Shown piece by piece: positions 1 to 35,671 of a stretch of 35,671 bases of DNA. Each line of letters starts with the position of its first letter. The first letter of the stretch is position 1. A program made the position numbers and the translations under genes. A model generated the notes under the pieces. The model had not been told where the DNA came from, searched no databases, and worked only from the letters and a program-made list of their open reading frames with translations. The stretch comes from a virus. The stretch lies in IMG/VR virus record IMGVR_UViG_3300030106_005039, positions 1-35,671 of that record. The stretch is one strand, 5' to 3'.

Positions 1-1
1 C

Positions 2-109
2 GATAACGTCGAGATAACTGATGCAGAAGTGGAGGATGATGGGGAAATCATGGGGGACTTAGTACACCAAGCAACAGCAGAGTTCTTTAACAACTCAGTT
101 GTTAACTGA
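2..109 (+). CDS. 3' end of a CDS cut by the window edge
   Basis: Reading from base 2 gives 35 sense codons and a TGA, with no start in the window, so this is the C-terminal end of a gene that begins to the left. The visible residues are acidic (a DAEVEDDGE stretch) and end in NNSVVN. That last stretch is encoded by the first copy of the 19-bp palindrome at 87-105, so the repeat is part of the coding sequence here. It precedes the ATPase/vWA module in the same direction. Too little is visible to name a family. Calling it coding rests on the open frame and on the palindrome marking a gene end at two other sites. Confidence 0.6.
   Translation, partial: DNVEITDAEVEDDGEIMGDLVHQATAEFFNNSVVN
87..105. 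repeat. 19-bp perfect palindrome, copy 1
   Basis: TTAACAACTCAGTTGTTAA: two 9-nt arms around a single central base. It covers the end of the upstream partial gene. Copies 2 and 3 (1136-1154, 2361-2379) have G instead of C at the centre, which is the same sequence read on the other strand. The one-base centre suits a dimeric protein-binding site better than an RNA loop. Confidence 0.8.
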
Positions 110-128
110 TTAACATAAAAAATAATTC

Positions 129-156
129 TTGCATTACTATAATAATGCATTATAAT
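129..156 (+). promoter_or_regulatory. Promoter with internal inverted repeat
   Basis: A -10 box TATAAT (151-156) lies 16 nt downstream of a weak -35-like TTGCAT (129-134). The spacer carries the inverted repeat TGCATTA (130-136) / TAATGCA (143-149), which is placed like an operator between the two boxes. The first gene of the ATPase/vWA module starts at 186, about 23 nt after the expected transcription start. The -10 box is consensus but the -35 box is poor, so activity or a need for an activator is inference. Confidence 0.5.
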
Positions 157-185
157 ATATAATAATAAAACAAATAAACTAAATA

Positions 186-1133
186 ATGAATACAATAAAC
201 CAATACAACGATAAAGAAATCAAAGCAGGTCTTGCTAAAAGTGAGATCCTTACAGTGTTAAATAATACTGTCCAAGTTACTTGGGCAGGTAGTAAACCGA
301 CAGGCTTTAGTGCCACCCTTAAAGGGAAGACTAAAGAAGTGGTTAAGGATACCAATGCTAAGAAAGGGAGAGTGAGAGCTTCAGCTACAGTTCTTGAGAC
401 TCGTAACAACTCTCTTGGCAAGATGCTTAGTGTCGTGCAACAGGCTCAGATGAACTATAAGATAGGCACACATCCAAGCGATGTGCGTGGGGTACGTATT
501 GTATCCACTGACAAGGTTGCTGAGATGCAAGCAATGATTGATGATATGTCAAGACAACTCGATGATCTACGAGTGGATGCTTTGAGAGAGTGGGATACCA
601 TACGTGCTGAATCAATCGAAGGGTTAGGCGATAACATCCATGAGGTCAACGTACCTCACAATGGCGAGGAGTTCTTAGGAGAATTCAAGATCGCTGTATC
701 ATGGTCGGCTGCACCGATGGCAATCAAGAAGGGTACTATCTTCGATGGTATGACAGAGGAGGTAGCTAACAAAGTGATTGCTCAATCTGAGAAGACACGC
801 ATCGATGTCATGGCAAGGAACCATTCCAAAGTATTGGAACCTGCTATGAAGAAACTTAAAGAAGCTATTAAGAAAGTGACTAAGGGTGAGCGTCTCCATC
901 AGAAGACATTCGATGAATTGAAAGAAGCCTCTGCAGAGTTGAAGGAATTGAACTGGTTCGAGTTCGATGTCATCAATGATATTGTCAGGGATCTTCAAGA
1001 GGTCGGCAGCATCCAACGTGATCACTTAGGCAAGACAGGATCAGCGACAAGAAAGCTCGCTGCTACTGCAATCGAGGACGTGTACAACCAAGCAGAACGT
1101 ACAGCTAGTAGGCTCGCTGTCTGTGGACTCTAA
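186..1133 (+). CDS. DUF3150-like helical protein, first gene of MoxR/vWA module
   Basis: A 315-residue soluble protein. It has a short N-terminal region (about 20-80) and then mostly charged helices, including probable coiled-coil stretches at about 112-150 and 215-265. There is no signal peptide, membrane segment or enzyme motif. It directly precedes a MoxR-type ATPase and a vWA protein. In many phages and plasmids a DUF3150 protein occupies this position, and the general pattern (conserved Trp near the N terminus, long helical C terminus) fits. I assign DUF3150 mainly from context, so it is tentative. No Shine-Dalgarno sequence is evident; the leader is A-rich. The gene ends 2 bp before palindrome copy 2. 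A likely role is partner or adaptor of the ATPase, which is inference. Confidence 0.75.
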   Translation: MNTINQYNDKEIKAGLAKSEILTVLNNTVQVTWAGSKPTGFSATLKGKTKEVVKDTNAKKGRVRASATVLETRNNSLGKMLSVVQQAQMNYKIGTHPSDVRGVRIVSTDKVAEMQAMIDDMSRQLDDLRVDALREWDTIRAESIEGLGDNIHEVNVPHNGEEFLGEFKIAVSWSAAPMAIKKGTIFDGMTEEVANKVIAQSEKTRIDVMARNHSKVLEPAMKKLKEAIKKVTKGERLHQKTFDELKEASAELKELNWFEFDVINDIVRDLQEVGSIQRDHLGKTGSATRKLAATAIEDVYNQAERTASRLAVCGL

Positions 1134-1135
1134 TC

Positions 1136-1174
1136 TTAACAACTGAGTTGTTAACTAAACCATTAACTAAAAAA
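1136..1174 (+). repeat. 39-bp direct repeat containing palindrome copy 2
   Basis: Bases 1136-1154 are the 19-bp palindrome TTAACAACTGAGTTGTTAA. The next 20 bp (CTAAACCATTAACTAAAAAA) are identical to those after copy 3, giving a 39-bp perfect direct repeat with 2361-2399. It fills the gap between the DUF3150-like gene and the ATPase gene. Confidence 0.9.
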
Positions 1175-1188
1175 CTAAATAAAATAAA

Positions 1189-2364
1189 ATGAATACCGAA
1201 ACACCAGAAATCAAATTCAGCGACGTACAAACACAAGCTGAGATCGTATACTCATCAGGAGACTCAGTAATGATTCTCTTGGGATCAGGAGGTACAGGCA
1301 AGACAGCTCTTGCCAATGCCTCAGTAACTAAGGCTATCGCTAAACTCTACGGAGTTACCGATGAAACTGTAAAGGTGTACAAGTGTAACTACACTGGTGC
1401 ATCACCTCTTGAGATCACAGGTTATGGGGTCTTGAAGAAGGGTGCGAATGGTGAGGATCTCATGTCATTCTCAGAGCCAGAGGGTATACCGACGGCAGCA
1501 CTTCTTGAGAGACTTGGCATGGAAGATACTCCTTGCTTGCTAGTCTTCGATGAGATGCCAGAGTGGGCAGCCGATACAAGATCGTTGGTACGTAGTACTA
1601 TCGATCCAGATGGTGAGTCTAAGATTGGCTCGCATAGGCTTGGTGAGAATGTCAAGATACTCGTGACAGGTAACCGACGTGAGGATGGATCACGCTCTGC
1701 AGTACTGGATGCCCCGATAGTGAATCGTGGTAATCAGTTTATATTAAAAGCAGATATCAACTCATGGTTGAGTTGGGCATCTGAGTTTGCGTGGAGTAAG
1801 TTCTCACCAGTCGTTGAGTACCTACAGTTCAACGCTAAGTTGGAGAATGGTAACCGCTTCGCTCCATCTATCCCACAGCCTTGGGATGGGTCACCACATC
1901 CAACTCCGAGATCATGGGCGAGTGCTGCTAAACAGATCAGCTATATTGAGAACAACCTTGAGCTTAGTAAGTCTGAGTTCAACAAGCATCTCAAGCTGAC
2001 ACTGCAATCTAAGGTCGGTGACACTACAGCTCGTGATTGTATCGCATACATCAACAGCTCAACAGGTCTGCTCGATGACCTTGATGCTGTACGTAAAGGT
2101 GACATGGACTTATCAGATAAACCTACTGATCAGTTCAAGATGATTCACGCTGCACTACGGATCATGGACTATGAGCTGACTGACCTTGAGAGTCGAGGCA
2201 GGGACAGAGGAACGGCTGTGTCTGCAGGTGATGTAGATTGGTTCGTTGATAGATTCCTACTACCCGCTACCAAGGAGATTGCGAGAGCAGGATATCATGC
2301 AGCGATCAACGTAGGCATCCCATTGAAAGAGCATCCTAAGAATGCAGAACTGAAAGGACTTTAA
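1189..2364 (+). CDS. MoxR-type AAA+ ATPase
   Basis: A 391-residue AAA+ ATPase. It has Walker A GSGGTGKT (32-39), Walker B LLVFDE (117-122), sensor 1-like TGN (160-162) and a candidate arginine finger in NR (179-180), all in the usual order. The C-terminal half is helical, as in MoxR lid domains. MoxR ATPases typically act with a vWA protein to remodel a target or insert a metal cofactor, and here a vWA gene follows 44 bp downstream. It is a cytoplasmic ATP-driven remodelling enzyme; the substrate is unknown. The start is the ATG at 1189, after an A-rich leader and the 39-bp repeat. The stop lies inside palindrome copy 3. The ATPase call is firm; MoxR affiliation comes from the motif spacing and the neighbour. 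Confidence 0.88.
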   Translation: MNTETPEIKFSDVQTQAEIVYSSGDSVMILLGSGGTGKTALANASVTKAIAKLYGVTDETVKVYKCNYTGASPLEITGYGVLKKGANGEDLMSFSEPEGIPTAALLERLGMEDTPCLLVFDEMPEWAADTRSLVRSTIDPDGESKIGSHRLGENVKILVTGNRREDGSRSAVLDAPIVNRGNQFILKADINSWLSWASEFAWSKFSPVVEYLQFNAKLENGNRFAPSIPQPWDGSPHPTPRSWASAAKQISYIENNLELSKSEFNKHLKLTLQSKVGDTTARDCIAYINSSTGLLDDLDAVRKGDMDLSDKPTDQFKMIHAALRIMDYELTDLESRGRDRGTAVSAGDVDWFVDRFLLPATKEIARAGYHAAINVGIPLKEHPKNAELKGL

Positions 2365-2399
2365 CAACTGAGTTGTTAACTAAACCATTAACTAAAAAA
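2361..2399 (+). repeat. 39-bp direct repeat containing palindrome copy 3
   Basis: The palindrome TTAACAACTGAGTTGTTAA (2361-2379) overlaps the TAA stop of the ATPase gene (2362-2364) and continues into the same 20-bp tail as copy 2. Identity over 39 bp in a non-coding spacer, more than 1.2 kb from copy 2, suggests a conserved cis-element or a recent duplication. Confidence 0.9.
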
Positions 2400-2408
2400 T
2401 AGAATACT

Positions 2409-3962
2409 ATGATACCAAATATAGAAGACATACAAGAAGGCGATCCGATTGTGTTTGATCACTACGGAGACAGCACACTAGCCAAAGCATTTCGTAGGCT
2501 AGAGACAACTGAAGAGTTATACCCTTACTACAGTGCCTTGACACTACTCAAATGGGTATGGACATATCAGACTCCATATGGACAGACGGATGGTAGATAC
2601 CTACGGCTCAATCCGTATGGTGTATTAGATAAGATAGAACAGACCAGTGATCCAGTTGGATTCCTTGCATTCCTACTAGCTCACGAATCAGGTCATGTGA
2701 TGTTGGGTATATCCAGACTCTTCAAGTTGATGGGTACTATACCAGAAGATGATGCCCCCGCTCATGTGCTGAATGAGTTCATGAAGCGTAAGCGTCTAGT
2801 CAACATCGCTGCTGACCATGCAGATAATCTACTCATACTCAAACAGAATGCGAAGCTGTTACCGATGATCGAAGGGTCATGCTGTGACATCCGATTTGAT
2901 AACATGAGTACGGAGAATATTGTCATCGAGCTTGCTAAAGACGAGAACAATGGACAATCTAAAATGGACGATGAGCAGGGAGCAGAGGACGATGATCAAC
3001 AGGATGGTGATGATGAGCAGCAGGAAGGTGATGATAATCCACAGCCATCTGACGAAGGCGACGAGCCATGCGATGAGGATGCCGACACTAATCAAGATAC
3101 AAGTGAATCAGATAGTGATGGCGATAGCACTGATGAGGGTGATGGTGACGGAGATCAAGAGGGTGATGCTACAGGAGGCACACCTAAACCAACCGACAAA
3201 GAAATCTTAGGTGATGATTGGGTCGGGCAGGGTGCTGATGATTTACCTGACGAGCCGCACCTTGAGGAGGGCGAGACACTTGAGGAGGTGCTTGAGGAGA
3301 TTGACCAGATCTCAGATCAGGTGATCAAGCAAGCTGAGTTTGCATCGACATCAAGTGACATGGGCTTGAGTGACACCATGAGAAGTGTCAAGGATCAGAA
3401 GTCACAGCGGTCATACATGGATTGGAAAAAGTATGTCATGGAATGGAACACCGCTCGTGTTGCTGACGGATGGACTCGACCATTCAACGCACCGATCTTC
3501 AACGCAACCAATGGGCTATGTACTGCAGGTCGTGGTCGTGATGGTTGCGGTACAATCGTCTACGTCATCGACAGTAGTTGGTCGATGGATGAACAACTGA
3601 CATCTGATCTATTGATCCTTGCACAAGAGTTCCTTGATAATATGAGACCTGAGAAGATGGTCATCCTATCTGTATCCTCTCAGGTGCGAGACGTGTATGA
3701 GTTATACTCAGGTGATCAAGCTCCAACTAAAATCAAAGTCGGTGGTGGTACAAGATTCCATCCCGCATTCGAGTGGGTCAAAGAGAACGAACCATTCTGT
3801 GATGGGCTAGTGTACTTAACTGATGGTTATAGTAATGATCTAAGGAACTTACAAGAGCAGCCTTATCCAGTGCTATGGGTATCATACGGATTAGAATCTA
3901 AACACTACACAATCGGTGAGGCAATCGATGCTGCGCCAAGCAACGCAGGTATCGCTGCATAA
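2409..3962 (+). CDS. Metallopeptidase-like plus vWA domain protein (DUF2201-like)
   Basis: A 517-residue protein with two domains. The N-terminal part carries a zinc-metallopeptidase-like HESGH motif (92-96) and a downstream N-I-A-A-D-H (132-137), the arrangement of the DUF2201 putative metallopeptidase domain. A very acidic linker of Asp, Glu, Gln and Gly (about 186-256) follows. The C-terminal vWA domain keeps a complete MIDAS metal site: DSSWS (388-392), Thr448 in GGGT, and Asp472 in LTDG. DUF2201 proteins are commonly paired with MoxR ATPases, as here. I infer that it is the substrate-binding and possibly proteolytic partner of the ATPase at 1189-2364. The linker's low complexity produces spurious ORFs in other frames. 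Target and peptidase activity are unproven. Confidence 0.88.
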   Translation: MIPNIEDIQEGDPIVFDHYGDSTLAKAFRRLETTEELYPYYSALTLLKWVWTYQTPYGQTDGRYLRLNPYGVLDKIEQTSDPVGFLAFLLAHESGHVMLGISRLFKLMGTIPEDDAPAHVLNEFMKRKRLVNIAADHADNLLILKQNAKLLPMIEGSCCDIRFDNMSTENIVIELAKDENNGQSKMDDEQGAEDDDQQDGDDEQQEGDDNPQPSDEGDEPCDEDADTNQDTSESDSDGDSTDEGDGDGDQEGDATGGTPKPTDKEILGDDWVGQGADDLPDEPHLEEGETLEEVLEEIDQISDQVIKQAEFASTSSDMGLSDTMRSVKDQKSQRSYMDWKKYVMEWNTARVADGWTRPFNAPIFNATNGLCTAGRGRDGCGTIVYVIDSSWSMDEQLTSDLLILAQEFLDNMRPEKMVILSVSSQVRDVYELYSGDQAPTKIKVGGGTRFHPAFEWVKENEPFCDGLVYLTDGYSNDLRNLQEQPYPVLWVSYGLESKHYTIGEAIDAAPSNAGIAA

Positions 3963-3988
3963 CAAATATAAAAACTAGATAAGAAGAT

Positions 3989-4504
3989 ATGAAAAAACTA
4001 ATACAACAATACATACAACAAAGTGAAGTTGATAATTTAGTTAGACAACACCTTGATGCCTACGATAATGGTGACGAGTATTATGTTAAACTATTCTGCG
4101 CTTCAGAAAGACATCTCGTTGAATACAAAGTGAGAGAGTGGGTTAAGGACATAGTGGACAGTCAGAAAATATATACTAACGATAAGTATCAAGTCGCTGT
4201 TACTGATGACCCCTCATCGGATGTCATCCACCTCTCAATCAAGAGGCATGATCGTGGGGTCATGAAAGACTGGCGAGACTTTCAAGAGATCAAGAATCAG
4301 TTAGTCGGGGAAGAGAATGAGGGCGTTGAATTGTACCCCGCAGAAAGTCGGCTAGTAGATTCTGCAAACCAGTATCACATATGGGTTGTCAGAGATCCGT
4401 CTTTCAAATTCAACTTTGGGTATAAGGAAAGATATGTCACCGACAAACCTTTCGGTAATGCTAAACAAAGAACAATTAAAACCAATAATATAAAAACCAA
4501 ATAA
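3989..4504 (+). CDS. DUF7694-like phage protein
   Basis: A 171-residue soluble protein. The segment at about 90-150 has the pattern I associate with DUF7694: a D-W-R-x-F-Q-x-I-K-N-Q-L-V-G core, then VELYPAESRLVDSANQYHIW. That family occurs mostly in phages and has no known function. The first 60 residues are helical and charged and do not match the core. The tail is Lys/Asn-rich. It lies 26 bp after the vWA gene in the same direction and may be co-transcribed, but nothing links it functionally to that module. Family assignment is from memory of the motif. Confidence 0.75.
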   Translation: MKKLIQQYIQQSEVDNLVRQHLDAYDNGDEYYVKLFCASERHLVEYKVREWVKDIVDSQKIYTNDKYQVAVTDDPSSDVIHLSIKRHDRGVMKDWRDFQEIKNQLVGEENEGVELYPAESRLVDSANQYHIWVVRDPSFKFNFGYKERYVTDKPFGNAKQRTIKTNNIKTK

Positions 4505-4522
4505 CATAAAGGAGGAAACAAA

Positions 4523-4627
4523 ATGATGATTATAGCAGGAATAATTATATGGCTATTCTTAATAGTACTAGTACTTAAATTCTTTGCAGCCGCTACAGAA
4601 AGGAGAGACAAAGATGAGCGAAGATAA
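4523..4627 (+). CDS. 34-residue single-span membrane peptide
   Basis: A small ORF starting MMIIAGIIIWLF. Residues 3-24 form one hydrophobic helix, followed by a charged tail (ATERRDKDERR), which suggests an inner-membrane peptide with a cytoplasmic tail. It has one of the clearest ribosome-binding sites in this region, AAAGGAGG at 4508-4515, 7 nt before the ATG. Its 3' end overlaps the next gene by 14 nt, which suggests translational coupling. The function is unknown; phage membrane peptides of this size can be holin-like, superinfection-exclusion or host-takeover factors, none of which can be chosen here. Confidence 0.65.
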   Translation: MMIIAGIIIWLFLIVLVLKFFAAATERRDKDERR

Positions 4628-5231
4628 CTCAATCCCTTTTCTTAAAGGTCTTGAAGCAAAAGCGTGTGAATATCTTAGCAGAGCAAACGCTATACGTAAT
4701 TCATTTAAACTGGATCATATCGACTGGCGTAGATTTGAAAGAGCGGGACAGACACTTAGCCAGTACTACTTTGCTTACGATAATTTAGAATCAGATGAAG
4801 AGCGAGAGACTGTACGTTTATACACGAGACAAATCATAGCCGCTATGGATCACATGGGGGAACACCAAGAGGTAATCAATGAACGTGTAAATGAAATAAA
4901 CAAAAAGAAAGAACAAGCTATAAGGGAAAAGCAAGAGAAGAAAGAACAAGAAGCGTTAGATAAGAAACTAAAAGAGGAGCGGGAGGAACAAGATCGCAAG
5001 CAGTGGGAGAGGTGCTATAAAGATAAACCTAAGTATGAGGATAAATATTCTCTACTCATGCCCCTTAACATGGTCTCCCAATATCGTGAGCAGAATCATA
5101 AGTTCTGCACCAACACGGAACCGCCCGATGAATCATTGGATGTTGAAAGAATATATGAGTATGGAATGTCTTGTTCCTACACTCCATCAACAAGACCAAA
5201 CTACTTCAGAAATCTAAAAACAATAACTTAA
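4614..5231 (+). CDS. Coiled-coil protein of unknown function
   Basis: A 205-residue protein. I chose the ATG at 4614 because AAAGGAG (4599-4605) sits 8 nt upstream; an in-frame ATG at 4584 lacks such a site. Residues about 95-150 form a strongly charged helix (runs of KKKEQ, EKQEKKEQEA and EEREEQDRKQWE), a likely coiled coil. The flanking parts look globular and are rich in aromatic residues and Tyr. There is no signal peptide or enzyme motif. It overlaps the membrane peptide upstream, so the two are probably translated together. I do not recognise a family. Confidence 0.7.
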   Translation: MSEDNSIPFLKGLEAKACEYLSRANAIRNSFKLDHIDWRRFERAGQTLSQYYFAYDNLESDEERETVRLYTRQIIAAMDHMGEHQEVINERVNEINKKKEQAIREKQEKKEQEALDKKLKEEREEQDRKQWERCYKDKPKYEDKYSLLMPLNMVSQYREQNHKFCTNTEPPDESLDVERIYEYGMSCSYTPSTRPNYFRNLKTIT

Positions 5232-5242
5232 AAATAAAATAA

Positions 5243-5584
5243 ATGACCACATACACACACGACTACAGCATTATGTTTAGTGTCACGACTACACATAAAG
5301 ATCCTTGGGATGTGTCCGAAGACGGACTAACATCAGCACTAGTACAGCGGATACACAACATCGCTGATTCGGAAACGATGAGCGAAGCTATTGAACATGT
5401 TGAGACCATAACGCATGTAGATAACCCAAGCCAGAACACTAACTTCCATATCATAGCAGCACTCGGAAATATAGAATGGGATCTGAAGTTCCTTGCAACA
5501 GGATCAATGTACAGAGAAGAAAAGAAAGATATACTCGAAAGGTTATCCGAAGTTAAAGAACAAATAAGCAAAATATATAGATGA
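5243..5584 (+). CDS. Small hypothetical phage protein
   Basis: A 113-residue acidic protein with no recognised family. It begins with a probable beta region (TTYTHDYSIMFSVTTTHKDPW) and ends in an amphipathic charged helix. It starts 11 bp after the previous gene in an A-rich leader without an obvious Shine-Dalgarno sequence. Its TGA overlaps the next ATG (ATGA at 5581-5584), typical of coupled phage genes. Confidence 0.6.
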   Translation: MTTYTHDYSIMFSVTTTHKDPWDVSEDGLTSALVQRIHNIADSETMSEAIEHVETITHVDNPSQNTNFHIIAALGNIEWDLKFLATGSMYREEKKDILERLSEVKEQISKIYR

Positions 5585-5805
5585 AAATTGATTGGGAGGA
5601 AAAGTATAGAGAGCTTGAACTACACTTAATCAAGATGCGTATGCGATGCTCTGGCTATAGAGCAGCAGTAGAGCATGCACTGAAATGGTTACAAGAAGAA
5701 GAGGCTGACAACATACACCCCGCAACAAACATAACCCACTTAACTGAACAGGCGACGTGGGATAAAATAAAAACTAAAAAACATAATAAAGAAAATGGCA
5801 ACTAA
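5581..5805 (+). CDS. Small helical hypothetical protein
   Basis: A 74-residue charged, helical protein (about residues 4-45), followed by a Lys/Asn-rich tail. It shares a 4-nt ATGA overlap with the gene before and an 11-nt overlap with the gene after. The heptad-like N terminus could form a short coiled coil. No family is recognised. Confidence 0.55.
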   Translation: MKIDWEEKYRELELHLIKMRMRCSGYRAAVEHALKWLQEEEADNIHPATNITHLTEQATWDKIKTKKHNKENGN

Positions 5806-6169
5806 ACTAGAGAAACAAATAACAAGAGAAGCAGAGATCAATGGAACCATGTACCATGTATCATTGACACCTGACCCTGAACCATCAATCACTTTCCGTG
5901 AGAAGGGGACAAGGGGCAAGGGTACATCGCTCCCTCTTAAATCATTATTAAAGGAACCAACTAAGTTAGATGAACCTATCAAGCCTAAGAGTATTGGCGA
6001 GGTTTATATGACTGCGGCTGAAGTGAAATCTAAAGTCGCTGTATCAAACAGGGATTACAAAGAGAAGGTAGCTGTACTTGCTGCAATCGATGACATGATC
6101 AAGCTCGCTGAATGGGAAGCCAACAAGAACGAACCTGATACTGCAATAATAGAAAACCAAAATGAGTAA
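5795..6169 (+). CDS. Hypothetical protein
   Basis: A 124-residue basic-to-neutral protein. The first 35 residues resemble a small beta sheet (EINGTMYHVSLTPDPEPSITFRE), the centre is Pro/Lys-rich, and residues about 70-112 form a helix. It overlaps the previous gene by 11 nt. It is the last gene before a near-consensus promoter at 6182-6210. No family or catalytic motif is recognised. Confidence 0.6.
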   Translation: MATKLEKQITREAEINGTMYHVSLTPDPEPSITFREKGTRGKGTSLPLKSLLKEPTKLDEPIKPKSIGEVYMTAAEVKSKVAVSNRDYKEKVAVLAAIDDMIKLAEWEANKNEPDTAIIENQNE

Positions 6170-6181
6170 TCATTTATTTGT

Positions 6182-6210
6182 TTGACCCATACATTTATAT
6201 CAATTATAAT
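6182..6210 (+). promoter_or_regulatory. Near-consensus sigma-70-type promoter
   Basis: TTGACC (6182-6187), a 17-nt spacer, and TATAAT (6205-6210). This matches 11 of 12 consensus positions with ideal spacing. The expected start is near 6217, only about 6 nt before the ATG at 6223, so the transcript would be nearly leaderless. A 10-bp palindrome AATTATAATT (6202-6211) overlaps the -10 box. Confidence 0.6.
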
Positions 6211-6222
6211 TGGATATCCAAA

Positions 6223-6405
6223 ATGAATATAATAAGACAGATCCAACCCAAAGGCGCTCCTATTATTATAGATGCACAGACGGATGATGAAGGAAACATC
6301 CTAAAAGAAACAGTAAGAATTTTCCCCATCCTCCCAACAGATCCTCCTCTTATAGGGGAGGGTCTGCCTTTTAACATCTCAGACCAATACAAACCAACAG
6401 AATGA
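6223..6405 (+). CDS. 60-residue hypothetical protein
   Basis: A short protein rich in Ile and Pro (KGAPIIID, FPILPTDPPLIGEG), probably a small beta fold. I start it at the ATG at 6223. The frame is open from a TTG at 6178, but that start lies upstream of the promoter at 6182-6210 and would not be on its transcript. No Shine-Dalgarno sequence is seen. Its stop overlaps the start of the DnaA-like gene (ATGA at 6402-6405). Function unknown. Confidence 0.55.
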   Translation: MNIIRQIQPKGAPIIIDAQTDDEGNILKETVRIFPILPTDPPLIGEGLPFNISDQYKPTE

Positions 6406-6707
6406 AACTAGTAAAAAAAGTAGAACCACAAACAGTACTTAACGCCATTACAGATCTATCGGGATTTACTTCTGATGACCTATCGTCCGATGTATCGGGA
6501 GGTACAATCGCTGACTGGAGACACTTAGGAATGTACATAGCGAAACAGTACGGCATCCCGTTGAAGACAATCGGTGCAATGTTTGGCAGACATTTTAGTA
6601 CTGTCTCATCTGCAGAACGCAAAGTGAAGTCTTTGCTTCAGCATGAAGAAGTGAGTAGTGCTATTGATAAAATAAAAGCTAAAGTTGAAAACACACAGGA
6701 AGAGTAA
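6402..6707 (+). CDS. Stand-alone DnaA domain IV-like DNA-binding protein
   Basis: A 101-residue protein. Residues about 38-80 match the C-terminal DNA-binding domain of DnaA (Bac_DnaA_C): W-R-H-L-G-M-Y-I-A-K-Q-Y-G-I-P, then L-K-T-I-G-A-M-F-G, then R-H-F-S-T-V-S-S-A at 63-71, corresponding to the R-D-H-T-T-V recognition helix. The AAA+ part of DnaA is missing, so it cannot act as a full initiator. It could bind DnaA boxes or related sites to control replication or transcription, or compete with host DnaA; both are inference. It is coupled to the preceding small gene by a 4-nt overlap, downstream of a strong promoter. The N-terminal 35 residues are unassigned. Confidence 0.8.
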   Translation: MKLVKKVEPQTVLNAITDLSGFTSDDLSSDVSGGTIADWRHLGMYIAKQYGIPLKTIGAMFGRHFSTVSSAERKVKSLLQHEEVSSAIDKIKAKVENTQEE

Positions 6708-6708
6708 G

Positions 6709-6924
6709 ATGTTTATTAAAAAATATTGTAAGCCTGACCGACCTCCTTTTGAGAGGATACTAATGACACAATCTGATGAGCCGATTCCAAACTACCATGT
6801 GTATGGTGAACGTGATAAGCAAAGCCCAACGACATTGTATTGGGGAACGAATCGTGCAGATGCTGAATCGACATATGATTCTTTAATGCATCGCTACATG
6901 TTTCAGATGAAGGCTACTTTTTAA
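6709..6924 (+). CDS. 71-residue hypothetical protein
   Basis: The ATG at 6709 is preceded by AGGAAGAG, a plausible ribosome-binding site inside the end of the DnaA-like gene, so I prefer it to an upstream in-frame ATG at 6685. The protein is rich in Pro, Tyr and Arg and has a helical C terminus (NRADAESTYDSLMHRYMFQM). No family is recognised. Confidence 0.55.
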   Translation: MFIKKYCKPDRPPFERILMTQSDEPIPNYHVYGERDKQSPTTLYWGTNRADAESTYDSLMHRYMFQMKATF

Positions 6925-7001
6925 TGAAGAAAATTTTATCGCTCCGTCGATACGCTGACATGATAGATGAAAGGTTTGTAGGTATTCCCCTTTCGTCTTG
7001 A
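6924..7001 (+). CDS. Possible 25-residue peptide
   Basis: The ORF overlaps the previous stop (TAATG) and encodes a short basic peptide beginning MKKILSLRRYADMID. It ends 22 bp before the terminator hairpin. Only its coupled start and position at the end of the operon support it. Confidence 0.25.
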   Translation: MKKILSLRRYADMIDERFVGIPLSS

Positions 7002-7022
7002 TTGTCTTTTACCAAAACAACG

Positions 7023-7067
7023 CCCCGTCCTTACGAGTTTCTCATATTATTTATCGTAGGGGCGGGG
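7023..7067 (+). terminator. Terminator hairpin between convergent operons
   Basis: CCCCGTCCTTACG (7023-7035) pairs with CGTAGGGGCGGGG (7055-7067) over 13 bp in + strand RNA, including two G-U wobbles, with a 19-nt loop. The same sites would be A-C mismatches in - strand RNA, so the hairpin favours the rightward transcript. The 3' tract (TTAGTTGTATCT) is only moderately U-rich; on the other strand a TTGTTTT tract follows, so weak action on the late operon is possible. Confidence 0.7.
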
Positions 7068-7077
7068 TTAGTTGTAT

Positions 7078-10000
7078 CTACTCTACAGGAATATAACGTC
7101 CGTAAGTTTCGAGTTGGTTATTAAAGGTACGCAATCTTTCAATATGAGTATCCCCTTTGACTGCCATGTTACGGATGAACGGAGTCTGCAAAGCGGGACG
7201 CTCCATCAAACCATTTAAGAGTAAGGCGACTCGACGTTTACCATACCCACGCTCTATTGCTTGAGAGTATATCTGCTCATCAGTAAGACCTAACTTCTTG
7301 AATCCTCTAAACGCTCTAATTAAATGTTCATTAATACGTCTACGTCTTTCAATCTCCGTATCAGCCATACCTCTTACAGCATCTTCTGATATCGAGTCAT
7401 CTGTATACATACGGTTTTTAAGTGCTGCAGCTCTACGATATTCACCTGCTCTTTCTGACAGGAACCGATCAAGCTGTTGTTCAGGTACTATGTCGTATGG
7501 TCTAAGGGGTAAGAACTCTTTAGCTAACGCCCCTAAAGGAGTCATGATAAAATCAGATACGTCTGGATCTCCCTCCATCAATTTAACAAACCCGTCTTTA
7601 TATACTTTCTCAAGGGTTCTTGGGGCATAAGACTCTGCAAAAATAAACTGAAACTTTTTAGAAAAGGCTTCCCATGCAGTGTCATTAACCTCTGTAATAG
7701 GTCTCCCATTCTCTGGGTCTCTATTATTTAATGCACTGGTTACAGCCCCTGCCAGTATTTGTTGGTCAAGATACTGATCGGCAACCATCGCTTTAAAGAA
7801 AGCGGCTCCCGCTTCTGCTGGACTACCCCTCATTAACTCATCAAAGGAACGTAGGAATGGGTCAACCATCATGGCGTATGGGTTAAGATAAGTTAAATCT
7901 AATGATTTTAATTGACCTCCTTGAGTAAAGTAGAAGAATGAGTTGCTTCTTAAATACTCAGGCATCGAATCTCTAAGAGCTTCTTCCTCTTCGTCCCCTA
8001 TACCAGTGAGGGCATTCACAACAACTTGCGATATTGCGGAGAACCCTACTAACACGGTAGTGAATCCAATCATTCTATCCTTACCTCGTTTTCTAATAAC
8101 TGGATTAGTATCCGCCATTTCTTTCCTCGCTAAGAGGACTGTGTTTAGCATGATCCTTGGAACCTCTAATTTGAATCGGATGAACGGGGCGAACATTACC
8201 CCGAACCATGTACCCTGTAACTTCTGGACAAAAGGTGGGGCTTGATCATAACTTTGTGCAGTTTTCTTTACTTTATCTGCAGCCATCTGCATAAGTTCTT
8301 CATCGCTCAAGGCTCCATAATTAGTCTGGTTCTCTGCTGTTGAAGCAACGTGTTTAGATCTAGCTTGTTGTAAAACCTCTAGCTCATTCATGAAGTAAGC
8401 GATTTTATAAAAACTATCTACAGTTTGTGATAACTCTCTCAACCTACGAGCAAACCTACCTGCTCTTGTTTTACCTACTTTCTCCGATATGGCGCTAACA
8501 TCTAACGCCTTCTTAGTACCACTTGTTTCACTTTCAAGACCAGCAAGATTATCCAACAATTCTTTCTGAAGCTGCGCTTCGCTTCGAGGGTTTGTTAAAA
8601 AGTCCTGTAAGAGTCTAGCTTCTATTTCATTACCAATAACCCCTAATCCGATCATGGTTCTATGGAACGCACTCACTTCTTCTGGAGCCATTGATAAGTA
8701 TTTCTTCCGCACAAACTCTTTCTCTAATGATCTACCCATCTTACCAAACCTCCAGAACCCTTGAGACGGCCCAAAGAAAACAATGTTTGAAACTATGTTT
8801 CGAACATAGAATCCAATAGATCCTAATGTTTTAGCTCCTAAAGATAGACCCGTTAACTTAGCTCCTACTTCTGTAACAAACTGATTTGCTTTGTCGGCTT
8901 CGGTCTGAGTTACTTTCGCTTTAGGATCAAGTATAGCAGAAACAGCTTGTTCCATTTCTGTAAGAACATAATAAGTTTTCCCGTCTGCAAATGGCGCTGT
9001 ATTGATAATACTAGTGTCTGCTCCAGCAGCTACTTTTAAAATACTATAACCTTCAGGTGCGGGTTTGTATGTCGCTGCCTCTCCCTCAATCTGCACTTCG
9101 TCTAGTTCGGCCTCTATAATGAATGGTTGTCCATCTGTTTTTTTGGTATCCATACCAAACTTCTTGAGGTTGCTAATGAAGTTTATTTGAGAAGCAATTA
9201 AACCAAGATGCGAGAAAGTTTGCAGTAGTTCATTATATCCAGTCTCATCGTCAACTTGACCTAACAATTCTCGCAACTCTTGCGGAGGATTTTTACGTCT
9301 CTTCAAAGCTCCGATGTTTAAACTCACAATACTTTTTGCGTGGTCTTTAAGGTTATTAAATAAATTAGAAGCCGATCTATCACTTTTAATATGTATATCG
9401 AGATAATCATTTACGAGCTTCGCTTTAAATTCAGCAACCGTAGGGAACTTTTTGACTTCGTTACGCCAATCTTTATTGAATGTCTTATATTGTTTATATA
9501 GAAAGTCCCCTGCATTTTTCCGTACAGTGTCGTATCTAGAGTCTGTTCTTATGTTATCCCTGTATTCTTTATCTGAAAAAAGTTTATACTCTCTGTGTAG
9601 ATACAGTTGTAAGTTGTCATCAATAGCAATACCCATTTCACTATCCTCCCCTACGATGCCCCGTATAACTGTTGATAGCTCATCAGTTAAGGCTCTTAGC
9701 CCTAATACTTCTTTACCATCTATCTTCCCGCCAAGCAGATGCCTAACTAGTCTTGTTTTATCAGAGTCTTTTTCAGGAACCTTTTGTATTTTAGCTAACT
9801 CGCTTATAGCTTTATTCTTCCTATCTCTAAATTCTTTTCTCCTCCCCTGCACATACTCAGCTCTTATCTCAGCAATCTTCGATTCGGATTTAACTCCTTT
9901 TATTAAATCAAGATATGCTTGTTCTGTTTCGGGAGATATGTTTTCACGGCTACCTACTAATGCTTGTATCAAAGCAACAGGTGCTTTGCCATCAAAATCT

Positions 10001-13000
10001 TCTTTGATTATTTTATCTAGCTGATTCTTAAAGTTAACAACATCAGCTTCGACAGCATCTTGTATTTGTCTTCTTTGTTCTACAAGTCTTTTTATTCTTG
10101 GGTCTAAGTCTCCCCTAAACTTATTTACTAAACTTCCAAATAAGCCATCTTTCTTTTTCCTATATTTACCTGTCTCAAAGAAAGGTAAATCAAACAAAGG
10201 TGCATAACCCCCATAACCTAAACCACCTTCAGCCGTATCGAACGTACCGCTTTCAAGACCACCTGCTTGTGTGAATCGGACATCCCCTTCTCTACCGTAG
10301 TCAGGACGGCTACCCCATACAGGTTTTTGTATATACACTCTGTTCCCTATATGTATAGCTTCACTACCACCTACTACAGGTACAGGATCTAATGGGTTTG
10401 TTATATCTACAAACTCTGAACTTCTTAAAGGGTTTATTGCAACTTCGACCCAACGATTATCCCCTGTTTGTTTAGGTCCAACTTTACCACTAGCCCAGTT
10501 TTTACGAAAAGTATTTAACTGAGCAGGAGTGAACTCCATCAGCTCACCTTCCGTAGAAGCCATAAGTCCTTTGTTACCTCCTGCAGCTATTCTCGCTGCT
10601 GACTTTTCGTAACGTGTTATTTCTTTAAGTTTTATCTTCGCATAGTTTGTATATGCTTTCGGCCCTTTCATTCTTGGGCCCGCTATAGACACAGCATAAA
10701 TAGGAGATCCTTTTTTTATAGACTCATTAAAAGTAGGTATGTCTAACCTAATCGATACAGGATCACTTCCAATTAATTTATATACTTGTGAATAGGCTAC
10801 TGTCCCATGTGTAGAAGAACCATCTTTCGTTTTCTTATCGGCACTAATAAATTTAAGTATATTACTAACGGTTGGGGTTTTTGGTACTTCAGTATTCTTA
10901 TAAGGAAATACTCTGTTACGGATTTCATTATATGTTGCTTGAGTTATTTGTTTTTTAAATAAACGGTTTGCAGCTACAGCGAGTATGCCTGACCTATCTT
11001 TATTTTTGTGGAATGCCGCCTTCTCAAATATCTCTTGCTCTGCAGGATCGTTAAGGTCACTAGCAGTTTTTACTTTCACAAGAGAAGCAACTTGCCTCTC
11101 GTTTACCTGTGATGTGATCGGAGGAACATCTTCTATATTATCATAAACACCTTCTAAAGAACCTGCTTGAGTATACCTTATATCTTGAGAAGATAAATCG
11201 AACCTTTCAGATAGTGGAATGACGTTTCCATTATCATCTCTTGTTATAGGCTTAGATGATTTGATTGCTGTGTTATCCCGAACAGCTATATTCTCTGGAG
11301 GACTCCATGTTTGGTCTTCATTAATAAGTATAGCGTCGTACTTCCGAAAGACAGCATCAATGACACTTGGGATTTCCCAAGCTCTCCAATGAGCCTGTTT
11401 AATTAAATCCATAGCTCTATCAGGCAAAGGGAATTCCTTACCCTTTGTTTCGAAGTGTCTCCGAAACTCAGGCTCAAACTCTTTCCAGTTTTTAGTAGGG
11501 TCAAAAACTTTATCTGCTTTTAAATAACCTTCCATTACTGTACGTCCCATATCCCGCTTGGCTTCACTCCATGTCATTCCATCAAGTAACGATCTTTCAA
11601 GATCCTCTGTTTGTTTTCTAATAGATTCTTTATCTTCAGGCTGACGAGCTTTCATCATCTTATATTTAAGCTCATTTTCTAACTTTTCAGATTTTTTCAT
11701 TGCTTCGTCGATCCTCTTCTCAACGTCAGCAGGACGTGCTTTAAGTCTTGAGTAGGCGTTTGCAAATGATTTACTCTTAGAAAAGAATATGAGGCCGTCA
11801 CTTTCTCTACCTTTAAAGGACGTAAAGTCTGACTTAGTTCCATGATAAACAGGGCCGTAAGTATACCCTGCTCTTTTAGCAGCCTCACTCACCATGATCT
11901 GTAGGTCTATGTCATTTAAACCTGTTTTAGGATCTTCTGCCAGCTTCATATACTCTGCATCTAAAGAACCTGCTTGTGTTTCACGTACAGGTTGTATTCT
12001 TCCAGCAGCCGCACTGACTTGTTCCATCTTCTTCTGCCTATCTACTTTAAGATCGGCATCATATTTAAATGGCCCAAGTTTCTCCTCCATGATTTCAGCA
12101 GGAGCTTCTTTTGAGTTACGTCTTTTCTTAAAGTTTTCGTTTGGAGATACTACACTTTCACCACGAATCTCTGAGGCTTTATCCAACATGATTTCATGTG
12201 AACCTTTGTCACGACCAAGATCACTGACAAAACTTACAAAATTTAAGTCTGGATTCTGCTTCTTATTTGTTTCAACAAAAGATGCAATAACATTACCTAA
12301 CGCATTTATACTCTCTTTGTATGCTGCTACATCAAAAGGAAGTGCAAAAGTCTGTCCTATACCCCCATCTTCTACAGGCAACTTATCAGCTACTTTCTTT
12401 TCCATACGTCCTATCTGATCAACAGGGTTAACAGAGAACAAACCCGTGTTATCATACGGAGGGAAGTCGTGCCAAAAATCTTGAGGTACAACCCCTAAAG
12501 GTTCTGAAATTGTTACGTAGTATACCCTACCATATTTTTTACTTACCCCACCATCATCAGTAACCTTCCTCATTTTGTTATATGATTTATATGTCACATT
12601 TCCACGCATCGTAGGGCTCTGTATATCACACCAAGGTTTGGTCGCAGCACATGGCACGAATGCAATAGTGTCATACCCATCAGGAATCTCAAAGTTCGAC
12701 ATGTCTGAATGCCAGTTAGAAACTTTTTCGTTCTTAATTAATGCTGCTGTCATAGCAGGAGTAGGAGCGAACATGTCAAAAGTAAGTTCAGGAAGCTGGA
12801 CGCCTTGAGATTTTCTAACTGCTTCTCTTGTTGAGTTGTATATACCTTTCCTTTTGTTAAAGAAATATCTAATAAACCGAACAAGCTGAACAGGAGGTAG
12901 TACGAGTTTGTTTGATGGCCTACCTGTTTTAAGTGATTTAAAAGGTTTACCTAATTGTTCAAACTCTGCATCGTTTATCTTTAATGTATCCTTTATGAAA

Positions 13001-16000
13001 GACTCAACTTGAGCTGCATCATCAAGATCTAAGTTATTGACAGCTTTATCTATATCGAAAGCTCCCGCTTGAGTTTCACGTACACCCGTTGGAGGTGAAT
13101 ACCCGAACTCGTAAATTGAACTACCTTCGGTGATCAACTCCCCTGCCTTAACTTCTTTGGTTAATACTTTATATCCTTTGTCACCAAACATTCTAGCCCC
13201 ATGCATCTCAGCATAGTCACGATCCGTAGATACCCAATCTCCTGCATTAATCCCTCCTTTTACATTTGATGGTACACCTCTGTATACAGTTACTTTAGCA
13301 TCAGGGTTTCCACGTACGGATACAATCTGATCATAGACCTTCTGGTCATTAGTCGTATCGTACGAACCACCAGTACCGTAAAATCTTAATCCATCAGATG
13401 AGTAAAAGTCAGATGGATAAATACTTTCATCCATAGCACTCATTGGTGACCCGTAACCTCTGTCGGGGGCTCTATGAGATCCTCTATAATCTAACTCACC
13501 CTCTTGTGTTTGCCGCACACCCATATCGATCTTCCTATTTGGATCACGATCAACGAACGGTTTATCATCGAGATATGTTATAACTTTATTTATAGAGTTT
13601 TCTGGATCATCAATATCAAACTTGATCGCAGTGCTAACCTCAAAACCACCTTTCAGTCTTGTCATCTCACCTGTCAGTCTGTGTATAGCTGCGGATATAA
13701 CAGGGTTATCAGCATCTAACTCCCTTATAGCATTAAAACGATTTATATAAGAACGTAAGTAGCGTAATAATACTCGAACAAAACTTGGGTTGGTTTTGTA
13801 AAACTCTATCTCTTCTTCTGTAGTGTACCCTTTAAGTATTCTTTGTGCCTTCATACGTAAGTACTCATCAACTATTACGTGTTGCATGCTACGCTGATCT
13901 ACACTCAAAGCGTCAGGGCCAAGTTGACTACGAGCCGCTTGTCTTTTCTCATCTGTCTTATAGTATGTGTCTATAATCTCGTTTACTTGAGTATCAGATA
14001 ATACAGAAAATATAATGTCTATCTCAGCTTTACTTAAATTTCTCCACGCTGCGTGGTGTATAACCTCATGAGATGCTTCGAATCGAGCGACGTGTTGTGC
14101 ATTAGCTTTATTTAACCCCATCGTAAGTCTAGCAAGACCCCAAGGGTTTATAACAAGACGCATTCCTTCTTCAGTCTGCTCTGCTCTGTATGCTCCTAAT
14201 CCTTTATTCTTTTCATTATAATCTACACGAGACTCCATACCCCAGAAATCGGCAACTTGTTGTGCGTCAGTTCTTGCGTCTAGATATCTTTGATAATGCT
14301 CATCGGCACTAAGCCCTTCCCCTAACTCAATGGATTTTTCTTTTGTCCCCCACAAAGTGTCGAAAGTTTTTACAAGCTGCTCCTCTTGCTCTATTGCCCT
14401 CTGCCTTCCTTCTTCTAATTGTCTTTCAAGATCCTCATCTAAAACACCTTCTTGCGTTTCCCGCACCTCTTCAGCTTTACTTTCTTTTAAAATAACATCT
14501 GCCTCTCCTTGAGTTATTAATTGTTTTTCTAATTTACTACGTACCTGTTCTTCTAGTTTTTGTATATCGATGTTACTTTCTTGCCTATCTGATTTAATGA
14601 CTTCTGATATCGCTTTTTTCTGAGCAGTTCCTGATGCCTCTTGTGGAGTAGGTATTACAATAGGCTCTCTTGATCTAGCAGCAGTACTTAACTGCCTTGA
14701 TAACTGTTCTTTGTTTTCTTCGAAAAACGCTTGTGTTAAAGGAGAGCCTGTTTCTCCTAAGTTTTTTATAATGTTATCTATTGTTTCTTGTTGAAACCTT
14801 TCGTAACGGGCTCCTGTGCCTTTATCAAACATATTCTGAACACCAACAACTCCAGCACCCATAACACCACCTAAAGAAGCGGCATGTAGTCCAACCATCA
14901 TCCGATCTATCATTGGCGTGTTTTCATTAAGGGCAGCATCCGTAATGAATGTTTGTATAAATTCATCAAGACCTTCTTCAGCAGCTTCACTAGCTGCAGG
15001 AATACCGAACTGCCTCAAAAAAGCAGAGTTTTTAGCAGCCGTCTTCATTTGTTTTTCAATAGTACTACCTATTACTTCCCTTACTTTAGATGAGCCAAAA
15101 CCTGATATATCTAAGTTTAGTATCTTTGACATCCCCGATGTCATACCTTTGTAAGTCATGCCTCTAAGAAATGCTTGTTCAAAACCTCCTAAACCTATAC
15201 CCATAAACGCAGTCGTAAGTAGTCCTGTCACAGTACCCGCCATCATTGCGTAACCTAAAGCAGCATCGTGCTTTTCTTCGTGTGTCAAAGAATCTGGCTG
15301 TGCTGCGTATACAGTAGCGTACATTCTACCTGAACTTCTATTTGCAGCGGGTATATATACTGCAGGGAAAGCCGATGCTTTACGGAAAGTTTTATTAGCT
15401 ATCGCTTTGTTGTACGCCTTGATTGCTTTTTGAACTCCTTTGTCAGTCACCGTTTTAGCTGAATCCTTCAGCTCTTTGTTAGCTGCAGCCTTTAATGCAA
15501 TATCTTTTGCTGTATCACCAAACTGCCTACCCGTAGCGGCCTTAGTTAAATTTTTAACAAGTGCTTTAGCTGTTTGTTTAGCTCCAGCTTTAGTTCCAGC
15601 ATATAAAACACCCCCAGTACCTAAAGTTCCTGCAGACAACAGAACTGTAGCAGAGACATCAACAACCATTGGCGCAATCACATTTGAAAGATCCATACCC
15701 CAACCAAACTCATCACCGAAAACTGCAGCGACTTCTCGTCTACGTTGTCTATCCATTTGGTTATCGACCAAATACTTTGTAGCCCCTTCGCTTTTAAAAA
15801 TTACAGCACCTAACGAAGCAAATAATCCTATTACCGCATCAGGCACAGTTGCTGCTATATCTCCTAATCTGTTTTTTATAGAACTGTAATTACGTTTATC
15901 AGCTAAGAAAGTATCCAGTACGTCTACATCGGAAGCCCCACTAGCCCTTCCCGCTTGTTTTGCAGCCATCCAATTATCACTTGTTGCTGCTGTATCGGAT

Positions 16001-17172
16001 AGAAACTTATCGTACTGCTCGTAAGTTAACTGCCTGTACAATTTACGCTGATTTCTGAGCGATGTAATTTGATCCTCTGACAATCTATCATCGTTCTTGA
16101 TCGCCTTCTCGAACCTCTCTCTTTGTTGCATAAGGTTCGGGTGTGCCAGCACATGACCACTCCCTAATATACGGATGTTCTTAGAATCATCTTCGTCGTA
16201 GAATTTAAATTCTCCTTTTTCATTTACCTCGTTCGCTGCCAATAGTTCAACAGCATCTCTGATCTCTTTATCAGAGTATCTTTCAAGAGCAGCTCCTTCA
16301 CCAAATCCATTCTTACGTGCATACTCTGATGACAATCCTTTACGGAAATCTGCAACAACATCTAAAATATCTTGCTCCTGCTCTAAATCAGAATCCTCAT
16401 CCTTTGCTTTGATAAGCTCACGCATCGTATCAAGTGCGTCCTGTGGTATGCTGTCAACTTCATCTTCTGATCCTAAGACTGCATTAAGTTCAGTCAAGAG
16501 CTGTGCTTGCCTTATGTTTTCAAATACACTAGCATCGGACACTCCCTTTTTTAAACCAGACATAACACGATACGCATCTGAATAGTTTAATGCTCCTAGT
16601 CGAACTGCATCGTCCAATGACTTACCTCTATCAGTTATGTCAGCACCACCAATAATTTTATCGATACCTTTAGCGTCTTTTACTCTAGCAAAAGGCAGAA
16701 CCCCTGAATCAACTAGTAGCATTTTTGCACTGTTAAGCTGCTTATCAAGCTCCTCTTGATTCCCGCTTTCACTTTGTATGTTACTAAGATAAGTAGACCC
16801 TGCTTGCTCACCATATGCCATACGTATTAAGTTAGCTTGAGTCTGTGCATCAGCTTGAGGTTTGAGCGTATCTAAGAAATCTTCTGATTCAACTTGTTCG
16901 GGGGTTACTAGTTGATTGTTAAGTAAACTGCCTACTAACCCTTGTGTAATTGATGATTCTACTTCGTCGTCAAGTTCACCTGTACGGAAGAAATGTCCTC
17001 TTTGATAATCAGCATAGCCTTGGGAACTGAGCAATGGATCATTGATATTTGACCCTGAAGAGGCTGACCACTGACTGAATGATTGTAGTGGTGCGACGTT
17101 GAAGTTTAAGTCAAGGTCATTAGGCACGGGGGTTTTCTCCCCCAACGATAATGTTGGATATAGGTCTGACAC
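7078..17172 (-). CDS. Giant polyvalent protein with peptidase and ADP-ribosyltransferase-like domains
   Basis: A 3364-residue protein, last gene of the late operon, with a GTG start. Visible order: unassigned N terminus (1-440); hydrophobic helices at about 440-525 and 635-785; zinc-peptidase-like region with HEVIHH (1035-1040) and Glu1103 as possible third ligand; ART-like domain 1 at about 1290-1360 (VTVYRGV, WVSTD, IYEFGY); archaeosine-synthase-like domain at about 1503-1650 (PCAATKPW, EPLGVVPQDF); ART-like domain 2 at about 1770-1990 (VYHGT, IFFSKSKSFANAY); an unassigned module (2010-2290); and a long C-terminal region with membrane-like helices (about 2980-3060), resembling LPD-type domains. 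Such proteins are typically carried in virions or injected to counter host defences. Six R-x-T-Q-[AE]-G motifs separate the modules. Antisense ORFs across it are shadows. Domain calls are by motif only; delivery is inference. Confidence 0.9.
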   Translation of the reverse strand: MSDLYPTLSLGEKTPVPNDLDLNFNVAPLQSFSQWSASSGSNINDPLLSSQGYADYQRGHFFRTGELDDEVESSITQGLVGSLLNNQLVTPEQVESEDFLDTLKPQADAQTQANLIRMAYGEQAGSTYLSNIQSESGNQEELDKQLNSAKMLLVDSGVLPFARVKDAKGIDKIIGGADITDRGKSLDDAVRLGALNYSDAYRVMSGLKKGVSDASVFENIRQAQLLTELNAVLGSEDEVDSIPQDALDTMRELIKAKDEDSDLEQEQDILDVVADFRKGLSSEYARKNGFGEGAALERYSDKEIRDAVELLAANEVNEKGEFKFYDEDDSKNIRILGSGHVLAHPNLMQQRERFEKAIKNDDRLSEDQITSLRNQRKLYRQLTYEQYDKFLSDTAATSDNWMAAKQAGRASGASDVDVLDTFLADKRNYSSIKNRLGDIAATVPDAVIGLFASLGAVIFKSEGATKYLVDNQMDRQRRREVAAVFGDEFGWGMDLSNVIAPMVVDVSATVLLSAGTLGTGGVLYAGTKAGAKQTAKALVKNLTKAATGRQFGDTAKDIALKAAANKELKDSAKTVTDKGVQKAIKAYNKAIANKTFRKASAFPAVYIPAANRSSGRMYATVYAAQPDSLTHEEKHDAALGYAMMAGTVTGLLTTAFMGIGLGGFEQAFLRGMTYKGMTSGMSKILNLDISGFGSSKVREVIGSTIEKQMKTAAKNSAFLRQFGIPAASEAAEEGLDEFIQTFITDAALNENTPMIDRMMVGLHAASLGGVMGAGVVGVQNMFDKGTGARYERFQQETIDNIIKNLGETGSPLTQAFFEENKEQLSRQLSTAARSREPIVIPTPQEASGTAQKKAISEVIKSDRQESNIDIQKLEEQVRSKLEKQLITQGEADVILKESKAEEVRETQEGVLDEDLERQLEEGRQRAIEQEEQLVKTFDTLWGTKEKSIELGEGLSADEHYQRYLDARTDAQQVADFWGMESRVDYNEKNKGLGAYRAEQTEEGMRLVINPWGLARLTMGLNKANAQHVARFEASHEVIHHAAWRNLSKAEIDIIFSVLSDTQVNEIIDTYYKTDEKRQAARSQLGPDALSVDQRSMQHVIVDEYLRMKAQRILKGYTTEEEIEFYKTNPSFVRVLLRYLRSYINRFNAIRELDADNPVISAAIHRLTGEMTRLKGGFEVSTAIKFDIDDPENSINKVITYLDDKPFVDRDPNRKIDMGVRQTQEGELDYRGSHRAPDRGYGSPMSAMDESIYPSDFYSSDGLRFYGTGGSYDTTNDQKVYDQIVSVRGNPDAKVTVYRGVPSNVKGGINAGDWVSTDRDYAEMHGARMFGDKGYKVLTKEVKAGELITEGSSIYEFGYSPPTGVRETQAGAFDIDKAVNNLDLDDAAQVESFIKDTLKINDAEFEQLGKPFKSLKTGRPSNKLVLPPVQLVRFIRYFFNKRKGIYNSTREAVRKSQGVQLPELTFDMFAPTPAMTAALIKNEKVSNWHSDMSNFEIPDGYDTIAFVPCAATKPWCDIQSPTMRGNVTYKSYNKMRKVTDDGGVSKKYGRVYYVTISEPLGVVPQDFWHDFPPYDNTGLFSVNPVDQIGRMEKKVADKLPVEDGGIGQTFALPFDVAAYKESINALGNVIASFVETNKKQNPDLNFVSFVSDLGRDKGSHEIMLDKASEIRGESVVSPNENFKKRRNSKEAPAEIMEEKLGPFKYDADLKVDRQKKMEQVSAAAGRIQPVRETQAGSLDAEYMKLAEDPKTGLNDIDLQIMVSEAAKRAGYTYGPVYHGTKSDFTSFKGRESDGLIFFSKSKSFANAYSRLKARPADVEKRIDEAMKKSEKLENELKYKMMKARQPEDKESIRKQTEDLERSLLDGMTWSEAKRDMGRTVMEGYLKADKVFDPTKNWKEFEPEFRRHFETKGKEFPLPDRAMDLIKQAHWRAWEIPSVIDAVFRKYDAILINEDQTWSPPENIAVRDNTAIKSSKPITRDDNGNVIPLSERFDLSSQDIRYTQAGSLEGVYDNIEDVPPITSQVNERQVASLVKVKTASDLNDPAEQEIFEKAAFHKNKDRSGILAVAANRLFKKQITQATYNEIRNRVFPYKNTEVPKTPTVSNILKFISADKKTKDGSSTHGTVAYSQVYKLIGSDPVSIRLDIPTFNESIKKGSPIYAVSIAGPRMKGPKAYTNYAKIKLKEITRYEKSAARIAAGGNKGLMASTEGELMEFTPAQLNTFRKNWASGKVGPKQTGDNRWVEVAINPLRSSEFVDITNPLDPVPVVGGSEAIHIGNRVYIQKPVWGSRPDYGREGDVRFTQAGGLESGTFDTAEGGLGYGGYAPLFDLPFFETGKYRKKKDGLFGSLVNKFRGDLDPRIKRLVEQRRQIQDAVEADVVNFKNQLDKIIKEDFDGKAPVALIQALVGSRENISPETEQAYLDLIKGVKSESKIAEIRAEYVQGRRKEFRDRKNKAISELAKIQKVPEKDSDKTRLVRHLLGGKIDGKEVLGLRALTDELSTVIRGIVGEDSEMGIAIDDNLQLYLHREYKLFSDKEYRDNIRTDSRYDTVRKNAGDFLYKQYKTFNKDWRNEVKKFPTVAEFKAKLVNDYLDIHIKSDRSASNLFNNLKDHAKSIVSLNIGALKRRKNPPQELRELLGQVDDETGYNELLQTFSHLGLIASQINFISNLKKFGMDTKKTDGQPFIIEAELDEVQIEGEAATYKPAPEGYSILKVAAGADTSIINTAPFADGKTYYVLTEMEQAVSAILDPKAKVTQTEADKANQFVTEVGAKLTGLSLGAKTLGSIGFYVRNIVSNIVFFGPSQGFWRFGKMGRSLEKEFVRKKYLSMAPEEVSAFHRTMIGLGVIGNEIEARLLQDFLTNPRSEAQLQKELLDNLAGLESETSGTKKALDVSAISEKVGKTRAGRFARRLRELSQTVDSFYKIAYFMNELEVLQQARSKHVASTAENQTNYGALSDEELMQMAADKVKKTAQSYDQAPPFVQKLQGTWFGVMFAPFIRFKLEVPRIMLNTVLLARKEMADTNPVIRKRGKDRMIGFTTVLVGFSAISQVVVNALTGIGDEEEEALRDSMPEYLRSNSFFYFTQGGQLKSLDLTYLNPYAMMVDPFLRSFDELMRGSPAEAGAAFFKAMVADQYLDQQILAGAVTSALNNRDPENGRPITEVNDTAWEAFSKKFQFIFAESYAPRTLEKVYKDGFVKLMEGDPDVSDFIMTPLGALAKEFLPLRPYDIVPEQQLDRFLSERAGEYRRAAALKNRMYTDDSISEDAVRGMADTEIERRRRINEHLIRAFRGFKKLGLTDEQIYSQAIERGYGKRRVALLLNGLMERPALQTPFIRNMAVKGDTHIERLRTFNNQLETYGRYIPVE
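10252..10281 (-). repeat. Interdomain motif copy 6 (VRFTQAGGLE)
   Basis: Residues 2298-2307, between the unassigned 2010-2290 module and the C-terminal 1050 residues. Codons for R-F-T-Q-A-G are CGA TTC ACA CAA GCA GGT. Confidence 0.8.
11152..11181 (-). repeat. Interdomain motif copy 5 (IRYTQAGSLE)
   Basis: Residues 1998-2007, at the end of ART-like domain 2. Codons for R-Y-T-Q-A-G are AGG TAT ACT CAA GCA GGT. Confidence 0.8.
11959..11988 (-). repeat. Interdomain motif copy 4 (VRETQAGSLD)
   Basis: Residues 1729-1738, between the archaeosine-synthase-like module and ART-like domain 2. Codons for R-E-T-Q-A-G are CGT GAA ACA CAA GCA GGT. Confidence 0.8.
13054..13083 (-). repeat. Interdomain motif copy 3 (VRETQAGAFD)
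   Basis: Residues 1364-1373, right after ART-like domain 1. Codons for R-E-T-Q-A-G are CGT GAA ACT CAA GCG GGA. Confidence 0.8.
13489..13518 (-). repeat. Interdomain motif copy 2 (VRQTQEGELD)
   Basis: Residues 1219-1228, between the metallopeptidase-like region and ART-like domain 1. Codons for R-Q-T-Q-E-G are CGG CAA ACA CAA GAG GGT. Confidence 0.8.
14437..14466 (-). repeat. Interdomain motif copy 1 (VRETQEGVLD)
   Basis: Residues 903-912 of the giant protein. It separates the N-terminal membrane-like part from the metallopeptidase-like region. Codons for R-E-T-Q-E-G are CGG GAA ACG CAA GAA GGT. Confidence 0.8.
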
Positions 17173-17210
17173 AGCAGAATTTGGGTTTGTATAGTTATTA
17201 TATAATTAAA

Positions 17211-18320
17211 TTATTCGCTCCAATTCGAAGCTGCAGTTTCTGCAGCGGGGTTAGGAGCTTCTAATTCTTGTCCAAGTCTCATGGAAAGCATTCTCTTTTG
17301 CCTTGCTAGAATTCCAAAGGCTTCGTTGAAAAGAGTTGTTGCGTCTTTTGCATTCAACGCTTCTCGTTCTTCTTCCGATAACGCTCCTTTCAACAACTCA
17401 ATTAAATTAATTATAATTTCTTTATCTGTTTTCCCATCCAGTCCTATACCTTTATTAGCAAGAAGCTCTCTAACTAATGGGTCTGATGACCCATCTCCTT
17501 CTAATCTAAATAACATACCCTCAATATCTTCGAGTTCTTTTAACTGCTCTGTTCTTGTAATTTTATTTTGCTCTAGTTTTTGTATAGATTTAGTAATATC
17601 TCTATATACAGGATTTAACATTCCTTGGAAAGGAGTAGTGTCTCCTCCTGATTTTGCTAAATCCATTACCTGACTCCGAAGTTTATCTTGATCCGCTTTA
17701 CTTGTTTTTAAAGAATCTCCTGCTCTTGTAAATAATGTGCTTATACCAGTATCACTCATTACTGAAGAAACTGTAGGAGTCATCATTGTTGATACTAACG
17801 CTTTTTGTTTTTGTGAGTCTGTTGCTTTTGAGTCTAAAATCTGTTGGATTCTAGAAGCTACTTGTGGTCGTATCTGAGCTTTCAGTTGCTCATCCCTATT
17901 CTTTCTCTGAGCCATTTGTAAATCAACAAACGCCTTTCTGTCTTTAGAAATACCTCCTAATTGAGCCTCAAACTGTTTAGCGAACATGGCCTGTTCTGAA
18001 GCAGGTAACTTAGACGCTGCTATATCAGAGAAATAAGCACCACGCAAGTCAGCCATATCTGCTGTTGGGTTGAATGATGGCCCTGCCTGACTCACCGAAG
18101 CAATACGCTGTTGTGCCTTTCTTTGTAATGCCCTACTATCAGGAGTCATTATAGTTGGCTCATTAAGACGTATCTTCTCCCCTTCCAAAGCCATTTGTTG
18201 CGCTGCTGCTGCGTAGCCTTTCCTACGTAGTCTACGTGCAGCTCTTTTATACTTAGAAGATGGGCGGTCTAAAGAATATCTTTGACCCAACTCATAGGAT
18301 GGCATTGTAGTAAACTGCAT
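17211..18320 (-). CDS. Helical, probably virion-associated protein of unknown function
   Basis: A 369-residue protein, basic near the N terminus (KYKRAARRLRRKGYAAAAQQ) and almost wholly alpha-helical and Gln/Lys/Leu-rich after that. There are no membrane segments, signal peptide or catalytic motif. It lies directly upstream of the giant protein in the late operon, 38 bp away. Its composition and position resemble internal virion or ejection proteins, but this is inference. An SQAGPSFNP segment around residue 78 faintly recalls the TQAG motif of the giant protein; I give that no weight. Confidence 0.75.
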   Translation of the reverse strand: MQFTTMPSYELGQRYSLDRPSSKYKRAARRLRRKGYAAAAQQMALEGEKIRLNEPTIMTPDSRALQRKAQQRIASVSQAGPSFNPTADMADLRGAYFSDIAASKLPASEQAMFAKQFEAQLGGISKDRKAFVDLQMAQRKNRDEQLKAQIRPQVASRIQQILDSKATDSQKQKALVSTMMTPTVSSVMSDTGISTLFTRAGDSLKTSKADQDKLRSQVMDLAKSGGDTTPFQGMLNPVYRDITKSIQKLEQNKITRTEQLKELEDIEGMLFRLEGDGSSDPLVRELLANKGIGLDGKTDKEIIINLIELLKGALSEEEREALNAKDATTLFNEAFGILARQKRMLSMRLGQELEAPNPAAETAASNWSE

Positions 18321-18329
18321 ATATGTAAA

Positions 18330-18848
18330 TTATTTATTTCTTCTTCGTTCTCTTTCTAACTTCTTTTGCTGCCTTTTAAGTGCATTCTGAAGCATATTTT
18401 TTCTAGAAGCCTCACTTGCAGGTCTTGCTCTCATATCTCCAATAGCCCTATCTGCTGCTGCAGATGTTATGTCTTTACCAACAGGGCGGCCAAACTCAGT
18501 TTTAGCTCTGTTAAAAAACTCTGCTTTTTCTGCGTCAGATTTTACAGCTTGAGCTGATATTGGGATTGAAGATTCATAACCGCCCATTGACCTACTCGCT
18601 GCTGCAGATGTTATGTCTTTACCAACAGGACGGCCAAAGTCAGTCTTTGCTCTATTAAAAAACTCTGCTTTTTCAGCATCAGATTTCACAGCTTGAGCAG
18701 ACACAGGAGTTGATGAACGAAACTCGATGTCATCATCCATAAAAGGGTTTTTAGGTTCTGAAAGAACACCGAACTTCTTCTTTATAGAACCCCCTCCAAA
18801 GAGTCTATTCTGGTTGTCTCGCCTAAAATAACTGTTTCTCTCTGACAT
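18330..18848 (-). CDS. Small protein with a tandem 48-residue repeat
   Basis: A 172-residue basic protein. Residues 46-93 and 94-141 are tandem copies sharing P-[VI]-S-A-Q-A-V-K-S-D-A-E-K-A-E-F-F-N-R-A-K-T-[DE]-F-G and then RPVGKDITSAAA. The N terminus is polar, and the last 30 residues are very basic (KRQQKKLERERRRNK), suggesting nucleic-acid contact. The gene lies 9 bp from the next late gene and 5 bp from the previous one. The family is unknown; a DNA-binding, scaffold or internal virion role is possible but unproven. Confidence 0.75.
   Translation of the reverse strand: MSERNSYFRRDNQNRLFGGGSIKKKFGVLSEPKNPFMDDDIEFRSSTPVSAQAVKSDAEKAEFFNRAKTDFGRPVGKDITSAAASRSMGGYESSIPISAQAVKSDAEKAEFFNRAKTEFGRPVGKDITSAAADRAIGDMRARPASEASRKNMLQNALKRQQKKLERERRRNK
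18450..18569 (-). repeat. Tandem repeat, downstream copy
   Basis: Encodes residues 94-133 of the 172-residue protein. It aligns with 18594-18713 at an offset of 144 bp, exactly 48 codons, with many synonymous differences, so the duplication is not recent. Confidence 0.8.
18594..18713 (-). repeat. Tandem repeat, upstream copy
   Basis: Encodes residues 46-85 of the 172-residue protein; the partner copy lies 144 bp further along the gene at 18450-18569. The two copies share all the core residues of the 48-residue unit. Confidence 0.8.
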
Positions 18849-18853
18849 AGTTA

Positions 18854-19969
18854 TTAATATTTCCCAAATGCTTTCTCTTCTTTTTCTTTTACCATTCTTA
18901 AAACTTCCGCTCTTTCCGTAGGAGATAAGTCTTTTAAGAATGGTGACTCACCAAAAACAGGTTCTTGAACTTTAAACTGCTTGTCCAGCATTTCTCTCTT
19001 TTGTCTTTCACGAGCGTCTTTTTGAAATAAATTTGGTTTTTCGAATTTTTCTATCTGTAAAGGATCTGCCCCTGTGTCTTTTATAAACTGCTCCCGCTGT
19101 TCTTGGAACCCTTCAAATTTATTTTTAAAGTTACGTAATGCTTCTCTTTTAGGTTCTTGTATGTTAAACTGCCCTTGGCGAATTCGTGCTTGCACTTCAC
19201 TAGGAGTACGTAAACGGAAGCTACCGTCCTTCTCTGTCTTCCCTAAAGCTGTCGGAGCAAGTATCTGCTGGTCTTTAAGAAACTGTTCGTACCCTCCTCT
19301 GTACCCATATGGGCCGTCGGTTCCTGCAAGAGCTGCTTGTTTATCTCTTTCTTTTTTTAGAAGATCTGCTTTACCCGTAGGCGGTTTATCTTGTCTTTTG
19401 TCTGAGTCTGTCCCGTCTCCTTTAGACTCCCCGAAACCCATTTCTTCATTTCCCCAATCGGTTACTTCAGGCAACTCTTCTTCTTTAACTTTTTCTCCTT
19501 GAGGATCAAACCCTTCGAAATAAGGGGCGTTAATATCGAGCTCTTGTGCTTTCAGCTTACTTTCATCGTCCGTGTCTCCTAAAATTGCATCCGTCGCAAA
19601 ACCAAATTTTTTGAGGTATGAATCTTCAAATTTAGGGTCGAACGTCCCGACGTTTTTAATAAGAGCTTCTCTAAGCCCTATGTTTGGGTTCCCTCCAAGA
19701 GGCGTATACTTACGGTCAACGTCCGATACAAATAAATTTTTAACTTGTGGGTCTGTAGATAATTTTTTTACAAAAGCAGCGAAGTCATCTACTAAATCTA
19801 AATTAGGGTCGTAGATTTGCATAAAGTTAAGAGGCGCTAAAAGACCTGTTTCAGGCTTGCTGAGAGCTCTATCCATTAACTCTGCATAGTAAGATGTGAG
19901 TTGCTCCCATCTTTCCCTACTCATTTCTATTGAATCTAACTGCTCGTCTGATATATCACTTTTCGCCAT
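18854..19969 (-). CDS. Late-operon protein of unknown function
   Basis: A 371-residue charged protein. Residues about 20-140 look globular (helices plus an SDVDRKYTPLGGNPNIGLRE segment). A disordered Gly/Lys/Glu-rich stretch follows at about 155-210, and the C-terminal half is Lys/Glu/Gln-rich helical. It has no membrane segment or enzyme motif. It is the first gene after terL in the late operon, where portal or scaffold genes often sit, but it lacks portal size and features. A structural or assembly role is a guess from position. Confidence 0.75.
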   Translation of the reverse strand: MAKSDISDEQLDSIEMSRERWEQLTSYYAELMDRALSKPETGLLAPLNFMQIYDPNLDLVDDFAAFVKKLSTDPQVKNLFVSDVDRKYTPLGGNPNIGLREALIKNVGTFDPKFEDSYLKKFGFATDAILGDTDDESKLKAQELDINAPYFEGFDPQGEKVKEEELPEVTDWGNEEMGFGESKGDGTDSDKRQDKPPTGKADLLKKERDKQAALAGTDGPYGYRGGYEQFLKDQQILAPTALGKTEKDGSFRLRTPSEVQARIRQGQFNIQEPKREALRNFKNKFEGFQEQREQFIKDTGADPLQIEKFEKPNLFQKDARERQKREMLDKQFKVQEPVFGESPFLKDLSPTERAEVLRMVKEKEEKAFGKY

Positions 19970-20029
19970 GCTTATTTGTAGTATGTATTACCTATAAATT
20001 TAGTTTTTTTATATGAAAAGTCAACAAGC

Positions 20030-21805
20030 CTATGTTCCTTGTAGAGTTTGTGAAGAAAGCATATTAGATAAACCTTTAATAGATCTTCTTTGATAAGGTC
20101 TACTGCTTGTTTTCCCTGTTTCTAAAGGCTCAACTGCAACTAATCCGTGTCGCTGTCGAGCTAAATCTAAGCAGAGAAAGGCAGCATCAGCCAAGTCAGG
20201 GGACTTTCCAAGCCTTGATTTGTACTCAACCTTACTTTCTATCTTCATTCGGAGAGTTGCTCCTTTGATCATATCGTAGTTTCTGCCCGTTATTTCCTGT
20301 GCCAAATCCCCATTTACCCCAAATATTTGCTTAGTCCTACAAAGTTCTTTGCCAACAAACCACAGTTCTGTTACTCTATTAACATATAATTCACTACCGA
20401 TTAATTTAGAACTAGCAGATACTTTACGATCAGATGCCTTCCCACCAAAAGAAACCCGCAAAATCTCGTCGCTCCATTCTCCAGCTAATACGTCACAAAA
20501 TGGAGCACCTGCCCCCGTTGCGTCTACTGCAATATCCATCGGTTTTATCTTTCTTTTTTGACACTCCTGCTTCACCTGACGAACAATCTGGTAAGTCCTT
20601 GGAACCGCTTTGTTGGTGGCATCGTCATTCAAATGGATCGCTTCGCCCAACTCGCAAACGTACTGGCCATTCGTGTCGTACCCAACGAGGCCCGTGTACA
20701 GGATGCATCGGTCGCCCCCGTTGGTAAATGCAGGGTCTAATCCTGCGATAGGTATAGGTTTACCTTTCCACTGCACTTTGTTCATAGCTCCACTGCGGGA
20801 TAGTTCAGCTTCGTTGTATATGGTATCTTCTTCATCCCCATCGAAAAATACAGCACGGCACATCCTGTAGTAACCTCGTGACTCCTGCCCCAATAGTGCT
20901 TTATCTTCATTTAGTTTCTCAGTCGTTGGTAGCCAAGGGTATATGACTTCATCGGCTATCACGTTAGGACTGCGTTCAGCATCAAACCTTATATACTCAC
21001 CGCCCCATTTAGTCCTCCATTGGTAGTCCGTATTTGTATCAACACTATCCCACCCATGTTGTGGCGTAGCCCAAACACCGAAAGCATCAAATCTAGAGTT
21101 AGGGTTACTTAGTCCTACTAACTCAAATCGTTCGTTCTTCGATAAGTTACTTAGACCAGCCTGTACAATAGCCTCTGATATTTCTGAAAGCTCATCCGCA
21201 ATCAGTATTATTCTTTTTTGTTTAATACCAATGAACTTACCTATCGCTTCTTTTGTCTTAGACTTTTCTGCCGCAATCAAAGATAAACCCGCACGTTCAA
21301 TTAAATTACCTTTTTCTGTTACGTATGCTGCGTTACCAATACTATCTCGTATACGAATAGGAGCTCCTTCAATGACCATTAATAAAGAAACAACTGAACC
21401 CCATATCCTTTTACGAGCTTCTCGTAGTGTAGTAGATGTAAGTAGTATCAGCGTATCTCTTGGAGCAGCTAACCAGTTTAGTATCCCCCAAGCAGCTAGT
21501 GTGTGCGATTTACCGCTGTTCGCTGCTCCCCCTATAGCGATGTATTTGTTACGAATGACCGCTCTAATCATTTCCTCTGCCCAAGGGTGGCGTACCATCA
21601 TAGGTTCAGGTCTTTCAGGATTATTCCATATCTCATCACACAACCTCCAGAAATAATATTCTTTAGCTCTGTATGAATCATGGTTTCCTAAACCATACAA
21701 CAAAGCTGTTATTGTGTTAGTAGGCGGGATAAGCATTCCCCCCACATTCATCTTCTTAGTTTTAGCGTCAATATGTGGTTCGTATGCCTTCTTAGCTTTG
21801 CTCAT
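20030..21805 (-). CDS. terL: Large terminase subunit
   Basis: A 591-residue ATP-driven DNA-packaging motor and nuclease. The ATPase half has Walker A GGAANSGKS (92-100) and Walker B IILIADE (199-205). The nuclease half has RNase H-fold acidic residues: Asp357 in AGLDPAFTNGGD, Asp428 in IAVDATGAG, and Asp537/Asp540 in SPDLADAAF. It docks on the portal, cuts concatemeric DNA and pumps it into the prohead. It heads the leftward late operon and is divergent from the HTH gene at 21849, with a 43-bp shared control region. Length and motifs are complete; no defect is seen. Confidence 0.95.
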   Translation of the reverse strand: MSKAKKAYEPHIDAKTKKMNVGGMLIPPTNTITALLYGLGNHDSYRAKEYYFWRLCDEIWNNPERPEPMMVRHPWAEEMIRAVIRNKYIAIGGAANSGKSHTLAAWGILNWLAAPRDTLILLTSTTLREARKRIWGSVVSLLMVIEGAPIRIRDSIGNAAYVTEKGNLIERAGLSLIAAEKSKTKEAIGKFIGIKQKRIILIADELSEISEAIVQAGLSNLSKNERFELVGLSNPNSRFDAFGVWATPQHGWDSVDTNTDYQWRTKWGGEYIRFDAERSPNVIADEVIYPWLPTTEKLNEDKALLGQESRGYYRMCRAVFFDGDEEDTIYNEAELSRSGAMNKVQWKGKPIPIAGLDPAFTNGGDRCILYTGLVGYDTNGQYVCELGEAIHLNDDATNKAVPRTYQIVRQVKQECQKRKIKPMDIAVDATGAGAPFCDVLAGEWSDEILRVSFGGKASDRKVSASSKLIGSELYVNRVTELWFVGKELCRTKQIFGVNGDLAQEITGRNYDMIKGATLRMKIESKVEYKSRLGKSPDLADAAFLCLDLARQRHGLVAVEPLETGKTSSRPYQRRSIKGLSNMLSSQTLQGT

Positions 21806-21810
21806 ATTAC

Positions 21811-21839
21811 TTGAATTGTTTATAAAATAACAGTATAAG
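21811..21839 (+). promoter_or_regulatory. Sigma-70-type promoter for the rightward replication block
   Basis: TTGAAT (21811-21816), a 17-nt spacer, and TATAAG (21834-21839) lie between the divergent terL and HTH genes. The -10 box ends 9 nt before the TTG start at 21849, so transcription would begin about 3 nt before the start codon. The lysis-cassette promoter has the same geometry. Confidence 0.55.
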
Positions 21840-21848
21840 TTAATTGGT

Positions 21849-22478
21849 TTGCGAAAGAAACAAAATGATGCAGAATTCTTAAAGCGTGGAGATGTTCAAC
21901 GTGCTCTACAACTATATAAACAAGATTATAAACTTGTTAATATAGCTGATGAATTAGGAATATCCACAGCAACTCTACGAAGATGGTTGCGTCGTGCTGG
22001 CTACGGCCCTAAGAACGATTCGTATGGGTCTAATCCTAAGTCAGAAAAAGAAAAGGAAGAAAGCCAAGACCCACTTCAAAAAGCATTAGAAGACGACCTT
22101 AATAAAAAAACTAAAGAAGCAATTAACATTGCTAAACGTGAGGCTCGTGAAACAGAAGAAAAAGAAATTCTAGAAATAGCGGAAGCTCAAAGTTCTCCTG
22201 CAGAAAAGTATCAGTCCTATGTAGCTGCGTCAGGCATGCGTCTACTAAGAGACTATATGGACAATCTGAGAGGCCCAAAAACAATAAGGGAACTCGATCA
22301 ACTGGATCAAATTATTAGAAGAAACCTTGGGCTTAATGATAAAAAAGGTGGTGGTGTAGGTAAAATGCAAATTGATATTAGTATTTTAAATAACGCTCGT
22401 GCCGATAAAGGCAAGGGTGCTGTTAATATAAACCAAGACGATATAATCGATGTCGAACCAGAAGAACCAAAAAACTGA
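21849..22478 (+). CDS. HTH protein, candidate small terminase subunit
   Basis: A 209-residue protein with a helix-turn-helix at about 25-50 (LVNIADELGISTATLRRWLRRAG). A long charged helical segment (65-125) and an acidic tail follow. HTH N terminus, helical middle and position beside terL fit a small terminase subunit that binds the packaging site, although it is transcribed away from terL. A phage regulator is the alternative. The start must be TTG: no ATG or GTG occurs in frame before the HTH, and an upstream TAA closes the frame. Its predicted mRNA has almost no 5' leader. The end overlaps the next gene by 29 nt. Confidence 0.75.
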   Translation: MRKKQNDAEFLKRGDVQRALQLYKQDYKLVNIADELGISTATLRRWLRRAGYGPKNDSYGSNPKSEKEKEESQDPLQKALEDDLNKKTKEAINIAKREARETEEKEILEIAEAQSSPAEKYQSYVAASGMRLLRDYMDNLRGPKTIRELDQLDQIIRRNLGLNDKKGGGVGKMQIDISILNNARADKGKGAVNINQDDIIDVEPEEPKN

Positions 22479-22713
22479 AGAGGATGCTGAATCCACCCTA
22501 TTATTATACTCAGGGCTGGAAGATGCTTTTATAGGAACTGTAGACAAATATGGTAGCCCACCCATAGCCTGTTACTCTAAAGAAATTACTATTTCAATTT
22601 TAACAAAACAGTTTAACCTATCTGTAAAAGAAGCTAATGACAGATTAGAATATGAATACTTACAAAACAATTTTGGAGAAGCTACCCCATGCTTTTTAGA
22701 AGATAGAGCGTAA
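22450..22713 (+). CDS. Small phage protein, paralogue of 30965-31246
   Basis: An 87-residue protein. The core G-L-E-D-A-F-I-G, then A-C-Y-S-K-E-I-T-I-S-I-L, then a helix ending near Y-E-Y, aligns with G-L-D-S-A-F-I-G, AVYSIDKCIEIL and the Y-F-W-Y segment of the protein at 30965-31246. The same pattern (G-x-x-x-A-[FL]-I-G, [AV]-V-Y-[SD]-x-x-K-[CI]-I-[EQ]-I-L) is common among small phage proteins of unknown function. It overlaps the HTH gene by 29 nt and the next gene by 1 nt. Confidence 0.75.
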   Translation: MSNQKNQKTEEDAESTLLLYSGLEDAFIGTVDKYGSPPIACYSKEITISILTKQFNLSVKEANDRLEYEYLQNNFGEATPCFLEDRA

Positions 22714-22952
22714 TGAAAATGTTTGTCGATAGGGAAGCTATAGAACACCCCTGTATTGTTAAAAAAATAGACCTGCCTCCTAATGATTTTACTTTTAGGA
22801 CTGATGTTCTTTTAGGGACTTACTATTTAATTATCCCAAAAACGGCAAAAGAAATTTTCTATATTCAGTTACTCACAAAAAACATAGATGTTTTTATACC
22901 TGCAGAAGGTGAGGGTTTACTACTAAGTAAGAAAGCATTGCGAGATCTATGA
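22713..22952 (+). CDS. Hypothetical protein
   Basis: A 79-residue protein with alternating hydrophobic residues in the middle (DVLLGTYYLIIPKTAKEIFYIQLL), consistent with a small beta-rich domain. It overlaps the gene before by 1 nt (TAATG) and the resolvase gene after by 4 nt (ATGA). The family is not recognised; its place between packaging and recombination genes gives no firm clue. Confidence 0.6.
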   Translation: MKMFVDREAIEHPCIVKKIDLPPNDFTFRTDVLLGTYYLIIPKTAKEIFYIQLLTKNIDVFIPAEGEGLLLSKKALRDL

Positions 22953-23455
22953 TCATAGGAATAGATAATGGCTTAGACGGGGGGCTCGCTGCCATATCTA
23001 AAACTACTGGAGCTTTGATAGATAAAACAATAATGCCTACTCAACACAGAGCAGGTAAGCGAGAAGTTAATACACGTAAGTTATACGAATGGATAATGAG
23101 CCTTGGACAATGTGCAGATGATTTCTTAGTCGCTGTCGAAGAACCATTGAAGCATGCAAAGTCTTCTCAAGCTGTACGATCAATGGGTATCTCTTTTGGG
23201 AAAATTGTAGGGTTATGTGAGAGTAGACAATGGAATCACTGTTGTGTTTCAGTACACAAGTGGCAAAAGAAAATGTTAGGTAATGTTCCTAAAGGACAAA
23301 CCAAAGAAGCAGCTTTATGGAAAGCAGAATGTCTAGCTCCTGACGAGTGTTGGCAAAAAAGTAAACGTGCTAGTAAAGCGCACGACGGAATGGTTGATGC
23401 ATTTCTAATTGCTCGTTATATAAAAGATAAACATAACTACGACAAGAGTATTTAA
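22949..23455 (+). CDS. RuvC-like Holliday junction resolvase
   Basis: A 168-residue nuclease of the RNase H/RuvC fold. The first strand IIGIDNGLDGG gives Asp6, VAVEEP (61-66) gives the central acidic residue, and KAHDGMVDAFLIARY gives Asp146 and Asp150. It would cut branched DNA made during recombination and replication before packaging. The length equals typical phage RuvC-like proteins. It is the last gene before the terminator at 23530-23574 and is coupled to the gene before by an ATGA overlap. Confidence 0.85.
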   Translation: MIIGIDNGLDGGLAAISKTTGALIDKTIMPTQHRAGKREVNTRKLYEWIMSLGQCADDFLVAVEEPLKHAKSSQAVRSMGISFGKIVGLCESRQWNHCCVSVHKWQKKMLGNVPKGQTKEAALWKAECLAPDECWQKSKRASKAHDGMVDAFLIARYIKDKHNYDKSI

Positions 23456-23529
23456 AATTATAAAGAATCCTAAGTAAAATTGTTTATATTAAAACAAGTT
23501 AGGTATTTTCTTGGTTTATATCTAATTAG

Positions 23530-23574
23530 AGGGTGAGGGTGTTTTGCTATTTTTGCATCCTCGCCCTTGTTTTT
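23530..23574 (+). terminator. Rho-independent terminator
   Basis: AGGGTGAGGGTG (23530-23541) pairs with CATCCTCGCCCT (23556-23567) over 12 bp, with two G-U wobbles and a 14-nt loop, and is followed by a U-rich tract (23568-23574). It ends the operon from 21849. The rest of the 187-bp gap is AT-rich. TAGACA (23605-23610) with a 17-nt spacer could start the helicase transcript, but no good -10 box follows. Confidence 0.8.
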
Positions 23575-23642
23575 AGGGTAAATATATTTTTCAATTTTTT
23601 TCTCTAGACACGTATTTGCGGGTAGTGTAGTAATGAAAAATA

Positions 23643-24938
23643 ATGAAGACCCTATTTCAAAAACAAAAAGAAGCGTGTGATTTTTTCTTATCAAGGCAAA
23701 AAGATAACATCAACACTATTGATACAAGCTCTGTTGGCACTGGTAAGACAGTAGTCGCAGCGCACCTAGCAAAACATTTAGGACTTCCTGTAGCCGTTAT
23801 TTGCCCTAAAGCAGTCATACCCTCATGGGAAAGAGAACTCACAGAAACGGGACTCACCCCTTTGTTTGTCTTAAACTACGAAAACATAAGAAGAGGACGT
23901 GCTCCTTATATGGTGAAGAAAGGTAAGAAGATCATGCAGTGGCATCTGCCTGAAGGGTGTTTAGTTTTGGTAGATGAAATACATAAATGTAAAGGAGCCT
24001 TCACGCAAAATGCTCAACTGGTTATCAGCTTAGTGCAGCAAGGATATCGTGTGCATGGTATGTCAGCGACTGCTGCAGAAGATCCTACAGAGATGAGGGC
24101 GTTAGGTTTTATGTTAGGTTTACATAACCTCAACAAGACTGAAAATGGTTTGAAGAACTGGTACAGGTGGATGCAAGAAAATGGATGCTCTCCTGATCAA
24201 TGGAAACAGTGGAGACTAATTAGCAGGAAAAAACTAAATGCTCTAAGAGAAAACATCTACGGAGTAACTGGACACAAACTTACTGTAGAAGATTTTCCTG
24301 ATAGTTTTAGAAACAACAGAGTGTTTGTTGAGAACGTCGAATTCTCAGATAAAAAAGCGATACAAAAAATATATAGAGACTTAGAAATTACTCCTGAGAT
24401 CGTTACACGATATATCGAAGAAGGTACTGTCGGAGACAGTGAGTATGTACTCGTTAATATTTTGAGAGCACGTCAGCTTACTGAAGCTCTGAAAGTGCCT
24501 GATATTGCGAGCATGGCTAACGATCTTAGAGATGAAGGAAACTCTGTTGTTATATTTGTAAACTTTAAAGACTCTGTTAAAGCTCTGTGTTCTCAACTTA
24601 ATTGTAAGTCTATTGAGGGTGGCCAGAGCCTAAAAGAAAGACAGCAAATAATTGACGACTTTCAAGATGATGTGGAAGAAGTGTTAGTTGTAAACATCAG
24701 TGCAGGAGGTACAGGACTTTCATTACACGATATTAATGGTAAAAGACCGAGAGTTAGTTTAATATGTCCGTCCTACTCCGCAAAGGAGTTCGCCCAAACA
24801 TTAGGGAGGATTCACAGGAACGGAGCGAAGTCAGATGCTCTACAGAAAATATTAGTGGCTGTAGACACTATAGAAGAAAATGTCATTCAGTCAGTAAACA
24901 GAAAACTAGAAAACCTAAAAACATTACATGGAAGATAA
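23643..24938 (+). CDS. SNF2-like superfamily 2 helicase
   Basis: A 431-residue SF2 helicase with the motifs in order: Walker A SVGTGKT (30-36), DEIH (111-114), SAT (141-143), motif V SAGGTGLSLHD (353-363) and motif VI QTLGRIHRNG (385-394). The QxxGRxxRxG form of motif VI is typical of SNF2 and phage DEAD/DEAH relatives. It likely translocates on DNA to remodel replication or recombination intermediates. It starts the second replication block and overlaps the nuclease gene by 11 nt, suggesting a coupled helicase-nuclease pair. Confidence 0.9.
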   Translation: MKTLFQKQKEACDFFLSRQKDNINTIDTSSVGTGKTVVAAHLAKHLGLPVAVICPKAVIPSWERELTETGLTPLFVLNYENIRRGRAPYMVKKGKKIMQWHLPEGCLVLVDEIHKCKGAFTQNAQLVISLVQQGYRVHGMSATAAEDPTEMRALGFMLGLHNLNKTENGLKNWYRWMQENGCSPDQWKQWRLISRKKLNALRENIYGVTGHKLTVEDFPDSFRNNRVFVENVEFSDKKAIQKIYRDLEITPEIVTRYIEEGTVGDSEYVLVNILRARQLTEALKVPDIASMANDLRDEGNSVVIFVNFKDSVKALCSQLNCKSIEGGQSLKERQQIIDDFQDDVEEVLVVNISAGGTGLSLHDINGKRPRVSLICPSYSAKEFAQTLGRIHRNGAKSDALQKILVAVDTIEENVIQSVNRKLENLKTLHGR

Positions 24939-26046
24939 ACCAGACCATTCAAACAGAGGACACGCAGAATTTAGTCCTTCAAGTTTAAAATACGTAGCGG
25001 GTTGTTCAGGATACGTAGGTAGATCAGGAACAAATGCAGCAGCGGAAAAAGGAACTCGAATACACGAAGCTCTCGAAATTAAAGACCCTTCCGCTCTACA
25101 CGACGAAGAAGAGGTTAACATATATGAAACTATAGTAGCCGACGAAGAGGCATACCTTAGTAGTTTTGCTAACGGGGAAACATACAAAGAGTATAACGAG
25201 ATTCAGGTAGATATAAAACTGGATGGAACTGAGACTTGGGGAACTTGCGATAAGTTTGTTAAGTTAGGGGAAAAGGCAGTCATGATTGATTACAAGACTG
25301 GTATTAGTCAGATTGATGAACCGAGAGAGAATTGGCAAGCGATGGCTTACACAGTAGGTGCTTTCCAAGCGCATGAAGAAGTTAACGAAATTGACTTTGT
25401 GTTCTTCATTCCTGTTAGAGGGCAAACATTGACAGGTGTCTTCACAAGAGATGAACTACCAGACCTTATAAAGAAACTTAGTAAAATAATTAAAAGAGGA
25501 GAAAAGATAAGACCGCAGTGGGACGGTGGTGCTCCTGATCTGTATGAGTTGAACCCTACAGTCAACTGTAGATTCTGCGCTCACGAAGATGTATGTCCTG
25601 CATTAGGCGGTTTAGCTGTTGAAGTTGCTTCTCGTGTTGCTGATGATGCATTGCCAAGAGGAGATATATCTGATCCAGATGATCCTAAAACAGTAGAGCA
25701 CTTATATGTTGTTTCCAAGATAGTTACAAATTGGGCCACTAGAATAAAAGCTAAAGCTATGGCTATGGCAAAAGAAGGTGTGGAGTTTCCTACGCTAAGA
25801 CTTAAATCTATGGGAGCTCCAAAAAAATGCACAAACAATGTTAAACTAGCTAAGTTAGCTGAAGAATATGACCTCGAACCAGAACAGGTTTTAGACTTAG
25901 CTAGTGTTCCTCTAACAAAGTTAGCAAAAGCTGTAGGAGATACAGCACCTGATGGGGAGAAAAAACAAAAGTCTAAAGAATTCCTTGACGCTGCCCAAGA
26001 TCTCGACATTATAGCCACTTCTGACGAGCGTTTCACGCTGTCATGA
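24928..26046 (+). CDS. Cas4/RecB-like PD-(D/E)XK nuclease with Fe-S cysteines (DUF2800-like)
   Basis: A 372-residue nuclease. The PD-(D/E)XK core has Asp108 in GTCDKF, D121-Y-K123 in VMIDYKTG, and Q137-x-x-x-Y141 in NWQAMAY. One N-terminal cysteine (Cys26) and three C-terminal ones (Cys214, Cys217, Cys223) fit the iron-sulfur staple of Cas4 and AddB. The N terminus (EFSPSSLKYVAGCSG, GTRIHEALE) resembles the DUF2800 phage family. It probably resects DNA ends for recombination-dependent replication, perhaps with the helicase encoded just upstream. No Cas genes are nearby. The C-terminal 100 residues are unassigned. Confidence 0.88.
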   Translation: MEDKPDHSNRGHAEFSPSSLKYVAGCSGYVGRSGTNAAAEKGTRIHEALEIKDPSALHDEEEVNIYETIVADEEAYLSSFANGETYKEYNEIQVDIKLDGTETWGTCDKFVKLGEKAVMIDYKTGISQIDEPRENWQAMAYTVGAFQAHEEVNEIDFVFFIPVRGQTLTGVFTRDELPDLIKKLSKIIKRGEKIRPQWDGGAPDLYELNPTVNCRFCAHEDVCPALGGLAVEVASRVADDALPRGDISDPDDPKTVEHLYVVSKIVTNWATRIKAKAMAMAKEGVEFPTLRLKSMGAPKKCTNNVKLAKLAEEYDLEPEQVLDLASVPLTKLAKAVGDTAPDGEKKQKSKEFLDAAQDLDIIATSDERFTLS

Positions 26047-26085
26047 AAACCTAAAACATATAAATATAAAACATATAAAATATAA

Positions 26086-26724
26086 ATGAGTAAAACACTA
26101 AAGAAAACACAAGAAGAAACACTAAAAGTAATAACAGATGCCCCAAAACTAGAATACAGTGCTGATGATTTAAATGCACCAAGACTGAATGTAGTTCAAG
26201 CATCTTCAAAAATAGCGGGAGAGACAGGGAGTTTAGTAGTTGATAAACTACATACCCTTATCGAACACGAGCAAGAGTGTAAGTGTATCCCACTTAAAGC
26301 TCTTAAAGGTTGGAGAGAAGATACTCCTTATGGGCATGCTGAAATGCCTCGACAGGTATTTAATCAAGATGCTTCAGAAGAGTTAGCAGCGGCCTCTGAT
26401 TGGCCTATTGTTAAGTTTGCGGAAATCATGTTCTTGTTCCCGAAAATGGACGGAGGAGATGATGACGCTTATCCATATCCAATAGGAGACGAGTTCTACG
26501 CTATGGGTAAAATTAATGTTGCTAAAGATGCTTACAAGCACACGCTTGAAAGACTAGCTACATTTCAAGCATTCAATCCAGAAGCTCCTCTTTGCTCAAA
26601 GTACTGGAAGTTTAAAACCGAACTTCTTACTAGAGGAATGAATAGTTGGTTTGTGCCAAGCATTACACCGACTACAGAAGGAACCCCTGAAGAAACTCAA
26701 ACATTCGCAGCAAGACTTGGATAA
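26086..26724 (+). CDS. Candidate single-stranded DNA-binding protein
   Basis: A 212-residue acidic protein. Its conserved-looking core contains APRLNVVQASSKIAGETGSLVVD and a C-terminal beta-rich part (CSKYWKFKTELLTRGMNSWFVPSI). The position between a recombination nuclease and DNA polymerase is where many phages encode an ssDNA-binding or annealing protein, and length fits, but I see no diagnostic motif, so the role rests on context. The leader is A-rich with direct TATAAA-like runs and no Shine-Dalgarno sequence. Confidence 0.6.
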   Translation: MSKTLKKTQEETLKVITDAPKLEYSADDLNAPRLNVVQASSKIAGETGSLVVDKLHTLIEHEQECKCIPLKALKGWREDTPYGHAEMPRQVFNQDASEELAAASDWPIVKFAEIMFLFPKMDGGDDDAYPYPIGDEFYAMGKINVAKDAYKHTLERLATFQAFNPEAPLCSKYWKFKTELLTRGMNSWFVPSITPTTEGTPEETQTFAARLG

Positions 26725-26725
26725 T

Positions 26726-26959
26726 ATGAAAAACAATAAAGAAGTTATAGATATCGTTCAAAGTGAGCACGATCAAGTTGAGAAACTAATTGAAGATATT
26801 GGAAACAAGATCGAAGAGCTCCAGCACCAAAAAGAGAGGCTTCAGCAACTCATTATTGGGTTCAACTGGTACGTTAAAATGCTTAAAAGCAAAGGTAACG
26901 ACCCTGAACAAGTCCTACTAGATTTTTTAGTAGAGGACGAAACCGAAGAATCTCAGTAA
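26726..26959 (+). CDS. Small coiled-coil protein
   Basis: A 77-residue protein; the ATG at 26726 is 1 bp after the previous stop. Residues about 8-50 form a heptad-patterned coiled coil (VEKLIEDIGNKIEELQHQKERLQQLI). It may be an oligomerising accessory subunit for replication, inferred only from position. Its stop codon lies in the first of two hairpins before the polymerase gene. Confidence 0.65.
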   Translation: MKNNKEVIDIVQSEHDQVEKLIEDIGNKIEELQHQKERLQQLIIGFNWYVKMLKSKGNDPEQVLLDFLVEDETEESQ

Positions 26960-27036
26960 GCACGTCTGCTTACTGTTCATAGAGGGGACTCACCCGTATG
27001 ATGATCATGCTGTGGGGGCGTGTAGTACGGGTGAGT
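26955..27036 (+). ncRNA. Two-hairpin structured region before the polymerase gene
   Basis: Hairpin 1: AGTAAGCA (26955-26962) and TGCTTACT (26967-26974), 4-nt loop, overlapping the upstream stop codon. Hairpin 2: ACTCACCCGTA (26988-26998) and TACGGGTGAGT (27026-27036), 11 perfect base pairs, with a 27-nt loop that contains the palindrome ATGATCAT (27001-27008). No U tract follows either, so a leader element or processing site fits better than a terminator. The function is unknown. Confidence 0.45.
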
Positions 27037-27053
27037 TATTTACTTAAATTATT

Positions 27054-28814
27054 ATGAATACTTTTGCGATAGACTTTGAAACTTACTACGATAAAGAATG
27101 CTCAATTAAAACATTAGGTACTATAGGTTATTTCAGCCACCCTTTATTTGATGCATATATGGTGTCAGTAGTAGGGGACGAGGGTACATCTTTTGTTGGA
27201 GACCCTAGAGAATTCGACTGGTCTCTTATTGAAGGCAATAGGGCGGTGAGTCATAACGCTCCTTTTGACCAAACATTATATTTATTTGGTGTAGAAAAAG
27301 AATGGTGGCCTTCTGTTAAATACGCTGAGTGGTTATGTACTGCAGATTTAGCTGCGTATTGTGGACTACCACGAGCCTTGAAAAATGCTTCTGCAGAATT
27401 ATTTGATTTAGATGTTTCAAAAGAAACACGAGATAACATGTTGGGGAAGCAGTGGGAAAACATGACAAAAGATTTTAAGAAAGAAGTTTCTGAGTACGCC
27501 CTTAAAGATTCTGAGTTGTGTCTAAAAATTTGGCAAGAGCTGGAAAACCAGTGGCCTGAGACGGAGAGAAACATCAGTTGTTTAAATAGAACTATATCTC
27601 AAAGAGGGATACCTATTGATACAAGTGAGCTCAAAACACAAACAGAGAATATAAATAAAAACCTATTTGAGGCAGAGAACTCTATACCTTGGATAGGGGA
27701 AGCTCCTACACTTTCAAGAAAAGCATTCAATAACGAATGCCGTAAAATGGGTCTCGAACCTCCAGTCAGTTTAGCGATGACTGACAAGGATGCTAATGCG
27801 TGGATTAAGAAGCACGGGCAAAAATATAAATGGATTGGTGCTGTTAGAGACTATAGAAGAATCAACTCACTCAAGAGGAAGATTGAGAGCTTTAGTTATG
27901 CTACAATGGCTGACCAAAGATATTACGGGAACATTATGTATTGGGGAGCTTCAACGGGTAGGTTTTCTGGTGGAGGTGGTAACTTAAATCTACAGAACTT
28001 GCCGAGAGGTGAGATGTTTGGTGTAGACTTACGTAAACTGATTACTTCTAAACCAAATAAGAAGTTGATCGCTGTTGATTTATCGCAGATAGAAGTTAGA
28101 ACACTATGTTGGTTAGCAGGAGATGAAGATACTTTAAAAGAGATACAAGCATGTGAGGATATATACGAAGCATTCGCTATCAGATTTGGTGAGTGGGATA
28201 GTTCTAAAGGAGTCTTAAAAGACGAAAACCCTAAACTACGCCACCTTGTTAAGACTATTGTGTTAGGGTGCGGTTACGGAGCTAGTGCCAACAAATTTTC
28301 TTTGATAGCGGGTATACCTTTAGCTGAAGCTGAAAAAGCTGTGGGCATGTATAGGACAAAAATGAATAAAGTGGTTGGTCTTTGGAACGATCTTCAAAGA
28401 AGATTGCATGTATCTTATTCTAGCCTTAAAGACTTTAAAGTTCCTCTGCCTTCGGGTAGGTTAATTAACTACGGTAAAATAAAAGTAGCCCTTCTTAACG
28501 AAAGAAGGAACTACGTAGCGATGGTAGCTAAAGGGCCAAAAAAGATTCCTGTTAGGTTGTGGGGAGGACTTCTTGCAGAGAATGCTTCTCAAGCTCTCGC
28601 TAGAGATATCTTCTCAGATATGCTTTTACGTATTGAAGAAGAAGGTATAAAAACAATTTTTCACGTACATGACGAAGTTGTCGTGGAAGAAGACGCAGAT
28701 AAAGCAGACCGAACACTGGAAAGAATCATAGAGATTATGAGCACCCCACCTAAATGGATTGATGATATACCTCTTGAAGCGGAAGGAAAAGTTATAACCC
28801 GATATGAAAAGTAA
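27054..28814 (+). CDS. Family A DNA polymerase with 3'-5' exonuclease
   Basis: A 586-residue replicative polymerase. The proofreading exonuclease has Asp7/Glu9 (IDFETYY), Asn68/Asp72 (SHNAPFD) and YALKD (148-152). The polymerase has TGRFSGGG (301-308), motif A AVDLSQIEVR (340-349), motif B K400-TIVLGCGY408-G, and motif C HDE (539-541). There is no 5' nuclease domain, as is usual for phage replicases. Leu404 sits where E. coli Pol I has Phe762; variation there (Phe, Tyr or Leu) has been linked to speed, fidelity and phage lifestyle. It overlaps the primase-helicase gene by 11 nt and is preceded by two hairpins. Confidence 0.95.
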   Translation: MNTFAIDFETYYDKECSIKTLGTIGYFSHPLFDAYMVSVVGDEGTSFVGDPREFDWSLIEGNRAVSHNAPFDQTLYLFGVEKEWWPSVKYAEWLCTADLAAYCGLPRALKNASAELFDLDVSKETRDNMLGKQWENMTKDFKKEVSEYALKDSELCLKIWQELENQWPETERNISCLNRTISQRGIPIDTSELKTQTENINKNLFEAENSIPWIGEAPTLSRKAFNNECRKMGLEPPVSLAMTDKDANAWIKKHGQKYKWIGAVRDYRRINSLKRKIESFSYATMADQRYYGNIMYWGASTGRFSGGGGNLNLQNLPRGEMFGVDLRKLITSKPNKKLIAVDLSQIEVRTLCWLAGDEDTLKEIQACEDIYEAFAIRFGEWDSSKGVLKDENPKLRHLVKTIVLGCGYGASANKFSLIAGIPLAEAEKAVGMYRTKMNKVVGLWNDLQRRLHVSYSSLKDFKVPLPSGRLINYGKIKVALLNERRNYVAMVAKGPKKIPVRLWGGLLAENASQALARDIFSDMLLRIEEEGIKTIFHVHDEVVVEEDADKADRTLERIIEIMSTPPKWIDDIPLEAEGKVITRYEK

Positions 28815-30963
28815 TATGGAATACCGTTATTTAAAAAACTTAAAAGATAAGAAAGCCCACAAGTTTACAGACCCTCTATCTGTACAAAAGAAAAAACCTA
28901 CATTCTCAGATAAAGCAAAATTCAGAGCGTGGTGTGCTGATGAAAAAACAGATCACGTTTTTTACAGTACTGTTGAAGGAGATAATCCGTCACTAAGAAT
29001 ACAGTCTGATAACCCACCGAATGCTATATCAGGTATTGTTGCCGATTATGACGCTCCTGTTGATTGGGATATTGTTGAGAGAATAATACAAACTCAATGC
29101 AAAGGATTACTCCCTACGTGGATCAGTAAGACTCAATCTGGATATATGAGACTAGTTTGGGAATTTAAAAAGATCCCTATATCTCCTGACATGTTTGCTG
29201 CCTTTATGCAAAGGATGTGTACACACCTGAGACTTGATAGAATCTTTGCGGGTTTTGATAGATCTTCTTTAAAGTCTAACCAATACTTTGAATTAGGGGA
29301 GGACTGGAAGAAGATAGGTGATCCTTTAGCAGATAGCGTAGTGCAAACAATGCTACTAAAAGCTGCTATGGATAAACCACCCCAAACTACAGAGACTTCA
29401 ATCCCTATGGAAGTAGTTGGTCAGGAGGTCTTTAAAAGATTCCCTAACAGATGGATGGGTGAGTTTACTGTAGGTGAAAGAGGCCCATTATTTTGGATAG
29501 ATGATGGTATCGAAAGAGAAGGATGTCAGCTTACTGAGGATGGTGTTATATGCTACAGCGATAGAGCAGGTAAAGGTTTTCTAACATGGAGAGAAATACT
29601 TGGGAAGAAGTTTGTTGAAGACTACGAAACAACTAAGTTAGGAGACTTGCTTGATAACTATTGGTTCAATGGTAAGAACTTCTTTAAACTACTTCATGGA
29701 ACTGCTGTACCTATCCCAAAAGATCAACTAGTTCTAGAACTTAGGAAATCTGGATTCTTGTATAAAGCAAAGAAAGGACAGCACATATCGGAGGTAGATG
29801 CTGCTATACTAACAATATCTAACGAAAATAGAATACACGAAATAGCTCCTATCATATGGTCTAAAGAAAGAGTAGTTGAAGTTAACTCACACCGTATACT
29901 TAACTCTCAAAACATCTACCCTGTTGAACCTGCTGACAACGGAGACCCGAAGAACTGGCCCTTTATTCACGCATGGTTAAATCAATTATTTGTAAATGAT
30001 AAAAGACCTACGATAGAATACTTCCATGCTCATATGAAAAGATTCTATGAGTCAGTCTTATATAGAGTACCTAAACAAGGACAGGGTTTAATTCTTGTAG
30101 GGCCAACTGGTAGAGGTAAGACGCTCATAGCGAGAAGAATTATAGGAGCTCTTGTTGGCGGCTACTCCGATGCTTCTGAATACATTTGTGGACAGACATC
30201 ATTCAACAAAGAACTAGCAAGGGTTCCGTGTTGGTGTGTTGATGACACAAAGAGTGCAGCGAGTTTCCAAGATCAAAGAAAAGCTACTGAGATCTTTAAA
30301 CGGGTTGTAGCTAATCCAGATATCTCTTACATGGCTAAATATTGTGATGAGATGAGCATTCCTTGGAGTGGTCGTATTATATTAACTCTTAATATGGATG
30401 CTAACTCTTTGAGTGTTATACCTGCTCTCGATTCTAGTAACAGAGACAAGATAATGGCTTTACGTATTAGTGATGACTCTACAAGGAACTTTCCACCAAA
30501 TGCAGATTTAGAGGAGATTATAACTAGAGAGCTTCCTTACTACGCTAAGTGGCTAATCGATTGGGATGTACCAAAAGATATTGTAGGCAGGTCTCGATAT
30601 GGTGTTATATCTTACATAGATAAATCCATAGCATCGGCCGCATATGATAATTCTAGTAGAAGTAGTATTGCAGAACTTGTAGAATTCTTTTCAAAAAGAG
30701 CTAGGGAGTATTGGGATGGGGACACTAAGTGGAGAGGGACTTTAACTGAGTTTCAAGTACTCTTGCACGAATTCAATGGTGGTAGGAGTGTTGGTATGTC
30801 CCATAATCTGGAGTTTGTAAGAAGAGGAATGCTAATAATTGAGGAATCATGTAAATCCAACAAACACGTACGTCCTGTCAAATCATTAGGTTTTGGGGGA
30901 GGTAAAGTGTGGGAGATTGACATAACAGATAAATACGATATAGATAAAATAAAGTCTAAATAA
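28804..30963 (+). CDS. Primase-helicase with SF3/D5-like ATPase
   Basis: A 719-residue two-part replication protein. The N-terminal half resembles an archaeo-eukaryotic-type primase domain: VADYDAP with Asp81 and Asp83, plus a later beta region with RLVWEF. The C-terminal half is a superfamily 3-like helicase: Walker A GPTGRGKT (433-440), Walker B-like VPCWCVDD (474-481), and sensor region IILTLN. It would unwind the fork and prime lagging-strand synthesis for the polymerase encoded immediately upstream. The gene overlaps polA by 11 nt. A second ATG 12 nt downstream (MEYRY) could be used. Confidence 0.85.
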   Translation: MKSNMEYRYLKNLKDKKAHKFTDPLSVQKKKPTFSDKAKFRAWCADEKTDHVFYSTVEGDNPSLRIQSDNPPNAISGIVADYDAPVDWDIVERIIQTQCKGLLPTWISKTQSGYMRLVWEFKKIPISPDMFAAFMQRMCTHLRLDRIFAGFDRSSLKSNQYFELGEDWKKIGDPLADSVVQTMLLKAAMDKPPQTTETSIPMEVVGQEVFKRFPNRWMGEFTVGERGPLFWIDDGIEREGCQLTEDGVICYSDRAGKGFLTWREILGKKFVEDYETTKLGDLLDNYWFNGKNFFKLLHGTAVPIPKDQLVLELRKSGFLYKAKKGQHISEVDAAILTISNENRIHEIAPIIWSKERVVEVNSHRILNSQNIYPVEPADNGDPKNWPFIHAWLNQLFVNDKRPTIEYFHAHMKRFYESVLYRVPKQGQGLILVGPTGRGKTLIARRIIGALVGGYSDASEYICGQTSFNKELARVPCWCVDDTKSAASFQDQRKATEIFKRVVANPDISYMAKYCDEMSIPWSGRIILTLNMDANSLSVIPALDSSNRDKIMALRISDDSTRNFPPNADLEEIITRELPYYAKWLIDWDVPKDIVGRSRYGVISYIDKSIASAAYDNSSRSSIAELVEFFSKRAREYWDGDTKWRGTLTEFQVLLHEFNGGRSVGMSHNLEFVRRGMLIIEESCKSNKHVRPVKSLGFGGGKVWEIDITDKYDIDKIKSK

Positions 30964-30964
30964 A

Positions 30965-31246
30965 ATGAATAGGGAACAAATAGAAGAATATATAGAAACA
31001 ACAGCTCCTGATTGTAGTATTGCTTTACCTGATGGTTTAGATAGTGCTTTTATAGGTGTAGATACTGAAAATGAAGAACCTAGAGCTGTGTATTCAATAG
31101 ATAAATGTATTGAGATTTTGTCTGAAGATATGACCTCAGAACAAGCATCTGAATATTTTTGGTACAACGTAGCAGGGTCTTGTGGAAAGGGTTATCCTTT
31201 ATACATCTCTACGCCTATTGTAGAAGGTGATAGTCCATATAAATAA
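30965..31246 (+). CDS. Small phage protein, paralogue of 22450-22713
   Basis: A 93-residue acidic protein with the same core as 22450-22713: G-L-D-S-A-F-I-G near residue 24, AVYSIDKCIEIL, and a helix ending Y-F-W-Y-N-V. It starts 1 bp after the primase-helicase and is the last gene of the rightward block. This family is widespread in phages with unknown function. The two copies flank the replication genes, so one may be an ancestral duplicate. Confidence 0.75.
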   Translation: MNREQIEEYIETTAPDCSIALPDGLDSAFIGVDTENEEPRAVYSIDKCIEILSEDMTSEQASEYFWYNVAGSCGKGYPLYISTPIVEGDSPYK

Positions 31247-31266
31247 TTTATTTATATATAAATGGA
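31234..31266. terminator. Weak AT-rich hairpin between convergent genes
   Basis: The convergent stops at 31246 and 31250 are 1 bp apart. TCCAT (31234-31238) and ATGGA (31262-31266) frame an AT-rich imperfect stem. It could end both transcripts, but pairing is poor and the sequence is almost only A and T. Confidence 0.3.
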
Positions 31267-31766
31267 GTATTTAAGTTGTCTATGGTGGTGTGGTATCCAG
31301 CAGCTTTGTACACAAACCCATGTTCGTCCTGATCCCCCCTGCCCATAAACTTAGCTACTTTAAAGTATTTTGTTGTTGGTAGCCAACCTAGAATCCATAC
31401 GACCATTAAATCTTTTCTTACACGAGTAAAAAAATAAATGTCGTTGTCAGGTATTTCTCCTTTAGCACAATTAACAGAAACGACATACTCTGGTTTAGGG
31501 ATTGAAGTACATGTTTTTGACTTTACCTCAACTAACTTTTTCTTATGTTCAATGTCATGAGTAAATGAAGTATCTCCAACGTATTTGCTTTTTTTAAGAA
31601 ACCTATTAACGGCTATCTCACCTAAACATCCTGTCATTCTACCCATCCCTCTAGTAAAAGAGTTAGGTAGAACCCCCATTTCAGTAGCCCTAGAATGCGC
31701 TAGAGATATATCTTCGCTAGATGGTTTATACAAAGCGAAAGAATCCGTCTCGATAAACTTAGCCAT
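31248..31766 (-). CDS. PD-(D/E)XK nuclease-like protein
   Basis: A 172-residue protein from the ATG at 31766, which overlaps the upstream gene by 8 nt; an ORF start 87 nt further upstream lies inside that gene and is less likely. The fold signature is Glu50 in GCLGE, Asp71 in THDIEHKK and E80-V-K82 in VEVKSKT, the usual spacing of restriction-endonuclease-like enzymes. It may degrade host DNA or process phage DNA. A regulatory or inactive nuclease is possible. Confidence 0.65.
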   Translation of the reverse strand: MAKFIETDSFALYKPSSEDISLAHSRATEMGVLPNSFTRGMGRMTGCLGEIAVNRFLKKSKYVGDTSFTHDIEHKKKLVEVKSKTCTSIPKPEYVVSVNCAKGEIPDNDIYFFTRVRKDLMVVWILGWLPTTKYFKVAKFMGRGDQDEHGFVYKAAGYHTTIDNLNTPFIYK

Positions 31767-32061
31767 AGTTAATTTTTTTCGTAAAAGCATCCCAAGCAGG
31801 GAAGAATATCTCTTCCATACATCGGACAACGGCTTCTTGATCATAGTTTTCAAGCCATCCTACTCCGCTTATAAGAAGACTAGCTTCCATCATTTCATGT
31901 CTGATTGTATGTAAAAGTGTTTTACCTTTTATGTTTTTGTTTATCTCGATAGTTTTTTTATCGTGTAGATACATACCAAAGTCAGGGCTATCTCCATTGA
32001 ACGGGACTCGCTCAAGTTTTACTCTCTGCCCTGCAATCGATATTGTTTTAGGTAGCTGCAC
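31759..32061 (-). CDS. Small HExxE metallopeptidase-like protein
   Basis: A 100-residue protein from the GTG at 32061, preceded by AAAGGTGG at 32066-32073; a TTG 36 nt upstream is inside the amidase gene. The motif H55-E-M-M-E59 replaces the third His of HExxH with Glu, a form I recall from small phage peptidase-like proteins. A C-terminal helix (DQEAVVRCMEEIFFPAW) follows. It lies 1 bp after the amidase stop in the same direction. Peptidase activity is uncertain because the usual metal ligand is changed. Confidence 0.6.
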   Translation of the reverse strand: MQLPKTISIAGQRVKLERVPFNGDSPDFGMYLHDKKTIEINKNIKGKTLLHTIRHEMMEASLLISGVGWLENYDQEAVVRCMEEIFFPAWDAFTKKINYG

Positions 32062-32062
32062 A

Positions 32063-32617
32063 TTACCACCTTTCTGAAAGTTCTTTGTAGAGCTCAATCC
32101 CAGCAGCCATTGTGGTGGCCATACCTTCCATATTCTTTAAAGCAAGCTCCCAATCCTCTTCATTACTACCAAAAAATGGTTCTGCGATAGTCGCTGGGCA
32201 GTGCGTTAACCTTAAAAAACCTGCTCCTCTACTGCCTTTCTGGCGTGGTTTAATACCTCTACTACGCAGTTGAGGGAAGCAATCTTCAAAAGAGTCTCTC
32301 AAAGCACGGGCAAATAGTCTACCTTTCTCTGAAGTGTTCCAGTACAACCATTCATGTCCTGTTGCTGATGGAGTAGCTGCATTAAAATGAAGCTCTATAG
32401 CTGCTTCTACTCCGTCGTTACGTAAAGTCTTTGCTAACCATTTCATGGAACTCCAATAACTACTCCCTTTATAGGTTGAGTAGATTTTATGTTTAGTCTT
32501 CAACCTGTCGCTGATCATATCAGCCAGTTGGGAGTTGTAATCCCATTCAGTGACTCCAGTTACAGAAGATGCTCCTGAGTCGTTTGGTCGAGAATGTCCT
32601 ACACATATTGCTATCAT
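32063..32617 (-). CDS. Endolysin, N-acetylmuramoyl-L-alanine amidase (Amidase_3)
   Basis: A 184-residue zinc amidase that cleaves the bond between muramic acid and the stem peptide. Expected metal and catalytic residues are His8 (VGHSRP), Glu24 (TEWDYN), His77 (ELHFNA) and Glu146 (AEPFFGSN). There is no signal peptide, membrane anchor or wall-binding domain, so it needs a holin to reach the wall. It follows the candidate holins and lipoprotein. Its ribosome-binding site is separated from the ATG by a perfect hairpin (32619-32645), described as its own feature. Confidence 0.9.
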   Translation of the reverse strand: MIAICVGHSRPNDSGASSVTGVTEWDYNSQLADMISDRLKTKHKIYSTYKGSSYWSSMKWLAKTLRNDGVEAAIELHFNAATPSATGHEWLYWNTSEKGRLFARALRDSFEDCFPQLRSRGIKPRQKGSRGAGFLRLTHCPATIAEPFFGSNEEDWELALKNMEGMATTMAAGIELYKELSERW

Positions 32618-32659
32618 ACACTACAAATATAGCATATTTGTAGTGCAAATCACCTCCTA
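32618..32659 (-). promoter_or_regulatory. Hairpin-bridged ribosome-binding site of the endolysin
   Basis: Read leftward: the full Shine-Dalgarno sequence AGGAGGTGA (32658-32650), TTTG, CACTACAAATAT (32645-32634), loop GCT, ATATTTGTAGTG (32630-32619), T, then the ATG (32617). The 12-bp stem is perfect. Unfolded, AGGAGG lies about 35 nt from the ATG; folded, only about 8 nt separate them. The upstream gene's TAG overlaps the site. Similar structures are reported for T4 genes 25 and 38. Confidence 0.7.
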
Positions 32660-32947
32660 ATCAGTTTCCTCAAAGTCACGTAATCTTTGACGATACTTTT
32701 CTTGTTTTGTCTGTTTAGCTGCAGAAACAGGATCTCCTGCTCTTTTGTGATCCATGTCCCTAGAATCCGATGAGTATTGCCAAGGAAGGATTCCTCCTGT
32801 CATTCTCATAAGACCCCCATCCCCTTTATATGTAGATCTAGACGGGTATTTACCCATTTTAGTGTTCGGTGGTTTAGGTGGCCCCATTTTAACAATCCTG
32901 AGAGATTTTTGAAGCATTTTTTTCTTATCAGATTTTTTATTAGGCAT
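32657..32947 (-). CDS. Small basic hypothetical protein of the lysis block
   Basis: A 96-residue very basic protein (MPNKKSDKKKMLQKSLRIVKM start). It has a Gly/Met/Pro-rich middle and a charged C terminus, no membrane segment and no enzyme motif. Its ATG overlaps the lipoprotein stop (TAATG), and its end overlaps the endolysin Shine-Dalgarno sequence by 2 nt. It is not recognised; a lysis accessory role is only positional. Confidence 0.55.
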   Translation of the reverse strand: MPNKKSDKKKMLQKSLRIVKMGPPKPPNTKMGKYPSRSTYKGDGGLMRMTGGILPWQYSSDSRDMDHKRAGDPVSAAKQTKQEKYRQRLRDFEETD

Positions 32948-33177
32948 TATTTATTTCCTCCAATTATTATAGCTCTTCTATAAGAATAATCACTGTGGAA
33001 CTTCTGACCACGACCCATGAGGTTGCCTTCTTTAAAAGGATAGTCATACCCTTTTATAAGGGTAATTGTAGCAGGATCATAAAGATTGCTTTCGTTCAAG
33101 GATGAGTCTCCTGCTAAGTCTCTCAAGACGCAGCTTGGCAGCAGGGCTACCATCAGCAGCAAGGCGATCAACTTCAT
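32947..33177 (-). CDS. Lipoprotein, candidate outer-membrane spanin
   Basis: A 76-residue protein. Residues 1-15 form a signal peptide (MKLIALLLMVALLPS) with lipobox LLPS-C at Cys16, so the mature 61-residue lipoprotein would be membrane-anchored. The ATG at 33177 lies inside the upstream gene (33077-33268), in another frame, with 101 nt of overlap, as in Rz/Rz1 spanin pairs. A start 51 nt further upstream would spoil the signal peptide. Outer-membrane targeting is inferred: residue +2 is Val, not Asp. No matching inner-membrane spanin is certain. Confidence 0.7.
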   Translation of the reverse strand: MKLIALLLMVALLPSCVLRDLAGDSSLNESNLYDPATITLIKGYDYPFKEGNLMGRGQKFHSDYSYRRAIIIGGNK

Positions 33178-33268
33178 CTTCAAGGTCATAAATATGCTTC
33201 CTATGCTTATATTTAGTATATGCAGCATATGAACTCAAAGCTGCTTTTAAAATTTTTAAGAAGGTCAC
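33077..33268 (-). CDS. Small helical protein overlapping the lipoprotein gene
   Basis: A 63-residue protein with a GTG start coupled to the upstream stop (GTGA). It has a moderately hydrophobic N-terminal helix (FLKILKAALSSYAAYTKY), then a basic patch and a charged coiled-coil-like helix (LEDEVDRLAAD, LRLERLSRRLILE). Overlap with a lipoprotein gene suggests the Rz position, but the first helix is short and not clearly transmembrane, so inner-membrane spanin is tentative. Confidence 0.5.
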   Translation of the reverse strand: MTFLKILKAALSSYAAYTKYKHRKHIYDLEDEVDRLAADGSPAAKLRLERLSRRLILERKQSL

Positions 33269-33366
33269 TTCTTTTTCTTTTTCCTATAGGCTGCTTTTAA
33301 AATAGATTTTTTAGAACTATTCTTTTTTGAATAATTTTTTTTATTATCTGATTTTTTGCGCTCCAT
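33265..33366 (-). CDS. 33-residue Lys-rich peptide
   Basis: Sequence MERKKSDNKKNYSKKNSS and on to a Lys-only end: 14 of 33 residues are Lys. It starts in a TAATG overlap with the holin-like gene and ends in a GTGA overlap with the next gene, so it is part of the same coupled series. Low complexity makes the protein itself doubtful; it could mainly serve reinitiation. Confidence 0.4.
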   Translation of the reverse strand: MERKKSDNKKNYSKKNSSKKSILKAAYRKKKKK

Positions 33367-33530
33367 TACTTTTTCTTAGACAGAATAGACCAAATAACAC
33401 CCACAAGAGTGACTGCTGCTGATACACCAGTAGTAACCTCACTATCTGTTGCTATACCATTCTGAGTCATAAACCCTCCACCGAAAGTAAGGATATGGCG
33501 AATGATTCCTAAGATTGATTCTTTATTCAT
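33366..33530 (-). CDS. Holin-like membrane protein 2
   Basis: A 54-residue protein with two short hydrophobic segments: about 6-21 (ILGIIRHILTFGGGFM) and 34-50 (GVSAAVTLVGVIWSIL). A polar turn separates them, and a SKKK tail follows. This I-x-R-H-[IV]-L-T-x-G-G layout recurs in small phage membrane proteins encoded next to endolysins, commonly annotated as putative holins. It overlaps the gene before by 4 nt (ATGA). A holin role is inferred from size, topology and neighbours. Confidence 0.65.
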   Translation of the reverse strand: MNKESILGIIRHILTFGGGFMTQNGIATDSEVTTGVSAAVTLVGVIWSILSKKK

Positions 33531-33700
33531 TTTTTCTTTTTTATTAAATTATATAACGTAATTATAGCTACTGTGATACCTAAAAGGCCACCAATGACCT
33601 GAATAACCCATTGGATAAATTCAGCATAAGGTATAGTAACAGCTATAAGTGAACCAGTTACACCTGTAACTCCTTTAGTTATTATCTCACTGTTACTCAT
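33527..33700 (-). CDS. Holin-like membrane protein 1
   Basis: A 57-residue protein with two hydrophobic segments: about 11-26 (VTGVTGSLIAVTIPYA) and 31-52 (WVIQVIGGLLGITVAIITLYNL), and a KKKK tail, typical of small holins. It is first in the cassette behind the promoter at 33710-33738. Expected transcription starts about 3 nt before the ATG. The N terminus has no signal peptide. Which of the two holin-like proteins is holin and which is antiholin cannot be told. Confidence 0.65.
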   Translation of the reverse strand: MSNSEIITKGVTGVTGSLIAVTIPYAEFIQWVIQVIGGLLGITVAIITLYNLIKKKK

Positions 33701-33709
33701 AATTTTAAA

Positions 33710-33738
33710 AATATAGCATGTTTTAAGGTCTATCTCAA
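33710..33738 (-). promoter_or_regulatory. Sigma-70-type promoter of the lysis cassette
   Basis: On the - strand TTGAGA (33738-33733), a 17-nt spacer, and TATATT (33715-33710), 10 of 12 consensus positions. The -10 box ends 9 nt before the ATG at 33700, so the mRNA would be nearly leaderless. The 21811 promoter has the same spacing. Confidence 0.6.
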
Positions 33739-33748
33739 ATACTGTGAT

Positions 33749-34141
33749 TTATAAGAAAACCCTATTAGGAGCGTTATTTGGTCTTGGGATAGACACTTCT
33801 TCGCCTTCCTCGTTCAGTTCAGTCATGGCACTATGCCATATAATAAAATCTTCTGCGGGAGTCATGTCCCTGTCGGCCATGTCACGGAATAGTACCCACC
33901 ATGCATCATCACTTACCATGATTGGGTGTTCGTATTCAGTGCCATCTTCATCTCTAAAAGTTTCAGTTTCTCCTGTCTCTGTCCAGTGTTCCCCAATGAC
34001 TGTAAACACATAGTCATCGCCTTGGGTGATTATGTTTATTTTCTCTTCACCCTCTTCTTCAACAACAGAAGTAAAACCATTAGCTTCTGCAAAAGCAACG
34101 GCTTGTTCTTTTGAATCGAATTTTAGAAGTATATCTTTCAT
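33749..34141 (-). CDS. Acidic protein downstream of the tail fibre
   Basis: A 130-residue acidic protein. Its N terminus (KFDSKEQAVAFAEANGF) resembles that of the neighbouring 34141-34515 protein (IFESKEEAQARSEQAA), and a beta-rich centre contains EHWTETGETETF. The start overlaps the neighbour's stop (TAATG). Position next to a fibre gene fits a tail accessory or fibre-assembly protein. No family is recognised. Confidence 0.6.
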   Translation of the reverse strand: MKDILLKFDSKEQAVAFAEANGFTSVVEEEGEEKINIITQGDDYVFTVIGEHWTETGETETFRDEDGTEYEHPIMVSDDAWWVLFRDMADRDMTPAEDFIIWHSAMTELNEEGEEVSIPRPNNAPNRVFL

Positions 34142-34515
34142 TAATCAGCAAGTGGAGGGTCTTCTTCATCGTCATCGTCCTCGTCATCACTGTCCTCATC
34201 GTTGTCTTCTGCCATAGGATCTGGAGGATACACCCAGTCTTCTGGGAGTGAGTCGGCAAGAGACGCTATCTCTATTTCAGTGAGTAGAGCTTCATCAGGA
34301 ATGCTTACGTGTTCCTCTTCTGTTTCCTCGTCAGTCCAAGTGTTCTTAGCAATCTCAATAAATGCACGAGGATCTTCTTCGGCTGCCTCTTCGCTCCAAC
34401 CCCACCAAAATTTTGTGCCACTGCCTGTAGACCAGAATGAAGTGTTCTTTTGTTGTGCTGCTTGTTCTGATCGAGCTTGTGCTTCTTCTTTTGATTCAAA
34501 TATTAGATATGCCAT
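34141..34515 (-). CDS. Acidic tail-accessory candidate
   Basis: A 124-residue protein. The N-terminal segment F-E-S-K-E-E-A resembles the paralogue-like neighbour at 33749. The middle is Trp-rich (FWSTGSGTKFWWGW), and the last 25 residues are almost only Asp/Glu. It starts 5 bp after the tail fibre gene. The DED tail is common in fibre-region proteins; chaperone or accessory function is inference. Confidence 0.6.
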   Translation of the reverse strand: MAYLIFESKEEAQARSEQAAQQKNTSFWSTGSGTKFWWGWSEEAAEEDPRAFIEIAKNTWTDEETEEEHVSIPDEALLTEIEIASLADSLPEDWVYPPDPMAEDNDEDSDDEDDDDEEDPPLAD

Positions 34516-34520
34516 AATTT

Positions 34521-35671
34521 TTAGCTGTAGATATTATAATGTGAATTAATGTTGCTTTCGATGCCTGTCTTATTTCCACTTTGATCGGAGTCATACCAGA
34601 TCCATTCGGAAAACTTACCTTGGTAACAATAACCATTACCATAAACGTCATATAATCCCATTTGTAGCGACTGCCAATCTGCTGTATCAGAATCTTGGTG
34701 ATGGGCTAACTTTCTTCCCGTTAAAGCTGTTTTTATAACAGTTCTATTCATTGTTCCAGACGCACCAATTAGGGTTCCATTAACATAAAGTTTTGCATCA
34801 GATCCACCATAATCTCCTGTTCCAGAAACGGATGTGTGAGTTTGAGCCACCCAACCAAAGTCCCCTCCGTAGTCACTACCATTGGAAGGATATAAGAAAG
34901 TATCATCACTGGTATCATGGACGAACCATGCGTCTAGATGAGCAGCTTGTATCTTACCATGCAACTCAAGATTTGATTGATCTGTATGTTCCCAAGCAGG
35001 ATGATTACCTGACTTGATTAAATCTCCACCAGAAACAATCTGAGGCTGATGAGCAGCAGTCACTTGAAGGGCATGGCAGTTGTTTCCTGTCTGATCGTAT
35101 AGAGTTGTGACGAAGCCAGAGGTTCCGTACTCTTGGACTTTTACGTTGTCTATCTCAGCCGATGTTTCTCCGTCAGCTTGAAACCTTACTGCCGTACCTG
35201 TTGATACCCCTGTGAAAGTGAAAGTACCATTTGTTGTGGCTGTTTGGTTTGTTTCTGGATAACGTACTTTTACACCCCCTTCAGTTATGTTCGATACAGT
35301 AAATGTTACTGAATAATTTTTACCTGCCGTCAGAATGCCACCTTGTTGAATACCTTGTGCATTTGCAGCGTCAGTGAATACAGCTTTCTTTGAAGTTGTA
35401 TTTATAGTTACACCAGTTCCCGTACTCCAATCACTGTCAGTATCAAAAGTCCCATTAGTCACAAGGTTCACATCAAAATGCCTCAACATATTCTGCTCGA
35501 TGTTAAACCGCTTGGTATCCATGTCAGCAGGGAATAGAACTACCTCAGAATACTTACCAGTCCAAGGTGTACTTCCATTAGGGTCACCAAGAAAACAAGC
35601 TGTAGCAAAACCTACTGTATTAGTTGTAGAAGATATTTTTGTATTACCATTAAATCTCATGTTCCAATCGT
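34521..35671 (-). CDS. Lectin-like tail fibre protein, 5' end outside the window
   Basis: At least 379 residues; the frame is open to the window edge, so an upstream start is likely beyond the apparent ATG at 35660. Visible modules: the end of one lectin-like domain (GKYSEVVLFPADMDTKRF), a carbohydrate-binding-like beta domain at about 66-175 (VTNGTFDTDSDW), and a second lectin-like domain with YDQTGNNCHALQ, W and Y-rich strands, and the closing motif GKFSEWIWYDSDQ. LamG/concanavalin-like domains in phage fibres bind host surface sugars, so this is a receptor-binding candidate. The two closing motifs are similar, pointing to a tandem domain repeat. Confidence 0.8.
   Translation of the reverse strand, partial: DWNMRFNGNTKISSTTNTVGFATACFLGDPNGSTPWTGKYSEVVLFPADMDTKRFNIEQNMLRHFDVNLVTNGTFDTDSDWSTGTGVTINTTSKKAVFTDAANAQGIQQGGILTAGKNYSVTFTVSNITEGGVKVRYPETNQTATTNGTFTFTGVSTGTAVRFQADGETSAEIDNVKVQEYGTSGFVTTLYDQTGNNCHALQVTAAHQPQIVSGGDLIKSGNHPAWEHTDQSNLELHGKIQAAHLDAWFVHDTSDDTFLYPSNGSDYGGDFGWVAQTHTSVSGTGDYGGSDAKLYVNGTLIGASGTMNRTVIKTALTGRKLAHHQDSDTADWQSLQMGLYDVYGNGYCYQGKFSEWIWYDSDQSGNKTGIESNINSHYNIYS

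What the first reader, a model, noticed from the sequence alone, without database searches (positions are those of the whole stretch)
10252..14466. Six R-x-T-Q-[A/E]-G interdomain motifs in a 3364-residue polyvalent protein
The motif [VI]-R-[EQYF]-T-Q-[AE]-G-x-[LF]-[DE] occurs at residues 903, 1219, 1364, 1729, 1998 and 2298, always at a domain border. The codons differ between copies (Arg by CGG, CGT, AGG and CGA; Thr by ACG, ACA and ACT), so the peptide, not the DNA, is conserved. A metallopeptidase-like domain with HEVIHH lies between copies 1 and 2. I infer that copies are cleavage sites, perhaps for self-processing, which would release separate effectors (two ART-like domains, an archaeosine-synthase-like domain) after injection. 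A linker or docking role is the alternative. I recall R-[YF]-S-like motifs after ART domains in other polyvalent proteins, so a wider family may exist.
Basis: partly seen in the sequence, partly recalled or inferred. Interest (0 to 1): 0.78.

Follow-up and report, generated by a model that had tools for sequence, protein, structure and literature searches.

The report
Repeated border peptide in phage megaprotein
A giant phage protein, probably injected into bacteria, carries the same short peptide at every seam between its swappable effector modules; unrelated phage proteins follow the same rule with their own peptide at each seam, which suggests cut-here sites that also serve as the joints for swapping modules, although no cutting has been shown.

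Summary
Six copies of [VI]-R-x-T-Q-[AE]-G lie at the stated residues of a 3364-aa polyvalent protein of an uncultured phage (0 of 2000 shuffled proteins has one strict copy). Eight relatives carry 2 to 6 copies; between them whole modules are gained, lost or reordered exactly from motif to motif, once by a crossover inside a shared 17-nt motif stretch. At a copy that never moves, R, [T/S], Q and G hold in all members while codons vary and the flanks diverge, so the peptide itself is selected. One module equals a complete 129-aa mycobacteriophage protein. In 53 unrelated polyvalent proteins I found the same rule with other peptides (RFALDV, FSAPR, LYSELGA, YSVR): the border peptide is shared within a protein and differs between proteins (p < 1e-4). 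Best reading: border peptides are processing sites that double as seams for module exchange, like CdiA's VENN or MARTX inter-effector sites. Cleavage is inferred, not shown. The in-cis HEVIHH domain is a plausible protease here, but 7 of 17 complete dialect-bearing proteins have no HExxH, so that mechanism is not general. A docking peptide remains a real rival. New variant of a known kind.

The parts
7078..17172 (-). Whole polyvalent protein ORF, 3364 aa, GTG start
14467..17172 (-). Conserved N-terminal region, residues 1-902, present in all nine family members
   Evidence: Pfam finds nothing above its cut-offs
14437..14466 (-). Border motif copy 1, VRETQEGVLD (residue 903)
   Evidence: AF2 pLDDT < 50
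13519..14466 (-). Zincin-like metallopeptidase (MPT) cassette, residues 903-1218, bounded by copies 1 and 2; present in all nine members
14053..14070 (-). HEVIHH, residues 1035-1040; HE[VT]IHH in all nine motif-bearing members
13864..13866 (-). Glu1103 in VDEYLRM, candidate third zinc ligand on the next long helix
13489..13518 (-). Border motif copy 2, VRQTQEGELD (residue 1219)
13084..13518 (-). Cassette residues 1219-1363, phrog_2579 C-terminal (ART-like) domain; equals a complete 129-aa protein in mycobacteriophage IHOP (gene 131)
13054..13083 (-). Border motif copy 3, VRETQAGAFD (residue 1364)
11989..13083 (-). Cassette residues 1364-1728, weak DUF5591 (archaeosine-synthase-type) match; also in L002, L003, L008
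11959..11988 (-). Border motif copy 4, VRETQAGSLD (residue 1729); left half of the L002 junction
11182..11988 (-). Cassette residues 1729-1997, ART-PolyVal (PF18760); absent from L002, next to MPT in L005, L006, L007, L008
11152..11181 (-). Border motif copy 5, IRYTQAGSLE (residue 1998), at the generic post-ART tail PLSERF...DIRY[ST]; right half of the L002 junction
10282..11181 (-). Cassette residues 1998-2297, function unknown; also in L002, L003, L005
10252..10281 (-). Border motif copy 6, VRFTQAGGLE (residue 2298)
7081..10281 (-). Conserved C-terminal region, residues 2298-3364, in all members and at 27-32% identity in distant megaproteins
2409..3962 (+). Rival protease gene: AHESGH N-terminal region plus VWA-like DUF2201; homologous genes in the contigs of L002 and L023
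1189..2364 (+). AAA ATPase gene next to the DUF2201 gene

Best explanation
The copies are short linear recognition sites in flexible linkers of a modular phage effector polyprotein. SHOWN: each copy delimits a complete cassette; the peptide is under purifying selection; cassettes are gained, lost and reordered from motif to motif; the crossover can fall inside the motif DNA; unrelated polyvalent proteins obey the same rule with their own peptide. INFERRED: the sites are cut, so that the cassettes (an ART-like domain, an archaeosine-synthase-like domain, ART-PolyVal, one of unknown function) become separate effectors before packaging, in the head or after injection. Because every border carries the same site, a cassette bounded by it arrives in frame and pre-fitted with processing sites, which would explain why the processing site and the exchange seam are the same peptide. 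The HEVIHH zincin, itself bounded by copies 1 and 2 and present in every member, is my first candidate protease for this family (about one in three); a trans protease is the alternative.
For: Homologous segments align end to end between motifs, with 2 to 6 copies per protein; L023 is an 'empty' form with sites only on both sides of MPT. 118 of 164 local-alignment ends in the variable region fall within -6..+16 of a motif, about 10% expected. L002 joins the left half of copy 4 to the right half of copy 5 within 17 identical nt. At the never-exchanged copy 1, core residues differ in 12% of comparisons (T/S only) and are synonymously different in 44%, while flanks differ in 84% and 76%. Cassette 2 equals the whole IHOP gp131. 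Both motifs around MPT have pLDDT < 50 beside a confident core whose order helix, three strands, HExxH helix, inserts, Glu helix matches the zincin core described in PMC5512222. General rule: own-tail matches 79 against 25.9 with swapped tails (max 48 of 10,000), and against controls of 30.9 and 37.5; peptides before and after ART cassettes match at >=4/5 in 40% of own pairs and 2.6% of cross pairs. Intact HExxH goes with the motif. No S78 or ClpP-type protease in nine family records. Motif found in no other ORF of two contigs of 76 and 63 kb.
Against: No cleavage data exist. 7 of 17 complete dialect-bearing proteins have no HExxH/HExxxH. The HExxH-motif association is a single phylogenetic contrast. 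Dialect copies share codons more often than codon usage predicts (78 of 136, 51.6 expected), so part of the within-protein similarity is DNA copying. The DIR[FY]S part at post-ART borders may be the last strand of the ART fold rather than a free linker. MPT has no confident fold match in PDB or BFVD, so its peptidase assignment rests on motif and topology. N4 vRNAP, also a polyvalent protein with an MPTase, is packaged uncut (PMC5512222).
Confidence: 0.5

Rival explanations
1. Docking or packaging peptide: each copy binds a common partner (portal, scaffold, chaperone or the protein's own N- or C-terminal region) so that every cassette is packaged or threaded through the tail; nothing is cut. 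The dialect co-evolves with that partner.
For: Explains peptide selection, borders and protein-specific dialects as well as cleavage does; explains dialects in proteins without any HExxH; N4 vRNAP is packaged uncut though its MPTase region is needed for encapsidation (PMC5512222).
Against: A docking site is not expected on both sides of every cassette, in particular on both sides of MPT in the 'empty' form L023; it does not explain why the motif-bearing clade has HExxH while relatives without motif repeats do not.
Confidence: 0.25
2. Recombination seam only: the copies are conserved because recombination between them spreads the same short DNA; the peptide has no function of its own.
For: L002 junction inside 17 identical nt; codon sharing at dialect copies above expectation.
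Against: Copy 1 lies between parts that are never exchanged, yet its core peptide is invariant with synonymous divergence while flanks turned over; in L156, L184, L220 and L232 the peptides match with mostly different codons.
Confidence: 0.12
3. The sites are cut in trans by another protease, for example the DUF2201 metallopeptidase-like/VWA protein at window 2409-3962 with its AAA ATPase partner, or a host protease; HEVIHH is an effector or a structural domain.
For: Homologous DUF2201 genes with HE[SG]GH lie in the contigs of L002 and L023; in-cis zincins are not universal among dialect-bearing proteins.
Against: DUF2201/AAA pairs are not known to process virion proteins (my knowledge); the gene lies on the other strand, outside the run of genes from terminase to the polyvalent protein.
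Confidence: 0.2
4. The motif is an extension of the ordinary ART C-terminal tail (PLSERF...DIR[FY]S) copied by descent to other borders, without a function of its own.
For: Copy 5 sits on that tail, which is nearly universal in ART-PolyVal proteins.
Against: Copies 1, 2 and 4 follow no ART domain, L023 has no ART cassette and still carries two copies, and Q-x-G directly after the tail was not seen outside the family.
Confidence: 0.04

Closest known systems
Polyvalent proteins with zincin-like MPTase (Iyer et al. 2017, PMC5512222)
   Same: Very large phage protein with disparate domains, including ART and zincin; auto-processing by the MPTase was proposed there as a general theme
   Different: In the passages read (sections 8 and 9 and keyword hits for motif, cleavage and linker) no cut-site or border motif, seam role or within-protein dialect is described
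CdiA VENN motif (PMC9424206)
   Same: A short peptide that is at once the seam for cassette exchange and the site after which the cassette is cut off
   Different: VENN is one site before a C-terminal toxin in a secreted bacterial protein; here 2 to 6 copies bound internal cassettes of a phage protein and cutting is unproven
MARTX inter-effector processing by the cysteine protease domain (PMC6315884)
   Same: Modular effectors in one polypeptide, with a built-in protease that cuts between them after delivery
   Different: Different protease class, no cysteine protease domain seen, the target is a bacterium, and the border peptide here is a repeated multi-residue motif
Prohead protease substrates such as those of SPN3US gp245, AXE sites (PMC10052503)
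   Same: A phage-specific short motif recurs at many sites in packaged proteins
   Different: Those mostly remove N-terminal propeptides of many head proteins; here the motif is confined to one protein and no S78/ClpP-type protease was found

Membership tests
Polyvalent proteins (PMC5512222) | Two or more domains of unrelated activity in one polypeptide encoded by a phage or mobile element | tested here: met
   ART-PolyVal, phrog_2579 domain, zincin-like and DUF5591-like cassettes in one ORF; terminase, DNA polymerase and endolysin nearby
Polyvalent proteins (PMC5512222) | Transferred into the host cell with the DNA | not testable with these tools
   No experimental data; the gene lies downstream of terminase on the same strand
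Zincin-like MPTase | HExxH helix, downstream helix with Glu, preceding three-stranded sheet | tested here: met
   HEVIHH on helix 143-165, Glu on helix 211-234, strands 101-104, 116-121 and 124-129 of the model; residues conserved in all nine members
Zincin-like MPTase | Structural match to a known zincin | tested here: inconclusive
   No PDB or BFVD match at E <= 0.001
ART-PolyVal PF18760 | Pfam score above cut-off | tested here: inconclusive
   Window copy 28.2 bits, below the 31.2 cut-off; related cassettes in L005-L008 score 47-68 bits
MARTX toxin | Cysteine protease domain and RTX repeats | tested here: not met
   No Pfam match of either kind in the whole protein at E <= 1
CdiA / polymorphic toxin | Pretoxin-VENN domain and C-terminal toxin | tested here: not met
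   No such Pfam match
Prohead-protease substrate set | S78/ClpP-type prohead protease in the same phage, motif shared by several head proteins | tested here: inconclusive
   No protease match in 9 records and motif in no other ORF of two large contigs; but contigs may be fragments and the S77 search was uninformative

The most novel reading that the evidence does not exclude
Polyvalent proteins of phages and mobile elements are, in general, exchangeable-cassette polyproteins with a private border code: every seam in one protein carries the same 4-8 residue peptide, the peptide differs between proteins, and it co-evolves with a dedicated protease or receptor. RxTQxG, RFALDV, FSAPR, LYSELGA and YSVR are separate dialects of one design.
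Probability: 0.4. Interest if true: 0.87.

Novelty: new variant of a known kind. Interest (0 to 1): 0.74.

Why it matters
Processing of polyvalent proteins was proposed in 2017, but in the passages read no sites were named. A border peptide that can be read from sequence alone makes that idea directly testable: it predicts fragment ends, gives a way to parse giant effector proteins into modules without known domains, and explains how phages reshuffle anti-host effectors while keeping one reading frame. If cleavage is confirmed, each dialect would be a new protease-specificity pair.

Tried and rejected
(1) Motif shared by unrelated phages as RxTQxG: a scan of 2.9 million viral contigs with GTNMGNNNNACNCARGCNGGNNNNYTNGAN gave 27 stretches; those outside the family are single matches in short or unrelated ORFs. 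(2) Motif as a general prohead-protease site: absent from other ORFs of two large contigs, no S78 or ClpP-type protease; the S77 search is uninformative because its controls did not ring either. (3) T-to-S change as strict within-protein co-variation (all S in L006 and L007): weakened by L023, which has one S and one T. (4) AF2 of residues 1205-2016 was poor (mean pLDDT 44), so 'motifs in low-confidence valleys' there has little weight. (5) PDB and BFVD fold searches gave no confident match for MPT. (6) Sequence search of PDB with MPT and ART profiles: nothing meaningful. (7) A first post-ART tail pattern had a spacing error (4 instead of 5 residues); it found one hit, L074, which proved a useful distant cousin.
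Full report
WHAT WAS CHECKED. The window is a 35,671-base virus record with terminase, DNA polymerase, helicase, exonuclease and endolysin genes. ORF 7078..17172 (-) encodes 3364 aa. In 2000 shuffles of the protein no strict copy arose.

THE FAMILY. Eight relatives were found in viral contigs: L002-L008 and L023. All share the N-terminal region, the HEVIHH cassette and the C-terminal region. Between copy 2 and the last copy they carry zero to four cassettes. Homologous cassettes align from motif to motif, at 25-99% identity. The window protein and L003 have the order phrog_2579 domain, DUF5591-like, ART-PolyVal, unknown. L002 lacks ART-PolyVal. L005, L006, L007 and L008 have an ART cassette directly after the metallopeptidase. 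L004 has a 120-aa cassette of its own. L023 has none and keeps just two motifs, one on each side of the metallopeptidase. Local-alignment ends in the variable region fall at the motif in 118 of 164 cases against about 10% expected.

SEAM. The L002 junction reads as the left half of the window's copy 4 and the right half of copy 5, with the crossover inside CAAGCAGGTTCTTTAGA, 17 nt shared by both copies. So at least once a cassette was lost or gained in frame through the motif DNA.

PEPTIDE SELECTION. Over 29 copies in seven non-redundant members R, Q and G are invariant and the fourth letter is T or S. Copy 1 lies between two parts that are never exchanged. There, in pairs of members, the core R, T/S, Q, G differs in 12% of comparisons (T/S only) and is synonymously different in 44%, whereas the 11 residues upstream and downstream differ in 84% and 76%. 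Mere descent or DNA homology does not give this.

CASSETTES ARE AUTONOMOUS. The cassette between copies 2 and 3 matches the whole of gene 131 (129 aa) of mycobacteriophage IHOP. ART-PolyVal is below Pfam's cut-off in the window but clear in related cassettes. DUF5591, the archaeosine-synthase-type domain, is a weak match.

THE METALLOPEPTIDASE. A model of residues 880-1245 has a confident core with the order helix, three strands, helix with HEVIHH, inserts, helix with Glu1103; both flanking motifs fall in stretches with pLDDT < 50. The order matches the zincin core described by Iyer et al. (PMC5512222). No fold match is confident. All nine motif-bearing members keep HE[VT]IHH and the Glu. In the distant relatives, which lack the motif repeats, the equivalent domain has no HExxH; 14 of 18 rows, several of them near-duplicates, read EExxH. 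This fits in-cis processing but is one evolutionary contrast. A further cousin, L074, has an intact HELGH domain directly after an ART with the tail DIRFSLG.

OTHER PROTEASES. No S78 or ClpP-type protease was found in nine family records; the S77 search says nothing because its controls did not ring. A DUF2201 protein with AHESGH lies at window 2409-3962 next to an AAA ATPase and has homologues in two other family contigs; it is a rival. The motif occurs in no other ORF of the 76-kb and 63-kb contigs.

A WIDER RULE. With the ART alignment I collected 80 viral and 80 genome loci. The tail [VI]IPLS[EQ]RF[DN]xxxxDIR[FY]S is nearly universal; the part up to RF was in the search pattern, the part after it was not. 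Many of these proteins repeat their own version of the peptide after the tail at other places: RFALDV nine times in L097, FSAPR four times in L082, L[YR]SELGA in L090 and L132, YSVR in L101, FSP in L088, FSVG in L182. In L097 the copies flank ART-PolyVal and a C5 DNA methylase without entering either; in L088 a copy lies six residues before a PBECR5 nuclease. Two tests that exclude the window family: (a) in 53 proteins the tail six-mer recurs outside ART tails 79 times in its own protein against 25.9 when tails are swapped (maximum 48 in 10,000); letter-permuted tails give 30.9 (max 48) and random six-mers of the same protein 37.5 (max 58); (b) for 77 ART cassettes at 72 loci the peptide before the cassette matches the one after it at four or five of five positions in 40% of cases, against 2.6% for pairs from different loci; mean 3.18 against a permutation maximum of 2.35. 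Codons at identical residues agree in 78 of 136 cases, 51.6 expected from each gene's codon usage: part of the similarity is DNA copying, but much has outlived synonymous change. Test (a) uses a threshold of four of six and deduplication by shared 8-mers; I did not tune these.

WHAT IT MOST LIKELY IS. Short sites in flexible linkers that bound exchangeable effector cassettes. Since the same peptide flanks every cassette, including the metallopeptidase, I think processing is likelier than docking, but nothing here shows a cut. A built-in zincin is my first candidate for this family; it cannot be the general answer, since 7 of 17 complete dialect-bearing proteins have no HExxH or HExxxH.

COMPARED WITH WHAT IS KNOWN. 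Auto-processing of polyvalent proteins by MPTases was proposed in 2017; P1 DdrB is cut, N4 vRNAP is not (PMC5512222). The passages I read there name no sites. Five literature searches for border or cleavage motifs in such proteins found no report; the library lacks most subscription journals. The nearest working analogues are the CdiA VENN peptide, both seam and cut site (PMC9424206), and MARTX effector release (PMC6315884). The protein belongs to neither family.

Noticed in passing
Contig of L002 (G001, 76,396 bases), about 6.6-14.0 kb and 66.5-73.8 kb: Two similar but non-identical sets of four ORFs (about 435, 375, 590 and 720 aa; helicase, exonuclease, polymerase and primase by size and order) in one contig; either a chimeric assembly or two related phages joined.
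   Followed up: no
window 1189-3962: AAA ATPase gene followed by a DUF2201 protein with AHESGH and a VWA-like domain; PHROGs labels the latter 'HNH endonuclease', which its Pfam match and sequence do not support.
   Followed up: partly
L026, L033, L034, L036-L040, L043 and others, domain equivalent to window residues 903-1218: EExxH with a conserved downstream Glu in place of HExxH; either an inactivated zincin or a different metal site. Several of these proteins carry a separate HExxH domain elsewhere.
   Followed up: partly
L097 residues 2106-5019: 5882-aa open frame (cut by the locus end) with nine exact RFALDV copies, flanking an ART-PolyVal and a C5 cytosine DNA methylase; the clearest independent dialect.
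   Followed up: partly
L081 and L094: Relatives of two window cassettes (27% and 31% identity) occur in another order in other phage proteins: the residue 1998-2297 type before ART in L081, the phrog_2579 type directly before ART in L094.
   Followed up: partly
L003 residues 861-954: The stretch before copy 1 (about 90 residues) differs from that in the window and in L002, so the linker before copy 1 is also replaced while the motif stays.
   Followed up: no
upstream of window 17172: NYTNPNSA just upstream of the GTG start is conserved as peptide across family members, so the start codon may be misassigned or the stretch overlaps a conserved leader.
   Followed up: no
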